From Dactylosporangium roseum (lineage in GTDB: Bacteria; Actinomycetota; Actinomycetes; Mycobacteriales; Micromonosporaceae), in assembly GCF_025264685.1 (NCBI RefSeq), contig NZ_CP073721.1:7271501-7335500 (forward strand): a DNA stretch of 64,000 nucleotides, written 5' to 3'. Under the pieces are notes generated by a model. That model saw only the letters and a list, made by a program, of their open reading frames with translations. It was not told the DNA's origin and did not search any database. Below, piece by piece: positions 1 to 64,000 of the stretch (positions within the stretch are counted from its first letter, which is position 1; each line of letters opens with the position of its first letter). The translations under genes were made by a program, and so were the position numbers.

Positions 1-384
1 GACCTGCCCGTCGACGTGTACCTGATCGAGGTGGAACATCAGGCCCGCGGCTACGTCGAGGCGGTGCACGCCGTCCTCGGCCGGGCGCCGGACAACCGCG
101 ACGAGCTCGCCGGCACGCTGCTGCGCCGGCCCGTCGACGTGGAGCGGGCCCGGCGGGGGCTGGACCCGGTCACCGAGGACGACGCCCAACCGCCCGCCTG
201 GATGGGCGCGGCCCTGCTGGCCGTCGTGGTGGAGTACACACTGCTGCGGAAGGGCTGGCGGCGCGAGCACCCGCTGCTCGCCCGGCGGCTGATCGGACCC
301 GACGGCGAGCTGCTCGACCTCAACGAGCTGGTCCGCCGCCCCGAGGAACTGCGGCACCACCTCGGCGCGACGCCTACAGCGTGA
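1..384 (+). CDS. Hypothetical protein, 5' end outside window
   Basis: The reading frame is open from the first base (frame of codon 1-3), so this is the C-terminal part of a gene that begins upstream; GTG at 16 is internal, not a start. The visible 127 residues include PVDVYLIEVEHQARGYVEAV, a short hydrophobic stretch (GAALLAVVVEYTLL) and a charged C-terminus. I do not recognise the family. Its stop (382-384) overlaps the stop of the convergent solute-binding protein gene by 11 bp, so no room remains for a terminator between them. Confidence 0.55.
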   Translation, partial: DLPVDVYLIEVEHQARGYVEAVHAVLGRAPDNRDELAGTLLRRPVDVERARRGLDPVTEDDAQPPAWMGAALLAVVVEYTLLRKGWRREHPLLARRLIGPDGELLDLNELVRRPEELRHHLGATPTA

Positions 385-1642
385 CGGTCGGCGTCGTGGC
401 CAGCTCGGCCGGGTGGACCACCAGGTATCCGTTGGGCATGTACTGCTCGACGATGCCGGCGGCGAGCCGGTTGTAGCCGTTGCCGTCGAACCGGACACCG
501 TTCCACGGCATGATCGTCTGCGTGGCCGGCAGCGACATCTGCTGCACCGCGCCGCGCACCGACTGCGGCGTGAATTCGGTGACCTGGTCCATCGCCAGCG
601 CGAGCACCATCGTCGCGGTGAACGCCGCCGCGGCGACGTCGGTCAGCTTGGCTTGGAACGCCTGCTCGTACATGCCGCTGACCACCTGCGCGATCGGGTT
701 GCGTCCGGCGAACTCGCTGGACCAACCGGCGGCCCGCAACGCCTGCGAACCGTTGCCGTTCTTGAGCGCGTCGAAGGCGCCGACCGCCGGGCCGAGCGCG
801 ATGACCGGTGCGGTGCCCTTGAGCGCGGTGGCCAGTTCGTTGGCGGCGGCCGCCTCGGCGGGGCTGGTGACGACGGCGAGGACGGCGTCGCCCTTCACGA
901 CCTTGCCGTCGGACTGGCCCGCGTTCGGCCCGGAGAGCGGCAGCACCTTGTCCTTGCCCGCCACCTCGTAGCCGGCGGCCAGGCTCAGATCCTCGATCGA
1001 GTTCCTCAGGAGGTTGACCTCCTGGCCGAGCGCGCCGGTCGGCGTCCCGGCGGCGGTGACGATCCGCTTGAACTGCGTCGGGGTGTCCCGCTCCCGGAAC
1101 AGCAGGCCGAGCGCGGTGGCGACCATCTGCTGGTCGCTCGGCTGAATGCGGAAGTGTGCGGTGCGGTTGAGCTGCGCGAACGTGTCCGAGGTGCTCAGCG
1201 CGTCGACGAGGGAGACGCCGATCAGATCGGTCTCGCGCCCGGCGGGCGAGGCGACGTCGATGGTGTCGGCGAGCACCAGCCCGACCGCGCCCTCGGAGAC
1301 CAGCCGGGAGGCCTCCTTCTCGACCTTCTCCGGCGCGCTCTCGGTGTTGCCGACGATGAGCGTGAGCTTGGTGCCGTTGCGCAGGCCGGCGCCCGGACCG
1401 AGCGGCAGCGGCAGCCGCAGGCCCTCGAAGTCCTGGTTGACCAGCTCGACCGCCAGCTTGGCGCCCAGCGTGGCCTGCTGACCCAGAGCGGCGTTGGCGC
1501 CGCTCGTCGGCACCAGCAGCCCGATGGCGATCGTCGGCGGCACCTTGGGCGCCGGGTGCTTGCCACCCGTGCAGGCGGCCATGAGCAACGCCGACGCCAG
1601 CACCAGGGCGGTCACTGCGGGCCTGCGGCCCCGGGTGAGCAC
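374..1642 (-). CDS. Solute-binding lipoprotein, type-1 periplasmic binding fold
   Basis: 422 residues. The N-terminus is a lipoprotein signal: positive residues, hydrophobic stretch and lipobox LMAAC with the lipidated Cys at residue 24. The mature part begins with PTIAIGLLVPTSGANAALGQ, the start of the branched-chain amino-acid/amide-binding (Peripla_BP_6) fold, and a GWSSEF-type second lobe follows. It should sit on the outer face of the membrane and bind a small ligand. No permease or ATPase gene is adjacent, so a sensory role with the divergent CvnA-like kinase is as likely as transport; that link is inference from neighbourhood. GTG start chosen because AGGAG lies 9 nt upstream. Confidence 0.82.
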   Translation of the reverse strand: MLTRGRRPAVTALVLASALLMAACTGGKHPAPKVPPTIAIGLLVPTSGANAALGQQATLGAKLAVELVNQDFEGLRLPLPLGPGAGLRNGTKLTLIVGNTESAPEKVEKEASRLVSEGAVGLVLADTIDVASPAGRETDLIGVSLVDALSTSDTFAQLNRTAHFRIQPSDQQMVATALGLLFRERDTPTQFKRIVTAAGTPTGALGQEVNLLRNSIEDLSLAAGYEVAGKDKVLPLSGPNAGQSDGKVVKGDAVLAVVTSPAEAAAANELATALKGTAPVIALGPAVGAFDALKNGNGSQALRAAGWSSEFAGRNPIAQVVSGMYEQAFQAKLTDVAAAAFTATMVLALAMDQVTEFTPQSVRGAVQQMSLPATQTIMPWNGVRFDGNGYNRLAAGIVEQYMPNGYLVVHPAELATTPTVTL

Positions 1643-1842
1643 GGCGTCGGACTCCTTGCGGCGCGCGGGTGGTCGGTCGGCCGTATCCTTCCCCTCCGGT
1701 CAAGGCGGAGCAACCCCGGCGTCGAGCATCAAGTATTGTGACCTGCGCCACAGTGATGCGGTTGGTTACCGGTCTCAACCCTGGTTTGATAGGGCCGCAC
1801 GCTGCTCCGGCGGCGTGCTGACGCATGCGAAAGGTGTGAGGG

Positions 1843-4800
1843 GTGCAGACCTTCGCTTCGCCGCCTTCCACGAGGGCTCCCGCCGTCGTGATGAAGGTGA
1901 ACAGCCACCGTCGCCGGCGGCCCGGGGAGCCGCAGCGACGCAGCGCATCGCTCTTTCGGGTGCGCGACTGGCGTGTGCCGACGAAGCTCGCGGCGGTCCT
2001 CGTGCTGCCCGCCGTCGCCTTCCTCGTCATCGCCGGGGTGCAGATCAACGCCTCCGTCCAGGACGCATCGAAGCTGGACCAGTTCGCCCAGGGCGTCAAG
2101 GTCGGCCGCCAGCTCACCGATCTCATCCACCAGTTGCAGCTCGAAAGGGACCGAACGGCCGGCGTGCTCGCCAAGTCGACCGCCGCCGCGCCGGGCGGCT
2201 CGACTTCGAACAGTCAGGAACTGGCCGTCGACTACGCGCAGACCGACGCGGCCCTCGCCGCGTTCTCCAAGGCTGCCCGCCCGCTGGCACAGAACCCGAT
2301 GTTCGGCCAGACGCAGGACCGTGTCACCGCCGACTTCCAGGATCTGGCCCTGGTCCGGGAGGGCGTGAAGTCGCGCTGGTTGCGTGAAGAGGCCGTGTTC
2401 GACCTCTACTCGACCACCATCCAGCACCTGTTCGACCTGGTCCCCGACCGTCCCGACATCGGCGGCGACTCGCAGTCGGTCGGCGAGATCTCCTCACTGC
2501 TGGACCTCGCCGAGGCCAAGGAGCTGAAGGACCAGCTACGCGGCCGGATCTTCGCCGCCACCAGCGCCGGCAAGTTCTCCCCCGACGACTTCGAGACGTT
2601 CTCGGAGATCCAGGCCCGCCAGGTCGCCGCCGTCGAGAGGTTCCGCTCGTCCGCCAGCCCGCGGCACCTCGCCCTCTACGACCGCAACCTCCGCCAGTCG
2701 GCGGTCTCCGCCGTCGCCCGCCTCCAGCAGCAGATCATCGCCCGCGCGCAGGGCGCCGCGGTCGGCGTGACGCCCGAGGAGTGGTGGCTGGCGAGCACCA
2801 GCGAGCTCGAGTACATCCGCACCATCGAGATGGAGCTGCTCGAAGACGCCATCGAGGGCGCGGCGCAGCGAAGCACCGACGAGCGCAACGCCGCGTTCCT
2901 CGCGACCTCGGCCATCGTCCTCGTCATGCTCCTCGCGCTGCTGCTCTCCTGGCTCATCGGCCGGTCGATGGCCCGCTCGCTGCGGCAGTTGCGCGCCCAG
3001 GCCCTCGACGTGGCCCAGCACCGGTTGCCCGAGGCCATCCAACGGCTGCGGACGCTCCCCCGCGGTGAGACCGTCACGGTCGACACGACGACGCGGGTGC
3101 GGTCGTCCGACGAGATCGGTGAGGTGGCGGACGCGTTCACCGCCGTACATCGCAGCGCGGTCAGCCTGGCCGTCGAGCAGGCGGTCATGCGGCGCAACGT
3201 CAACTCGATGTTCGTCAACCTGGCCCGCCGGTCGCAGACCCTGGTCGAACGCCAGCTCCAGTTGCTCGACCAGCTCGAGTCGGCGGAGACCGACCCCGAC
3301 CAGCTCGCCAACCTGTTCCGCCTCGACCACCTCGCGACGCGCATGCGCCGCAACGACGAAAACCTGCTCGTCCTCGCCGGCAGTGAGGCCACGCGCCGGT
3401 GGGCGCAGCCGGTCTCCCTGTCCGCGGTCACCCTCGCCGCGATGGCGGAGATCGAGCAGTACGCCCGGATTCGGCACGACGTGTCCAACGACGTCCACAT
3501 CGTCGGGCACGCTGTCGCCGACGTCGTGCACCTGCTCGCCGAGCTGCTGGAAAACGCGACCACGTTCTCCCCGCCGGACACGGTCGTCACCGTCTCCGGC
3601 TGGCCCGGCCAGGGCACCAAGGACGCGACGATCGTCATCGAGGACAAGGGCATCGGGATGACCGAGGCCGGCCTCGTCGACGCCAACGAACGCGTCTCCA
3701 CCCCGATCGCCATCGACGTCGCGGCGTCGGAGCGGATGGGTCTGGTGGTGGTCGGCCACCTCGCGGACCGGCACGGGGTCCACGTGCACCTCACCGCCAC
3801 CGACGAGGGGGTCACCGCATTCGTGACCCTGCCGGCGAAGCTGCTCGCGGCCCCGCCGGAGGACGCCGGCCTCTACGGCGGCGCCGGCAACCGGCTGTCC
3901 GGGCCCGGCCGGCTACCGATCGCGGTGGAGGACATCGCGCGGCCGCCGCTGCCGTCGGCGCCGTCGGCGGCAGGTTCACCGACGCCGGTCGCGCCGGCGC
4001 TGCCGGGGCGGCCCGTTCCGGCGGGTGCCGAGACCGACGAGCCTCGTCCGGCGGCGGATGTACCGGCCGTGGCCGCACCCCCGCTGCCCGGCGTCCCCGT
4101 GGTGACGACGACATGGCCGGTGGCCTCGTCGGCGCACGCCTCCCCGGACCGGCCCCTGTCCGACGCACCGGCCTCCGCACAGCCCGTCTCCGGCACCCTC
4201 GCGTCGGCACAGCCCGTCTCGGGCGCGCCCGCATCCGCGCGGCCCGTCTCCGCGGCGCCGCTGTCGGCTGTACCCGTCTCCGCGGAGCCCGTCTCCGCGG
4301 CGCCGGTGTCGGCTGTACCCGTGTCCGCGGCACCCGTCTCCGCGGCTCCTGCCGCTTCGGCCCCGGTGGCCGGGGCGCCGAATCCGGAGGATCGGAGCCC
4401 GGGTGCGTCGGTGCCGGATACTCCGGTGTCGGGCGCGCCGGCGTCCGGACCACCCGGGCAACGATCGGCGAACGGCGGTCCGGCCACCGCCGCCCGGCGC
4501 GGTCCGAACCGCGCCGAGGACATCATCGGTGCGGCCACACGGGGCAACGCTGTCCCGGCGAGCAAGGGCACCCGCTGGTGGTCGCGCGGCGGTGCCGGTG
4601 ACGCACCCGCGGCGGCGCCGGTGATCCCCACACAACGCACGCCGGTGACCGCCGGCACCAGCGGCGCCGGCCTGCCCATCCGGGTTCCGCTGGCGCAGTT
4701 GCCGGGCGACGACACCGGACCGGCTCCCGCCCCCGACGTCACGCAGCCACTTACGATCAGCCAACACACAGAGCCGGACCCGGCGAGCGTCAGCAACATG

Positions 4801-4893
4801 CTCACCCGGTTCTACAGCGGCGTGCACCGGGCCGCGAACGAGGACGAGGTGCCCACGGTGCCGATCAACGATCATCGAGGGAGCACGGCGTGA
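1843..4893 (+). CDS. CvnA-like sensor histidine kinase with nitrate/nitrite-sensing (NIT) domain
   Basis: 1016 residues. Domains in order: basic N-terminus, TM1 about 48-68, extracytoplasmic NIT-type helical sensor about 70-340 (with the family-typical QLQLERDRTAG), TM2 about 349-372, HAMP to about 440, a helical segment with FRLDHLATRMRR near 493 in the H-box place, then HATPase_c with N-box LLAELLENATTFSPP (about 563-577) and G1 box IVIEDKGIGM (about 597-606). From about 666 the chain is Pro/Ala/Val/Ser-rich, with VSAAP-type tandem repeats at about 775-842. This is the first protein of an actinobacterial conservon. GTG at 1843 has a gaaagg SD; ATG at 1891 has none. The stop overlaps the next start (GTGA). 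Confidence 0.88.
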   Translation: MQTFASPPSTRAPAVVMKVNSHRRRRPGEPQRRSASLFRVRDWRVPTKLAAVLVLPAVAFLVIAGVQINASVQDASKLDQFAQGVKVGRQLTDLIHQLQLERDRTAGVLAKSTAAAPGGSTSNSQELAVDYAQTDAALAAFSKAARPLAQNPMFGQTQDRVTADFQDLALVREGVKSRWLREEAVFDLYSTTIQHLFDLVPDRPDIGGDSQSVGEISSLLDLAEAKELKDQLRGRIFAATSAGKFSPDDFETFSEIQARQVAAVERFRSSASPRHLALYDRNLRQSAVSAVARLQQQIIARAQGAAVGVTPEEWWLASTSELEYIRTIEMELLEDAIEGAAQRSTDERNAAFLATSAIVLVMLLALLLSWLIGRSMARSLRQLRAQALDVAQHRLPEAIQRLRTLPRGETVTVDTTTRVRSSDEIGEVADAFTAVHRSAVSLAVEQAVMRRNVNSMFVNLARRSQTLVERQLQLLDQLESAETDPDQLANLFRLDHLATRMRRNDENLLVLAGSEATRRWAQPVSLSAVTLAAMAEIEQYARIRHDVSNDVHIVGHAVADVVHLLAELLENATTFSPPDTVVTVSGWPGQGTKDATIVIEDKGIGMTEAGLVDANERVSTPIAIDVAASERMGLVVVGHLADRHGVHVHLTATDEGVTAFVTLPAKLLAAPPEDAGLYGGAGNRLSGPGRLPIAVEDIARPPLPSAPSAAGSPTPVAPALPGRPVPAGAETDEPRPAADVPAVAAPPLPGVPVVTTTWPVASSAHASPDRPLSDAPASAQPVSGTLASAQPVSGAPASARPVSAAPLSAVPVSAEPVSAAPVSAVPVSAAPVSAAPAASAPVAGAPNPEDRSPGASVPDTPVSGAPASGPPGQRSANGGPATAARRGPNRAEDIIGAATRGNAVPASKGTRWWSRGGAGDAPAAAPVIPTQRTPVTAGTSGAGLPIRVPLAQLPGDDTGPAPAPDVTQPLTISQHTEPDPASVSNMLTRFYSGVHRAANEDEVPTVPINDHRGSTA

Positions 4894-5309
4894 CCCTGAG
4901 CCAACAAGCACGGGACCTGAGCTGGTTGATCAACGCGTTCACCGAGCGGGTGCCCGGTATCGCGCATGCGGTGGTGGTCTCGTCGGACGGCCTGCTCGTG
5001 GCCGTCTCCGACCACCTGCCGCGAGACAGTGCCGACCAACTGGCCGCGGTCACGTCCGGCCTGGTGAGCGTCACCAGCGGCGCCGCGCGCATCTTCGACG
5101 GCGACGAGGTGAAGCAGACCGTCGTCGAGATGGGCCAGGGCTACTTCCTCGTCATGTCGATCCGCGACGGCTCCATCCTGGCGGTGCTGGCCGGCCGCGA
5201 CGCCGACATCGGCGTCGTCGGCTACGAGATGGCCCGCCTGGCCAAGCAGACGGGCGAGATGCTGACGCCGGCCCTGCGCGCCGAGCTCCAACAGGCCCTT
5301 CCACGCTGA
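4890..5309 (+). CDS. Roadblock/LC7 domain protein, CvnB-like
   Basis: 139 residues, the usual size of CvnB. The single roadblock/LC7 fold shows DLSWLINAFTERVPGIAHAV then VVVSSDGLLVAVSDHLPRD, the hallmark of the family. In Streptomyces conservons this protein joins a CvnA kinase, a DUF742 protein (CvnC) and a small GTPase (CvnD) into a membrane-bound complex resembling a G-protein system. Here the gene overlaps cvnA by four bases, indicating coupled translation, but no DUF742 or GTPase gene follows; the next gene is a methyltransferase. Its partner proteins, if any, would have to be encoded elsewhere. Confidence 0.9.
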   Translation: MTLSQQARDLSWLINAFTERVPGIAHAVVVSSDGLLVAVSDHLPRDSADQLAAVTSGLVSVTSGAARIFDGDEVKQTVVEMGQGYFLVMSIRDGSILAVLAGRDADIGVVGYEMARLAKQTGEMLTPALRAELQQALPR

Positions 5310-5371
5310 GTATCCGCTGGCCGTGCTGGGCCGGTGCCCGGCCCGGCGCACCTGCGGACGATCGTCCGCGA

Positions 5372-5377
5372 TAGGGT
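5372..5377 (+). promoter_or_regulatory. -10 box TAGGGT, leaderless promoter
   Basis: TAGGGT ends 7 nt before the GTG at 5385, the spacing at which actinobacterial TANNNT boxes start transcription on the first base of the start codon. It supports the 5385 start over the in-frame GTG at 5334. Confidence 0.6.
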
Positions 5378-5384
5378 CCGGGCC

Positions 5385-6137
5385 GTGATCGACGAGGATG
5401 GTTACTTCGGGGAGCGGGTCGCGGCGCAATACGACGAGTCGTCGGCGGACGTGTCCGATCCGGCGGTCGTGGACCCGATCGTCAACGCGCTGGCGGACCT
5501 CGCCTGCGGCGGTCGGGTGCTCGAGCTGGGCATCGGCACCGGCCGGATCGCGCTGCCGCTGGCGGCCCGCGGCGTCCAGGTGCACGGCATCGACCTCTCC
5601 CGGGCGATGGTGTCCCGGCTGCGCGCCAAGCCGGGCGGCGAATCGATCGGCGTGACGATCGGCGACTTCGCGACGGCGCGGGTGGACGGCGGGTTCTCGC
5701 TGGCCTACATCGTGTTCAACACGATCATGAATCTGACGACGCAGGAAGCCCAGGTGGCGTGCTTCCGCAACGTCGCGGCGCACCTCCAGCCGGGCGGCCG
5801 GTTCGTCGTGGAGGTCATGGTGCCCGACCTGCGCCGGCTCCCTCCCGGCCAGGACGTCGTGCCGTTTCACGTCAGCCCGACCCGGTGGGCGTACGACCAT
5901 TACGACATCGCGACCCAGACGATGACGTCGAACTACGTCGAGGTGGTGAACGGGCGGGGTGGGTACCGTTCGATCCCGTTCCGCTACGTCTGGCCCGCCG
6001 AGCTGGACCTGATGGCGCAACTGGCCGGCCTCCAGATACGGCACCGCTGGTCGGGTTGGACGGGCGAGCCGTTCACGAACGAGAGCGCCCAGCACGTCTC
6101 GGTGTGGGAAAAGCCGGTGCTGACCGACCTCAACTGA
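5385..6137 (+). CDS. Class I SAM-dependent methyltransferase
   Basis: 250 residues from the preferred GTG start. Motif I VLELGIGTGRIALPLA binds S-adenosylmethionine, followed by GVQVHGIDLSRAMV (acidic ribose-binding residue) and a motif IV region SLAYIVFNTIMNL. This is the Methyltransf_25/11 type of small-molecule methyltransferase; the substrate cannot be read from sequence. The in-frame upstream GTG at 5334 would add 17 residues but lacks an SD, whereas 5385 is preceded by a leaderless -10 box. It follows the roadblock gene by 75 bp with its own promoter, so it is probably not part of the conservon unit. Convergent with guaB3. Confidence 0.8.
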   Translation: MIDEDGYFGERVAAQYDESSADVSDPAVVDPIVNALADLACGGRVLELGIGTGRIALPLAARGVQVHGIDLSRAMVSRLRAKPGGESIGVTIGDFATARVDGGFSLAYIVFNTIMNLTTQEAQVACFRNVAAHLQPGGRFVVEVMVPDLRRLPPGQDVVPFHVSPTRWAYDHYDIATQTMTSNYVEVVNGRGGYRSIPFRYVWPAELDLMAQLAGLQIRHRWSGWTGEPFTNESAQHVSVWEKPVLTDLN

Positions 6138-6166
6138 CCCCCGGCTCGGCAGCGCGGAGAACGCCG

Positions 6167-6203
6167 CGGCCCGGGCTGTGAACGTGTCACGAGGCCCGGG
6201 CCG
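6167..6203. terminator. Bidirectional hairpin between convergent genes
   Basis: A perfect 10-bp stem (CGGCCCGGGC at 6167-6176 with GCCCGGGCCG at 6194-6203) lies between the stops of the methyltransferase and guaB3. No U-run on either side; typical GC-rich actinobacterial terminator hairpin. Confidence 0.6.
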
Positions 6204-6215
6204 GCGCGGCAAGCG

Positions 6216-7334
6216 CTAGCGGTCGAGGATCAGGCCGACCTTCTGGAACTCCTTCAGGTCTCGGTAGCCGCACTTGGCCATCGCCCGGCGGAGGCCGCCG
6301 AACAGGTTGAGCGCGCCGTCCGGGTCCTCCGACGGGCCGTAGAGCACCTTCTCCAGCGATCCCAGCGACGGCTCGGCCGCGCCGAAGGAGCCGCGCGGGA
6401 GCTTCGGGTGACTGGCGGCCGAGTGCCACCAGGCGCCGCCGGCCGGGGCCGAGTCGCTGCGGGACAGCGGCTCGCCGACCATGACCGCGTCGGCGCCGCA
6501 GCCCAGGGCCTTGGCGATGTCGCCCGAGGTCTGGATGTTGCCGTCGGCGATGATGTGCACGTAACGGCCGCCGGTCTCGTCCAGGTAGTCGCGACGGGCG
6601 TCGGCGGCGTCGGCGATCGCCGTGGCCATCGGGACGCGGATGCCGAGGACGCGGTCGGTGGTCGACCACTCGTCGGCCCCGATACCGACGATGACGCCGG
6701 CCGCGCCGGTGCGCATGAGGTGCAGCGCCGTCTGGTAGTTGGTGCAGCCGCCGACGATGACCGGCAGGTCGAGGTCGGCGATGAACTCCTTGAGATTGAG
6801 CGGCTCGTCCGTCGTCGAGACGTGCTCGGCGGAGACCAGCGTGCCCTGGATGACCAGGATGTCGACGCCCGCGTCGAGGATGACCGGGGCCAGGGCCAGT
6901 GTGTGCTGCGGGGAGACGCGCACGGCGACGGTGACACCGCCGTCCCGGATCTCCTTGACCCGCTCGCCGATGAGCTCGGGCTTGATCGGCTCCGCGTAGA
7001 CCTCCTGGAGCCGCGCGGTGGCCGGGCCGTCCTCGTCCAGGCCGGCGAGCTCCTCCAGGATCTTGGCCGGGTCGGCGTAGCGCGTCCAGAGTCCTTCGAC
7101 GTTGAGCACGCCGAGGCCGCCGTGCCGGCCGAGGGCCACGGCCGTCGCGGGACTCATCGTGGCGTCGGACGGGTGCGCGACGCAGGGGATCTTGAAGGGG
7201 TACGCGTCGAGCTGCCAGCCGGTCGACACGTCGTCGACGTCGCGCGTGCGACGCGTCGGGACGATCGCGATCTCGTCCAGGTGGTAGCCACGCCGGGCGC
7301 TCTTGCCATGCCCGATCTCGACCACGTCACGCAT
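6216..7334 (-). CDS. guaB3: GuaB3-family IMP dehydrogenase-like protein
   Basis: 372 residues, a TIM-barrel IMPDH/GMP reductase relative without CBS domains. It carries the actinobacterial GuaB3 hallmarks: RTRDVDDVSTGWQLDAYPF near the N-terminus, VPMATAIADAADARRDYLDE, and the C-terminal MAKCGYRDLKEFQKVGL. The loop that carries the catalytic Cys in IMPDH (GSICTTR) reads GIGADEWSTTDRVLG here (217-231), with no Cys, as in mycobacterial GuaB3. It is therefore probably not a normal IMP dehydrogenase; a regulatory or different redox role is possible. It follows guaB by 26 nt on the same strand and is most likely co-transcribed. Confidence 0.88.
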   Translation of the reverse strand: MRDVVEIGHGKSARRGYHLDEIAIVPTRRTRDVDDVSTGWQLDAYPFKIPCVAHPSDATMSPATAVALGRHGGLGVLNVEGLWTRYADPAKILEELAGLDEDGPATARLQEVYAEPIKPELIGERVKEIRDGGVTVAVRVSPQHTLALAPVILDAGVDILVIQGTLVSAEHVSTTDEPLNLKEFIADLDLPVIVGGCTNYQTALHLMRTGAAGVIVGIGADEWSTTDRVLGIRVPMATAIADAADARRDYLDETGGRYVHIIADGNIQTSGDIAKALGCGADAVMVGEPLSRSDSAPAGGAWWHSAASHPKLPRGSFGAAEPSLGSLEKVLYGPSEDPDGALNLFGGLRRAMAKCGYRDLKEFQKVGLILDR

Positions 7335-7360
7335 GTTGGCTCCTAGCCGCTTGGGTGTTC

Positions 7361-8893
<1,533 letters not shown>

Positions 8894-8895
8894 TC

Positions 8896-8901
8896 ATCGT
8901 A
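8896..8901 (-). promoter_or_regulatory. Possible guaB -10 box TACGAT
   Basis: On the minus strand TACGAT ends 32 nt before the guaB start, fitting a TANNNT box with a short leader. No convincing -35 is visible. Confidence 0.35.
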
Positions 8902-8974
8902 CTTCCGCCGGGGCGGTGCACCCTTTCCGCCATGGCGAAGCCGTGCCCGACCCCACACCGGGGGCGTTTGGGGC

Positions 8975-8980
8975 TACCGT
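8975..8980 (+). promoter_or_regulatory. -10 box TACCGT, leaderless promoter
   Basis: TACCGT ends 6 nt before the GTG start at 8987, so transcription should begin at or next to the start codon. No SD precedes the start. Confidence 0.6.
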
Positions 8981-8986
8981 TGAGGC

Positions 8987-9379
8987 GTGCACGAAGAGCC
9001 CATCGACCCGTTCGCCGGCGATCCGGCCGACCCCTCGGCCGATCTCGACGACAACGGTGCCGACGACCCGTTGACCGCCGCTGAGCGCCAGGACGTTCTC
9101 GAGGACCTCGCGGACCTCGAGATCTACCAGGCGCTGCTCACGGCGATCGGGGTGCGCGGGCTCGTCATCGAGTGTGAGGACTGCCACGAGCCGCACTATT
9201 TCGACTGGGACCTGCTCCGGGGAAACCTGAAGCACCTGCTCACGTCCGGTCGTCCGCGCGTCCATGAGCCCGCCTTCGACCCCGACCCCGACCATTACGT
9301 CACATGGGAGTACGCGCGGGGTTACGCTGACGGTGTCCACGACGCACTGGCGAGTGCGACGGACGACAACGACGGCTGA
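8987..9379 (+). CDS. DUF5319 family protein
   Basis: 130 residues, acidic, cytoplasmic. It matches the small actinobacterial family found next to guaB (the equivalent of Rv3412 in M. tuberculosis): an Asp-rich N-terminus, LTAAERQDVLEDLADLEIYQ, then ECEDCHEPHYFDWDLLRGNL with a CxxCH pair that could bind metal, and a VTWEYARGYADG segment. The function is unknown. The gene diverges from guaB and converges on the BldM-like gene; it lacks an SD and appears to be leaderless. Confidence 0.85.
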   Translation: MHEEPIDPFAGDPADPSADLDDNGADDPLTAAERQDVLEDLADLEIYQALLTAIGVRGLVIECEDCHEPHYFDWDLLRGNLKHLLTSGRPRVHEPAFDPDPDHYVTWEYARGYADGVHDALASATDDNDG

Positions 9380-9407
9380 TCTCGCCCTCGTTTAGGGTCG
9401 CCATGGT

Positions 9408-9432
9408 CGGGGTATCGACGCGGCATGCCCCG
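9408..9432. terminator. Hairpin between convergent DUF5319 and bldM-like genes
   Basis: CGGGGTAT (9408-9415) pairs with ATGCCCCG (9425-9432), including one G-U pair, around a 9-nt loop. It sits between two stops. Confidence 0.45.
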
Positions 9433-9437
9433 GAGTG

Positions 9438-10190
9438 CTAGCTCACCAGCCCGGCGCGGAACGCCGCCGCGACCGCGTGTGCCCGATCACGCGCTCCGAG
9501 CTTCCGGAACAGCCGGCGAGCGTGCGTCTTGACAGTGTCCTCGGAGACAAACAGCTCACGGCCGATCTCGGCGTTGCTCTTCCCGTCCGCCATGCCGCGC
9601 AGGACCTGGAGCTCGCGCTCGGTCAGCTCGACGCGGCGGCGCGGCGGCTCACCCGGCACGTCACCCCGTTGCTGCGGCACCCCGGCCCCGGCGATCCGCG
9701 CGGGCGCGGCCGTCCTGGCGGCGCCGTTGAGCCCGCGGCCGTTCACCGGCAGCACGCCGTTCGCCCCCGCCTGCACGGGTGTGCCGACCCTCACGGGCAG
9801 CATCGGCTCACCGTTGGTACGGACCTGGCTGAGCACCAGCAGGACCGCCTTCGCCAGCGTGGTCACCGGGTCCGCCGTATCGACACGGATCACCGCGCGG
9901 GCGCCGGCCGCGATCGCGGCAGCGGCCGCCCGCGGCTCCTCCGTGCCGAAGAAGACCACCGTCGCGCCGGGCGCCACCGCCAGGACACGGCGGGAGAACT
10001 CCGCACTGTCCGGCCGCGCCAGCGTCGGGTCCGCCAGCACCAGGTCAGCCGGCAGCTCGCTGAGCCGCGCCAGTGCCTCGACCATCGTGACGGCGGTCCG
10101 CACCGCGTGCGCCACTCCGAGCCTCGCCGCGGCAGCGGCGACCGTCTGTGCCGCGACCTGCGTCCGCACACACACCAAAACCGTACGCAC
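9438..10190 (-). CDS. BldM-like LuxR-family response regulator with atypical receiver
   Basis: 250 residues. The C-terminal LuxR-type HTH is very close to Streptomyces BldM: LTERELQVLRGMADGKSNAE, then GRELFVSEDTVKTHARRLFR. The N-terminal receiver-like domain is degenerate: the acidic pair near the start is replaced (VLVCVRTQ), the Asp in DLVLADPTLARP occupies the phosphoacceptor place, and the conserved Lys is not seen (ARAVIRVDT). A low-complexity linker joins the domains. Phosphorylation is therefore doubtful. Start GTG at 10190 chosen over an ATG 33 nt upstream because GAGAGGAG lies 7 nt before it. Divergent from whiD, as expected for the bldM/whiD neighbourhood, but no sigD-type gene separates it from guaB. 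Confidence 0.82.
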   Translation of the reverse strand: MRTVLVCVRTQVAAQTVAAAAARLGVAHAVRTAVTMVEALARLSELPADLVLADPTLARPDSAEFSRRVLAVAPGATVVFFGTEEPRAAAAAIAAGARAVIRVDTADPVTTLAKAVLLVLSQVRTNGEPMLPVRVGTPVQAGANGVLPVNGRGLNGAARTAAPARIAGAGVPQQRGDVPGEPPRRRVELTERELQVLRGMADGKSNAEIGRELFVSEDTVKTHARRLFRKLGARDRAHAVAAAFRAGLVS

Positions 10191-10339
10191 CGTCGTGCTC
10201 CTCTCTCTCAAAGAGAGAAACACGAAATGGCGAGATCTAGACGTGGTTTCGCCGCGATTGGCCTACGAGAAATTGACCGACGGCATGCCGTCACCTGCGG
10301 CGGTCTCGCGCGTTGTACAGAAGTTGTGCGACGCGCGAA

Positions 10340-10360
10340 TTCCAGGCCGCATGCCTGGAA
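10340..10360 (+). promoter_or_regulatory. Perfect inverted repeat abutting the whiD ribosome binding site
   Basis: TTCCAGGC (10340-10347), a 5-nt loop and GCCTGGAA (10353-10360) end exactly where the SD GGAGGAG (10361-10367) begins. It could be an operator or an mRNA hairpin affecting initiation. Confidence 0.5.
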
Positions 10361-10370
10361 GGAGGAGCGA

Positions 10371-10865
10371 ATGACCAATGTGACTCGACTGCCCGGACCG
10401 ATCGCGGACATCTGGGACTGGCAGCGGCTCGGTCTGTGCCGGGGACGGGACAGCGCGCAGTTCTTCCATCCCGACGGCGAGCGCGGTGCGTCCCGCGGCC
10501 GGCGCGAGGCCGCCGCGAAGAGCGTGTGCCGCGCGTGCCCGGTGCGGGCCGAGTGTGCCGCACAGGCCCTGGCCACGCGTGAGCCGTACGGGGTGTGGGG
10601 CGGTTTCACCGAGGGCGAGCGGCTGCGGCTGCTGGCGCTCGGCTGGGAGGACTCGGCCGACCGGCGGCGCAGCCGGGTCGACGTGTCCCGGCTGGAGGCG
10701 AAGCTCGGGCTCCGGCCGTCGCCCATGTCGACCCCGACCGCCGTCGCGCAGCAGCCGTTGCGCTCCGTGCGCGCCGGGTCCACGCACCCGGCCCCCGGTG
10801 TGCCGGCGCAGCGCCGCCCGTCGACGGTGGCGGGGAATCCGAGGTCACGCACAGCCGCCCGCTGA
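10371..10865 (+). CDS. whiD: WhiB-family regulator, WhiD/WhiB3 type
   Basis: 164 residues. WhiB proteins hold a [4Fe-4S] cluster and act with the principal sigma factor; this one matches WhiD of Streptomyces and WhiB3 of Mycobacterium: LPGPIADIWDWQRLGLCRG, FFHPDGERG, and the turn EPYGVWGG. The four cluster Cys are C23, C53, C56 and C62. WhiB3 is about 102 residues, so this protein carries an extra, basic, Pro/Ala-rich tail of about 60 residues. The ATG is preceded by GGAGGAG at 4-5 nt, so the long frame upstream is not part of the gene. Position between the BldM-like gene and groEL supports orthology. Confidence 0.92.
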   Translation: MTNVTRLPGPIADIWDWQRLGLCRGRDSAQFFHPDGERGASRGRREAAAKSVCRACPVRAECAAQALATREPYGVWGGFTEGERLRLLALGWEDSADRRRSRVDVSRLEAKLGLRPSPMSTPTAVAQQPLRSVRAGSTHPAPGVPAQRRPSTVAGNPRSRTAAR

Positions 10866-10970
10866 TTCGTCCGCTCCCCGGTTTCGGGCGCCGATCCCGA
10901 TTTCTCGGCACCTCGGGGTCGTCGCCCGTATTGGTCGATCTGGAAGTCCCGGACCGTTCGGCGTTACCAT

Positions 10971-11034
10971 TCCGACCGGATCCGACCGGATCCGACCGGA
11001 TCCGACCGGATCGGTGTGGATCGGTGCGGATCGG
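10971..11034. repeat. 10-bp tandem repeat array
   Basis: Four perfect copies of TCCGACCGGA (10971-11010) are followed by two and a half variant units (TCGGTGTGGA, TCGGTGCGGA, TCGG). Each unit is a small palindrome (TCCG/CGGA), and neighbouring units can form GGATCC hairpins. The array ends one base before the stop codon of the minus-strand molybdoenzyme and lies between two convergent genes, so it may serve as their terminator. Confidence 0.85.
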
Positions 11035-12543
11035 TTACTTGACGTCGACCTCGATCGTGTGCCAGCCGGTCGCGCCGTCGGGGTCGGGCGGGGTCCGGGA
11101 GTTCGTCTGGGTCTCCCCGCCGTTGTCGGTGGCCCGGACGCTGATGCTGTGTGTGCCCGGCGTGGCGTCCCAGGTCAGCGTCCACTGCCGCCAGGTGTCG
11201 ATCGACGGCACGGCGAGCAGCTCGGCCGTCCGCCACGGGTCGTTGTCGATCTGCACCTCGACCTTCGAGATGCCGCGCCGCTGGGCCCACGCCACCCCGG
11301 CGATCGTGAACCGGCCGGCAGACAGATCGGCGAACGGCCTGGGCGCGTCGATCCGGGACTGGGTCTTGACCGGGCCCTGCCGCGCCCAGCCGCGCTTGAT
11401 CCAGTACGCGTCGAAGTCGGCGAACGACGTGAGCTCGAGTTCGGCGAGCCACTTCGTCGCGGAGACGTAGCCGTAGAGGCCCGGGACCACCATCCGCACC
11501 GGGAAGCCGTGCTCGATCGGCAGCGGCTCGCCGTTCATCGCGATCGCCAGCATCGCGTCGCGCCCGTCGCGCAGCACGGACGTCGGGGTGCCCGCCGTGA
11601 AGCCGTCGACCGAGCGGCTCACGACCTGGTCGGCGCCGGGCTTCGGGCGGACCTCGTCCAGCAGGTCGGCGATGCGGACGCCCTGCCACCTGGCGTTGCC
11701 GACGAGGCCGCCGCCCACGTCGTTCGAGACGCAGGCCAGCGTGATGTACCGCTCGATCATCGGCCGCTTGAGCAGGTCCTCGTAGCTGAGGGTCAGCTCC
11801 TTCTCGACCCGGCCGTGGATCCGCAGGGTCCACTCGGCGGGCGACACCTGCGGCACGACCAACGCCGTGTCGATCAGGTAGAAGTCCTTGTTCGGCGTGA
11901 CGAACGGGGCCAGGCCCGGCACGCCGGCGTCGACGTCCGGCGGGAGCGTCGCGGCCGGCTCCCCGATCGAGGGCAGGCGCACGGCGTCACGCTCGGCCCG
12001 CACCCCGCGGCGGGTCGACCACCAACGGCTCGCGAACCCGATGACCGCCGCGGCCGCGAGGGTGCCACCGGCGGCGCGCAGGAACCGGCGACGCTGCTCG
12101 AAGGTGTATCCGCTCTCGGTCGCCGGCAGGCGCAACAGCCACCCCAGGACCGCCGCGGCGACCAAGGCACCGGCGAGGGTCGGCACGAACGCGTACCACG
12201 GGGCGTTGTGGCGGGTGGCCGCCGCGGCGATGCCGATGGCCGCGAAGACCCCGATGCCGGCGAACCCGACCGCTGAGCGCCGCGTCGCGACCGCGCCGAT
12301 CACGGCGGCGAACCCGGCGAGCAGCACGACCGTCCCGATCAGGAGGGCAAGCTTGTCGTACGTGTAGAAGACGTCGACGGCGAAGTTCTTGACCTCGGCG
12401 GGCACGGAGTCGACGATCACCCCGCCGACGGCGACCAGCGGTGCGGTGGTGGCCCCGGTCAGGATCGCCACCCCTTCGGCAACACCGACGGCCGCGGCCG
12501 CGGCCGCGATCCCGGCGAGTGCGCCGTACCTTCGACTCTTCAC
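11035..12543 (-). CDS. Membrane-anchored molybdopterin oxidoreductase, sulfite-oxidase fold
   Basis: 502 residues. Residues 1-140 hold four hydrophobic segments (about 6-30, 65-87, 93-111, 116-137). A fifth (about 157-173) is preceded by a twin-arginine motif, RRRFLRAAGG at 151-160. The remainder is a sulfite-oxidase/YedY-type Moco domain, with the molybdenum ligand Cys271 in TLACVSNDVGGG, and a C-terminal immunoglobulin-like Mo-co dimerisation domain ending GWHTIEV. The catalytic part should be outside the membrane, folded with cofactor and exported by Tat after Sec inserts the first helices, as described for the comparable Streptomyces molybdoenzyme. Substrate unknown; no cytochrome or Moco gene adjoins. 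Confidence 0.85.
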   Translation of the reverse strand: MKSRRYGALAGIAAAAAAVGVAEGVAILTGATTAPLVAVGGVIVDSVPAEVKNFAVDVFYTYDKLALLIGTVVLLAGFAAVIGAVATRRSAVGFAGIGVFAAIGIAAAATRHNAPWYAFVPTLAGALVAAAVLGWLLRLPATESGYTFEQRRRFLRAAGGTLAAAAVIGFASRWWSTRRGVRAERDAVRLPSIGEPAATLPPDVDAGVPGLAPFVTPNKDFYLIDTALVVPQVSPAEWTLRIHGRVEKELTLSYEDLLKRPMIERYITLACVSNDVGGGLVGNARWQGVRIADLLDEVRPKPGADQVVSRSVDGFTAGTPTSVLRDGRDAMLAIAMNGEPLPIEHGFPVRMVVPGLYGYVSATKWLAELELTSFADFDAYWIKRGWARQGPVKTQSRIDAPRPFADLSAGRFTIAGVAWAQRRGISKVEVQIDNDPWRTAELLAVPSIDTWRQWTLTWDATPGTHSISVRATDNGGETQTNSRTPPDPDGATGWHTIEVDVK

Positions 12544-12620
12544 GCGTCAAGCATGCGGCGGTCCGCCCGACGGCACCAAGACCGGTAATCGATCCCTAGT
12601 CTTTGCGGCGAGCGTACGAA

Positions 12621-12646
12621 GAGGGAGCCCCTCGTGGGGCTCCCTC
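12621..12646. terminator. Strong hairpin downstream of groEL
   Basis: A perfect 11-bp stem (GAGGGAGCCCC at 12621-12631 with GGGGCTCCCTC at 12636-12646) and a 4-nt loop lie 19 nt past the groEL stop. On the minus strand it is followed by TTCG rather than a U-run. Confidence 0.8.
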
Positions 12647-12664
12647 TCGTGGTTCGGGTCGGAA

Positions 12665-14317
<1,653 letters not shown>

Positions 14318-14326
14318 TCAAAGCGA

Positions 14327-14371
14327 CACCGCCCCGGCTGCCTCGCGCCTGCGCACGGGTCCGGGGCGGTG
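14327..14371 (-). terminator. Intercistronic hairpin between groES and groEL
   Basis: CACCGCCCCGG (14327-14337) and CCGGGGCGGTG (14361-14371) form a perfect 11-bp stem with a 23-nt loop in the 92-nt gap. It could be a partial terminator or a processing/stability element that sets the groES:groEL ratio. Confidence 0.65.
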
Positions 14372-14394
14372 GCCACTGCTCTATTTGGTCTTGG

Positions 14395-14703
14395 TCACTT
14401 CTCGATGACCGCGAGGACGTCACGCGCGGAGAGCACAAGGTACTCCTCGCCCGCGTACTTGACCTCGGTGCCGCCGTACTTCGAGTAGATGACCGTGTCG
14501 CCGACCTTCACGTCGATCGGAACCCGGTTGCCCTTGTCGTCGATCCGACCGGGGCCGACCGCGAGGACCGTGCCCTCCTGGGGCTTCTCCTTGGCGGTGT
14601 CCGGAATGACGATGCCCGAGGCGGTGGTCGTCTCAGCCTCGTTGGCCTGGACCAGAATGCGGTCCTCGAGCGGCTTGATCGCAACCTTCGTCGCGGTAGT
14701 CAC
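14395..14703 (-). CDS. groES: Co-chaperonin GroES
   Basis: 102 residues from the preferred start. GroES caps the GroEL ring. Seen: [16 protein letters not shown], the mobile loop [20 protein letters not shown], and [24 protein letters not shown] at 14703 lies 8 nt after AGGAGG, while the ATG two codons upstream (14709) lies only 2 nt after it, so GTG is the better start even though databases often list the ATG form. Two CIRCE elements upstream indicate control by the HrcA heat-shock repressor. First gene of groES-groEL. Confidence 0.95.
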
Positions 14704-14787
14704 GGGCATACCCTCCTGGGGTATTGATGCTTCGCTATCGAGTGCCCGGTGAAGCCGTCGTCGCGGGTGCCGGCTCCGCCGGGTTGG

Positions 14788-14814
14788 CTGGCACCCTCGA
14801 CACGAGAGTGCTAA
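14788..14814. promoter_or_regulatory. CIRCE operator 2 (upstream)
   Basis: CTGGCACCC, 9 nt, GAGTGCTAA: the HrcA inverted repeat TTAGCACTC-N9-GAGTGCTAA with a perfect right half and a weaker left half. Confidence 0.8.
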
Positions 14815-14833
14815 TCGGAGGTTATGCCGCTCG

Positions 14834-14860
14834 CTAGCACTCCGTCAAGGAGAGTGCCAA
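14834..14860. promoter_or_regulatory. CIRCE operator 1
   Basis: CTAGCACTC, 9 nt, GAGTGCCAA: a near-consensus HrcA operator 19 bp from the other one. Two CIRCE sites upstream of groES are usual in actinobacteria. Confidence 0.88.
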
Positions 14861-14899
14861 ACACGCCACGAAATCACCCCACGCCCAACCCTAACGACA

Positions 14900-14979
14900 G
14901 CGTCGATCTTGCAGTTGTGGTGCCTGACAAACCCGGACATCGCGGGAGTGTCATGGCACCACAACTGCAAGATCGACGC
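14900..14979. repeat. 80-bp palindromic repeat, copy R1
   Basis: Two perfect 25-bp arms (14900-14924 and 14955-14979; core ATCTTGCAGTTGTGGTGCC) enclose a 30-nt loop that itself has TGACA/TGTCA at its edges. The loop sequence is shared, inverted, with copy R2. It lies between the CIRCE region of groES and the -10 box of the divergent methyltransferase, 2 bp from that box. Confidence 0.92.
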
Positions 14980-14981
14980 AT

Positions 14982-14987
14982 GATAAT
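14982..14987 (+). promoter_or_regulatory. -10 box GATAAT, leaderless promoter
   Basis: GATAAT ends 6 nt before the GTG start at 14994. The -35 region would fall inside palindrome R1. Confidence 0.5.
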
Positions 14988-14993
14988 TGGGGC

Positions 14994-16202
14994 GTGGAGA
15001 CCGACTATGTCCTTGCGTTCGGTACACCTCCTGGAAGGCAGGCGCTCGAAGCGGCGGCCGGGCTCTCGGGCGGCGATCCGCTGGCGGCGGCGTCGGCGCT
15101 CCGCGCCCGGGGCGTCCCGCCGGCGCTCGCCGCCGCGGCGCTGACCCAGACAGCGTTGCGGCGCAGGGCCACGGGCAAATTCGGCGCGGACGCGGCGGTG
15201 ATGCTGTTCACTCGCGCCGGGCTCGAGCAGGCCACGCGGGCCCCGGTGGCGAACCGCCGGGCGCATCGCCTGGCCGCCGCGGGGGTACGTTCCGTGGCCG
15301 ACCTCGGCTGCGGCATCGGCGCCGACACGATCGCGTTCGCGCGCGCCGGACTGCGAGTCCACGCGGTCGACGCCTCCCCGGTGACGGCGCGGATCGCCGA
15401 GGCCAACGTCCACGCGCTGGATCTTTCGGGAGTCGTACGGGTCGAGGCGCGCGACGCCACCGAAGTCTCCCTCGACGAGGTCGACGCCGTCTTCTGCGAC
15501 CCGGCCCGGCGGACCTCCGGCGGTCGGCGGGTGTTCGACCCGCGCGCGTATTCGCCGCCGTGGGAGTTCGTGGCGGGCCTCGCGGCCCGCGTGCCGCACA
15601 CGGTGCTCAAGCTGGCCCCCGGCATCGACCACGACCTGCTGCCCGACGGCGCCGAGGGCGAGTGGGTCTCCGTCGACGGCGACGTGGTCGAGGCGACGGT
15701 GTGGTGCGGATCACTGGCCGAGGCGCCCCGGCGGGCCACGCTGTTCCGCGGCTCGTCGGTGCACGGACTCACCGGCTCGGGCCTGGCGAAGGCACCGGTC
15801 GGCCCGATCGGCGGATACCTCTACGACCCCGACGGCGCCGTCGTGCGCGCGCACCTCGTCGCGGAGTTCGCCGCGGGCCTCGACCCGGCGGCGAGACTGG
15901 CCGACCCGACGATCGCCTACGTCTTCGCCGACACCCTGGCCGACACGCCGTTCGCCCGCCGGTACGAGGTGCTGGACCGCCTGCCGATCGCCCTCAAGAA
16001 GCTGCGGGCGGCCCTGCGGTCGCTCGACGTCGGCACGCTGACCGTCCTCAAGCGCGGCTCCGCCCTGGACGTCGAGGAGCTGCGCCGGTCGCTGCGACTC
16101 AGCGGCACGCGGCCGGCCGTGCTGGCGCTGACCCGGGTCGCGGGCGAACCGGCCGCGCTGCTGCTCAGAGCAGTGGATGCCCCAGCCGCTGCTGGAGGTT
16201 GA
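14994..16202 (+). CDS. SAM-dependent methyltransferase with THUMP-like domain
   Basis: 402 residues. An N-terminal helical region (TGKFGADAAVMLFTRAGLEQ) leads into a class I methyltransferase domain with motif I VADLGCGIGADTIAFA at 101-116 and motif IV VFCDPARR at 166-173; the DPARR form is typical of this actinobacterial family. The C-terminal part (SLDVGTLTVLKRGSALD) corresponds to the THUMP-like domain of nucleic-acid methyltransferases, so an RNA target is plausible but unproven. GTG start chosen for its leaderless -10 box. The 3' end overlaps the convergent gene by 38 bp. Confidence 0.82.
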   Translation: METDYVLAFGTPPGRQALEAAAGLSGGDPLAAASALRARGVPPALAAAALTQTALRRRATGKFGADAAVMLFTRAGLEQATRAPVANRRAHRLAAAGVRSVADLGCGIGADTIAFARAGLRVHAVDASPVTARIAEANVHALDLSGVVRVEARDATEVSLDEVDAVFCDPARRTSGGRRVFDPRAYSPPWEFVAGLAARVPHTVLKLAPGIDHDLLPDGAEGEWVSVDGDVVEATVWCGSLAEAPRRATLFRGSSVHGLTGSGLAKAPVGPIGGYLYDPDGAVVRAHLVAEFAAGLDPAARLADPTIAYVFADTLADTPFARRYEVLDRLPIALKKLRAALRSLDVGTLTVLKRGSALDVEELRRSLRLSGTRPAVLALTRVAGEPAALLLRAVDAPAAAGG

Positions 16203-16911
16203 TCAGCACGTCCTCGGCCAACTGGTCCGGCTGGCGGCGGCCGAACTGTTCCATGAGGTAGCGGCCGGTGTCGCGGCACATCTCGTACGTGAGGCGGTCG
16301 TGCAGCCAGCGCAGCCACTCCACGATCTCGTTGACGTAGAAGGCGACGCTCTGCTCGGAGTTGCGCTGCCGCCGCTCCTCCACCACCACCCGCAGCGCCG
16401 CCGCCAGCCGCTTGAGCGGGAAGTCGTGCCCGGCGAGCGCGTCGGCGAACACGTCGGCCCGGTGCCTCGGCGTCGTCGGCGCGACGGTCAGCTTCGGGAA
16501 CGGCGGCTCCCCGGCGGTCCAGACCTGGGCGCTGCGCGGCACGAACTCCGGTTCGAGCACGACGTCGACCCGCGAGGCGTGCCCCGGGTCGTCGACGGCG
16601 ACCAGGACCCGGGGCGCGCTCGAGTTGACCTTGGTCACGAACCGCGAGAGCCCGGTGGCCTCCTCGACGCAGAACCGCCCGTCGGGCAGGGTGAGGTTCC
16701 CGTCGAACACCAGCCGCCCCACGCGCGGCCCGGCACCCTGCCACAGCCGCACACGGACCAGCCCGACCTGCGGCCGGGCGGCGACCCGCACGTGGTGCTC
16801 GGTCGCGGTGACCGGCCCGTCGCCGTCGAACACCGCGAGGTCGACGGCGGTCGTGGCGCCCAGGAAGATGTGGCCGTGGCCGAGATGTAGCTGGACGGCA
16901 CCGATCTGCAT
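16165..16911 (-). CDS. Conserved-looking hypothetical protein, 248 aa
   Basis: I do not recognise this family. The protein begins with a strand-rich region (MQIGAVQLHLGHGHIFLGAT) that contains two HxH-like clusters, then a central part (VDVVLEPEFVPRSAQVW), and ends in a helical region with EQSVAFYVNEIVEWLRWLHD and LAEDVLINLQQRL. There is no signal peptide or membrane segment, so it is likely cytoplasmic. Normal codon bias and an ATG start divergent from ybaK support a real gene. Its 3' end overlaps the methyltransferase gene by 38 bp tail to tail. Confidence 0.65.
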   Translation of the reverse strand: MQIGAVQLHLGHGHIFLGATTAVDLAVFDGDGPVTATEHHVRVAARPQVGLVRVRLWQGAGPRVGRLVFDGNLTLPDGRFCVEEATGLSRFVTKVNSSAPRVLVAVDDPGHASRVDVVLEPEFVPRSAQVWTAGEPPFPKLTVAPTTPRHRADVFADALAGHDFPLKRLAAALRVVVEERRQRNSEQSVAFYVNEIVEWLRWLHDRLTYEMCRDTGRYLMEQFGRRQPDQLAEDVLINLQQRLGHPLL

Positions 16912-16916
16912 CTCGC

Positions 16917-16922
16917 TATTGT
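16917..16922 (+). promoter_or_regulatory. -10 box TATTGT, leaderless promoter of ybaK
   Basis: TATTGT ends 6 nt before the GTG at 16929; no SD is present. The divergent gene starts only 17 bp away, so the two promoters must overlap. Confidence 0.6.
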
Positions 16923-16928
16923 GGGCCA

Positions 16929-17408
16929 GTGGCGAGCAAGGGCACTCCGGCGACCGCTCTGTTGACGCGCGCGAAGATCGCGTTCACCCCGCACACGTAT
17001 GAGGTGGACCCCAGAGCCGCCTCCTACGGCGAGGCCGCCGCCGCGGCGCTGGGCGTCGACCCGGCGCGCCTGTTCAAGACGCTGGTGACCACGGTCGACG
17101 GCAAGCTCACCGTGGGTGTGGTCCCGGTGTCGTCGTCACTCGACCTCAAGGCCCTCGCGGCGGCGGTGGGCGGCAAACGCGCCGCGATGGCCGAGCCCGC
17201 GGCCGCCGAGCGCGCCACGGGCTACGTGACCGGTGGCATCTCCCCGGTCGGCCAGCGCTCCCGCCTCCCGATCGTCATCGACAGCTCGGCGTCCACGTTC
17301 GCCACGGTGTTCGTGTCAGGCGGCCGCCGCGGCCTCCAGATCGAACTCGCCCCCGCCGACCTGCTCACGGTGACCGCCGCCCGTTCCGCACACATAACCA
17401 CCCGCTAG
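16929..17408 (+). CDS. ybaK: Cys-tRNA(Pro)/Cys-tRNA(Cys) deacylase, YbaK/EbsC family
   Basis: 159 residues, family length. It hydrolyses cysteine mis-attached to tRNA(Pro), a trans-editing step in translation. Seen: TPATALLTRAKIAFTPHTYE, SYGEAAAAALGVDPARLFKT (with the conserved Lys in FKTLV), VVPVSSSLDLKALAAAVGGK, and GYVTGGISPVGQRSRLPIVI, the hallmark glycine loop. Cytoplasmic. Leaderless start at GTG 16929. Repeat R2 lies 21 bp after its stop. Confidence 0.93.
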   Translation: MASKGTPATALLTRAKIAFTPHTYEVDPRAASYGEAAAAALGVDPARLFKTLVTTVDGKLTVGVVPVSSSLDLKALAAAVGGKRAAMAEPAAAERATGYVTGGISPVGQRSRLPIVIDSSASTFATVFVSGGRRGLQIELAPADLLTVTAARSAHITTR

Positions 17409-17429
17409 CCCCTCCCCCTCCCCTCTCCT

Positions 17430-17509
17430 GCGTTGATCTTGCAGTTGTGGTGCCGCGACACTCCCACGATGTCCGGGTTTGTCAGGCACCACAATTGCAA
17501 GATCAACGC
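17430..17509. repeat. 80-bp palindromic repeat, copy R2
   Basis: Arms 17430-17454 and 17485-17509 differ from perfect pairing by one base (a G-T position). Against R1 both arms changed together (GCGTTGATC/GATCAACGC), a compensatory substitution that keeps the pair. The loop ATGTCCGGGTTTGTCA is the reverse complement of the R1 loop, so this copy is in the opposite orientation. It ends 10 bp before the -10 box of the DUF1707 gene. Confidence 0.92.
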
Positions 17510-17519
17510 GGGAGGGGCC

Positions 17520-17525
17520 TATGCT
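17520..17525 (+). promoter_or_regulatory. -10 box TATGCT, leaderless promoter
   Basis: TATGCT ends 6 nt before GTG 17532, which is the start expected from the family N-terminus (MRASDEDRE). Confidence 0.6.
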
Positions 17526-17531
17526 GAAGCG

Positions 17532-17816
17532 GTGCGCGCCTCCGACGAAGACCGTGAGCGGGTGATCGCGGCCCTGCACCGGCACACCGAGGCCGGGCGG
17601 CTCACGCTCGACGAGTTCGCCGAGCGGGTCGGCACGGTCTATGCGGCGAAGACGATCGACGATCTGCGCGCCGCGACCGTCGACCTTCCCGTCCTCGCGC
17701 CGGTCGCCGCACCGTCCGGCGCCGCCACCAGCAACGAGCGGCAGCTCCTGCTGACCTTCCTCCTCGCGGTCGTCGCGGTCGTGTTAGTCGGCACCGCCTA
17801 CGCGCTCTTCAACTGA
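17532..17816 (+). CDS. DUF1707 domain protein with one membrane helix
   Basis: 94 residues. The DUF1707 (SHOCT-like) domain occupies about 1-55: MRASDEDRERVIAALHRHTE, GRLTLDEFAERVGTVYAAKT and DDLRAATVDLP. It is followed by a C-terminal transmembrane segment (LLLTFLLAVVAVVLVGTAYA). These small membrane proteins are common in actinobacteria and of unknown function. The start is set by the family's MRASD opening and a leaderless -10 box; the frame upstream runs through palindrome R2 and is not coding. Its end overlaps the convergent ABC gene by 33 bp. Confidence 0.85.
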   Translation: MRASDEDRERVIAALHRHTEAGRLTLDEFAERVGTVYAAKTIDDLRAATVDLPVLAPVAAPSGAATSNERQLLLTFLLAVVAVVLVGTAYALFN

Positions 17817-19523
17817 ACCGTGCCACGAGCGCCACAGCGCGGCGTAGGCGCCGTCCGCGGCCACCAGCTCGTCGTGGCTGCCCAGCTCCGCGATCCGGCC
17901 GTCCTCCACCACCGCCACCCGGTCGGCGTCGTGCGCCGAGAACAGGCGGTGCGCGATCGCGACGACCGTACGGCCTTCGAGGGCGCCCGCCAGGGACCGT
18001 TCGAGGTGGCGGGCGGCGCGCGGGTCGATGAGCGACGTCGCCTCGTCCAGGACCAGGGTGTGCGGATCCGCCAGTACCAGACGGGCCAACGCCAACTGCT
18101 GCGCCTGCGCCGGGGAGAGTGACAGGCCCGCCGTGTCGAGACCGGCGGGGAGGGCGGTCGCCCAGTCCAGCGCGTCGACGGTGGCCAGGGCCGCGAGCAG
18201 TTCGTCGTCGGTGGCGCCGGGCCGGGCCAGCGTCAGGTTGTCCCGCAGGGTGCCGAGGAAGATGTGGTGCTCCTGGGTGACCAGCGCGACGTGCCCACGC
18301 AACTCGTCCAGCGGCAGGTCGACGAGCGGCACGCCGCCGACCTCGACCGCGCCGGAGCCCGGCCCGTGGATGCCGGCCAGCAGCCGGCCGAGCGTGGACT
18401 TGCCGGCGCCGGACGGGCCGACCATCGCGAGCCGCTCGCCGGGGCGGATCGACAGGTCGATGCCGTGCAGCACGTCACGGCCCTCGACATAGGCGTACCG
18501 GACGTCCCGCGCGACCAGGCGCTCGTCGACGGGGACGCCACCCGACGGGGTCGCCGGATCCGTTCGTACACCCACGATGCGCGCGAACGAGGCCAGCCCG
18601 AGCTGCAGCTCGTCGAACCAGGACAGGACGCGGTCCAGGGGATCGACGATCGCGATGAGGTACAGGACGGCGGCCGTGACCTGGCCGACCGTGGCCCAGC
18701 CCGCGACGACAAACCAGCCGCCGGCGACGAGCGTGCCCGCGCCGGGCAGCACGTAGCCGAACTCGGTGAGCGGGAACCAGACGGTTCGCAGCCGCAACGT
18801 GTACCGGGCGGCGGCGAACGTGTCACGCAACTGCTCCTGGGTGCGCTCGACGCGAACCTGTTGCAGGCGCAGCGTGTCGACCGTGCGCGCACCCTCGACG
18901 GTCTCCGCCAGCCCGTCGGTGAGCTGCGCGAACGCGGCGCCCTCACGCAGATAGCCGGCCGTCGCCCGCTTGAAGTACCAGCGGGAGCCGAAGTACAGCA
19001 GCGGGACCGCGAGCAGGCAAGGCAGCAGCAGGATCGGGCCGACCAGCGCGATCGCCACGAAGGTCAGGAGCATCTGCAGCAGGGAGACGACGATCTCCGG
19101 CAGCGCGAACTGCACCGTGTCGGACGTGCGGCCGACGTCCCGCGACGCGCGGGTCAGCAGGTCACCGGTGCCGGCCCGCTCCACGGTGGACAGCGGGATG
19201 GTGAGCACCCGGTCGACGAACTCCTCACGCAGCCTCGCCAGCACCCGCTCACCGAGCCGGGCCGAGGTCAGCCGGGCGTACCGGACCAGCACCGACTGCA
19301 CGATCACGAACCCGGCGATGGCGAGTGCCACCCGGTCGACGGTCCAGGCCGTCGTACCGGCGGACACGTGCTCGACGAGCTCGCCGAGCAGCCGCGGCGC
19401 GGCGAGGCCGGCGACCGCGGCGGCCAGGTGCAGGACGAGCACCAGGACGAGCATCCGCGGATACGTCGTGAACAGGCGCCGCAGGTACGCGCGTACCTCC
19501 TTGCCGTCGGCGACGGGCAGCAT
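17784..19523 (-). CDS. ABC exporter subunit B, ATP-binding and permease, canonical Walker A
   Basis: 579 residues: six-helix exporter domain (about 22-310) and an ATPase domain. Walker A GPSGAGKST at 369-377, Q-loop Gln417, Walker B HTLVLDEATS at 488-497 with catalytic Glu494, and switch His525 are all intact. The signature, normally LSGGQ, is altered to LSPAQAQQ (469-476). The partner gene upstream has the reverse pattern, so the pair should form a heterodimer with one working composite ATP site. The ATG overlaps the partner's stop by one base (TGATG) and has GGAGGA upstream, arguing against the longer in-frame start. Transported substrate unknown. Confidence 0.92.
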   Translation of the reverse strand: MLPVADGKEVRAYLRRLFTTYPRMLVLVLVLHLAAAVAGLAAPRLLGELVEHVSAGTTAWTVDRVALAIAGFVIVQSVLVRYARLTSARLGERVLARLREEFVDRVLTIPLSTVERAGTGDLLTRASRDVGRTSDTVQFALPEIVVSLLQMLLTFVAIALVGPILLLPCLLAVPLLYFGSRWYFKRATAGYLREGAAFAQLTDGLAETVEGARTVDTLRLQQVRVERTQEQLRDTFAAARYTLRLRTVWFPLTEFGYVLPGAGTLVAGGWFVVAGWATVGQVTAAVLYLIAIVDPLDRVLSWFDELQLGLASFARIVGVRTDPATPSGGVPVDERLVARDVRYAYVEGRDVLHGIDLSIRPGERLAMVGPSGAGKSTLGRLLAGIHGPGSGAVEVGGVPLVDLPLDELRGHVALVTQEHHIFLGTLRDNLTLARPGATDDELLAALATVDALDWATALPAGLDTAGLSLSPAQAQQLALARLVLADPHTLVLDEATSLIDPRAARHLERSLAGALEGRTVVAIAHRLFSAHDADRVAVVEDGRIAELGSHDELVAADGAYAALWRSWHGSVEERVGGAD

Positions 19524-21199
19524 CAGTCCTCCTCCCGGGTCACGGTCGCGGCGTACGCGGGGCAGGTGACGAGCAGTTCCCGGTGCGTGCCGGTGGCCGC
19601 GACCCGCCCGTCGGCGCCGACGAACGCGACGGTGTCGGCGCGGTCGAGCAGCAGCGGGCTGGTGGTGCACACGACGGTGGTCCGGCCGTCCCGCGCGGCG
19701 GGCAGCCGCTCGGCGATGCGGGCCTCGGTGTGCGCGTCGACCGCACTCGTCGGCTCCACCAGGACGAGGACCGGCGGGTCGAGGGCCAGCGCACGGGCCA
19801 GCCGCAGCCGTTGCTGCTGGCCGCCGGAGAAGTCGCGGCCCCGCTCGGCGATCTCGGTGTCGAGCCCGTCGGGCAACGCGTCGACGATGTCCTGCACGGC
19901 CGCGGCGTGCAGCGTCGCCGTGTCGTCGCCGATCTGTTCCCGCAGCGGACCCCGGAACAGCCGGTCGTTGTTGTCGGCGACCACGATGTGCTCCCGCACC
20001 CGGTCAAGGGCGAGTTGCGGCAGCGGTACCTCCCGCAGGCGCGCCTTCGACTCCGGCGCCAGCAGCGCGATGCGGTCGGCGATGTCCGCGGCGTCCTCCG
20101 GCCGGACGGCGGCGAGCGCGGTGAAGGCACCCTGCCGCGCGACGAACCCGGAGCCGGGGTCGTCGAGATCACCGTCGACCAGCCGGACCGGTGCCGCCGG
20201 GGAGGTCAGCTCGGGCTCGACCCGCAGCAGGTCGACCACGCGCCGGGCGGCGACGAGCCCGCGGGTGAGCTTCTCGGCGAACTCGGTCAGCGTGCGCAGC
20301 GGTGCGACGAGGAACGCGGCGTAGGCGTAGAAGGCGACGAGTTCGCCGGCGCTGATGCGGCCGCTGACGGCGAACCGCGCGCCGAGCCACGTCACCAGCG
20401 CGACGAAGCAGCCGGGCAACAGGATCTGGGCCGCCTCGAGCATCGACTCGACCTTCGCGACCCGGACGCCGGCGGCGCGGACCCGCTGGGACTCCGCCCG
20501 GTAGCGGCCGGCGAAGACCGCCTCCCCACCGACGCCGCGCAGGACCCGCAGCCCGGCGACGATGTCGGCGGCACGGCCGGTCAGCTCGCCGGAGAGGTCC
20601 CGTTGGAGCTTGCGGCGGTGGTGCAGGGGGCGCAGGAGCAGCCCGACGACGGCGACCAGGATCGGCACGCCGATGACCACCACCAGGCCCAGCGGGACGG
20701 AGACCTGGAGGAGCAGCACGGTGACCACGACGATCGCGACGACCGCGCCGCCGAAGCGGGCGGTGATGTCCAGCGTGCTGGCGATGTGGTCGAAGTCGGT
20801 GGTACCGATGCTGACGACCTCACCGGTCGCGACCTTCTTCGGCAGCGTGGCGCCCAGGCGGGTGGCGTGCCGGACGGTGACCTGCACGGTGCGGAAGCCG
20901 GCGGAGAGGAAGTTGCTGACCGCGAACCGGTGCCGCAGGACGCCGGAGACCGCGGTGACCGCGCCGAGCCCGAGCAACCCCGCCCCGGACCACAACAGGC
21001 GGGTGCGGTCGTGCGTGGCGAGCGCGTCGATGCCGACCCCGAGCGCCGCCGGGACGAGCGCCTGGCCGAGCATCCAGACGATGCCGAACACCAGACCGCC
21101 CGCGATCAGCCGGAGCTGATGCCGGGCGACCCAGAACAGGTAGCGCGCCGCGGACCGGCTGTCGGGCTCGCCGGGCTCGGGCAGCGGGAGTCGTATCAT
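19523..21199 (-). CDS. ABC exporter subunit A with degenerate ATPase domain
   Basis: 558 residues. The membrane domain spans about 25-310. In the nucleotide-binding domain the P-loop is absent: the place of GxxGxGKS reads as DPGSGFVARQGAFTALA (347-363). The Walker B aspartate is replaced (VLVLVEPTS, 477-485), the Q-loop Gln is replaced (VADNN) and the switch His is missing (CTTSP). The signature FSGGQQQR (457-464) is intact. This subunit can thus complete the ATP site of its partner but not form one of its own. It is first in the two-gene operon, with a possible TACGGT -10 box 9 nt before the ATG. Confidence 0.9.
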   Translation of the reverse strand: MIRLPLPEPGEPDSRSAARYLFWVARHQLRLIAGGLVFGIVWMLGQALVPAALGVGIDALATHDRTRLLWSGAGLLGLGAVTAVSGVLRHRFAVSNFLSAGFRTVQVTVRHATRLGATLPKKVATGEVVSIGTTDFDHIASTLDITARFGGAVVAIVVVTVLLLQVSVPLGLVVVIGVPILVAVVGLLLRPLHHRRKLQRDLSGELTGRAADIVAGLRVLRGVGGEAVFAGRYRAESQRVRAAGVRVAKVESMLEAAQILLPGCFVALVTWLGARFAVSGRISAGELVAFYAYAAFLVAPLRTLTEFAEKLTRGLVAARRVVDLLRVEPELTSPAAPVRLVDGDLDDPGSGFVARQGAFTALAAVRPEDAADIADRIALLAPESKARLREVPLPQLALDRVREHIVVADNNDRLFRGPLREQIGDDTATLHAAAVQDIVDALPDGLDTEIAERGRDFSGGQQQRLRLARALALDPPVLVLVEPTSAVDAHTEARIAERLPAARDGRTTVVCTTSPLLLDRADTVAFVGADGRVAATGTHRELLVTCPAYAATVTREED

Positions 21200-21247
21200 G
21201 GCCCGCTGACCGTAACCCCGGAGGGGCGCTGAACGCCTTACCTTTTT

Positions 21248-21526
21248 CTACCGGTCGACCTGTGTGAAATCCCAGAACTGCGGCTTGCGCGCGACGAGGT
21301 GCGACGGCGGCTCGGCGAACGGCTCGGGGGTGCTGCCCCGCCACTTCGAGATGACGACCAGCCGGTGGTCCGTCGACGAGAACACCTCACTGGCCAGGTG
21401 CATCGGGAGCACCTCGACCTTGGGCAGCATCGCCTCGCAGACCCAGGACAGCAGTTCCTCGAACGCCTCCGGGTGCGCCCTGACCTCCCACATGCGCACG
21501 ATCACGGCGCTGGACTCTACTACCAT
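21248..21526 (-). CDS. Small protein, possible ABM-like alpha/beta-barrel fold
   Basis: 92 residues. The pattern VIVRMWEVRAHPEAFEELLS, then VFSSTDHRLVVISKWRG, resembles the dimeric ferredoxin-like fold of antibiotic-biosynthesis-monooxygenase relatives (a strand, a helix after a pause, a strand ending in W), but no catalytic function can be claimed. It begins 11 nt after the tsaD stop and is probably the last gene of the tsaB-rimI-tsaD unit. A GTG eight codons in (21502) is an alternative start. Confidence 0.6.
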   Translation of the reverse strand: MVVESSAVIVRMWEVRAHPEAFEELLSWVCEAMLPKVEVLPMHLASEVFSSTDHRLVVISKWRGSTPEPFAEPPSHLVARKPQFWDFTQVDR

Positions 21527-21537
21527 GACGCCATTCC

Positions 21538-22587
21538 TTACGCGGTCACCGCGGTGACCGGCATCGCGGAGTCCGACGGCAATCCGAGGTCGCCCGGCGT
21601 GGCGCCGGCGGCGACCAGGTGCGAGCCGAGCGCGGCGACCATCGCCCCGTTGTCGGTGCAGAGCTTGGGCCGGGGCACGCGCAGCGCGATGCCGTATTTG
21701 TCGCAGCGCTCCTGGGCCAGCGACCGGATTCGCGAGTTGGCCGCCACGCCACCGCCGATCACCAGCGTCTCGATCCCGTGCTCACGGCAGGCGTCGACCG
21801 CCTTGGCGGTGAGCACGTCGCAGACGGCCTCCTGGAAGCTGGCGGCGACGTCCTCGACCGGCACCGGCTCCCCCGCCCGTTGCCGTGCCTCCACCCATCG
21901 CGCGACGGCGGTCTTCAGCCCGGAGAACGAGAAGTCGAACCGGTGCTCCACCAGGTCGCGGGGCGCGGTGAGCCCGCGCGGGAACGGGATCGTCAGCCGC
22001 CCCTCCCGCGCGGCCCGGTCGATCGGCGGCCCGCCCGGGAACGGCAGCCCGAGCAGCCGGGCCACCTTGTCGAACGCCTCACCTGCCGCGTCGTCGATGG
22101 TCGCGCCGAGCGGAGCTACCCCGCCCGCCAGGTCGTCGACCCGCAGCAGGGAGGAGTGGCCGCCGGAGACGAGCAGCGCGATCGCCGGCTCCGGCAGCGC
22201 GCCGTGCTCCAGCGTGTCGACGGCCACGTGGGCCGCGAGGTGGTTGACGCCGTAGATCGGCTTGCCGGCCGCCAGCGCATAGGCCTTCGCGGCGGCCACC
22301 CCGACGAGCAGCGCACCGGCCAGCCCCGGCCCGGCGGTCACCGCGATCGCGTCGACGTCGGACAGGCTCACGCCCGCCTTGTCGAGCGCCCGCTGCATGG
22401 TCGGCACCATCGCCTCGAAATGCGCCCGGCTGGCGACCTCGGGCACCACCCCGCCGAAGCGGGCATGCTCGTCGACGCTCGACGCGATCTCGTCGGCGAG
22501 CAGGGTGTGCCCGCGCACGATCCCGACGCCGGTCTCGTCGCAGGACGTCTCGATGCCCAGGACCAAGGGCTCAGTCTTTGTGGTCAC
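21538..22587 (-). CDS. tsaD: tRNA threonylcarbamoyltransferase TsaD
   Basis: 349 residues. It transfers the threonylcarbamoyl group to A37 of ANN-decoding tRNAs, with TsaB and TsaE. Seen: [14 protein letters not shown] at the N-terminus, the metal-binding HLAAH (His116 and His120), [39 protein letters not shown], and [14 protein letters not shown]. Full length. GTG start; it overlaps the end of rimI by 17 bp, so translation is coupled. Cytoplasmic. Confidence 0.97.
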
Positions 22588-23026
22588 GCATCATCACCAG
22601 TGCATCCGTGTTGCTGGGCTGGTAGTAGCCGCGGCGGACGCCGACGGCCTCGAAGCCGTAGCCGGCATAGAGCTTCTGGGCGGGCGCGTTGTCGACCGCC
22701 ACCTCGAGCAGGACCTGCCGCGCGCCACGGGCCTCCGCCTCGGCGAGCAGCGCCTCGAGCAGGCGCCGGCCGATCCCGCGCCGCTGGGCGTCCTTGCGCA
22801 CCCCGATGTTCTGGATCCAGGCCTCGTCCGGCGGCGTGAACGCCAGCCCGGCATAACCGAGCACCCGGTCGCCGTCGAGGGCCACGAGGTAACGGTGGCC
22901 GCCGGCCAGCTCGTTCCAGAACATCGCGGCCGACCAGCGCTCCTCGCCGAACAGCTCGTCCTCGATCGGCAGAAGTTGCTCGATGTGGAACCACCGCAGC
23001 TCCGCGAGCTCGACCGTCCGGTTCAC
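22571..23026 (-). CDS. rimI: GNAT acetyltransferase RimI-like
   Basis: 151 residues, one GNAT domain. RimI acetylates the N-terminus of ribosomal protein S18 and may have other targets. The acetyl-CoA loop is [19 protein letters not shown]; before it are WIQNIGV and after it [20 protein letters not shown], with the Tyr in AGYGFE typical of the family. It lies between tsaB and tsaD with GTGA overlap to tsaB. This arrangement is widespread in actinobacteria. Confidence 0.92.
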
Positions 23027-23682
23027 CGCAGCGCCGGCTTCCGTTCACCGGGCGCCACGGCGTCGGGACGGCGCAGGTAGAGCGGAACGAGCGTCTCGCC
23101 GGGCGCCTTGTCCAGGATCCGCTCGGCGGCGAGCTCGGCCAGGGCCTGGACCGACGGGTGTCGCGGGCCGGTGACGGGCAGCCGCAGCACCGCCTCGTAT
23201 CGCTCGGCGCCCTCGCCGGCCGCGGCCGTCACGCCTGCCAGTGTGAGCGCGACCACATCGGGCTTCGCCACCCCGGGCTCACCGTCGCGGACGCCGTCGG
23301 TGTAGGTCGCCCAGTAGATCTCCTTGCGACGCGCGTCGGTCGCGACCAGCACCCGGCCGGGCAGCCGGTGGCCGATGGCGTCGAGCGAACTGACACCGTA
23401 GACCGGGAGGGCGAGCGCATGGCCCAGCGCCGCGGCGGTGACGAGGCCGGCGCGCAGCCCGGTGAACGGCCCTGGGCCCACACCGGCCACCACGGCGGCC
23501 AGGTCGCCGGCCGTCTTGCCGCAGCCGGCCAGGACGGCGGTGATCTGCGGGGCCAGCAGCTCGCCCGCACCGCGGGCGTCGACGGTCACCCGCTCGTCGA
23601 GCAGGGTCACACCGTCGTCACCGACCGTGACAAGTCCTGCGGTCACCGCAGGGGTTGCCGTGTCCACCACCATCACCAGCAC
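23023..23682 (-). CDS. tsaB: TsaB, tRNA threonylcarbamoyladenosine complex scaffold
   Basis: 219 residues from the preferred start. TsaB is a TsaD paralogue that supports TsaD and TsaE in t6A37 synthesis. Seen: VVDTATPAVTAGLV, the ASKHA-type GVGPGPFTGLRAGLVTAAAL, VYGVSSLDAIG and VATDARRKEIYWATY. GTG at 23682 is chosen because a TACAGT box ends 7 nt upstream; longer in-frame starts add residues unlike the family. First gene of the tsaB-rimI-tsaD unit. Confidence 0.93.
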   Translation of the reverse strand: MLVMVVDTATPAVTAGLVTVGDDGVTLLDERVTVDARGAGELLAPQITAVLAGCGKTAGDLAAVVAGVGPGPFTGLRAGLVTAAALGHALALPVYGVSSLDAIGHRLPGRVLVATDARRKEIYWATYTDGVRDGEPGVAKPDVVALTLAGVTAAAGEGAERYEAVLRLPVTGPRHPSVQALAELAAERILDKAPGETLVPLYLRRPDAVAPGERKPALR

Positions 23683-23689
23683 GGCCCCA

Positions 23690-23695
23690 ACTGTA
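23690..23695 (-). promoter_or_regulatory. -10 box TACAGT, leaderless promoter of tsaB
   Basis: On the minus strand TACAGT ends 7 nt before the tsaB GTG, with no SD in between. Confidence 0.6.
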
Positions 23696-23859
23696 GAGGA
23701 GCCCACCGCCGATCCCGGCCGCCGACCCGGCCATTGCGACGTCACAACCACGATCAGTTAACCGGGCCGCAACGAGCGGCTCCTACCATCGGCCGACATC
23801 TACGCAGGGCGGCGGGTCGAGTCGCGGCCCTGGACCGTGCCGGGCGGCCGCGGCGCCGC

Positions 23860-24918
23860 CTAGACCGTATCCACGCTCTCGCCGCGTCGATCTTGCAGTT
23901 GTGGTGCCTCATGAACCGGGCATTCCGGGAGTGTCCCGGCACCACAACTGCAAGATCGACGCGGGTGGACGGCCATCGCGGTCAGGCGGTGGGCGAGTTG
24001 GGCGGCGGCCTCCCGCAGCTCCGGAGGCTCCAGCACCTCCGCCTCGAAGCCCAGCCGGGCCACGTGCATGGCGAGCCGGTGCAGATCCTCCCCGCCGACG
24101 ACGAGCACGCACCACCCGTCGCGATCGTCCTCGACCCGCCCCACCTGGGGCGGCACCAGCTCCCGCACCCGGTCGGGCCGGGCGTGCAGCCGCACCCGGG
24201 CGAGATGCCGATACGGCGCCTCGGTCACGGACCGCTGCACGTAGGCGACCGGGTCCGGATGCTCCGTCGCCCGGAAGCGCCAGGTCGTCGCCACCACCTC
24301 GCGCATCCGGTCCAACCGGAAGGTGCGCCAGTCGTCGCGGTCGACGTCCCGGGCCATCAGGTACCAGCGGCGGCCGGTGGTGACCATCCGCAGCGGCTCG
24401 ACCGTCCGCTCGCGCTCCCCGCCGTCGCGGCCGGTGTACCGGAACCGCACCCGCACGGCGTCGCGAACGGCCCGTGCGAGCGTCACCAGCAGCTCCGCGT
24501 CGATCTCGACCCCCGGGCCGACGAGGGTCTCGGTGGCGCCGTGCACCGCCCGCACCTCGGCGCGCAGCCGGGGCGGCATCACCTGGTCGAGCTTCGCGAG
24601 CGCCCGCAGCGCGGCCTCGGCCGCCCCGGCGACCGTGCCGCCCGACGCCAGCCGCAGGGAAACCGCCGTCGCGATCGCCTCCTCGTCGTCGAGGAGCAGG
24701 GGCGGCAGCCGGGTGCCCGCACCGAGCTGGTAGCCGCCGCCGACGCCCGCCGACGCGTGCACGGGGTAGCCGAGTGTGCGCAGCCGCTCCACGTCGCGGC
24801 GCACCGAACGGTCGGTGACCCTCAGCTCGGCGGCCAGCTCGGCGGCGGTCCAGGACGGCCGCCGTTGCAGCAGCGTCAGCAACCGCAGCACCCGCTCGGT
24901 CGTCGCCTCGACGGTCAC
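23860..24918 (-). CDS. WYL-domain transcriptional regulator, C-terminus encoded by a repeat
   Basis: 352 residues. The N-terminal DeoR-like HTH is RVLRLLTLLQRRPSWTAAEL then DRSVRRDVERLRTLGYPVHA. The WYL ligand domain is in the middle (EPLRMVTTGRRWYLMARDVD), and a C-terminal WCX-type part follows. The recognisable family sequence ends at about LAHRLTAMA. Residues about 319-345 are read from palindrome R3, and only seven more follow before the stop. The tail is Cys-rich ([15 protein letters not shown]) and unlike the rest. This suggests that the repeat displaced the original stop. Divergent from the small ORF and the VOC gene. Confidence 0.85.
   Translation of the reverse strand: MTVEATTERVLRLLTLLQRRPSWTAAELAAELRVTDRSVRRDVERLRTLGYPVHASAGVGGGYQLGAGTRLPPLLLDDEEAIATAVSLRLASGGTVAGAAEAALRALAKLDQVMPPRLRAEVRAVHGATETLVGPGVEIDAELLVTLARAVRDAVRVRFRYTGRDGGERERTVEPLRMVTTGRRWYLMARDVDRDDWRTFRLDRMREVVATTWRFRATEHPDPVAYVQRSVTEAPYRHLARVRLHARPDRVRELVPPQVGRVEDDRDGWCVLVVGGEDLHRLAMHVARLGFEAEVLEPPELREAAAQLAHRLTAMAVHPRRSCSCGAGTLPECPVHEAPQLQDRRGESVDTV
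23884..23962. repeat. 79-bp palindromic repeat, copy R3, inside a coding region
   Basis: Perfect 25-bp arms (23884-23908 and 23938-23962) enclose a 29-nt loop whose CCGGGCATTCCGGGAGTGTC matches the R1 loop in the same orientation with several changes. It overlaps the 3' end of the WYL regulator gene and lies upstream of tsaB. Confidence 0.92.
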
Positions 24919-24979
24919 CCGCTCATCGTTCCACAGATCGCGGAACGATCCTGTCCGCTATAGGCGGCAGGCTGGGCCC

Positions 24980-25096
24980 ATGACTGACCGATCCTGGAAT
25001 CCCCTGCTCCGAGAGCAGTTCGCCGGGCACTGGACCGACCGGCTCGGCGACCTTCGCCCGCACACGCACCTTCCGACCCGGCAGGAGGCGAGCTGA
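24980..25096 (+). CDS. Possible 38-residue ORF, perhaps a DinB N-terminal remnant
   Basis: ATG to TGA, 38 residues, opening MTDRSWNPLLREQFAGHW. The segment PLLREQFAGHWTDRLGDLRP loosely resembles the N-terminus of DinB-family mycothiol-dependent proteins, which often sit beside WYL regulators, but nothing of the rest of that fold follows. The stop is separated from the VOC start by one base, and GGAGG for the VOC gene lies inside its 3' end, so it may act as a translated leader. It could also be non-coding. Confidence 0.35.
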   Translation: MTDRSWNPLLREQFAGHWTDRLGDLRPHTHLPTRQEAS

Positions 25097-25097
25097 G

Positions 25098-25535
25098 ATG
25101 GCCCGCGAGGTCCAGTGCACGTTCGACTGCGCCGACCCGGCCGGGCTGGCGGCCTTCTGGGCCGAGGCCCTCGGCTACCAGGTGCAGAGCCCGCCCGCGG
25201 GCTTCGAGTCCTGGGACCAGGCCCTGGACGCGATGGGGGTGCCGCCCGAGCGCCGCAACGACGCCTCGGCGGTGGTCGACCCCGCGGGCTCCGGGCCGCG
25301 ACTGTTCTTCCAGCGGGTGCCGGAGCGCAAGCAGACCAAGAACCGCGTGCACCTCGACGTGCGAGCCGCTCCCGGGCTCGCGGGCGACGCGCGGATGGCA
25401 GCCCTGGAGGCGGAGGCCGAGCGGCTCGTCTCCCACGGCGCCACCCGGCTCGAGCGCCACGAGCCGGCTCCCCCGCTCGACGCCGGTCACATCGTGATGG
25501 CCGACCCCGAGGGAAACGAGTTCTGCCTCGACTGA
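25098..25535 (+). CDS. VOC (glyoxalase/bleomycin-resistance fold) family protein
   Basis: 145 residues. A VOC fold of the Glyoxalase_6 type common in actinobacteria: CTFDCADPAGLAAFWAEALG at the N-terminus, RLFFQRVPERKQTKNRVHLD in the middle, and VMADPEGNEFCLD at the C-terminus. The family-typical metal-site positions (His in NRVHLD and Glu in GNEFC) are present, but the substrate is unknown. SD GGAGGCGAGC precedes the ATG. Co-transcribed with the short ORF before it and divergent from the WYL regulator, which may control it. Confidence 0.85.
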   Translation: MAREVQCTFDCADPAGLAAFWAEALGYQVQSPPAGFESWDQALDAMGVPPERRNDASAVVDPAGSGPRLFFQRVPERKQTKNRVHLDVRAAPGLAGDARMAALEAEAERLVSHGATRLERHEPAPPLDAGHIVMADPEGNEFCLD

Positions 25536-25566
25536 TCGGTCGCGCGGCGGGACCGGCGACGTCCAG

Positions 25567-26052
25567 CTAGCACCGGGCACCCAGGCCCGCCAGGCGGACG
25601 TCCCAGTCGCCGCCGCGCGGAATCAGGGCCACCACCCTGGCGTCGTCGTCGCGGCGGTCCAGGCGAACCTCCAGGTGCTCGTCGCTGAGCCGCTCGACCA
25701 GGCCCTCGCCCCACTCCACCAGCGTGACCGAGTCCTCGAGCGTCGCGTCGAGGTCCAGCGCGTCCACCTCGCCCAGCGGATCTCGCACGCCGCCGAGGCG
25801 GTAGGTGTCCACGTGGACCATCGGCACCTTGCCGCCGCCGGCGGTGTCGGGCTGGTGGACACGGGCGATCACGAACGTCGGCGAGGTCACGTCGCCGCGC
25901 ACGTGCAGGCCCGCGCCGACGCCCTGCGCCAGCGCCGTCTTGCCGGCACCGAGCGGGCCGGTCAGCACCACCAGGTCGCCCGCTCGGAGCACGGCGGCAA
26001 GCTCCCGGCCGAAGGCGCGTGTGTCGTCCACGGTGGACAGAATTCGGCTCAC
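25567..26052 (-). CDS. tsaE: TsaE, ATPase of tRNA threonylcarbamoyladenosine synthesis
   Basis: 161 residues. TsaE is the P-loop ATPase that drives the TsaB-TsaD complex. Walker A GPLGAGKT at 32-39, then DVTSPTFVIARVH (switch) and MVHVDTYRLGG, followed by LVEWGEGL. The GTG at 26052 overlaps the stop of the hydrolase gene (GTGA), so the longer frame upstream is out of register with its neighbour and was not used. It is the last gene of an alr-hydrolase-tsaE unit, a common actinobacterial order. Confidence 0.93.
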   Translation of the reverse strand: MSRILSTVDDTRAFGRELAAVLRAGDLVVLTGPLGAGKTALAQGVGAGLHVRGDVTSPTFVIARVHQPDTAGGGKVPMVHVDTYRLGGVRDPLGEVDALDLDATLEDSVTLVEWGEGLVERLSDEHLEVRLDRRDDDARVVALIPRGGDWDVRLAGLGARC

Positions 26053-27119
26053 TGCTCCAGCACTTTCGTCAAGAACGTGTCCATGGCCTCGTTGACCACG
26101 TCGGCGTGCTCGAGCAGCACGACGTGGCCGCCGTCGGCGACGATCATCAACTCGGCCTCCGGCAGCACCGACGCTATCTCGCGGGTGTGGGTGAGCGGCG
26201 TCAACACGTCGCGGTCGCCGCAGACGAGCAGCACCGGCACCGAGCACAGCGGGCCCAGCAGCAGCAGGCGCGCGTGCGTGTAGAGGGTGCGGAGGTACCG
26301 CGCGATGACGTCGGTCGACGTCTTCGAGTTCATCTTCTCGACATACGACACCAGGGCCGGGCTGGGGCGCGCGGTCCCGAAGCCGTACCGCCGGGTGAGC
26401 AGCCAGGCCAGGTCGGTCGACGCATGGCGGGCCCGGTCGATGACGGCCGAACTGATCGGGCCGGCGAAACCGATGATCGGCAGCAGCGGCCGGCGGAACT
26501 TCGCCACGACGTCGGGCAGGCCGAAGTTGACCTGGTCGAGCTTGCCGGCCGAGGTCGAGATCAGCACGACCCCCTCGACCCGGCTCTCGAACAACTCCGG
26601 CATCTGTTCGGCCAGAGCCATGATCGTCATGCCACCCATCGAGTGGCCGACGAGCACCACCGGGCCGGTCGGCACGGTCGCCTGGAGCACCGCGCGCAGG
26701 CCGGCACCGAGCGCTTCGAGCGAATACTCACCCCTGTGCAACTTGCCCGAGCGGCCGTGGCCCGGCTGGTCGTAGAAGACCATGCGGTGCTTGCCCTCGA
26801 ACGCCTTGCGCTGGAAGTGGAACGTCCCCATGTCGAGGCAGAAGCCGTGCACGAAGACGAGCGTCGCCCGGCTCGGGCCGTCGACGACCTCGACGTGCAG
26901 GTCGATGCCGTCGTCGGTGGTGACGGTCAGCCCCTCGTCGAAGTCCCAGACGCCGAACTCCTCGTCGGCGTGGACGTCTTCGGCCTTCTTCGAGCGGTTG
27001 ACGATGTATCGCTCGGCCGCGACCCCGGCGGCCACACCCGCGGCGGCCAGGCCGACGACCGCGCCGATGATGCCGGCCTTGCGGCGTTTGCTGCCCTTGG
27101 CGACCTCAACGTCCGTCAT
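26049..27119 (-). CDS. Alpha/beta hydrolase with N-terminal membrane anchor
   Basis: 356 residues. A hydrophobic segment at about 15-36 (AGIIGAVVGLAAAGVAAGVA) is followed by an alpha/beta-hydrolase domain: oxyanion region VFVHGFCLDMGTF, nucleophile elbow GHSMGG with Ser160, acidic CGDRDVLTP and His in GGHVVLLEH. The substrate is unknown. It sits between alr and tsaE, with ATGA overlap to alr and GTGA overlap to tsaE, so the three are translated as one unit. Confidence 0.9.
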   Translation of the reverse strand: MTDVEVAKGSKRRKAGIIGAVVGLAAAGVAAGVAAERYIVNRSKKAEDVHADEEFGVWDFDEGLTVTTDDGIDLHVEVVDGPSRATLVFVHGFCLDMGTFHFQRKAFEGKHRMVFYDQPGHGRSGKLHRGEYSLEALGAGLRAVLQATVPTGPVVLVGHSMGGMTIMALAEQMPELFESRVEGVVLISTSAGKLDQVNFGLPDVVAKFRRPLLPIIGFAGPISSAVIDRARHASTDLAWLLTRRYGFGTARPSPALVSYVEKMNSKTSTDVIARYLRTLYTHARLLLLGPLCSVPVLLVCGDRDVLTPLTHTREIASVLPEAELMIVADGGHVVLLEHADVVNEAMDTFLTKVLEQ

Positions 27120-28240
27120 GCCGGCTCCCCCACGTAGATCCGCGGCGTCCGCTCGCTGCCCATCCGCGTCACGATCTCGTAGTTGATGGTGTCGCCGGCC
27201 AGCGCCCAGTCGTCGGCGGTCGGCTCGCCCTCCGTGCCGGCGCCGAACAGCACCGCCTCGTCGCCGACGCGCACCTCGTCGTCGCCGCAGTCGATGACGA
27301 CCTGGTCCATGCAGACCCGCCCGACGATGCGCCGGACCTTGCCGGCCAGCCAGACGGGGCCCCGGCTGCTCGCCGAGCGCGGAACGCCGTCGCCGTAGCC
27401 CAGCGGCACCAGCGCCAGGGTGGTGTCCTTCAAGGTCTTGTACGTGTGCCCGTAGGAGACGCCCTCGCCCGCGGACACGGACTTCACGAGCGCCACCCGG
27501 GCGTGGACACTCATCGCCGGACGCAGCGCCGGGCCGGCGCCGGGAACGGGCGAGAGACCGTATGTGGAGAGGCCGACCCGCACCATGTCGAGGTGACTGT
27601 CGGGCAACGTGACGGCGGCGGCCGAGTTGGCGAGGTGCCGCAGGCGGGGCGCGATCCCGAACCGCGCGGCGGTGTCGACGGCCTCGTGGAACGCCGCCAA
27701 CTGCCGCCCGATCGAGGGGTGCCCCGGCTCGTCCGCACACGCGAAGTGGCTCCACACACCGACGACCTCGACGTGCCCGTCGGCCTGCGCCTTGGCGGCC
27801 CGCTCGACCAGTGCCGGCCAGTCGGCGGGATGCGCGCCGTTGCGCGAGAGCCCGGTGTCGACCTTGAGATGGACGCCGGCCACACTCCCGACCTTGCGGG
27901 CGCCCCGCACGATCTCGTGGAGCGTCCCGATCGACGACGCGGAGAGATCGACCCCTCGCTCGACGGCCTCGTGCAGCGGCCGTCCCGGGCTGTGCAGCCA
28001 CGCGAGCACCGGCGCGGTGATGCCGTCGGCCCGTAGCCGAAGGGCCTCGTCGAGCGTCGCGACCCCGAGCCAGGTGGCGCCGGCCTGGAGCGCGGCCCGA
28101 GCGACGGGCAGCATGCCGTGGCCGTAGGCGTCCGCCTTGACGACGGTCATGAGGTGGATGCGCGGCGCGAGGAGACCACGCAGGGTCGCCACGTTGTGCC
28201 GGATCGCGTCAAGATCGATCCGGATCTGCGCCTGCCACAT
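27116..28240 (-). CDS. alr: Alanine racemase
   Basis: 374 residues. A PLP enzyme that makes D-alanine for peptidoglycan. PLP-binding Lys35 is in VVKADAYGHG; the catalytic Tyr is in GVSYGHTY; GRVCMDQVVID and VPLGYGDGVPR are family marks. ATG at 28240 is chosen since it follows a TACCCT box by 6 nt and matches the family N-terminus (AQIRIDLDAIRHNV); the frame extends upstream without support. First gene of alr-hydrolase-tsaE. Confidence 0.96.
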   Translation of the reverse strand: MWQAQIRIDLDAIRHNVATLRGLLAPRIHLMTVVKADAYGHGMLPVARAALQAGATWLGVATLDEALRLRADGITAPVLAWLHSPGRPLHEAVERGVDLSASSIGTLHEIVRGARKVGSVAGVHLKVDTGLSRNGAHPADWPALVERAAKAQADGHVEVVGVWSHFACADEPGHPSIGRQLAAFHEAVDTAARFGIAPRLRHLANSAAAVTLPDSHLDMVRVGLSTYGLSPVPGAGPALRPAMSVHARVALVKSVSAGEGVSYGHTYKTLKDTTLALVPLGYGDGVPRSASSRGPVWLAGKVRRIVGRVCMDQVVIDCGDDEVRVGDEAVLFGAGTEGEPTADDWALAGDTINYEIVTRMGSERTPRIYVGEPA

Positions 28241-28246
28241 CCCCCT

Positions 28247-28252
28247 AGGGTA
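28247..28252 (-). promoter_or_regulatory. -10 box TACCCT, leaderless promoter of alr
   Basis: On the minus strand TACCCT ends 6 nt before the alr ATG. No SD is present. Confidence 0.6.
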
Positions 28253-28403
28253 AGGGCTAGTCGGAGGGTGAGCCGGTACGCCCACGTCACACTACGGTGG
28301 GCAGCGGATCTCCACCCGTCCCGGCGATCCGGGCGCGGGGCTCGCGAGGCGTCGCCGCCGAGGCGCGATGCGGCGCGATCCACCGCCGTGCCGCTCAAAC
28401 TCA

Positions 28404-28455
28404 TGATCATGGGAAAGATGTGACTGCCCCGATAGCCAGACCTTTCCCATGATCA
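28404..28455. repeat. Perfect 14-bp inverted repeat with 24-nt loop
   Basis: TGATCATGGGAAAG at 28404-28417 and its exact complement at 28442-28455. It is much less GC-rich than the surroundings. It lies 115 nt downstream of the nnr stop and upstream of alr; it could be a terminator, an operator or a second palindromic repeat family. Only one copy is in the window. Confidence 0.85.
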
Positions 28456-28569
28456 AGGAGTCGCCCGGCCCGGAACGCGCCGCCCCGGGGCCCGGACGAC
28501 GTCAACCCGTCACGACCGTGGCGAACCGCCCGGAGCGGCCGATCATCCCGGCAGGCCGCCGAAGCCGAC

Positions 28570-30006
28570 TCAGGTCGACCACAACGAGCGGATCGCCGGG
28601 CGCAGGTGCGTCGCCACATCCGCGGCCGTCACCGGGCCCCCCTCGGCCGCCAGGCGCCCGGCCAGGCCGTGGACGAAAGCGGCCGCCGCCGCGGCGTGCT
28701 CCGCCGGCAGACCCGCCGCCAGGAGGGAGCCGAGCAGGCCGGTCAGCACGTCGCCGGTGCCGCCGGTGGCCAGCGCCGGGGTGCCCGTCGGGTTGACGAA
28801 GACCCGGCCGTCGGGGGTCGCGATGATCGTGCGGTCGCCTTTCAGCAGTACCACCGATGCCATCCGCTCCGCGAGGTGCACCGCGGCGCCGATGCGGTCG
28901 TCGCCCGGAGCCCCGCCGGCCAGCCGCTGGAACTCGCCGTCGTGCGGCGTGACCACCGTCGGCGCGTCGCGGTCACGCAGCCAGTCTGCCATCCGGGCGT
29001 CGACGAGCAGGGTGAGCGCGTCGGCGTCGAGAACCGCGGGCACCGGCGCGCCGAGGACCGTGCGCACTTCGGTGTAGGCGCGTTCGTCGCCGCCGAGGCC
29101 ACTGCCGCACGCCCATGCCTGCACCCGGCCGGCGTCGGCGACCCGGTCGGTCGGGATGGCGGGCGGGTGGTGGAAACGAACCTGTTCGATGGCAGTGCCC
29201 GCGTAGCGGACCAGGCCCGCGGGACCGGCCAGGGCACCCGCGACCGAGAGGACGGCGGCGCCGGGGTAGCGGTCGGAGCCCGTGGCGATGCCGATGACGC
29301 CGCGGGAGTACTTGTTGTCGTCGGCAACCGGCCTCGGCCACCAGGCGGCGATGTCGTCGACCTCGGGGACGTACAGGGCGGGATCGCCGTCGAAGTACGG
29401 GGCGAGACCGATGTCGACCAGCTCGACCAGGCCGCTGTGGACCGCGCCGGCGCCGACGAGCAGGCCGGGCTTGAGGGCGCCGAAGGTGACGGTGACGTCG
29501 GCGTGGACGGCCATGCCGGTGACCGCCCCGGTGTCGGCGTCGACGCCGGACGGGACGTCGACCGCGATGACCGGGGCGCCGCGCAGTGCGCCGGAGACCT
29601 CGGCGACGCGACCCGCCGCTGGCTCGCGCAGGCCGCCGCGGCCGCCGATGCCGAGGATGCCGTCGACGACGAGGTCCGTTGCGGACGGTACGTCACGGAC
29701 CACGGACCCGCCCGCGTTCCGCAGGTCGGCGAGGCCCTCACGGTGGACCCGATCGGGGTCGAGCAGCAGCGCCCGGACCCGAGCGCCGCGCCGCGCGAGA
29801 CGCGCGCCCGCGAAGAGCGCGTCGCCGCCGTTGTTGCCGGGTCCGACCAGCAGAAGGACGCTGCTGCCGTACACCTGCCGCAACGACGCGGCACAGCGGC
29901 GCGCCAACCCCGCCGCGGCACGCTGCATGAGCGCGCCGCCGGGCAGGGTCTTCATCAGCGCCTCTTCGGCGGCGCGGACCTGGGCGACGCGCCAAGCAGC
30001 TCTCAT
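28570..30006 (-). CDS. nnr: Bifunctional NAD(P)HX epimerase / NAD(P)HX dehydratase
   Basis: 478 residues. It repairs hydrated NAD(P)H: the N-terminal NnrE part (about 1-205) epimerises NADPHX, shown by [20 protein letters not shown] and [15 protein letters not shown]. The C-terminal NnrD part (about 215-478) is the ADP/ATP-dependent dehydratase with the ribokinase-like [20 protein letters not shown] and [10 protein letters not shown]. Full-length fusion, as in M. tuberculosis. Start ATG overlaps the acpS stop (ATGA). Confidence 0.95.
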
Positions 30007-30398
30007 TCGTGACTCCCTGAGTCGGTGGACAGCCGTTCCGCGACCACCATGGCCGACGCGATCCCGCCGTCATGGGACAGCGACAGGTGCCACCGCGAGA
30101 TCCCGAGCTCGGCGGCGGCCTGGGCGACGGTGCCGGAGACGGTCAGCCACGGCCGGCCGTCGGGGTCGGTGACGATCTCACAATCGTGCCAGTGCAGTCC
30201 GCTGGGCGCGCCGAGGGCCTTCGCGACGGCCTCCTTGGCCGCGAAGCGGGCCGCGAGCGACTCCGCCGAGCGCGGGTTGCCCGAGCCGGTGACCCGCTCG
30301 GCGGTGGTGAAGAGCCGGTCGGCGAGCAGCGGCGTGCGGTCGAGCGCCTTGCCGAACCGCTCGACCAGCACCACGTCGATGCCGACGGACACGATCAC
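30003..30398 (-). CDS. acpS: Holo-[acyl-carrier-protein] synthase
   Basis: 131 residues. It attaches phosphopantetheine from CoA to acyl carrier protein. Mg-binding Asp in [13 protein letters not shown], then [13 protein letters not shown] with the catalytic Glu and Lys, and [17 protein letters not shown] at the C-terminus. GTG at 30398 gives the usual MIV-VGIDV opening and is preceded by a CAGGGT box at 7 nt; another in-frame GTG three codons earlier is less likely. Co-transcribed with nnr. Confidence 0.94.
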
Positions 30399-30428
30399 GG
30401 CTCTCACCCTGTCACATCGGACGACGGC

Positions 30429-32342
<1,914 letters not shown>

Positions 32343-32348
32343 GGAGGT

Positions 32349-32354
32349 ACCGTA
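32349..32354 (-). promoter_or_regulatory. -10 box TACGGT, leaderless promoter of glmS
   Basis: On the minus strand TACGGT ends 6 nt before the glmS ATG. The -35 region would fall inside the 18-bp inverted repeat next to it. Confidence 0.6.
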
Positions 32355-32365
32355 GCAGAAGACCA

Positions 32366-32412
32366 CGCAGGACCCGTGCGCAAAAGTGTCGTCATTGCGC
32401 ACGGGTCCTGCG
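32366..32412. repeat. Perfect 18-bp inverted repeat upstream of glmS
   Basis: CGCAGGACCCGTGCGCAA (32366-32383) and its exact complement (32395-32412) enclose an 11-nt spacer. The motif TGCGCA occurs again at about 32409 and 32427 as part of an overlapping imperfect palindrome. It lies 36 bp past the SDR stop and 11 bp upstream of the glmS -10 box, so it may be the SDR terminator, a glmS operator, or both. Confidence 0.88.
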
Positions 32413-32447
32413 CACAATCGACCGATTGCGCACCTGGGCCGCCCCTG

Positions 32448-33206
32448 CTACGCGATCAACGAGCGGATCTGCGCGCCACCGTCGACGACCAGGGTCTGGC
32501 CGGTCATCCAGCGCGACGCCGGTCCGGCGAGGAACGTGATGACGCCGGCCACGTCGTCGGGCTCACCGATTCGCCCGAGCGGCAGCTTCGCGTTGAGCAG
32601 GTCCTCGTTGTTCTCCCACAGGCCGCGCGCGAGCTGTGTACGCACGATGCCGGGGGCGACGGCGTTGACCCGGACGGCCGGGGCGAGCTCGGCCGCCATC
32701 TGCCGGGTGAGGTGGATGACGGCGGCCTTGGTGGCGTTGTAGTAGCCGATGCCGGGCTCCGTGAGCAGGCCGCCGACCGACGCGACGTTGACGATCGCAC
32801 CACCGCGGGACGCCATCGACGCCTTCCACACAAGCTGGCTCCACAGGACGACGCCGAACTGGTTGAGCCGGACGGTCTTGTCCGCCCGTACCGGATCGAT
32901 CCCCATCAGCGGACCGAAGTACGGGTTGGTGGCGGCGTTGTTCACCAGGACGTCGACGGCGCCGAAGCGCCCCACCGCCGCGTCGACCACGGCGGCGGCC
33001 TGGTCGGACTCGGCGGCGTGCGCGGCGTGGGTGAGCACACCGACACCCGGGAACCGGTCACCGATCTCCGCCGCGACGGCGTCGAGAGCGTCGATCTTGC
33101 GGGAGGTCAGCACGACGTTGCAGCCTTCGGCGGCGAAGGCCATGGCGCTGGCCTTGCCGATGCCGCGGGAGGCGCCGGTGACGAGGACGGTGCGGGCATT
33201 GGTCAT
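32448..33206 (-). CDS. Short-chain dehydrogenase/reductase
   Basis: 252 residues, classical SDR. NAD(P)-binding TGASRGIGKASA, the NNAA structural motif (LVNNAATNPYFGPL), catalytic Ser in VNVASVGG, Tyr and Lys in YYNATKAA, and the C-terminal PASRWMTGQTLVVDGGAQ. It resembles FabG-like and 3-oxoacyl/SDR-family oxidoreductases near glm genes, but the substrate is unknown. It follows glmM by 13 nt and is likely co-transcribed with it. Confidence 0.93.
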   Translation of the reverse strand: MTNARTVLVTGASRGIGKASAMAFAAEGCNVVLTSRKIDALDAVAAEIGDRFPGVGVLTHAAHAAESDQAAAVVDAAVGRFGAVDVLVNNAATNPYFGPLMGIDPVRADKTVRLNQFGVVLWSQLVWKASMASRGGAIVNVASVGGLLTEPGIGYYNATKAAVIHLTRQMAAELAPAVRVNAVAPGIVRTQLARGLWENNEDLLNAKLPLGRIGEPDDVAGVITFLAGPASRWMTGQTLVVDGGAQIRSLIA

Positions 33207-33219
33207 GCGCCGCAGGCTA

Positions 33220-34566
33220 CTACTGGGTAGGCGACACCGTTCGAACGATGGCGGCGATCCGTTCGGCCGCCTCCTTGGCGGTCGCCTGCGTGCCCGCCTC
33301 GACCATGACCCGCACGAGTTGCTCGGTGCCCGAGGGACGCAGCAGCACCCGGCCGGTGCCGCCGAGCTCGGCCTCGACCTGCTTGGCGGCGTCGAGCACC
33401 TGCGGCGACTTCGCGGCGGTCGAGCGGTCGAGCACCGGAACGTTGATCATCACCTGAGGCAGGCGGTGCACGACCGAGGCGAGGTCCTTCAGGCTCCGCT
33501 TCGTTGTCGTCATACGGCCCATGAGGTGCAGCGCGGTCAGCACGCCGTCTCCGGTGGTCGCGAAGGCCGGCATCACGATGTGCCCGCTCTGCTCCCCGCC
33601 GAGAGCGAGGCCCTTGGCCCGCAGCTCCTCCAGCACGTATCGGTCGCCGACCCGGGTCTCCAGCAGCCGGATGCCGGCCTCGGCCATGGCCAGCTTCAAC
33701 CCCAGGTTGCTCATGACGGTGGCGACGAGCGTTTCCTCGGTGAGGGTGCCCGCGTCGCGCATCGCGAGCGCGAGGATCGCCATGACCTGGTCGCCGTCGA
33801 CGTCGGCGCCGTCGGCCGCGACCGCGATGCAGCGGTCGGCGTCGCCGTCGTGCGCGATGCCCAGGTCGGCGCCGTGCTCGACCACGGCCGCCCGGAGCTG
33901 CGCGAGATGGTTGGAGCCGCAGTCCTCGTTGATGTTGAGACCGTCGGGGTCGGCGTTGATCGCGATCACCGCGGCGCCGGCCCGGCGGTACGCCTCGGGC
34001 GCGGCCGACGAGGCGGCGCCGTTGGCGCAGTCCACCACGACCTTCAACCCGGCGAGCGGGCTGGGCAGCGAGGTGAGCAGGTGGCGGACGTAGCGGTCCT
34101 CGCCCTCGGCGTAGTCGGTGACCCGGCCGATGCCCGCACCCGTGGGGCGACGATGGGTGCGGTCGTCGATCAGCCGCTCGATCTCGTCCTCGACCTCGTC
34201 GGGGAGCTTGTGACCGCCGGCGGCGAAGAGCTTGACGCCGTTGTCGGGCATCGGGTTGTGCGAGGCGGAGAGCATCACGCCGACGTCGGCGTCGAGGACG
34301 CCGGTCAGGTACGCGACGGCGGGCGTCGGCAGCACGCCCACCCGGACGACGTTGGCACCGGCGCTGGTCAGGCCGGCCACGACGGCCGCCTCCAGCATCT
34401 CGCCGCTGGCCCGCGGATCACGGCCCACGACGGCGACCGGGGCGTGGGAGTGGTCGTGCTCGAACAGCGCTTGCGCGGCCGCGATGGCGACGGCCATCGC
34501 CAACTCGGGAGTCAGGTCGGCGTTGGCCCGACCACGAACCCCGTCGGTGCCGAAGAGTCGCCCCAT
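33220..34566 (-). CDS. glmM: Phosphoglucosamine mutase
   Basis: 448 residues. Converts glucosamine-6-phosphate to glucosamine-1-phosphate for UDP-GlcNAc. Opens [13 protein letters not shown]; the phosphoserine loop [13 protein letters not shown] has Ser102; metal loop DGDADRC; sugar-binding GGEQSGH; phosphate-binding [14 protein letters not shown]. Full length. SD GGGAGG stands before the ATG. It follows rpsI after a hairpin, as in mycobacteria, and works with glmS in the same pathway. Confidence 0.97.
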
Positions 34567-34605
34567 TGCGTACCTCCCATGGTTCGGACTTCCGCGCAGC
34601 GCAAA

Positions 34606-34643
34606 TCGGCCGGGCGCTCACCTCTAGGGTGGCACCCGGCCGA
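34606..34643 (-). terminator. Hairpin downstream of rpsI
   Basis: TCGGCCGGG (34606-34614) pairs with CCCGGCCGA (34635-34643), with a further CACC/GGTG pairing inside. On the minus strand it starts 10 nt after the rpsI stop and is followed by TTTG. Confidence 0.65.
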
Positions 34644-34652
34644 CAGGCTTGG

Positions 34653-35165
34653 TTAGCGCTTCGAGTACTGCGGGGCCTTGCGGGCCTTCTTCAGACCGTA
34701 CTTCTTGCGCTCGGTGGCGCGAGCGTCACGGGTCAGGAAGCCGGCCTTCTTCAGCGCCGCCCGGTCGTCGGGCTCGTTCTCGACGAGCGCCCGGGCGATC
34801 GCCAGCCGCAGCGCACCGGCCTGGCCGGTGGTGCCGCCGCCGCGGAGGTTGGCGTAGACGTCGACCGTCTCGGCCTTCTCCACGATCACCAACGGCTCGC
34901 GGACCGACTGCTGGTGGACCTTGCTCGGGAAGTAGCTCTCCAGCTCGCGACCGTTGAGCTGGAACTTGCCCGTGCCCGGCACGAGGCGGACCCGGACGAT
35001 GGCCTCCTTGCGGCGGCCCACGGTCTGGATCGGCTGGCCCGCACGACGCGCCCGCGTCGGGGCGGCGGCAGCGGCGGGCGCCGGGGTCTCGACGGTCGCG
35101 ACAGCGGCCGGGGTCGGGGCGTCGATGGTCTCGTCGGTCACGCTCTGTCCTTCGTCCGCGCTCAC
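34653..35165 (-). CDS. rpsI: 30S ribosomal protein S9
   Basis: 170 residues. The S9 core starts near residue 43 ([20 protein letters not shown]) and ends in the tRNA-contacting [12 protein letters not shown]. Before it is a low-complexity Ala/Thr/Pro extension of about 40 residues ([19 protein letters not shown] type), longer than in E. coli (130 aa). GTG start overlaps the rplM stop (GTGA), so rplM-rpsI are translated together. Confidence 0.97.
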
Positions 35166-35605
35166 TGCGCGATCTGCTTGATCTCGAACGGCTTGGGCTG
35201 CTGAGCGGCGTGCGGGTGATCGGCGCCCGCGTACACCTTCAGCTTGCGGATCTGACGCGCGCCCAGGCGATTGTGCGGGAGCATGCCCTTGACGGCCAGC
35301 TCGATCGCCCGCTCGGGGTGCTTGGTCAGCAACTCCTCGTAGCCGACCGCCTTGAGACCGCCCGGGTAACCCGAGTGGCGGTAGGCGACCTTGCTCTGTC
35401 GCTTGTTGCCGGTCAGCGCCACCTTGCCAGCGTTGATCACGATGACGAAGTCGCCGGTGTCAACGTGCGGGGCGAACGTCGGCTTGTGCTTGCCGCGCAG
35501 CAGCGTCGCAGCGTGCGTGGCCAGGCGCCCGAGCACCACATCAGTGGCGTCGATGACGTGCCACGCGCGCTCGATCTCACCCGGCTTCGGGCTGTACGTA
35601 CCCAC
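35162..35605 (-). CDS. rplM: 50S ribosomal protein L13
   Basis: 147 residues, the usual size. Seen: [57 protein letters not shown] and [23 protein letters not shown] at 35605 is chosen because AAGG lies 7 nt upstream and it gives the family N-terminus; the frame runs on upstream through non-coding leader. First gene of rplM-rpsI. Confidence 0.97.
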
Positions 35606-35696
35606 AGGTCTACCTTGTCTTCCACGTCGTCGGTTCTGGGGTGCGCTCTCGATGGCAGCGCTCAGCGCGCACGACCACCCAGCGTACCCGAACGAT

Positions 35697-35746
35697 GGGG
35701 ACGCCTTGTCATCGCACAACAGCGGTCCACGATACTCGGCGTCCCC
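35697..35746 (-). promoter_or_regulatory. Possible stem in the rplM leader
   Basis: GGGGACGCC (35697-35705) and GGCGTCCCC (35738-35746) can pair across 32 nt, about 90-140 nt upstream of the rplM start. It could be part of an autoregulatory leader or the hairpin of a promoter-proximal terminator; only the pairing is seen. Confidence 0.35.
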
Positions 35747-35816
35747 CCGCTCCTCAAAATCGGGGCTGAAGAGGAACACGAACCCGGTCACAAACAGCGG
35801 CAGGGAGTGCCTTCCC

Positions 35817-35894
35817 GCGTCGATCTTGCAGTTGTGGTTCCGGAATACCCGAAATATCCGGGCGAGCCAGGCACCATGACTGCAAGATCAACGC
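35817..35894. repeat. 78-bp palindromic repeat, copy R4 (decayed)
   Basis: Arms 35817-35841 and 35870-35894 keep the core GATCTTGCAGTTGTGG/TGCAAGATC but differ at four of 25 positions. The loop retains ATCCGGG in the R2 orientation. It begins 18 nt after the stop of the lipoprotein gene. Confidence 0.85.
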
Positions 35895-35912
35895 GGGAGA
35901 CGGGGTGGGGCG

Positions 35913-36605
35913 TCAGGACTTGGTGAAGGTCCAGGTGCCGGTGTCGCCACCCTGCGGCGGGGAGAGCTTGAGGGTGTTGCCGCCGCACTCGTACCGGCTC
36001 TTCTTGAGCACCGGCTGCGCGTCGACCGCACCGCCCGTCTCGGCGGAGCCGGAGTCGGCGAACTCGCTGATCGCCACCTTGTCGGCGGCCCGGACCGAAG
36101 CGGGTGCGGTCAGGTCGACGGTCACCGTCAGCGTGCTGAAGTCGACGGTGCCGGTCGGCTCGAGCGTGCCGCTCGGCGTGGTGGGGGTCTTGACCGCGCC
36201 GTTGACCTTGCCGCCGTAGGAGAAGCTGCCCTTCACGTCGTTGCCGGAGACGGAGAACGTGAAGGTCACCGGCTGCATGGAGCCGAAGTCGACCTGCGTC
36301 TTGCCGGCCGAGTCGATGGTCAGCAGCGTGCCCCCGCCACCCTGGAACGTGCCGTCGACCGGCCCGCTGAGCTTGCCGGTCAGGTTGCCGGCCTTCCAGG
36401 TGCCGACCAGGCACGACGCCGCGGAACCGGTGCCGCTGCCGCCGCCGCTCGAACCCGAGGCACTGCTTGACGGAGCCGTCGAGGTGCTGCCGGAGGCACC
36501 GGCCGAGATCGACGAACCCGGAGTACCACCATTACCACTACATCCGGCGAGCCCGATGCCGAACACCGCAACAGCCGCTGTGGCGACCTTGCCGGTCGTG
36601 CGCAT
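35913..36605 (-). CDS. Secreted lipoprotein, unknown function
   Basis: 230 residues. The signal ends in lipobox LAGC with Cys22, followed by a Ser/Gly/Thr-rich linker to about residue 63. The domain after it begins ASCLVGTWKAGNLTG, which recalls the first strand of lipocalin-like folds, and contains two further Cys (C65 and YECGG near the end) that may form a disulfide. It ends GGDTGTWTFTKS. I cannot assign a function. SD AAGGAGG precedes the ATG. No operon partner. Confidence 0.8.
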   Translation of the reverse strand: MRTTGKVATAAVAVFGIGLAGCSGNGGTPGSSISAGASGSTSTAPSSSASGSSGGGSGTGSAASCLVGTWKAGNLTGKLSGPVDGTFQGGGGTLLTIDSAGKTQVDFGSMQPVTFTFSVSGNDVKGSFSYGGKVNGAVKTPTTPSGTLEPTGTVDFSTLTVTVDLTAPASVRAADKVAISEFADSGSAETGGAVDAQPVLKKSRYECGGNTLKLSPPQGGDTGTWTFTKS

Positions 36606-36740
36606 CTGCGTCCTCCTTGCTGTTACATAGGGGTCGGTGCTTATTTACCCCGCTGCGAACCGTCGCCACCCTACCGTGCGAGGATCTGGCACATCCGTCC
36701 ACAGACCGGGACGGCATCGATCACAGTCGTCGTCGGCCTT

Positions 36741-36766
36741 GTGGTGCCGGGTCCGCCGGGCACCAC
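36741..36766. repeat. Small palindrome resembling the R-family arm tip
   Basis: GTGGTGCC (36741-36748) and GGCACCAC (36759-36766) repeat the innermost 8 bp of the R1-R4 arms, with a shorter loop. It lies 13 nt past the DUF2630 stop, so it can work as that gene's terminator whether or not it is a decayed repeat copy. Confidence 0.5.
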
Positions 36767-36778
36767 GAGTGCACCGGA

Positions 36779-37024
36779 TCACTGCAGGTAGTGCTCGACC
36801 TCGTCGATCGAGTGCGCCTCGACCTCATCCGGTGAAACACCCTGCGCCCGCGCCGCCCGGCGCCGGCGCAGCAGGTCCCAGAGCTGGTCGAGCTGCGCCT
36901 CGACGGCCCGGAGCCGGTCGTGTTCCTCCTGCTCCGTGATCTTGCCCTGCTGCAGTTGGGTGCGGAGCTTGTGCTCGTCGTCGACCAGCGTCGAGATCTG
37001 GTGGATCAACGTCTTCTCGTCCAT
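36779..37024 (-). CDS. DUF2630 family protein
   Basis: 81 residues. Two amphipathic helices with heptad character (IHQISTLVDDEHKLRTQLQQ and EEHDRLRAVEAQLDQLWDLL), then RRRRAARAQGVSPDEVEA. This matches the DUF2630 family of actinobacteria, function unknown. The longer frame upstream runs antisense to nothing recognisable and overlaps the ABC-F gene, so the ATG at 37024 is preferred. It starts 47 nt after the ABC-F stop. Confidence 0.85.
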   Translation of the reverse strand: MDEKTLIHQISTLVDDEHKLRTQLQQGKITEQEEHDRLRAVEAQLDQLWDLLRRRRAARAQGVSPDEVEAHSIDEVEHYLQ

Positions 37025-37071
37025 GACTCGCATCATCCACCCGCCGCACCAGCCACCGCTCCCACGGTCCG

Positions 37072-38727
37072 CTAGCCGCGCCCTTCCCACACCGGCTCGG
37101 GCACCTCCGTCACCTCGCCGTCGGAGCGGAACAGCAGGTAACGGTCGAACGAGCGGCTGAACCAGCGGTCGTGCGTCACGGCGATCACCGTCCCGGCGAA
37201 GCTCCGCAGCCCTTCCTCCAGCGCCTCCGCGCTGGCCAGGTCGAGGTTGTCCGTCGGCTCGTCGAGCAACAGCAGCGTCGCACCGGACAACTCCAGCAGC
37301 AGGACCAGAAACCGTGCCTGCTGGCCGCCGGACAGGGTGCCGAACCGCTGGTCGGCCTGCGCCGCCAGGTCGTACCGGGACAGCGCCGGCATCGCCTGCG
37401 GCCGCGGCAGGCCGTCCCGCCACTCGTCGCCCCGCCACAGGATCTCGGCGAGCGTCTTGTCCAGCAGCTCCGGCCGGTCGTGCGTCTGCGAGAAGTGGCC
37501 CGGCCGCACCCGCGCGCCCAGCCGGACCATGCCCTCGTGCTCGACGGGTGCCAGGGCGGTGCCGATCGGCGTCTCGGCGGGATCCGTGCCGCCCCGGGCC
37601 AGCAGCCGCAGGAAGTGCGACTTGCCGGTGCCGTTGCCGCCCAGGACCGCCAGGCGGTCGCCGTACCACAGCTCCAGATCGAACGGGTACGTCAGGCCGG
37701 AGAGCTCCAACTGCTCACACACGACCGCGCGTTTGCCCGTCCGGCCGCCGGAGAGCCGCATCCGGATGTCCTGGTCCTTCGGCGGGCTGGGCGGAGGGCC
37801 GGCCTCCTCGAACTTGCGCAGCCGGGTCTGAGCCGCCTGATACCGCGACGCCAGGCCGTCGTTGTAGGCGGCCTTGGTCTTGTACATCTGGACGAGCGCC
37901 TTGAGCTTCTCGTGCTCCTCGTCCCAGCGGCGGCGCAGCTCGTCGAGCCGCTCGTGCCGCGCGACCCGCGCCTCGTGCCAGGAGGCGAAGCCGCCGGGAT
38001 GGACCCAGGCGGAACCGCCCTCGACGGCCACCACGCGGTCGGCCGACCGGGCCAGCAGCTCCCGGTCGTGAGACACGTACAGGACACTCTTCGGCGACTC
38101 CCGCAGCCGCTCCTCGAGCCAGCGCTTGCCGGGGACGTCGAGGAAGTTGTCGGGCTCGTCGAGCAGCAGCACCTCGTCCTCACCGCGCAGCAGGAGTTCG
38201 AGCGCGAAGCGCTTCTGCTGGCCGCCGGACAGGGTGCGCACCGGCCGGTCCTTCGCGAGGTCCCACGGCAGGCCGAGCGCGGCGACGCCGGCGGTGTCGA
38301 AGAGGACCTCGGCGTCGTAGCCGCCCACCTCGCCCCAGGCGGCCAGCGCGTTGGCGTACCGCAACTGGGCCTTCTCGGCGTCCGCGCCGTTCGCCTCGTG
38401 CATCGCCCGCTCGGCGGCGGCGAGCCGCTCCCCGGCACCGCGCAGCCGCGGTGGCGCCAGGTCCAGGGCGAGGTCGTAGAGGGTGCGGTCGTCGCCGATC
38501 ATGCCGATGAACTGGCGCATCACGCCGAGCCCGCCGGAGCGCGCGACGACGCCGGTGTGCACCGGGAGGTCGCCGGCGACCATCTTCAGCAACGTCGTCT
38601 TGCCCGCGCCGTTCGGCCCGACGAGCGCCACCTTCGCGCCCTCACCCACCCGGAACGACACCTCGGAGAACAGCTCACGGCCGTCCGGCAGCGTGTGCCC
38701 GACTCCGGCTACGTCGACATATCCCAC
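37072..38727 (-). CDS. ABC-F family ATPase, ribosome-associated type
   Basis: 551 residues, two ABC cassettes and no membrane domain. First cassette: Walker A GPNGAGKTT at 37-45, LSGGQQKR signature, LLLDEPDNFLD. Second: GGNGTGKSH, LSGGQQARF, LLLLDEPTDNLD. The linker between them (VQMYKTKAAYNDGLASRYQA) is the basic coiled region that in ABC-F proteins reaches the peptidyl-tRNA site. Such proteins act in translation or antibiotic protection; which applies here is not evident. The second P-loop has Ser-His where Ser/Thr-Thr is usual. GTG start lies 3 nt past the methyltransferase stop. Confidence 0.9.
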   Translation of the reverse strand: MGYVDVAGVGHTLPDGRELFSEVSFRVGEGAKVALVGPNGAGKTTLLKMVAGDLPVHTGVVARSGGLGVMRQFIGMIGDDRTLYDLALDLAPPRLRGAGERLAAAERAMHEANGADAEKAQLRYANALAAWGEVGGYDAEVLFDTAGVAALGLPWDLAKDRPVRTLSGGQQKRFALELLLRGEDEVLLLDEPDNFLDVPGKRWLEERLRESPKSVLYVSHDRELLARSADRVVAVEGGSAWVHPGGFASWHEARVARHERLDELRRRWDEEHEKLKALVQMYKTKAAYNDGLASRYQAAQTRLRKFEEAGPPPSPPKDQDIRMRLSGGRTGKRAVVCEQLELSGLTYPFDLELWYGDRLAVLGGNGTGKSHFLRLLARGGTDPAETPIGTALAPVEHEGMVRLGARVRPGHFSQTHDRPELLDKTLAEILWRGDEWRDGLPRPQAMPALSRYDLAAQADQRFGTLSGGQQARFLVLLLELSGATLLLLDEPTDNLDLASAEALEEGLRSFAGTVIAVTHDRWFSRSFDRYLLFRSDGEVTEVPEPVWEGRG

Positions 38728-38730
38728 AGC

Positions 38731-39372
38731 TCAAAGATTTAAGGCGGCATCGGTACGCGCGTCGCCCGGTTTTCGGACGCTGAAGATCCGGAAACCCTTC
38801 TGGCTCGCGTGCCGCTCGACCTGGAAACCCTGCTCGACGAGCCAGCGCCGCAGCGAGTCGCCGCCCAGGTTCTTGGCCACGACGAGCCACGCGACGCCGT
38901 CCGGGGCCAGCCGCGGCAGCCAGCGCAGGAGCAGTGCGTGCAGCTCGGTCTTGCCGATCCGGATCGGCGGGTTGGACCAGATCTGCGTGAACCCGACAGT
39001 CGGCGGCACCTCGTCCGGGGTCGACACGACGACCCGGTCGGCGACGCCGAGCGCGGCGGCGTTCTCCCGGACCAGGTCGAGAGCGCGCTGGTTCACGTCG
39101 ATGGCGTAGACCGTCGCACGCGGCGCCGCGGCGGCCAGAACGGCGGTGATCGGACCGTAGCCGCAGCCGAGGTCGAGCAGCGCGCCGGTGGTCTCCGGAC
39201 CGGGCAGCGGCGCCTTGTCGAGCAGGACCGCCGTGCCCGGGTCGAGCCGGGTGGACGAGAACACGCCGGACGCCGAAACCAGGCGAAACTCCTGGTCGAG
39301 CGCGGCGAACTCGACCTGGTGCCGCTCGTGCGCGACCGCCGGGTCGGCCGAGAAGTAATGCTCGCCGGACAC
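38731..39372 (-). CDS. RsmC/RlmG-like class I methyltransferase
   Basis: 213 residues. SAM motif ALLDLGCGYGPITAVLA (65-81), then VYAIDVNQRALDLVREN, and motif IV WSNPPIR (132-138); NPPxR is typical of guanine-N2 rRNA methyltransferases of the MTS family. It contains only the catalytic half of RsmC, as do many actinobacterial homologues, so the target may be 16S or 23S rRNA. GTG start with GGGAGG 5 nt upstream. Co-transcribed with the ABC-F gene. Confidence 0.85.
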   Translation of the reverse strand: MSGEHYFSADPAVAHERHQVEFAALDQEFRLVSASGVFSSTRLDPGTAVLLDKAPLPGPETTGALLDLGCGYGPITAVLAAAAPRATVYAIDVNQRALDLVRENAAALGVADRVVVSTPDEVPPTVGFTQIWSNPPIRIGKTELHALLLRWLPRLAPDGVAWLVVAKNLGGDSLRRWLVEQGFQVERHASQKGFRIFSVRKPGDARTDAALNL

Positions 39373-39494
39373 GATGCCCTCCCTTGACCGCCTTCGCAAC
39401 GCATTGTCCCCAAGCAGGTGACGGGTCTTCCGGGCGGCCACCCGTTCGGATTGTGCGCGACATCGCCCGTACGACACCGCCACGCCGTGTCGGC

Positions 39495-39500
39495 TACCCT
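39495..39500 (+). promoter_or_regulatory. -10 box TACCCT, leaderless promoter
   Basis: TACCCT ends 7 nt before ATG 39508; no SD is present. Confidence 0.6.
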
Positions 39501-39507
39501 GTGCGAC

Positions 39508-41748
39508 ATGACTTCTGGGAACGAGCCGCGCCGGAAACGGCGAGCCGACTCGTTCCGCCGGGACGAAGCGGACGAAGCCGACAATTGGTTGGCGGGGCTT
39601 CGCGGCACCGGCAGGGGAGAGCCCGACCCGTTCGCGGCACCGCCACCGGAGCCGGCACCCTTCGACAGCCCTGCCTTCGACCCTCCCCCGTTTGATCGGG
39701 GCGCGTTCCCGCCGGCACCCGGCGGCCAGGACGGCCCGGGACGGTCCGGCGGCCGGCGCTCCCGGGATCGCGAGGAGTCCCCGAGCGGCGGCTTCGGCCG
39801 CGCCGACTCCCCGAGCGGCGTCTTCAGCCCGGCCTCGCTGCCACCGGCACCACCTCCGGCCCGGCCCGCGCTGCCCGACGCCACCGAGATGATCGGCGGC
39901 CGCCGCCGCGCTCGCGACGACGACTCCCCCAGCGGCACCTTCGGCCGCACAGAGTCCCCCAGCGGCACCTTCGGCCGCGCGGTGCCGCCGCCCGCGCGTC
40001 CCCCTCTCGGCGAGCAGCTTCCCACCGCACCCGCGGAGGCCCGGGGCGGCCGGCGCCGCGCCCGCGACGACGAGCCCATCGGGCGCCGCCAGGCCGGCCC
40101 TTCCGAGTCGTATGACCACGGTCCGGAGCTGACCCCGATCATCAAACCGCTGGCGGACCTCGTGGCCCAGCAGCCGACGACCGACCCGCCGCCACTCGTG
40201 CCGATCTTCCCGACGATGCGCCCCGACGCCACCCCGACCAGCGGCGGCACGACCGGCCGCCGGGCCCGTCGCGAGGCGGAGGAGGCGGAGAATCCGCGCA
40301 CCGGCGAGGTCGGTGAACGCCGCCGGGCACGCTCCGACGACAGCGGCTCCTTCCGCACCGGCAGCGACTCCTTCCGCACCGGCAACGGCTACGAGGCGAC
40401 GGGCGGCAACGGTTTCGACACTGCGGGGCGCCCCGAGGCGACCACCGCGTTCCGTGCCGGCGAGACCACCGCGTTCCGTGCCGGCGACGACATCGGCGTG
40501 CGGCGGCAGCGCACCGGGCTCGGCGAGGACACCGGCAGCCGGCGCCCCGGCGACCCCGGTGCGCCACACCGGAGTCGCGGCTACGACGCCGAAGGTCCGG
40601 CCGGGTTCCGGCGGGACGACACCGGCACCGGACGGCTCGGCCGCGCCGGGGCGCCCGCCGCCGGTGCCACGCCGGCCGACCTCACCGCACCGCGGCGGCG
40701 GGCCGACGCCCCGCGCGTCCCGATCGGTGACGATGCGCCGCACCAGCGGCGCACTCTCGACGACGCGATGCCGGGCCGCGGATACGACGATCCTTCGACA
40801 GCACGGCGGCGTGGCGGCCGGGGCACCGGAGAATATTCGGGCGACTACATCGGCGGCGGCCAGCGCGCGCTGCGCGAGCCGCCGGGTGGCCGGCCGGTAG
40901 GTCCGCCGGGGCGCGGTGAGCGTCCCGGGCGTCCGGGTCGGGGCGGCACCGGGTCACATCCGCGGGCGGTCATCGACCCGGTCCGACCGGAGCACCGGCC
41001 GCACCGCTGGATCGCCATGCTCAGCGTGATCGCGGTCGTGGTGGTGCTGGGCGCCTGCGGCATCGGCACCTGGTTCATCCTCAAAGACGAGCGCAACGGC
41101 CCCGAGTCGGCGCGGTCCAGCACGACCAGCGGGCCGAAGAAGCGCGACATCAGCAGCCGGCAGGTCGACCCGGCGCCGCTCACCGAGGCCGAGGTCTTCC
41201 CGAGCAACAACATCGTGGCGGTGCCAAACGAGCCGCCCTACGTCATCCTCTCGACCAAGGCCTCACCGGACTGCAAGACGGCGGCGACCGACGAGCTGGC
41301 CACCCTGCTCATGAACGCGGGCTGCAGCGAGGTCGTGCGGGCGACCATGAAGTCGCCCAACGAGGAGTACCTGATCACCGCCGGCATCTTCAACCTGGAC
41401 ACCGAGAAGGCGGCGGCGCTGGCCTTCGACGGCGTCAAGCCGATCGTCGACGGGCAGAAGGGCCGCTTCTCCGGGATGAGTGTCGGCGCCGGCACCGGCA
41501 CCGACGCGCTCGTGCGGGCACCGACACAGCTCGGCTGGAACTACAAGGGCCACTTCATCGCCTACTGCGTGATCGCCCGCGTGGACGGCAACGCGTTCGC
41601 CCCTGTCGACCCGTATCCGCAGCAAATCACGTTCGACATCGTCGAGACCTACCTGGAGAACGAGATCATCGGCAACCGGGCCGTCGTCCAGCCCGAGGCG
41701 ACTCCGGCCGCGTCGCTGCCCGCGTCCCCGGCGCCGGGCGCGAGCTGA
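39508..41748 (+). CDS. Large membrane protein with disordered, repeat-rich cytoplasmic region
   Basis: 746 residues, family not recognised. Residues 1-500 are Arg/Gly/Asp/Pro/Ser-rich and probably disordered. They contain repeated SPSGTFGR-type units (about 90-165) preceded by RRRARDD, and SFRTG and TTAFRAG doublets (about 270-325). One membrane helix lies at about 501-523 (WIAMLSVIAVVVVLGACGIG). The last 220 residues form a folded-looking outer domain with NIVAVPNEPPYVILSTKAS and two Cys (DCKTA and AGCSE), ending in a Pro/Ala tail. ATG with a leaderless -10 box. A mycobacterial-style membrane/secretion partner is possible but unproven. Confidence 0.75.
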   Translation: MTSGNEPRRKRRADSFRRDEADEADNWLAGLRGTGRGEPDPFAAPPPEPAPFDSPAFDPPPFDRGAFPPAPGGQDGPGRSGGRRSRDREESPSGGFGRADSPSGVFSPASLPPAPPPARPALPDATEMIGGRRRARDDDSPSGTFGRTESPSGTFGRAVPPPARPPLGEQLPTAPAEARGGRRRARDDEPIGRRQAGPSESYDHGPELTPIIKPLADLVAQQPTTDPPPLVPIFPTMRPDATPTSGGTTGRRARREAEEAENPRTGEVGERRRARSDDSGSFRTGSDSFRTGNGYEATGGNGFDTAGRPEATTAFRAGETTAFRAGDDIGVRRQRTGLGEDTGSRRPGDPGAPHRSRGYDAEGPAGFRRDDTGTGRLGRAGAPAAGATPADLTAPRRRADAPRVPIGDDAPHQRRTLDDAMPGRGYDDPSTARRRGGRGTGEYSGDYIGGGQRALREPPGGRPVGPPGRGERPGRPGRGGTGSHPRAVIDPVRPEHRPHRWIAMLSVIAVVVVLGACGIGTWFILKDERNGPESARSSTTSGPKKRDISSRQVDPAPLTEAEVFPSNNIVAVPNEPPYVILSTKASPDCKTAATDELATLLMNAGCSEVVRATMKSPNEEYLITAGIFNLDTEKAAALAFDGVKPIVDGQKGRFSGMSVGAGTGTDALVRAPTQLGWNYKGHFIAYCVIARVDGNAFAPVDPYPQQITFDIVETYLENEIIGNRAVVQPEATPAASLPASPAPGAS

Positions 41749-41787
41749 CCGCAGCGCCGTGGCCGGCGCGGCCGGGACACGCGTGGA

Positions 41788-42603
41788 TCAGCCAGCAGCG
41801 TCCCGGCGGCGCCTGGTCAGTTCGGCCCGCTCGCGCAGGGCGGACACGTCGGCCGGGTACAGGACCTCGACCAGGGTCAACCCGTGCGCCGGTGCCACCA
41901 TCACCTCGTCGGCCCGGATGGTACGGCTGAGCAGGCTCGCCGGCCACGACGGCGGCCGCCGTCCGTCGCCGACGACCAACTGGGCACCCACCAGGCTGCG
42001 GACCATCGACCAGCAGAACGCGTCAGCCGTCACGGAGGCGACGACGACCCCGTCCGGGTCGCGGCGCCAATGCAGCGCGCTCACCGCCCGGATCGTCGTC
42101 GCATGCTCCTTGCGCCGGCAGAACGCGGCGAAGTCGTGCTCGCCGACCAAGCCCGCGGCCGCGGCGTTGAGCAGGCCGACATCCAGCGGCCGCGGCCAGG
42201 CGACGGTGTCGCGGCGGCGCAGCGGCTCGGCGCCGTACGGCGCGTCGGCGACCCGGTACTCGTACCGGCGGGACAGCGCCGAGAACCGGGCGTCGAACTC
42301 CGCCGGTGCCTCCGTCACCGCACGCACGCGGACGTCGGGCGGCAAGAGCTGGGCCAGCTTGCGCACGAGCGCCCCGCCGATGCTCTCCCACCGCTCGGTG
42401 GGCACGTCGACGTGGCAGACCTGGCCGGTCGCGTGGACCCCCGCGTCGGTACGGCCGGCGACCGTCAGCCCCTCGACGCCGCCGAACAGCCGCTCCAGAA
42501 CGGCGCGCAGCTCCCCGGCGACGGTGCGCCGCTGCGGCTGGGCCGCCCACCCGGAGAAGTCGGTGCCGTCGTAGGCGACGTCCAGGCGAAGTCGCGTGCT
42601 CAT
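41788..42603 (-). CDS. truA: tRNA pseudouridine synthase A
   Basis: 271 residues. It makes pseudouridine at positions 38-40 of the tRNA anticodon arm. Seen: LRLDVAYDGTDFSGWAAQPQ, the catalytic Asp in VAGRTDAGVHATGQVCHVD, FSALSRRYEYRV and AFCWSMVRSLVGAQLVVGDG. The ATG at 42603 fits the family start and has GGGAG 9 nt upstream. It follows rplQ as in many actinobacteria but is separated from it by a strong terminator. Confidence 0.96.
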   Translation of the reverse strand: MSTRLRLDVAYDGTDFSGWAAQPQRRTVAGELRAVLERLFGGVEGLTVAGRTDAGVHATGQVCHVDVPTERWESIGGALVRKLAQLLPPDVRVRAVTEAPAEFDARFSALSRRYEYRVADAPYGAEPLRRRDTVAWPRPLDVGLLNAAAAGLVGEHDFAAFCRRKEHATTIRAVSALHWRRDPDGVVVASVTADAFCWSMVRSLVGAQLVVGDGRRPPSWPASLLSRTIRADEVMVAPAHGLTLVEVLYPADVSALRERAELTRRRRDAAG

Positions 42604-42753
42604 GAGGTACAACTCCCAGTTCCAAGCAAGGTCGCGACGTGACGCCGCGCGGTCGTCCGTCAACCCCGGTGTTGCGCTACGAGCCGGCGACACACCCCGC
42701 CTGAATCGTCGGCCTTATCCGGGTGGGCCAGCGTCTGTTGGGCTGAACTTCGC

Positions 42754-42795
42754 GACCTTGAGTTTCCAGGAAGGCGGACCTTGAGTTTCCAGGAA
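42754..42795. repeat. 23-bp tandem duplication
   Basis: GACCTTGAGTTTCCAGGAA occurs at 42754-42772 and again at 42777-42795. Each copy contains the palindrome TTCCAGGAA. It lies between the rplQ terminator and truA, so it is probably truA upstream sequence. Confidence 0.85.
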
Positions 42796-42797
42796 AA

Positions 42798-42828
42798 GAG
42801 CCCGGCACCCACGGAGGGTGCCGGGCTC
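42798..42828 (-). terminator. Rho-independent terminator of the alpha operon
   Basis: A perfect 13-bp stem (GAGCCCGGCACCC with GGGTGCCGGGCTC), 5-nt loop, and on the minus strand TTTTCC directly after it. It lies 19 nt past the rplQ stop. Confidence 0.9.
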
Positions 42829-42847
42829 CACGGACCTCAGCCGGTGA

Positions 42848-43399
42848 TCAGGCCTTGGTCTCGTCGTCCTTCGCCTCGCCGGCCTCCGGCTCGGCGTCCG
42901 CGTCAGCCTTGGCGGCCGGCTCGGTGTCGGCCTTGGCGGCCGGGGTCGCCTCGGTGTCCTCGTCGCCGGCCAGCACCGCGATCGAGTCGGCCTTGGCGGC
43001 CTTCCGGGCGGCCTTGCGCGGCGTCGACGTCGCGGCGATCTCGAGTTCCTCGACCAGCTCGATGATCGCCATCGGCGCGGCGTCACCCTTGCGCGGGCCG
43101 GTCTTCACGATCCGCGTGTAACCACCCTGGCGGTTGCTGAAGCGGGGCGCGATCTGGTCGAACAGCGCGTACACCACGTCCTTGTCCCGCACCACGGAGA
43201 GCGCTTGACGACGCGCGTGCAGATCCCCGCGCTTGGCCTTGGTGATGAGCTGCTCGGCGAGCGGGCGCAGCCGCTTGGCCTTCGTCTCGGTGGTCTTGAT
43301 GCGACCGTGCTTGAACAGCGACGTGGCGAGGTTCGCCAGCATCAGCCGCTCATGCGCGGGGCTACCGCCGAGGCGGGGACCCCTGGTGGGCGTGGGCAT
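42848..43399 (-). CDS. rplQ: 50S ribosomal protein L17
   Basis: 183 residues. L17 core [20 protein letters not shown] to about residue 120 ([10 protein letters not shown]), then an Ala/Lys/Glu/Asp-rich tail of about 60 residues ([20 protein letters not shown] type). Long tails of this kind are known in actinobacterial L17. It closes the alpha operon after rpoA (29 nt) and is followed by a strong terminator. Confidence 0.97.
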
Positions 43400-43428
43400 G
43401 GTTGGGACTCCTCTGGTACAACAGCCGG

Positions 43429-44454
43429 CTAGAGCTGTTCGGTCTCGCGGTAGTCGTGATCGTTGTCGTAGTCCACGTCCGCGAACGAGTCCACGACATG
43501 TGCCGGGTCGAACGTCGGGGCGGAGTCCTTCAGACCCAGACCCATTCCGGCGAGCTTCATCTTGACCTCGTCGATCGACTTCTGACCGAAATTCCTGATG
43601 TCGAGGAGGTCGGCCTCCGTGCGGCTGATCAGCTCGCCGACGGAGTTGATGCCCTCACGCTTGAGGCAGTTGTACGAGCGGACGGTGAGGTCCAGCTCCT
43701 CGATCGGCAGCGCCAGATCGGCAGCGAGCTGCGCATCCTGCGGCGACGGACCGATGTCGATGCCCTCGGCGGTCTCGTCGAGCTCGCGCGCCAGGCCGAA
43801 CAGCTCGACCAGCGTCGAGCCGGCCGAGGCCAGCGCGGTGCGCGGGGTCAGCGACGGCTTGGACTCGACGTCGATGATGAGCCGGTCGAAGTCGGTGCGC
43901 TGCTCGACACGGGTCGCCTCGACGCGGTAGGTGACCTTCAGCACCGGGGAGTAGATCGAGTCGACCGGGATCCGGCCGATCTCCTGTCCCTGCTGCTTGT
44001 TCTGGTTGGCGGTGACGTAACCCCGCCCACGCTCGACGGTCAGCTCCATGTCGAGCCGGCCCTTGCCGTTGAGGGTGGCCAGCTTGAGGTCGGGGTTGTG
44101 CACGGAGACGCCGGCCGGGGGCTGGATGTCGCCCGCCGTGACGTCGCCGGGGCCCTGCTTGCGCAGGTACATCGAGACCGGCTCGTCGTGCTCGGAGCTG
44201 ACGCACAGCTCCTTGATGTTCATGACGAGCTCGACCACGTCCTCCTTGACGCCGGGAATCGTGGTGAACTCGTGCAGCACGCCGTCGATCTTGATGCTGG
44301 TGACCGCCGCACCCGGGATGGAGCTCAGCAGCGTGCGCCGCAGCGAGTTGCCGAGCGTGTAACCGAAGCCCGGCTCGAGCGGCTCGATGGTGAACTTCGA
44401 CCGGACCTCGCTGATCGACTCTTCGGCGAGACTCGGCCGCTGGGAGATGAGCAC
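43429..44454 (-). CDS. rpoA: RNA polymerase alpha subunit
   Basis: 341 residues. N-terminal dimerisation domain with [20 protein letters not shown], flexible linker near 235-250, and C-terminal DNA/activator-binding domain with [20 protein letters not shown]-like sequence and [16 protein letters not shown]. It ends in an acidic tail. GTG start with SD GGAGGAAACA; the gene lies 81 nt after rpsD with a hairpin between. Confidence 0.98.
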
Positions 44455-44501
44455 TGTTTCCTCCAGATTCGTTGCGCGCCCGCCATATGACGCGCTCCGA
44501 G

Positions 44502-44528
44502 CAGGCGGGGCCGGATCGGCCCCGCCTG
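44502..44528 (-). terminator. Strong hairpin between rpsD and rpoA
   Basis: CAGGCGGGGCCG (44502-44513) and CGGCCCCGCCTG (44517-44528) form a 12-bp stem with a 3-nt loop. It starts 8 nt after the rpsD stop, inside the alpha operon. No U-run, so it may attenuate or mark an RNA processing point rather than stop transcription. Confidence 0.65.
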
Positions 44529-44535
44529 TTGTTGC

Positions 44536-45162
44536 TTACTTCGAGTAGAGCTCGACGATGAGCTGCTCCTGGACCTGGGTGTCGATGACCTGCCGCGCCG
44601 GCAGGCTGTGCACCAGGACCTTGAGCTCGCTCGGGATGAACTCGAGCCACGCGGGGACGGTCTTGCTGCCCGCGAGGCCCTGCGCGATCTGGAACGGCGT
44701 GAGCTGACGCGACTTCTCGCGCACCTGCACGATGTCGTGCTCGCGCAGACGGTACGACGGGATGTCGACCTTCTTGCCGTTGACCTGGATGTGGCCGTGG
44801 CTCACCAGTTGGCGGGCCGCGTCACGCGAGGTCGCCAGGCCGGCGCGGTAGACCACGTTGTCGAGTCGCGACTCGAGGATCTTCAGCAGTTCCTCACCGG
44901 TCTTGCCCGGCTTCGCGACCGCCTCGTCGAAGTAGCCCTCGAACTGCCGCTCCAGCACACCGTAGATGCGGCGGGCCTTCTGCTTCTCGCGGAGCTGCAG
45001 GAGGTATTCGGTCTCCTTCGGCCGGCCACGGCCGTGTTGGCCGGGCGGGAAGGGACGCGACTCGAACGGGCACTTCGGCCCGTCGCACTTGCTGCCCTTG
45101 AGGAACAGCTTCATCTTCTCGCGACGGCAACGACGGCAGTCGGCACCTGTGTAACGAGCCAT
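44536..45162 (-). CDS. rpsD: 30S ribosomal protein S4, zinc-binding (C+) form
   Basis: 208 residues. Cys9, Cys12, Cys26 and Cys31 (TGADCRRCRREKMKLFLKGS, then KCDGPKCPFE) form the zinc site of the C+ form. The S4 RNA-binding domain follows (RLDNVVYRAGLATSRDAARQ, LVSHGHIQVNGKKVDIPSY). S4 is a primary 16S-binding protein and in many bacteria represses its own operon. Gene spacing to rpsK is 16 nt. Confidence 0.98.
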   Translation of the reverse strand: MARYTGADCRRCRREKMKLFLKGSKCDGPKCPFESRPFPPGQHGRGRPKETEYLLQLREKQKARRIYGVLERQFEGYFDEAVAKPGKTGEELLKILESRLDNVVYRAGLATSRDAARQLVSHGHIQVNGKKVDIPSYRLREHDIVQVREKSRQLTPFQIAQGLAGSKTVPAWLEFIPSELKVLVHSLPARQVIDTQVQEQLIVELYSK

Positions 45163-45178
45163 GTTTCTGTCTCTTCCC

Positions 45179-45589
45179 TTAGACCCGGCGGCGCTTCGGC
45201 GGACGGCAACCGTTGTGCGGCTGCGGCGTGACGTCAGAGATCTGCCCGACCTCGAGGCCCACGGCCGTCAGCGAGCGGATCGCGGTCTCCCGGCCGGAGC
45301 CCGGGCCCTTGACGAAGACGTCGACCTTGCGCATGCCGTGCTCCATCGCGCGACGAGCGGCGGCCTCGGCGGCCAACTGCGCGGCGAACGGAGTCGACTT
45401 GCGCGAGCCCTTGAAGCCCACCTGGCCGGCGGAGGCCCAGGAGATGACAGCCCCGGTCGGGTCGGTGATCGACACGATCGTGTTGTTGAACGTGCTCTTG
45501 ATGTGCGCCTGCCCGTGCGCGATGTTCTTGCGTTCCTTGCGCCGGACCTTCTTGACAGCGGTCGCGCCGGCGCGAGCCTTCGGTGGCAT
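45179..45589 (-). CDS. rpsK: 30S ribosomal protein S11
   Basis: 136 residues. Basic N-terminus, then [20 protein letters not shown] and the C-terminal [16 protein letters not shown], both invariant family marks. Platform protein of the small subunit. Lies 43 nt after rpsM in the alpha operon. Confidence 0.98.
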
Positions 45590-45632
45590 TCTCTATGCGC
45601 TCCTAGATATGTTGCTGAACTCGACCTGGCTA

Positions 45633-46013
<381 letters not shown>

Positions 46014-46222
46014 GGGTGGGCTGACTCCTCATGTGTGCGGAGGTCTGTGCCCGCTCCGCTCCCGTCTGCCCACAGACGGGCCCCGGCCTCCGACCGGGGG
46101 TCAGCCACGCGCTCCCCGCGCGTCATGCGCGGCGGCCCGAGGCTGGAACGGGCAAGTGCGAGGTGGTGCTGTGTGGATCTGCGCTGCCGCTTCCAGGCGG
46201 CGGCACAGAGCGACGCCGGACC

Positions 46223-46339
46223 TCAGCCCTGGCGCTGCTTGTGGCGCGGGTCAGTGCTGCAGATGACCATGACCCGGCCATGCCGCCGGATGATCCGGCA
46301 GTTGTTGCAGATCCGCTTGACGCTCGGCTTGACCTTCAC
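46223..46339 (-). CDS. rpmJ: 50S ribosomal protein L36, zinc-binding form
   Basis: 38 residues from GTG 46339 to TGA 46223. Sequence opens [20 protein letters not shown] and ends DPRHKQRQG. Zinc ligands are C11, C14, C27 and H33, so this is the C+ form. It is one residue longer than the common 37. It lies between infA and rpsM. Confidence 0.95.
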
Positions 46340-46412
46340 GGTGTGCCTAACTCTCGCTGCGCACCCACATAGGGGCCGCAGGCCCGACCGTTACCTGGAA
46401 ACCGACACCGAA

Positions 46413-46634
46413 TTACTTGTAGCGGTAGACGATGCGCCCGCGAGTGAGGTCGTAGGGCGAAAGCTCCACAACAACACGGTCCTCGGGCAGGATGCGAATG
46501 TAGTGCTGCCGCATCTTCCCGCTGATGTGTGCCAAGACCTTGTGGCCATTGGCGAGCTCCACCCGGAACATCGCATTCGGGAGTGGCTCGATCACTCGGC
46601 CCTCGATCTCGATGGCCCCGTCTTTCTTCGGCAT
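46413..46634 (-). CDS. infA: Translation initiation factor IF-1
   Basis: 73 residues, S1-like OB fold: [58 protein letters not shown]-1 blocks the A site during initiation. SD GGAGG stands before the ATG. A clear promoter lies about 150 nt upstream, so infA-rpmJ-rpsM-rpsK-rpsD can be transcribed independently of map. Confidence 0.98.
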
Positions 46635-46790
46635 GTCCTCCGCTACCTGACATCGGGTCTGGTGGTCGACGCTCGCATCCGTTTCACGAGGTCAACGACG
46701 ATGTCGAAGTCCTCGTGCCAGCCGCGGCTCCGGTCATGCCCCAGAAGCGCGTGGAGGCATGCCGGAGTGGACGCTTTGCGCCAATGGACG

Positions 46791-46819
46791 AGTCTACGCG
46801 GGGGAAGTCCTGACACCAA
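46791..46819 (-). promoter_or_regulatory. Promoter upstream of infA
   Basis: On the minus strand TTGGTG (46814-46819) and TAGACT (46791-46796) are separated by 17 nt, the best two-box promoter in the window. The predicted RNA would have a leader of about 150 nt before infA. Confidence 0.65.
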
Positions 46820-46859
46820 ATCCGGGGGGTTTCATCCGCTCGGCGGCCCGGAAGTCTGG

Positions 46860-47345
46860 TCAATCGTCCCGATAGCGCTTCTGCTCGGGGCTGTTGCCGA
46901 GCACGCGCATGCTGATCGTCGAAGCCAGCAGCACGGCGCCCCAGGGACCGGCGACCCACATCGGCCAGAAGTACACCGCCTCGCCGCTGGAGATGCTGAC
47001 CAGGGCCCAGATCACCACATTGACGGAGACCGCCACCAGCCAGGTGCCCCAGATGCCGACCAGCCACGACGGCGTGCGGCCGTTCTTCTTGTCGCTGTCG
47101 GCAAATGTGGCCGGGCTCACCGACTCGGCCGTCGTGAGCTGCGAGTCGCTCACCGGCTGGAAGCCGGGCAGATCCCTGAGGACCTTGTCGAGGTCGCCAT
47201 AGGTGCGCGCGGCGTAGGTCTCCTTGAGCCGGTCGTCGTATTCGCCCAGCGACAGCCGGCCCTCGTCGAGCCCCGCCTTAAGGCGCTCCGCCACGAACTG
47301 CCGGTCCACATCGGCCGCACGCACGTTTTCCCGCCGGTCTGCCAC
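46860..47345 (-). CDS. DUF1707 protein with two membrane helices
   Basis: 161 residues. DUF1707 at about 5-60 (RAADVDRQFVAERLKAGLDE, GRLSLGEYDDRLKETYAART), a polar linker, then two hydrophobic segments (about 94-115 and 127-147) forming a 2TM-type domain. It belongs to the same domain family as the small protein at 17532 but is otherwise different. Function unknown. It lies between map and the infA promoter, an accessory gene inside the ribosomal block. Confidence 0.85.
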   Translation of the reverse strand: MADRRENVRAADVDRQFVAERLKAGLDEGRLSLGEYDDRLKETYAARTYGDLDKVLRDLPGFQPVSDSQLTTAESVSPATFADSDKKNGRTPSWLVGIWGTWLVAVSVNVVIWALVSISSGEAVYFWPMWVAGPWGAVLLASTISMRVLGNSPEQKRYRDD

Positions 47346-47446
47346 CGCTCCCCCTTCGCCCCCATTCGGGTGTCCTCAGCATCCCATTTTGGGGGGCAGC
47401 CGTTCCACCCGGTACTTCCCTGCCCGTACCAGGATCGGGGTCCGGT

Positions 47447-48295
47447 TCAGGAGGTGGAGGTGGGCGCCGGCTCCCGCGACGTCACCAGGTCGCCGAGCCG
47501 AGCGCGGCCGCCGTCCTCCGCGGTCAACACCCAGACGCCGTCGTCGCAGATGGCCATCGTGTGCTCCACGTGCGCGGCGACGGAGCCGTCGACCGTGACC
47601 ACGGTCCAGCCGTCATCGAGCTCGGCCACCTTCGGCTTGCCCCTGGTGATCATCGGCTCGATCGCGAGGGCCATGCCGGACCGCAGGATCGGACCCTTGC
47701 CGGGTCGGCCCGAGTTCTCCACGAACGGGTCCTGGTGCATCGCGCTGCCGATGCCGTGGCCGCCGTAGCCGCTGACGATGCCGTACCGCCCCGCCTTGCG
47801 GATCGACGACTGGATCGCGTGCGAGATGTCGGTCAGCCGGCCCTTGCCGGACCGGGCTCCCCGGGCGGCCGCCGCGATGCCCGACCACATGGCGTCTTCC
47901 GCCACCCGGATCAGGCGCCGCAGGTCGGGGTGCCCTTCACCGACGACGATCGTGACGGCGGCATCGCCGTGCCAGCCGTCGAGCTCCGCACCGCAGTCGA
48001 TCGAGATGAGATCACCCTCGCGCAGGACCTGCCGCGCGCTGGGGATCGCATGGACCACCTGGTCGTTGACCGAGGAGCAGATCGACGCCGGATAGCCGTG
48101 GTAGCCCTTGAACGACGGGATCGCCCCGGCCGCCCGGATGGTCTCCTCGGCGATCTTGTCGAGGTCGGCCGTGGACACTCCGGGCGTGATCGCGGCCCGC
48201 ATCCGCGCGAGCGCGTCGGCGACGACCAGCCCGGCGCGGCGCATCAGGCCGATCTGCTCCGGGGTCTTGAGTTCGATCTCGACCTGCTGGCCCAT
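47447..48295 (-). CDS. map: Methionine aminopeptidase, type I
   Basis: 282 residues. It removes the initiator Met from new proteins. Metal ligands are seen in ISIDCGAELDGWHGDAAVT (two Asp), GYGGHGIGSAMHQDP (His), ALAIEPM (Glu) and AAHVEHTM (Glu). The C-terminus after the last strand has a short Pro/Thr/Ser tail. Start is 7 nt past the adk stop; secY-adk-map form one unit. Confidence 0.97.
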   Translation of the reverse strand: MGQQVEIELKTPEQIGLMRRAGLVVADALARMRAAITPGVSTADLDKIAEETIRAAGAIPSFKGYHGYPASICSSVNDQVVHAIPSARQVLREGDLISIDCGAELDGWHGDAAVTIVVGEGHPDLRRLIRVAEDAMWSGIAAAARGARSGKGRLTDISHAIQSSIRKAGRYGIVSGYGGHGIGSAMHQDPFVENSGRPGKGPILRSGMALAIEPMITRGKPKVAELDDGWTVVTVDGSVAAHVEHTMAICDDGVWVLTAEDGGRARLGDLVTSREPAPTSTS

Positions 48296-48302
48296 GAAGC
48301 TT

Positions 48303-48956
48303 TCAGCCGCCGTACGAACGGAGGGCGTCGATCGCGCGCACGGTGACGTCCTCGACCGGACCCGTGGCGTCGATGCCCACCAGCTTGCCCTGTGCGCCGT
48401 AGTAGTCGACGAGCGGCGACGTGTCGCGCGCGTAGACCTTCAACCGCTCGGCGATGGTCTCAGCCTTGTCGTCGTCACGCTGGAAGAGCTCCCCGCCGCA
48501 GCGGTCGCACACCCCGTCGTGGGTGGGCGCGTCGAACTCGATGTGCCAGATCTTGCCGCAACCACGACAGGTCCGGCGGCCCGAGAGCCGCCGGATGACC
48601 TCTTCGTTCTCGACGACGAGCTCGAGCACGATGTCGAGCCCGGTGCCCAGGTCGGCGAGCAGCTTGTCGAGGGCGTTGGCCTGCGGAACCGTCCGCGGGA
48701 AACCGTCGAGCAGGAAGCCGTCGGCGGCGTCGCCCTCGGCGAGCCGGTCGGAGACCATGTTGATGGTCACCTCGTCCGGCACGAGCTGACCCGCGTCCAT
48801 GTAGCGCTTCGCCTCGATGCCGAGCGGGGTGCCCTGCCCGACATTGGCCCGGAAGATGTCGCCCGTGGAGATTTTGGGCACGGCGAGGTGCGCGGCGATG
48901 AACTCGGCCTGGGTCCCCTTGCCCGCCCCGGGGGGACCTACCAGCACCAGCCTCAC
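48303..48956 (-). CDS. adk: Adenylate kinase, zinc-type LID
   Basis: 217 residues. Interconverts ATP, ADP and AMP. P-loop [13 protein letters not shown] site [11 protein letters not shown], and [14 protein letters not shown]. The LID has CRGCGKIWH and [16 protein letters not shown], four Cys for a structural zinc, and so is of the long, Gram-positive-like form, which most mycobacterial enzymes lack. GTG start overlaps the secY stop by one base (TAGTG). Confidence 0.97.
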
Positions 48957-50290
48957 TACCGGAGGAACCCTTCGTAGTTGCGCTGCATGAGCTGGCTCTC
49001 GATCTGCTTCACCGTCTCGAGGCCCACACCAACAATAATGAGCACCGCGGTACCACCGAACGGGAAGTTCTGCAGAGCCTGCCCGCCACCCACGATACCG
49101 ATGAGCAAGTTGGGCAGGATCGAGATGATGCCCAGATAGAGCGCGCCGGGAAGCGTGATGCGGCTGAGGATGAAGTCAAGATACTCGGCCGTGGGCTTGC
49201 CCGGGCGGATGCCGGGCACAAACCCACCGTACTTCCGCATGTTGTCCGACACCTCGGTCGGGTTGAACGTGATCGACACGTAGAAGTACGTGAAGAAGAT
49301 GATCAGCAGGAAGTACAGGACGATGTGGGCCGGCTTGTCCTGGGCCACGATGTTCCGGTTGATCCAGAGGACCGTCTTGTTCGTGGTGTCGGCGCCGGCG
49401 AACGAGGTCACCAACTGCGGCAGGTAGAGCAGCGACGAGGCGAAGATGACCGGGATGACACCCGCCTGGTTGACCTTCAGCGGGATGTAGGTGGACGTTC
49501 CGCCGTACATCCGCCGGCCGATCATGCGCTTCGCGTATTGCACCGGGATGCGGCGCTGCGCCTGCTCGAGGAAGACCACGAAGGCGATGACCACGACGGC
49601 CAGGCCGACGATCACGAAAAACGTGGTCTTGTTGTCCTGCCAGATCTGCAGGCCCTCGCTGGGGAGGCGGGCCGCGATCGAGGTGAAGATCAGGACCGAC
49701 ATGCCGTTGCCGACGCCGCGGTCGGTGACGAGCTCACCCAGCCACATGATGACGCCGGTGCCGGCGGTCATCGTGATGACCAGCATGGTGAGCGTCAGCC
49801 ACATCGGGATCTTGCCGGTGTCCGGGATGATCGGGTATCGCGACTGGTCGCACGCGCCGCCGAAGAGCTGGCCGGACCGCGCCAGGGCGACGAACGCCGA
49901 GGCCTGCAGGATGCCGAGCCCGAGGGTCAGGTAGCGCGTGTACTGTGTGATCTTCGCCTGGCCGGACTGGCCTTCCTTGCGCAGTTGCTCCAGGCGAGGG
50001 ATCACGACGGTCAGCAACTGCAGGATGATGCTCGCGGTGATGTAGGGCATGATGCCCAGCGCGAACACTGAAAGTTGCAGCAATGCGCCGCCGGAGAAGA
50101 GGTTCAGCAGCGTGAAGATCTGGTTGTCGCCGCTCTCCACGATGTCGAGGCACTTCTGCACGTTGCCGTAGGAGACGCCAGGGCTGGGCAGTGTGGCGCC
50201 GAGCCGGTAGATGGCGATCATGAACAACGTGAAGAAGATCTTCTTGCGCAGGTCAGGCGTTCTGAACGCACTGGCAAAGGCGGAGAGCAA
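48956..50290 (-). CDS. secY: Protein translocase subunit SecY
   Basis: 444 residues, ten membrane helices, the pore of the Sec channel in the cytoplasmic membrane. Seen: [31 protein letters not shown]-type plug region ([20 protein letters not shown]), [32 protein letters not shown] and the C-terminal [14 protein letters not shown]. The start is taken as TTG 50290: it lies 6 nt after AGGAGG and gives the usual [16 protein letters not shown] opening, whereas ATG 50296 directly abuts the SD. Confidence 0.96.
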
Positions 50291-50296
50291 CTTCAT

Positions 50297-50302
50297 CCTC
50301 CT
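50297..50302 (-). promoter_or_regulatory. Ribosome binding site that decides the secY start
   Basis: AGGAGG on the minus strand is 0 nt from an ATG and 6 nt from TTG 50290; the normal spacing favours TTG. Confidence 0.65.
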
Positions 50303-50443
50303 GCGCAAGGCGGCCGATCGGCCGACGAGGTGGGGTCCTGGTGGTTCATGAGACTCTGTCGAACGTATGAGTCGAACGTGGTACTGCGCAACGGACTCTA
50401 ACAGGATGTTGGGAGCACATCACGCCCGGCTTTGGAACACCGC

Positions 50444-50472
50444 GTGGCGCCCACCGATCCGGTGGACGCCAC
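50444..50472 (-). terminator. Hairpin downstream of rplO
   Basis: GTGGCG-C-CCACC pairs with GGTGG-A-CGCCAC (11 pairs, one mismatch) around a 5-nt loop, 10 nt past the rplO stop. Together with a TAGAGT box further on (50395-50400) it suggests that secY-adk-map have their own promoter. Confidence 0.65.
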
Positions 50473-50481
50473 GATAGCGCT

Positions 50482-50940
50482 CTATGCGGTTTCGCCGCCC
50501 AGCAGTCGGACCGAGCCGCCGGCGGCCTCGATCTTCTCGCGGGCCGACGTGCTGAACTTGTGCGCGGTGATGTTGAGCTTCACGCCACCCAGCTCACCGT
50601 CGCCCAGCACCTTCACCAGCTCGCCCTTGCGGACGGCGCCGGCCTCGACCAGCTCGGCCACGCCGACCTCGCCGCCCTGCGGGAACAGCTCCGCGAGACG
50701 AGCCAGGTTGACCACCTGGTACTCGACACGGTTGCGGTTCTTGAAGCCCTTCAGCTTCGGCAGCCGCATGTGGAGGGGCATCTGCCCACCCTCGAACGCC
50801 GCCGAGATGTTCTTGCGGGCCTTGGAGCCCTTGGTACCACGACCGGCCGTCTTGCCCTTGGAGCCTTCACCGCGACCCACACGGGTCTTCTCGGTCTTGG
50901 CGCCGGGAGCGGGCCGGAGGTGGTGCAGCTTGATCGTCAT
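50482..50940 (-). CDS. rplO: 50S ribosomal protein L15
   Basis: 152 residues. [32 protein letters not shown] with the glycine-rich L15 motif ([18 protein letters not shown]), [18 protein letters not shown] and [20 protein letters not shown]. Last gene of the spc operon part upstream of secY. Confidence 0.97.
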
Positions 50941-50944
50941 CGGA

Positions 50945-51127
50945 TTACTCCACCTCTTCCACGGTGACCAGGTGCGTCACGGTGTGGATCATGCCGCGGA
51001 TCTCCGGGCGGTCTTCCTTGACGACCACGTCGCGGATCCGCTTCAGCCCGAGCGACCGCAGGGTGTCCCGCTGGTTCTGCTTCGAGCCGATCTCGGACCG
51101 GATCTGGGTGACCTTCAGGCGCGCCAT
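50945..51127 (-). CDS. rpmD: 50S ribosomal protein L30
   Basis: 60 residues: [40 protein letters not shown] and [16 protein letters not shown]. Small single-domain protein. ATG 51127 is 2 nt past the rpsE stop; an ATG two codons earlier (51133) overlaps that stop and is possible. Confidence 0.96.
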
Positions 51128-51129
51128 GG

Positions 51130-51753
51130 TCATGCACCCGCCCCGGCACGAGCGGCCAGCATGGCGGCCGGCGCGACGTCCTCGACCGGCAGGCCACGAC
51201 GCGCGGCCACCGCCTCCGGCGACTCGAGCTTCTTGAGCGCCGCCACCGTCGCGTGCACGATGTTGATCGCGTTGGAGGAGCCGAGGCTCTTCGACAGCAC
51301 GTCGTGGATGCCGGCGCACTCCAGGACGGCGCGCACCGGGCCGCCCGCGATGACGCCCGTACCGGCGGAGGCCGGCTTGAGCAGCACCACACCGGCCGCG
51401 TCCTCACCCATCACCGGGTGGGGGATCGTAGCCGCGAGCCGCGGGACCTTGAAGAAGTGCTTCTTGGCCTCCTCGACGCCCTTGGCGATGGCCGCGGGCA
51501 CCTCCTTGGCCTTTCCGTAGCCGACGCCGACCGTGCCGTCACCGTCGCCGACGATGACCAGGGCGGTGAAGCTGAAGCGACGACCACCCTTCACGACCTT
51601 GGCGACGCGGTTGATCGCGACGACCCGCTCGAGGTGCGGAGTCTTCTCGGCGGGCGCGTTGCCGCGGCCACCACCCTCGCGACGGTTCTCGCGACGGCCG
51701 CCACCTTCTTGGGTGTTACCGGACCCGCCGCCCCTGCGCTGAGGACCAGGCAT
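51130..51753 (-). CDS. rpsE: 30S ribosomal protein S5
   Basis: 207 residues. A Gly/Arg-rich N-terminal extension of about 40 residues ([20 protein letters not shown]) precedes the S5 core: [40 protein letters not shown] and [19 protein letters not shown]5 lies at the mRNA entry site and acts in decoding fidelity. Gap to rplR 14 nt. Confidence 0.97.
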
Positions 51754-51767
51754 GAACGTTTCCCTTC

Positions 51768-52163
51768 CTAGAATTCGAGTCCGGCTTCGCGGGCGGCGTC
51801 AGCCAGAGCCGCGATGCGGCCGGCGTAACGGTTGCCGCCACGGTCGAAGACGACCTTGCCGACACCCGCGGCCTTCGCCCGCTCGGCCAGGAGGGCGCCC
51901 GCCTTGCGGGCCTGCGCCTTCTTGTCGCCGTCGGTGCCCCGGATGGTGGCGTCGAGCGTCGAGGCCGAGGCCAGCGTGTGGCCCTTGAGGTCGTCGACGA
52001 TCTGCGCGGTGATGTTCCGCAGCGAACGCGTGACCACCAGGCGGGGACGCACGGCGGTACCAGTGACGTGCTTGCGGATACGGAAGTGCCGGCGAGCACG
52101 CCCAACGCGGCGCGCGGCGGCAGGGCCGCCCGTGTTGCGGCGCTTGAGCAGCGTGGCGCTCAT
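51768..52163 (-). CDS. rplR: 50S ribosomal protein L18
   Basis: 131 residues. [40 protein letters not shown] and [20 protein letters not shown] are the standard L18 signatures. It binds 5S rRNA with L5 and L25. Overlaps the rplF stop (ATGA). Confidence 0.97.
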
Positions 52164-52702
52164 TTCTTACCAGCCTTTCCGGCCTTGCGGCGGATGACCT
52201 CGCCCTGGTAGCGCATGCCCTTGCCCTTGTACGGCTCCGGCGGGCGGATCTTGCGGATGTTGGCAGCGACCTCGCCGACCTGCTGCTTGTCAATGCCGTC
52301 GATGTGGAACAGCGTCTGCTTCTCGACGGTGAACGTGATGCCGGGCGGCGGGGTGACGACGACCGGGTGCGAGAACCCGAGCGCGAACTCGAGGTCGGAA
52401 CCCTTCGCGGTCACGCGGTAACCGGTGCCGGCGATCTCGATGCTCTTGCGGTACCCCGCCGTGACGCCGACGACCATGTTGGAGATCAGCGTACGCGTCA
52501 GGCCGTGGAGCTCCTTGGCCCTGCGCTCGTCGTTGGGGCGGGCCACCTGGAACGAGCCGTCTTCGGCCCGCTCGACGGTGATCGGCTCGGCGACGGTGTG
52601 GCTTAGCTGGCCCTTGGGGCCCTTCACGGTCACCACAGGGCCGTCGATCTTGACGTCGACACCCGAGGGCACCGTGATCGGCTTACGTCCGATTCGCGAC
52701 AT
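52160..52702 (-). CDS. rplF: 50S ribosomal protein L6
   Basis: 180 residues. [36 protein letters not shown], and the C-terminal [20 protein letters not shown]. Two similar RNA-binding domains. 12 nt after rpsH. Confidence 0.98.
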
Positions 52703-52714
52703 TGGAGACCTTCC

Positions 52715-53122
52715 TCACCAGACGTAGGCGAGGACTTCCCCGCCCACCCCTCGCTTGCGGGCCTGCCGGTCGGTGAGCAGCCCTTGGGACGTCGAGATGA
52801 TGGCCACACCGAGGCCACCGAGCACGCGCGGCATGTCCACCGACTTCGCGTACACCCGGAGGCCCGGCTTCGACACGCGGCGGATGCCGGCGAGGCTGCG
52901 TTCACGGTTCTGGCCGTACTTGAGGTCGACGATCAGTGTCTTGCCGACCTTGCCCTCCTCGGGCTCCTGAACCAGCCACGAGGACACGTAGCCCTCGGAC
53001 TTGAGCACCTCGGCGATGTTCGCCTTGATCTTCGAATATGGCATCGACACCCGGTCGTGGTACGCCTGGTTGGCGTTGCGCAGACGCGTCAACATGTCTG
53101 CGATCGGGTCCGTCATGGTCAT
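52715..53122 (-). CDS. rpsH: 30S ribosomal protein S8
   Basis: 135 residues. [40 protein letters not shown], and the C-terminal [20 protein letters not shown] and [10 protein letters not shown]8 is a primary 16S binder and the spc-operon repressor in E. coli. 63 nt separate it from rpsN. Confidence 0.98.
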
Positions 53123-53185
53123 TGCTTTGTCAGCCTTTCTCGCCGCGGTTCCTCGCCGTCACGGCGGGCCTACGGCGAAGGAGGA

Positions 53186-53371
53186 TTACCAGGAGGCCTT
53201 GGAAACGCCGGGCAGCTCGCCACGGTGCGCCATCTCGCGGATGCACACGCGGCACAGGCCGAACTTGCGGTACACGGCCTTCGGCCGGCCGCAGCGCTGG
53301 CAGCGGGTGTATGCGCGCACCGCGAACTTCGGCTTGGCAGCGGCCTTGAGGATCAGCGCCTTCTTCGCCAT
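53186..53371 (-). CDS. rpsZ: 30S ribosomal protein S14, type Z (zinc form)
   Basis: 61 residues. Zinc ligands C24, C27, C40 and C43 in [20 protein letters not shown] and VCIREMAHR, ending LPGVSKASW. The zinc-independent S14 of about 100 residues is not here. One nt lies between the rplE stop and its ATG. Confidence 0.98.
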
Positions 53372-53372
53372 G

Positions 53373-53936
53373 TCAGTTCTCCTTGAACGGGAAGCCGAGG
53401 AGCTTGAGCAGCGCCCGGCCCTCGTCGTCGGTCTCGGCGGTGGTGACCACGGTGATGTCCATGCCTCGCGGCCGGTCGATCCGGTCCTGGTCGATCTCGT
53501 GGAACACCGACTGCTCGGTGAGTCCGAACGTGTAGTTGCCGTGGCCGTCGAGCTTGCGCCCGTCGAGACCGCGGAAGTCACGGATACGGGGCAGCGCGAT
53601 CGACAGCAGCCGGTCGAGGAACTCCCACATCCGGTCGCCCCGCAGCGTGACCTTGGCACCGATCGGCATGCCCTCGCGGAGCTTGAACTGCGCGATCGAC
53701 TTGGTCGCCCGGCGGACCTGCGGCTTCTGGCCGGTGATGGTGGCCAGGTCGCGGACGGCGCCGTCGATCAGCTTCGAGTCACGGGCCGCCTCGCCGACAC
53801 CCATGTTGACGACGACCTTCACCACGCCCGGGATCTGCATCGGGTTGGCGTAGTTGAACTGCTCACGCAGCTTGCCCACGATCTCGTCGCGGTACCGCTG
53901 CTTGAGCCGCGGGTTCACCTTCTCGACCGTCGTCAT
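53373..53936 (-). CDS. rplE: 50S ribosomal protein L5
   Basis: 187 residues. [60 protein letters not shown] and [20 protein letters not shown]. Binds 5S rRNA. The ATG at 53936 (TGATG overlap with rplX) is preferred to the GTG one codon earlier. Confidence 0.97.
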
Positions 53937-54250
53937 CACAGTTCCTTACCGGAGCGGCGCGACACACGGGTCTTGGCGCCGTTCTCGTCGATGCGGCAGC
54001 CGACCCGGGTCGGGTTGTTGTCCGAGTCGATCACCATCACGTTGGAGATGTGGATGGGGGCTTCCTGCGTCACGATGCCGCCGGTCTTCGAGCCCCGCTG
54101 GGTGGTCCGGATGCGGGTGTGCCTCTTGACCCGGTTGACGCCCTCGACGATGACCTTGTCCTCGCGCGGGAGGGCGGTCAGCACCTTGCCGCGCTGCCCC
54201 TTGTCCTTGCCGGCGATGACAAGGACGGTGTCGCCCTTCTTCACCTTCAT
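53936..54250 (-). CDS. rplX: 50S ribosomal protein L24
   Basis: 104 residues. [20 protein letters not shown] is the KOW motif, and [20 protein letters not shown] follows. One of the first proteins to assemble onto 23S rRNA. 2 nt after rplN. Confidence 0.98.
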
Positions 54251-54252
54251 GG

Positions 54253-54621
54253 TCAGAGCACCTCCGGCGCGAGCGAAATGATCTTCATGAACCGCTTGTC
54301 CCGGAGCTCGCGCCCGACCGGGCCGAAGATGCGGGTGCCGCGCGGGTCACCGCCATCCTTGATGATCACGGCGGCGTTCTCGTCGAAGCGGATGTACGAG
54401 CCGTCCGGCCGGCGCCGCTCCTTGGTGGTCCGGACGATGACGGCCTTGACCACGTCGCCCTTCTTCACCCCGGCGCCCGGGATGGCGTCCTTCACCGTGG
54501 CCACGATGATGTCGCCGATGCCTGCATAGCGGCGGCCGGAGCCACCGAGCACACGGATGCACAGGATCTCCCGGGCACCCGTGTTGTCGGCGACGCGTAG
54601 CCGCGACTCCTGCTGAATCAC
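54253..54621 (-). CDS. rplN: 50S ribosomal protein L14
   Basis: 122 residues, family length: [38 protein letters not shown] and [20 protein letters not shown]. Lies at the subunit interface. 65 nt separate it from rpsQ. Confidence 0.98.
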
Positions 54622-54686
54622 GCTTATCTCCTAATGTCTGCCAGTTCTCGGCGCCGGGCGGCGCCGAGCTTGGCGGAACGACGGCC

Positions 54687-54977
54687 TTACTTGGCCTTTT
54701 CGAGGATCTCCACGACCCGCCAGCGCTTGGTCGCCGACAGCGGTCGGGTCTCCATGAGCAGCACACGGTCGCCGATGCCGCACGCGTTCTGCTCGTCGTG
54801 CGCCTTCAGCTTGCTGGTGCGGCGCATGACCTTGCCGTACAGCGGGTGCTTGACCTGGTCCTCGACCGCCACGACGACGGTCTTGTTCATCTTGTCGCTG
54901 ACCACGAGGCCCTCGCGGACCTTGCGGCGGCCGCGCACCTCGGTGCCCGACTCGGTCGTCTGCTCGCTCATGCTCAT
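54687..54977 (-). CDS. rpsQ: 30S ribosomal protein S17
   Basis: 96 residues. OB fold: [40 protein letters not shown] and [21 protein letters not shown]-terminal extension of about 15 polar residues. ATG overlaps the rpmC stop (ATGA). Confidence 0.97.
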
Positions 54978-55213
54978 GCCACCTCAGCCACAGCGTCGGG
55001 CGCGGCCGAAAGACCCAGTTCGCGCTCGCGCATGATCGTGTAGATCCGGGCGATGTCCCTGCGGATGACCTGCAGTCGCCCATGGTTGTCCAGTTGACCC
55101 GTGGCCGACTGGACGCGGAGGTTGAACAGCTCCGCCTTGGCTTCCCGCAGCTTCTCGACCAGGCCCTCGTCGGACAGCTCACGCAGCTCGGTCGCCTTGA
55201 TACCGGCGGCCAT
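54974..55213 (-). CDS. rpmC: 50S ribosomal protein L29
   Basis: 79 residues: [40 protein letters not shown] and [19 protein letters not shown]. Helical hairpin at the exit tunnel, where it helps to form the docking site for SRP and trigger factor. TGATG overlap with rplP. Confidence 0.97.
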
Positions 55214-55638
55214 CAGACATCAGCCCCTTCACGCGTGACGATCCGGCACTTCAGCGGAAGCTTGTGGATCGCGCGGCGCATTGCTTCCCGGGCGATCTGC
55301 TCGTTCGGGAACGACATCTCGAAGAGGATCCGGCCCGGCTTGACGTTGGCCACCCACCACTCCGGCGAACCCTTACCGGAACCCATCCGGGTCTCGGCCG
55401 GCTTCTTGGTGATGGAGCGGTCCGGGAAGATCGTGATCCAGACCTTGCCGCCACGACGGATGTGACGGGTCATGGCGATACGCGCCGACTCGATCTGCCG
55501 GTTGGTGATGTAGGCCGGCTCGAGGGCCTGGATACCGAACTCGCCGAAGACCACGCGGGTGCCACCCTTGGCCGCGCCGTGGCGGTCCGGGTGGTGCGGC
55601 TTACGGAAGCCCTTCGGGGGCTTGCGTGGGATCAGCAT
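55213..55638 (-). CDS. rplP: 50S ribosomal protein L16
   Basis: 141 residues: [60 protein letters not shown] and [20 protein letters not shown]. Near the A-site tRNA; the tip loop and the C-terminal half are complete. 3 nt after rpsC. Confidence 0.98.
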
Positions 55639-55641
55639 TCG

Positions 55642-56493
55642 TCAGCCCTCCTGCTGCTTTTCGGCCGGTGCCGGCGCGGCCTCGGCCGCAGCGGCGGGCT
55701 CGCTCTGCTGCCCGGCGGCCTGAGCCGCCGCAGCCGCACGACCGGCCTCGGTGCCACCGGCGGTCGTGCCGGAGGAGCCGGAACGCCCACGACGCGGCCG
55801 CTCGGGCCGGTCGGCACGCTCACGACGACCACGCGGGGCGGCGGCCTCGGCCGGCGCCTCGCGACCCGGAACGGCGTCGCCCTTGTAGATCCAGACCTTC
55901 ACGCCGATACGGCCGAAGGTGGTACGGGCCTCGAAGAAGCCGTACTCGATGTTCGCGCGCAGCGAGTGCAGCGGCACGCGACCCTCGCGGTAGAACTCGG
56001 TGCGGCTCATCTCGGCACCACCGAGGCGGCCGGAGACCTGCACCCGGATGCCGCGCACCAGCGGGTTCTTCATCGCCGACTGCATGGCCTTGCGCATCGC
56101 CCGGCGGAAGCTGACCCGGCTGGATAGCTGCTCGGCCACGCCCTGCGCGACGAGCTGCGCGTCCGACTCGGGGCTCTTCACCTCGAGGATGTTGAGCTGC
56201 ACCTGCTTGCCGGTGAGCTTCTCCAGCTCGGCGCGGATGCGGTCGGCCTCGGCGCCCTTGCGGCCGATGACGATGCCCGGACGGGCCGTGTGGATGTCCA
56301 CGCGGACCCGGTCGCGGGTGCGCTCGATGTCGACCTTGGCGATGCCGGCCCGCTCCAGACCCTTGGCCATCATCCGACGGATCTTGACGTCCTCGGCGAT
56401 GTAGTCCTTGTAGAGCTTGTCGGCGTACCAGCGGGACTTCCAGTCGGTGCTGATGCCGAGCCGGAACCCGTGCGGGTGAACCTTCTGACCCAT
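55642..56493 (-). CDS. rpsC: 30S ribosomal protein S3
   Basis: 283 residues. [22 protein letters not shown] domain region [20 protein letters not shown], and [22 protein letters not shown]-terminal extension of about 70 residues rich in Arg/Pro/Ala/Gly ([18 protein letters not shown]) follows. S3 lines the mRNA entry. ATG overlaps the rplV stop (TAATG). Confidence 0.98.
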
Positions 56494-57029
56494 TACTCGG
56501 TCCCTTCCTCGGCGTCAGCCGTCGTGGCTGCCGCCTTCTTGGCCGGAGCCGTCTTCGCCGGCGCGGCCTTCTTCGCCGGGCGCGACTCCTCGTCGGTCTC
56601 CGGCGTGACGGCCTTCGCGGCCTTGGTCGCCTTGGCGACGCCGGCCTTCGCGGCGCGCGCCTGGGCGGCCGGGACGCTCTCGACCACGATCGTGATGTGG
56701 CTGGTGCGCTTGCGGATCCGGTACGCACGACCCTGCGCCCGCGGCCGGAACCGCTTGAGCGTCGGGCCCTCGTCGACGTAGGCCTCGGCGACCAGGAGCG
56801 AATCGGGGTCGAGACGCTCGTTGTTCTCTGCGTTGGCGATGGCGCTCGCGAGCACCTTGTAGACCGGCTCGCTCGCCGACTGCGGTGCGAACTGGAGCAC
56901 CGTGAGCGCCTCGCGCGCGGGCAGGCCGCGGACGAGGTCCACCACACGGCGCGCCTTCATCGGCGACACGCGCACGTGGCGCGCGATCGCCCGGGCACCG
57001 GGCAGCGCCGCCTCGCTCTTCGTTGGCAT
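56493..57029 (-). CDS. rplV: 50S ribosomal protein L22
   Basis: 178 residues. L22 core with [40 protein letters not shown] and the hairpin [20 protein letters not shown], then a Lys/Ala-rich tail of about 55 residues ([20 protein letters not shown] type). The hairpin reaches into the exit tunnel. 31 nt after rpsS. Confidence 0.98.
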
Positions 57030-57060
57030 CGGGAAATCCCCTTGATTCCTATCGGCTGCC

Positions 57061-57342
57061 TTAGCGGCGGCGGCTCTTCCGGTCGTCCTTCTCGTGACCC
57101 TTGAAGGTGCGGGTCAGAGCGAATTCGCCGAGCTTGTGCCCGACCATCGCCTCGGTCACGAAGACGGGCACGTGCTTGCGTCCGTCGTGGACGGCGATCG
57201 TGTGCCCGAGCATCTCGGGGACGATCGTCGACCGGCGTGACCAGGTCTTGATGACGTTCTTGGAGTTCTTGGCGTTCTGGACTTCCACCTTCTTGATCAG
57301 GTGGTCGTCGACGAACGGGCCCTTCTTCAGGCTGCGAGGCAT
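57061..57342 (-). CDS. rpsS: 30S ribosomal protein S19
   Basis: 93 residues: [40 protein letters not shown] and [20 protein letters not shown]. Head protein next to S13. 12 nt after rplB. Confidence 0.98.
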
Positions 57343-57354
57343 TGCTCAGGCTCC

Positions 57355-58194
57355 TTAGCCGCGCTTCCGGGTGGCGTAACGCCTACGGACGATGAGACGG
57401 TCGCTCGGCTGGCCCTTGCGCCGCGTGCGGCCCTCCGGCTTGCCCTTCGGGTTGACCGGGTGACGACCACCCGAGGTCTTGCCCTCACCACCACCGTGCG
57501 GGTGGTCGATCGGGTTCATGGCGACGCCACGGACGGTCGGGCGCTTGCCCTTCCACCGCATACGGCCGGCCTTGCCCCAGTTGATGTTCGACTGGTCGGC
57601 GTTGCCGATCTCGCCGACGGTGGCACGGCAGTGCACCTCGACGCGCCGGATCTCACCCGACGGCATGCGCAGGGTCGCGTACTGACCCTCGCGGCCCAGT
57701 AGCTGGATGCCGACGCCGGCCGAGCGGGCCAGCTTGGCGCCACCGCCCGGGCGCAGCTCCACGGCGTGGACCGTGGTGCCGACCGGGATGTTGCGCAGCG
57801 GCAGGTTGTTGCCCGGCTTGATGTCCGCGCCGACCCCCGCCTCGACCCGGTCCCCCTGCTTGAGGTCCTTCGGGGCGATGATGTAGCGCTTCTCGCCGTC
57901 GGCGTAGTGCAGCAGCGCGATGCGCGCGGTCCGGTTGGGGTCGTACTCGATGTGCGCGACCTTGGCGGGGATCCCGTCCTTGTCCGCACGGCGGAAGTCG
58001 ATCAGCCGGTACTGGCGCTTGTGGCCGCCGCCCTGGTGGCGCGCGGTCACCCGCCCGTGGACGTTGCGACCGCCCTTGTTCGGCAGCGGCACGACCAGCG
58101 ACTTCTCCGGCGTCGACCGGGTGATCTCCGCGAAGTCGGCAACGCTCGAACCACGACGACCGGGCGTCGTCGGCTTGTACTTACGGATAGCCAT
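57355..58194 (-). CDS. rplB: 50S ribosomal protein L2
   Basis: 279 residues, family length. [60 protein letters not shown] and the invariant [20 protein letters not shown] near the peptidyl-transferase centre. 12 nt after rplW. Confidence 0.98.
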
Positions 58195-58206
58195 CGTCTA
58201 TACCCC

Positions 58207-58509
58207 TCAGCTCACCGGTCCGCCGAAGGCTTCGATCCGGTCACCTTCGGCGAGCTTCACCATCGCCCGCTTCGTGTCCTTGCGCTTGCCCCAACCCGTG
58301 CGGGTCCGCTTGCGCTTGCCTTCGCGGTTGATGGTGTTCACCGACAGGACGCGGACGTTGAAGATCTGCTGGATAGCGATCTTGATCTCCGTCTTGTTGG
58401 CGTCCGGGTGCACCAGGAACGTGTACCAGTTGCGGTTGAGCTCGCTGTAGCTCTTCTCCGAGACCACCGGCTGGATGATCACGTCACGCGGGTCTGCGAT
58501 CGTCGCCAT
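58207..58509 (-). CDS. rplW: 50S ribosomal protein L23
   Basis: 100 residues: [40 protein letters not shown] and [20 protein letters not shown]. Lies at the tunnel exit. 3 nt after rplD. Confidence 0.98.
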
Positions 58510-58512
58510 GGC

Positions 58513-59184
58513 TCAGCCCTCCTCGTTGCTGTCGGCGTCGGCGCTGTCCGCACCGAACTCGGCCGGCACCCCGAGGAACTCGTTGAGCGCCGCGGTCGTG
58601 AAGACGACCTGGTCGGCGACGAGCACGTCGTGGGTGTTGAGCTGGTCGGCGACCAGCAGGTGCACCGACTGCTCGTTGCGCAGGCTCAGCCAGTTGGCCT
58701 CGTCGTCCCGCGCGAGGACCACCAGGACCCGGCGCGCGTCGGCGATGCCGCGCAGCACCTTGAGCGCTTCCTTGGTCTTCGGGGTCGAGCCCTCGATGAA
58801 GGTCTCCACGACGTGGATGCGGCCGTCACGGGCACGGTCGGAGAGCGCGCCACGCAGAGCGGCGACCTTCATCTTCTTGTTCACCCGCTGGGTGTAGTCC
58901 CGCGGCTGCGGGCCGTGGACAACGCCACCACCGGTGAACTGCGGAGCGCGGATCGAGCCCTGGCGGGCACGACCGGTGCCCTTCTGCTTGTAGGGCTTCT
59001 TGCCGCCGCCGGCGACCTCGCCGCGCGTCTTGGTCTTGTGCGTGCCCTGGCGGGCCGCGTTGAGCTGCGCCACGACGACCTGGTGCATCAGCGGGATGCT
59101 GGCCTGAGCGTCGAAGATGTCGTCCGGAAGCTCGACGGTGCCGTTGGTGGCGCCGTCGACCGTCTTGATGTCAACGGTGGTCAC
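58513..59184 (-). CDS. rplD: 50S ribosomal protein L4
   Basis: 223 residues. [40 protein letters not shown] with the tunnel-lining loop, [20 protein letters not shown]. In E. coli L4 represses its own operon by binding the S10 leader. An acidic tail ([10 protein letters not shown]) ends the protein. GTG overlaps the rplC stop (GTGA). Confidence 0.98.
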
Positions 59185-59852
59185 TTGGTGATCCCACCCT
59201 TCTGCGACTTCGCCTCGGTCTTGGCCGCGCTGCGCAGCAGCACCAGGCTGCCCTTCGGGCCCGGGAGCGCGCCGCGGACGAGGATCAGACCGTCCTCGGC
59301 GTCCACGCGCTGCACGGTGACGTTCTGCACGGTGTAGCGCACGCCACCCATGCGACCGGCCATCCGCACGCCCTTGAAGACGCGACCCGGGGTCGCGCAG
59401 GCGCCGATCGAGCCGGGCGAGCGGTGCTTGCGCTCGACACCGTGGCTGGCGCGCAGACCGCCGAAGCCGTGGCGCTTCATGACACCCGCGAAGCCCTTGC
59501 CCTTGCTGCGGCCGGTCACGTCGATGCGCTGACCGGCGGTGAACGCGTCGGCGGTGATCTCCTGACCGAGCGTGTATTCACCGGCGTCGGTCGTGCGCAG
59601 CTCGACGATGTGCCGGCGCGGCGCGACGTCAGCCTTGGCGAAGTGGCCGGCGCGCGGCTTGTTGACCTTGCGCGGGTCGATCTGGCCCCACGCCAACTGG
59701 ATCGCCGAGTAGCCGTCGTTGTCGGGCGTGCGGACCTGGGTCACGACGCACGGGCCGGCCTGCACCACGGTTACCGGGACAACCTTGCCGTTGTCCCAGA
59801 CCTGGGTCATGCCGAGCTTCTCACCCAGGATGCCCTTGACTTGCCTGTCCAT
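59181..59852 (-). CDS. rplC: 50S ribosomal protein L3
   Basis: 223 residues. [60 protein letters not shown] and [20 protein letters not shown]. Assembly initiator near the peptidyl-transferase centre. 12 nt after rpsJ. Confidence 0.98.
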
Positions 59853-59864
59853 AAGTCCGAGTCC

Positions 59865-60173
59865 CTACAGCTTGATCTCGATGTCGACGCCAGCAGGCAG
59901 GTCGAGTCGCATGAGCGAGTCGACCGTCTTGGGGGTCGGGTCGATGATGTCGATCAGGCGCTTGTGCGTGCGCATCTCGAAGTGCTCGCGCGAGTCCTTG
60001 TACTTGTGCGGCGAGCGGATCACGCAGTAGCGGTTGATCTCAGTGGGCAGCGGCACCGGCCCAGCGACCTGAGCCCCGGTGCGCGTGACCGTCTCGACGA
60101 TCTTCCGCGCCGAGGAGTCGACGACCTCGTGGTCGTAGGCCTTGAGCCGGATGCGGATCTTCTGTCCCGCCAT
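59865..60173 (-). CDS. rpsJ: 30S ribosomal protein S10
   Basis: 102 residues: [61 protein letters not shown]10 also acts in transcription antitermination with NusB. ATG 60173 gives the standard size; the frame upstream is leader. First gene of the S10-spc operon block with a leader of about 300 nt. Confidence 0.98.
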
Positions 60174-60403
60174 GGTGGCTTCAGTTCCTTCTCTCATGCG
60201 GGGCCTTGCAACCCCGCGAACCCCGAAGGGTCCGGTGCCGCCTAATGGTGTCTGTCCGACCCCCGCGGTCGGGCGTGTCGCGGCCAAGGGCCAGGCTCCG
60301 CCGCCGACGTCCCGCGCGGGACCGCTGGTGGCTTCGGAGACCAACCCCAGGGCGTGCCACGCCCGGATCGCGGAGATGAGCGCCCGTCATATGACTGACG
60401 CCG

Positions 60404-60466
60404 CGCGGAAGCGGTCGAGACTCCTCATTGAGCAGGGCTGTGTGAGTGAGCCTCGACCGCTCCGCG
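60404..60466 (-). promoter_or_regulatory. Stable hairpin at the 5' end of the S10 leader
   Basis: GCGGTCGAG (60411-60419) pairs with CTCGACCGC (60452-60460), extended by CGCGGA/TCCGCG around a single bulged base to about 15 pairs, with a 32-nt loop. It would form within the first 10-70 nt of the predicted transcript and may serve regulation (for example by L4) or mRNA stability. Confidence 0.55.
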
Positions 60467-60479
60467 ACGCAACCCGACC

Positions 60480-60509
60480 ATTATGCCGCATGTCTACGGC
60501 AAAGTGAAA
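60480..60509 (-). promoter_or_regulatory. Candidate promoter of the S10 operon
   Basis: On the minus strand TTTCAC (60504-60509) and CATAAT (60480-60485) are 18 nt apart, giving a start near 60472 and a leader of about 300 nt. Confidence 0.5.
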
Positions 60510-60529
60510 TCGGGGTACCTCAGGTGTAT

Positions 60530-61723
60530 TTACTTGATGATCTTCGTGACGCGGCCGGCGCCGACGGTGCGACCACCCTCGCGGATCGCGAAGCGGAGAT
60601 TCTCCTCCATGGCGATCGGCTGGATGAGCTGCACGGTCATCGTGGTGTTGTCACCCGGCATGACCATCTCGGTGCCTTCCGGCAGCGTGACGACGCCGGT
60701 GACGTCGGTGGTGCGGAAGTAGAACTGCGGCCGGTAGTTCTGGAAGAACGGCGTGTGCCGGCCACCCTCCTCCTTGGAGAGGATGTAGACGGTCGCCTCG
60801 AAATCGGTGTGCGGCGTCGTGGTGCCGGGCTTGATGACGACCATGCCCCGCTCGACGTCCTCGCGCTTCACACCACGCAGGAGCAGACCGACGTTCTCGC
60901 CGGCGCGCGCCTCGTCGAGGATCTTGCGGAACATCTCGATGCCGGTGCAGGTGGTCCTGATCGACTTCGGCCGAATGCCGACGATCTCAACCTCCTCGTT
61001 CGGCTTGAGGATGCCACGCTCGCAACGGCCGGTGACGACCGTGCCACGACCGGTGATCGTGAAGACGTCCTCGATCGGCATGAGGAACGGCTTCTCGGTC
61101 TCACGCTCGGGCTGCGGGATCGCGGTGTCGACCGCGTTCATCAGCTCCATAAGCGCGCCGGCCCACTTCTCGTCGCCCTCGAGCGCCTTCAGCGCCGAGA
61201 CGCGCACGACCGGAGCGTCGTCGCCCGGGAACTCCTGGCTCGACAGCAGCTCACGGACCTCGAGCTCGACGAGCTCAAGGAGCTCCTCGTCCTCGACCAT
61301 GTCGCTCTTGTTGAGCGCCACGACGATGTACGGCACACCGACCTGGCGGGCCAGCAGCACGTGCTCGCGGGTCTGCGGCATCGGGCCGTCGGTCGCCGCG
61401 ACCACCAGAATCGCGCCGTCCATCTGGGCAGCACCGGTGATCATGTTCTTGATGTAGTCGGCGTGACCGGGGCAGTCAACGTGCGCGTAGTGCCGGTTCG
61501 CGGTCTGGTACTCGACGTGGGCGATCGAGATCGTGATGCCGCGGGCCTTCTCCTCCGGCGCCTTGTCGATCTCGTCGAACGGCGTGTACGGGTTGAGGTC
61601 CGGGTACTGGTCGTGCAGGACCTTGGTAATGGCCGCCGTCAGCGTCGTCTTGCCGTGGTCAATGTGACCAATGGTGCCGATGTTGACGTGCGGCTTAGTC
61701 CGCTCGAACTTCGCCTTCGCCAC
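60530..61723 (-). CDS. tuf: Elongation factor Tu
   Basis: 397 residues, family length. Delivers aminoacyl-tRNA to the ribosome. G1 GHIDHGKTT, switch [20 protein letters not shown]3 [21 protein letters not shown]4 NKSDM, effector-region Thr included; domains 2 and 3 complete to [11 protein letters not shown] 61723 is 6 nt after AGGAGG; the longer frame upstream is not supported. 98 nt after fusA. Confidence 0.99.
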
Positions 61724-61800
61724 TGGTGTCCTCCTGTGGACTTCTTGGTTCATGGTGTGCCAGCGCTGGAAGCGCCGACGCACCCTGTCGACGGGTCATC

Positions 61801-61816
61801 CCCCGCGAACGCGGGG
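61801..61816 (-). promoter_or_regulatory. Small hairpin between fusA and tuf
   Basis: CCCCGC (61801-61806) and GCGGGG (61811-61816) with a GAAC loop lie just past the fusA stop. It may partly stop or protect the fusA message. Confidence 0.45.
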
Positions 61817-61821
61817 AATCA

Positions 61822-63921
61822 CTACTCTCCGGTCGCCTTCGCGATGATCTCCTTCGCCACGTTCGCGGGAACCTCGGCATAGGAGTCGAACTGCATCGAG
61901 TAGCTCGCCCGGCCCTGGGTCTTCGACCGGAGGTCGCCGACGTAGCCGAACATTTCCGACAACGGCACCGTGGCGCGGACGACACGGGCACCGCCCCGCT
62001 CCTCCATCGCCTGGATGGTGCCACGCCGGGAGTTGAGGTCGCCGATGACGTCGCCCATGTTCTCTTCCGGGGTGGTCACTTCGACGGCCATCAGCGGCTC
62101 GAGGAGCACCGGGTTGGCCTTGCGGGCCGCCTCCTTGAGCACCATCGAGCCGGCAATCTTGAAGGCCATCTCCGAGGAGTCGACCTCGTGGTACTGGCCG
62201 TCCAGCAGGGTGACCTTGAGACCCACCAGCGGGAAGCCCGCGAGCACGCCATACTGCATCGCGTCCTGGACACCGGCGTCGACCGAAGGGATGAACTCCT
62301 TCGGGATACGACCACCGGTGACCGCGTTGACGAACTCGTAGGTCGGGCCGTCGGCGGTCTGCACGAGCGGCTCGAGCTTGATGATGACCCGCGCGTACTG
62401 GCCGGAGCCACCCGTCTGCTTCTTGTGGGTGTATTCGACCTTCTCCGCGGCGGACTTCACCGTCTCGCGGTAAGCCACCTGCGGCTTGCCGATGTTGGCC
62501 TCGACGTTGAACTCGCGCCGCATGCGGTCGACGAGGATGTCGAGGTGCAACTCGCCCATGCCGGCGATGACCGTCTGCCCGGTCTCCTCGTCGTTCTTGA
62601 CGCGGAACGTCGGGTCCTCCTCGGCGAGCCGCTGGATGGCGGTGCCCAGCTTCTCCTGGTCGGCCTTCGTCTTCGGCTCGATCGCCACCTCGATGACCGG
62701 CTCCGGAAAGGTCATCGACTCGAGGATGACCGGGTTGGCCGGGTCGCACAGCGTGTCACCGGTGGTGGTCTGCTTGAGACCCTGCACGGCGATGATGTCG
62801 CCGGCGCTGGCGCTGGTGCGCTCCTCACGCTTGTTCGCGTGCATCTGGTAGATCTTGCCGATCCGCTCCTTGCGGTCCTTGGTGGAGTTGACCACCTGGG
62901 AACCGGACTCGAGCGTGCCGGAGTAGACGCGCACGTAGGTGAGCTTGCCGAGGTGCTTGTCGGTCTGGATCTTGAAGGCCAGGCCGGAGAACGGCTCGTT
63001 GACCGACGGCTTGCGCGAGAGCGGGGTCTCGCCGTCGGTGGCGATGCCCTCGATCGCCGGGATGTCCAGCGGTGACGGCAGATAATCGACGACGGCGTCG
63101 AGCATGGGCTGCACGCCCTTGTTCTTGAACGCCGAGCCGCAGACGACCGGGTTGAGCTTGCCGGCGATGGTCGCCCGGCGGATCGCCGACTTCAGGTCCT
63201 TGACGTCGATCTCGTCGCCGTCGAGGTAGCGGACCATGATGTCGTCGTCGGCCTCGGACAGGGTCTCGAGGAGCTTCTCGCGGTACTCGTTGGCCTGGTC
63301 GACCAGGTCCGCCGGGATCTCCTCGATCGCGTAGTCCTCACCCTTCTGGGTTTCGCCGCGCCAGGTCAGCGCACGCATCTCCAGCAGGTCGACGACGCCG
63401 ATGTGGTCGCCTTCCAGGCCGATGGGGATCTGCAGCACCAGCGGCGTGGCGTTGAGCCGGTCGACCATCATCTGCACGCAGCGGAAGAAGTCGGCACCCG
63501 TGCGGTCCAGCTTGTTGACGAAGCACATACGCGGGACGTTGTACTTGTCCGCCTGGCGCCAGACGTTCTCGGTCTGGGGCTCCACACCGGCCACACCGTC
63601 GTAGACCGCCACCGCGCCGTCCAGAACGCGCAGCGACCGCTCGACCTCGACGGTGAAGTCGACGTGCCCGGGCGTGTCGATGATCTGGATCGTGTGGCTC
63701 TTCCACTCGCACTTGGTGGCGGCGGAAGTGATGGTGATGCCCCGCTCCTGCTCCTGCTCCATCCAGTCCATGACCGCCGCGCCCTCGTGGACCTCGCCGA
63801 TCTTGTACGTGATGCCGGTGTAGAAGAGGATGCGCTCGGTCGTCGTCGTCTTACCGGCGTCGATGTGCGCCATGATGCCGATGTTGCGGACCTTGGCGAG
63901 GGCGGCGTCTGCGGCAGCCAC
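61822..63921 (-). CDS. fusA: Elongation factor G
   Basis: 699 residues. GTPase for ribosomal translocation and, with RRF, recycling. G1 [34 protein letters not shown] (switch II), G3 [21 protein letters not shown]4 [10 protein letters not shown], five-domain length complete to the end. GTG start. Second gene after rpsG in the str operon; followed by tuf. Confidence 0.99.
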
Positions 63922-63968
63922 TACAAATCCCTACTTCGTCTCTCGTCGGATCGCTGGGGAAGCGTCGC

Positions 63969-64000
63969 TTACCAGCGGTAGTGCGCGAAGGCCTTGTTGG
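63969..64000 (-). CDS. rpsG: 30S ribosomal protein S7, C-terminal end only
   Basis: The last ten or so codons (reading NKAFAHYRW then TAA) match the conserved C-terminus of S7; the rest of the gene lies beyond the right edge. It is 47 nt upstream of the fusA start and belongs to the str operon (rpsL-rpsG-fusA-tuf). Confidence 0.9.
   Translation of the reverse strand, partial: NKAFAHYRW

Follow-up and report, generated by a model that had tools for sequence, protein, structure and literature searches.

How a transcription regulator came to read through a palindromic repeat, and what the repeat normally does at gene ends, are the questions raised by one gene of the window, the 64,000-nucleotide stretch of the Dactylosporangium roseum genome that was analysed. 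The gene was found on the minus strand (24918-23860) as an open reading frame encoding 352 amino acids and closed by TAG at 23862-23860. No stop codon interrupts it across the palindrome copy R3, as had been claimed in a preliminary description of the locus, whose coordinates for the R3 region proved correct to a few bases. Pfam analysis of the protein clearly revealed the domains HTH_11 (residues 9-64), WYL (143-208) and WCX (239-312), all above curated cut-offs, and this combination of HTH, WYL and WCX places it among the WYL-domain regulators; no NCBIfam model was obtained at an E-value of 0.001. Family similarity had been expected to end ahead of the tail, and indeed the WCX match stops at residue 312, while the alignments with seven solved structures finish at query residues 205-308. 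The chain continues for 40 residues past 312 and does not end shortly after WCX, which is a pattern seen in relatives and no formal criterion of the family. This 40-residue overhang is the anomaly of the protein, and no argument against its WYL-family membership.

Beyond the sequence ...LAHRLTAMA, which ends with residue 316, 36 residues follow (317-352, positions 23863..23970, minus strand). About 27 of them (319-345) are encoded by R3 and seven by the spacer behind the repeat, where the present stop codon TAG (23860..23862) is located. Three cysteines are present among these 36 residues, in good agreement with the roughly 34 additional residues and several Cys of the preliminary description. 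The R3 unit itself, GCGTCGATC...GATCGACGC, covers 79 bp (23884..23962). Folding with DNA parameters produced two perfect arms of 27 nt (23882-23908 and 23938-23964) around a loop of 29 nt (23909-23937), with a z-score of -8.8, and none of 200 shuffled sequences was as good. The 20-nt arm, with up to three mismatches allowed, was detected eight times in the window against 0.01 expected. A search of window positions 23700-24100 in Rfam gave nothing above the gathering score and only two sub-threshold microRNA matches.

R3 appears to be one copy of a dispersed palindrome of about 80 bp which lies mostly directly behind stop codons. The conserved unit consists of the arm GCGT(C/T)GATCTTGCAGTTGTGGTGCC, a loop of 28-30 nt and the inverted arm, about 80 bp in all and very constant in length. 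Within the D. roseum genome, a single contig of 8.22 Mb, 220 forward and 217 reverse arms were counted with up to two mismatches, compared with 6 and 4 for the same pattern read backward. Further copies in the window are R1 (14900..14979), called between divergent genes; R2 (17430..17509), a T variant located 21 nt behind the stop of a plus-strand gene ending at 17408; and R4 (35817..35894), located 18 nt behind the stop of the minus-strand gene 35913-36605. In D. fulvum the site of R1 has no arm, that of R2 has one degenerate arm, and a diverged copy is found beside the gene end corresponding to R4.

The distribution of the repeat was investigated in 354 genomes of the family, where at least one match (with up to one mismatch) was found in 171, many of them with just one; low counts mean little, because the backward-read controls also give single matches. 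Inside the genus, forward/reverse arm counts of 187/192, 144/144, 123/124 and 41/42 were obtained for four genomes, the 187 forward arms being those of D. roseum, while three congeners gave 0. High copy numbers are patchy across genus and family. Among the matches listed, exact copies came from records of Dactylosporangium sucinum, D. fulvum and Virgisporangium aurantiacum. No match to the repeat was obtained in plasmids, nor to the exact pattern in viral contigs. The 16-nt arm was absent on either strand from the literature texts searched, and in a search lying mostly outside subscription papers no description of Dactylosporangium palindromes or of Micromonospora miniature inverted repeats was found. 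Larger repeated inverted units around a palindrome variant, with no called gene inside, were observed in D. fulvum (L063:417-1245 and L089:119-331).

The position of the copies relative to genes was determined with a home-made, codon-based gene caller, so that gene limits are approximate. From the roughly 220 copies of the D. roseum genome, 132 distinct ones were classified: 60 lie between tandem genes, 54 between convergent and 13 between divergent genes, three lie inside open reading frames and two were left unassigned. The repeat-free gaps of at least 1 bp at the same loci comprised 91 tandem, 19 convergent and 19 divergent cases, and all adjacent gene pairs, overlaps included, 142, 29 and 23. 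Convergent positions are therefore strongly enriched in copies (Fisher p 9e-7 against the gaps, 6e-8 against all adjacent pairs). Among 171 gene ends facing a copy, 15 enter the repeat; the stop precedes it by 0-49 nt in 130, by 50-99 nt in 19 and by 100 nt or more in seven. The median distance from stop to repeat is 22 nt. A similar overall picture emerged from 119 copies of a mixed set that spans several genomes and overlaps in part with the D. roseum set (62 convergent, 51 tandem, four divergent, one inside a gene and one unassigned). By analogy with REPs (PMC12306157), a strong hairpin just behind genes may influence termination, the stability of the mRNA or the final stages of translation, and such effects, close to the stop and at mRNA 3' ends, would be the ordinary role of the palindrome.

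The hairpin shape and the location behind stops and in the gaps of convergent gene pairs (54 of 132, with the p-values given above) are also what would be expected if the palindromes were ordinary terminators evolved in place and no mobile repeat had been dispersed. This explanation is considered improbable, since it is opposed by the recurrence of the arm sequence among copies and across genera and by clean repeat-free sites in relatives. One example is L084, a copy between convergent genes: in D. fulvum (G004) the two stops overlap, as they do in G005, and in G003, G001 and G006 they are separated by 8, 17 and 17 bp; none of these five genomes has the repeat there, and G002 could be aligned on one side only. 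As the relatives are repeat-free at L084, the simplest reading is a gain of this copy by the D. roseum lineage. A similar situation was found at L009, where the convergent stops of D. fulvum are 5 bp apart and, as at L084, almost no intergenic DNA is left; in five outgroup loci no alignable block was obtained for L009.

Altogether 30 D. roseum copies were sought in D. fulvum and 26 could be paired, the exceptions being L025, L072 and L087, for which no usable match was obtained, and L013, whose match fell outside the tolerance applied. In 18 of the 26 paired loci no arm-like sequence was detected with up to three mismatches, five contained both arms, two contained one, and the remaining one (L003) showed a coding match only. 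At L011, adjacency on both sides was found in a single outgroup, D. sucinum, which has a different hairpin at this place. The latter, located in D. sucinum L224 just before position 1431, is unrelated to the D. roseum palindrome which occupies the intergenic site, a sign that hairpins of different kinds may settle at sites of this type.

At the WYL locus, D. fulvum is collinear with D. roseum on both sides of the gene at about 95% nucleotide identity, with several indels. The syntenic WYL orthologue is 94% identical over residues 1-317 and consists of 319 amino acids ending in ...LARRLAAIAGTG*, with no repeat. Two further close homologues, of 316 (79% identity) and 328 amino acids (86%), are repeat-free as well and are located in a different gene neighbourhood. 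Across 29 homologues, paralogues included, the tails past residue 312 measure about 3-21 amino acids, compared with 40 in the D. roseum protein, and no repeat arm (up to three mismatches) was found within 200 nt of the stop in any of them. The alignment with orthologues proposed in the preliminary description thus gave the shorter, repeat-free proteins it had predicted, and no homologue lacking the repeat carried the same tail. This bears directly on the alternative that the tail is an old, conserved and functional part of this WYL subfamily. The uninterrupted frame would suit such a tail, as would the captured segments in three other proteins (described below), which have stayed open in two species. 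It is nevertheless contradicted within the sampled genomes by its absence from all 29 homologues, including the three at 79-94% identity, and has to be regarded as extremely improbable.

The reason why the frame remains open became evident from the way in which other genes end in the repeat. Base 5 of the arm is C or T, and the T variant reads CGT-TGA-TCT in one frame (GCGT-TGA-TC). Twelve gene ends in the D. roseum genome use this arm TGA, and all 12 copies have T in both arms. The arm TGA serves as the stop in 12 of the 14 gene ends that enter a copy in this frame, or in 12 of 15 if L262 is counted, a doubtful open reading frame which spans its copy in the stop frame with CGA. The two exceptions are L323 (CbiJ/CobK) and WYL. 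L323 enters a C variant in the same frame as WYL and is closed by a TGA located where the loop begins. WYL enters R3, also a C variant, in the stop frame, but with the other loop orientation it meets neither the arm TGA nor the one at the loop start. Its codon 321 is CGA (23956..23958, minus strand), where same-frame copies elsewhere have the stop TGA. The gene end at L312 enters its copy in a frame different from that of WYL.

Frame usage at run-in gene ends is strongly biased, 14 of 15 being in the frame that offers stops (binomial p 2e-6, with one third expected); with the spanning frames L252, L262 and L321 added, of which only L262 is in the stop frame, 15 of 18 do so (p 2e-5). This bias fits selection against long tails. 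The remaining facing arms of the genome are divided into 79 T and 77 C, so that 12 of 14 with T (or 12 of 15, counting L262) amounts to a moderate excess. In other genomes all eight gene ends in the stop frame have T, seven of them only in the arm used; this cross-genome set comprised ten cases in all, two of them from D. roseum. At L316 (1086-1164), the two TGAs of one copy end both convergent genes, which now finish in the same few codons, and the repeat is absent from the corresponding gap in D. fulvum. For L253 and L029 the D. fulvum genes extend beyond the insertion point, and the last native codons have therefore been replaced. For L309 and L319, two additional cases, the D. fulvum site itself contains a copy, complete or shortened. 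The usual outcome of the repeat is thus a position just behind a stop, or the supply of the stop itself, as far as 132 of the roughly 220 copies of the genome tell, and WYL is an exception, which refines the preliminary description.

Since a single C/T change separates CGA from TGA and only one genome of the species was compared, the R3 allele could be rare or a one-base error. Codon 321 would then really be TGA, through a sequencing or assembly error or a recent mutation of the isolate, and a protein ending at 320 amino acids would come close to the 319 of D. fulvum; T is also common at this position (79 T to 77 C, as above). R3 however has C in both arms, whereas the 12 TGA-ended cases of the genome have T in both, and the assembly is a single 8.22-Mb contig. 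It is therefore very improbable that codon 321 is really TGA.

It is most likely that a copy of the palindrome came onto the 3' end of the WYL gene, that the native stop was lost and that the frame now reads through R3, adding about 33 residues. The placement would most probably have occurred in the lineage of D. roseum after its split from D. fulvum, with loss of the native stop near codon 320. Most copies entered in the frame of WYL carry the arm TGA, where the gene simply ends. The C variant of R3 (CGA, Arg321), together with a loop orientation which has no in-frame TGA, leaves no stop in the repeat, so that translation should run through the arms and the loop to the TAG in the spacer. The product would be an otherwise complete WYL protein with about 33 additional residues, including three cysteines, in which the tail, if translated, is presumably tolerated rather than useful. 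The earlier proposal that the repeat landed in or next to the stop codon and was captured as protein is supported at the level of sequence by the 319-residue, repeat-free orthologue of D. fulvum.

An insertion onto the stop would be indistinguishable from a small deletion joining the gene to a repeat that was already present downstream of the stop. That the repeat first landed behind the WYL stop and was joined to the gene later by such a deletion is possible, though clearly less likely than direct placement. It would start from the most common arrangement, given the 130 of 171 facing gene ends whose stop precedes the element by 0-49 nt, and the interval between WYL and the neighbouring gene is rearranged relative to D. 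fulvum. A direct trace of a deletion is absent, and comparison of L253, L029 and L316 with D. fulvum shows the repeat at or before the native stop. The downstream gene (23023..23688, minus strand), which we take to be tsaB from its product and neighbours, is separated from WYL in D. fulvum (L099) by about 2.1 kb more, with another open reading frame, relative to window positions 23815-23883. More than one event has therefore taken place at the WYL locus. The additional frame presumably encodes an Hsp70/WD40-like protein, judging from its translation. A remnant of this gene beside R3 was sought and rejected as not significant, 60 of 300 shuffled sequences scoring as well. No third genome with the same WYL gene neighbourhood, which would root the difference, was found.

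Three other proteins of the genome also contain the repeat in frame. In L321, 27 repeat-encoded residues separate the membrane part of an ABC transporter from its ATPase part; in L252, a TPR protein has the repeat inserted after its TPR region and ahead of a hydrophobic segment; and the protein of L312, an AI-2E family transporter whose Pfam match is below the curated cut-off, has the repeat as its C-terminal tail. All three proteins have a matching segment in D. fulvum, where both arms are recognisable at the DNA level in the ABC and TPR genes and one arm in the AI-2E gene. Paired arms were not found in the congener loci (five for ABC, five for TPR and four for AI-2E), an absence which is clearest for AI-2E because the congener ABC and TPR linkers are long and variable. 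Between the two species, the 81 captured codons gave dN 0.160 and dS 0.405, compared with 0.060 and 0.137 for 1006 other codons. From these values, captured codons appear to change faster while the frame is kept, with a dN/dS ratio about the same as in the rest. In Virgisporangium (L174), the repeat forms the tail of an EamA transporter. The open reading frame at L262, with the repeat at residues 66-92, the CGA frame and no Pfam match, was left out of the captures as an unreliable gene call. A weak open reading frame spanning a copy was also seen at L064 of the mixed set.

The sequences flanking the copies were analysed for traces of insertion. Direct repeats at fixed offsets showed no clear excess in 127 copies (counts of 0-1 for at least 4 nt, against 0-0.8 expected), the outer limits of the copies being variable. 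At L084 and L012, the two flanks overlap by 4 bp at the empty site, which makes them possible target duplications. The flanks were found to be complementary to each other: a perfect run of at least 8 nt was present in 18 of the 132 D. roseum copies against 0.27 expected, and in none of 1000 shuffles was this reached. Beyond the conserved unit, the flanks are often mutually complementary yet copy-specific (L242, L250, L253, L316, L021, L080 and others). This looks like inverted copying of flank sequence. Position-by-position pairing of the flanks in 127 mixed copies was near chance, unlike the run-length test on the 132 D. roseum copies.

Several known systems were compared with the repeat. Rickettsia palindromic elements (RPEs) are dispersed palindromes of about 150 bp found in frame in unrelated protein-coding genes, where they add an extra peptide; of the first RPEs to be reported, almost half are located within open reading frames (PMC10969869). 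Like them, the repeat described here is in frame in the WYL, AI-2E, ABC and TPR proteins and, in Virgisporangium, in the EamA transporter. It differs by its length (about 80 bp), its occurrence in another phylum and the small number of copies within open reading frames (WYL, L312, L252 and L321 among 132, with L262 as a doubtful fifth); the two were set side by side by description, with sequence checked in Rfam only. In Escherichia coli, REPs less than 16 nt from the stop are reported to lower translation (PMC12306157), and the high copy number and position close behind stops (median 22 nt) are common to REP/REPIN and the present repeat. RPEs are the nearest precedent for protein capture and REPs for stop-proximal hairpins.

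REPs measure 20-40 bp and those of the GTAG type are tied to RAYT tyrosine transposases, while CGTC-tagged palindromic repeats have an unpaired CGTC, loops mostly of 4-5 nt and no dedicated transposase known there (PMC3733652). The present repeat is unlike REP/RAYT elements, with their 20-40 bp and unpaired GTAG or CGTC tag, in that it has about 80 bp and its CGTC lies inside the stem. With the CGTC-tagged repeats it shares the motif near its ends, but here the motif is part of a 27-bp stem and the loop has 28-30 nt. Like MITEs and SPRITE-type terminator-like repeats (SPRITE being an abbreviation listed in PMC10969869), it is short, forms a hairpin with terminal inverted repeats and contains no coding gene; a clear direct target duplication was not seen apart from the two loci with possible 4-bp ones, and no autonomous partner was detected among the loci examined.

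A RAYT/Y1 transposase was considered as the mover and rejected. The domain PF01797 gave no match in the D. roseum genome (G000), nor in the copy-rich congeners G002 and G003. Two matches were obtained in D. fulvum (G004), which is the only one of the eight genomes with more than 50 forward arms to be among the 101 PF01797-positive genomes. This absence speaks only against a mover of the GTAG kind, because for CGTC repeats, too, no dedicated transposase is reported. Long elements ending in the arms were rejected as well, since the unpaired arm-like matches among the loci examined appeared to have arisen by chance, to lie in coding sequence or to be isolated or degenerate arms. Tentatively, the repeat could be a mobile gene-end cassette which inserts at 3' ends, including those of convergent genes with almost touching stops, carries an optional stop in each arm (so that a single copy can close two converging genes), often leaves inverted, copy-specific duplicates of the flank and is moved by an enzyme other than RAYT. 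Were this the case, WYL would show the result of such a cassette landing without its stop.

In proteins, the repeat is mostly avoided or closed by TGA and is sometimes tolerated as a tail or linker, and WYL is probably a recent, tolerated case of read-through. R3 is an apparently recent example of a non-coding repeat turned into protein sequence, present in one genome and absent from a relative of about 95% identity. Older captures, common to two species, sit in the same genome, where the opposite outcome, the repeat supplying the stop codon, has occurred many times. With the two outcomes separated by the one-base difference between CGA and TGA, the origin of new C-termini becomes directly testable.
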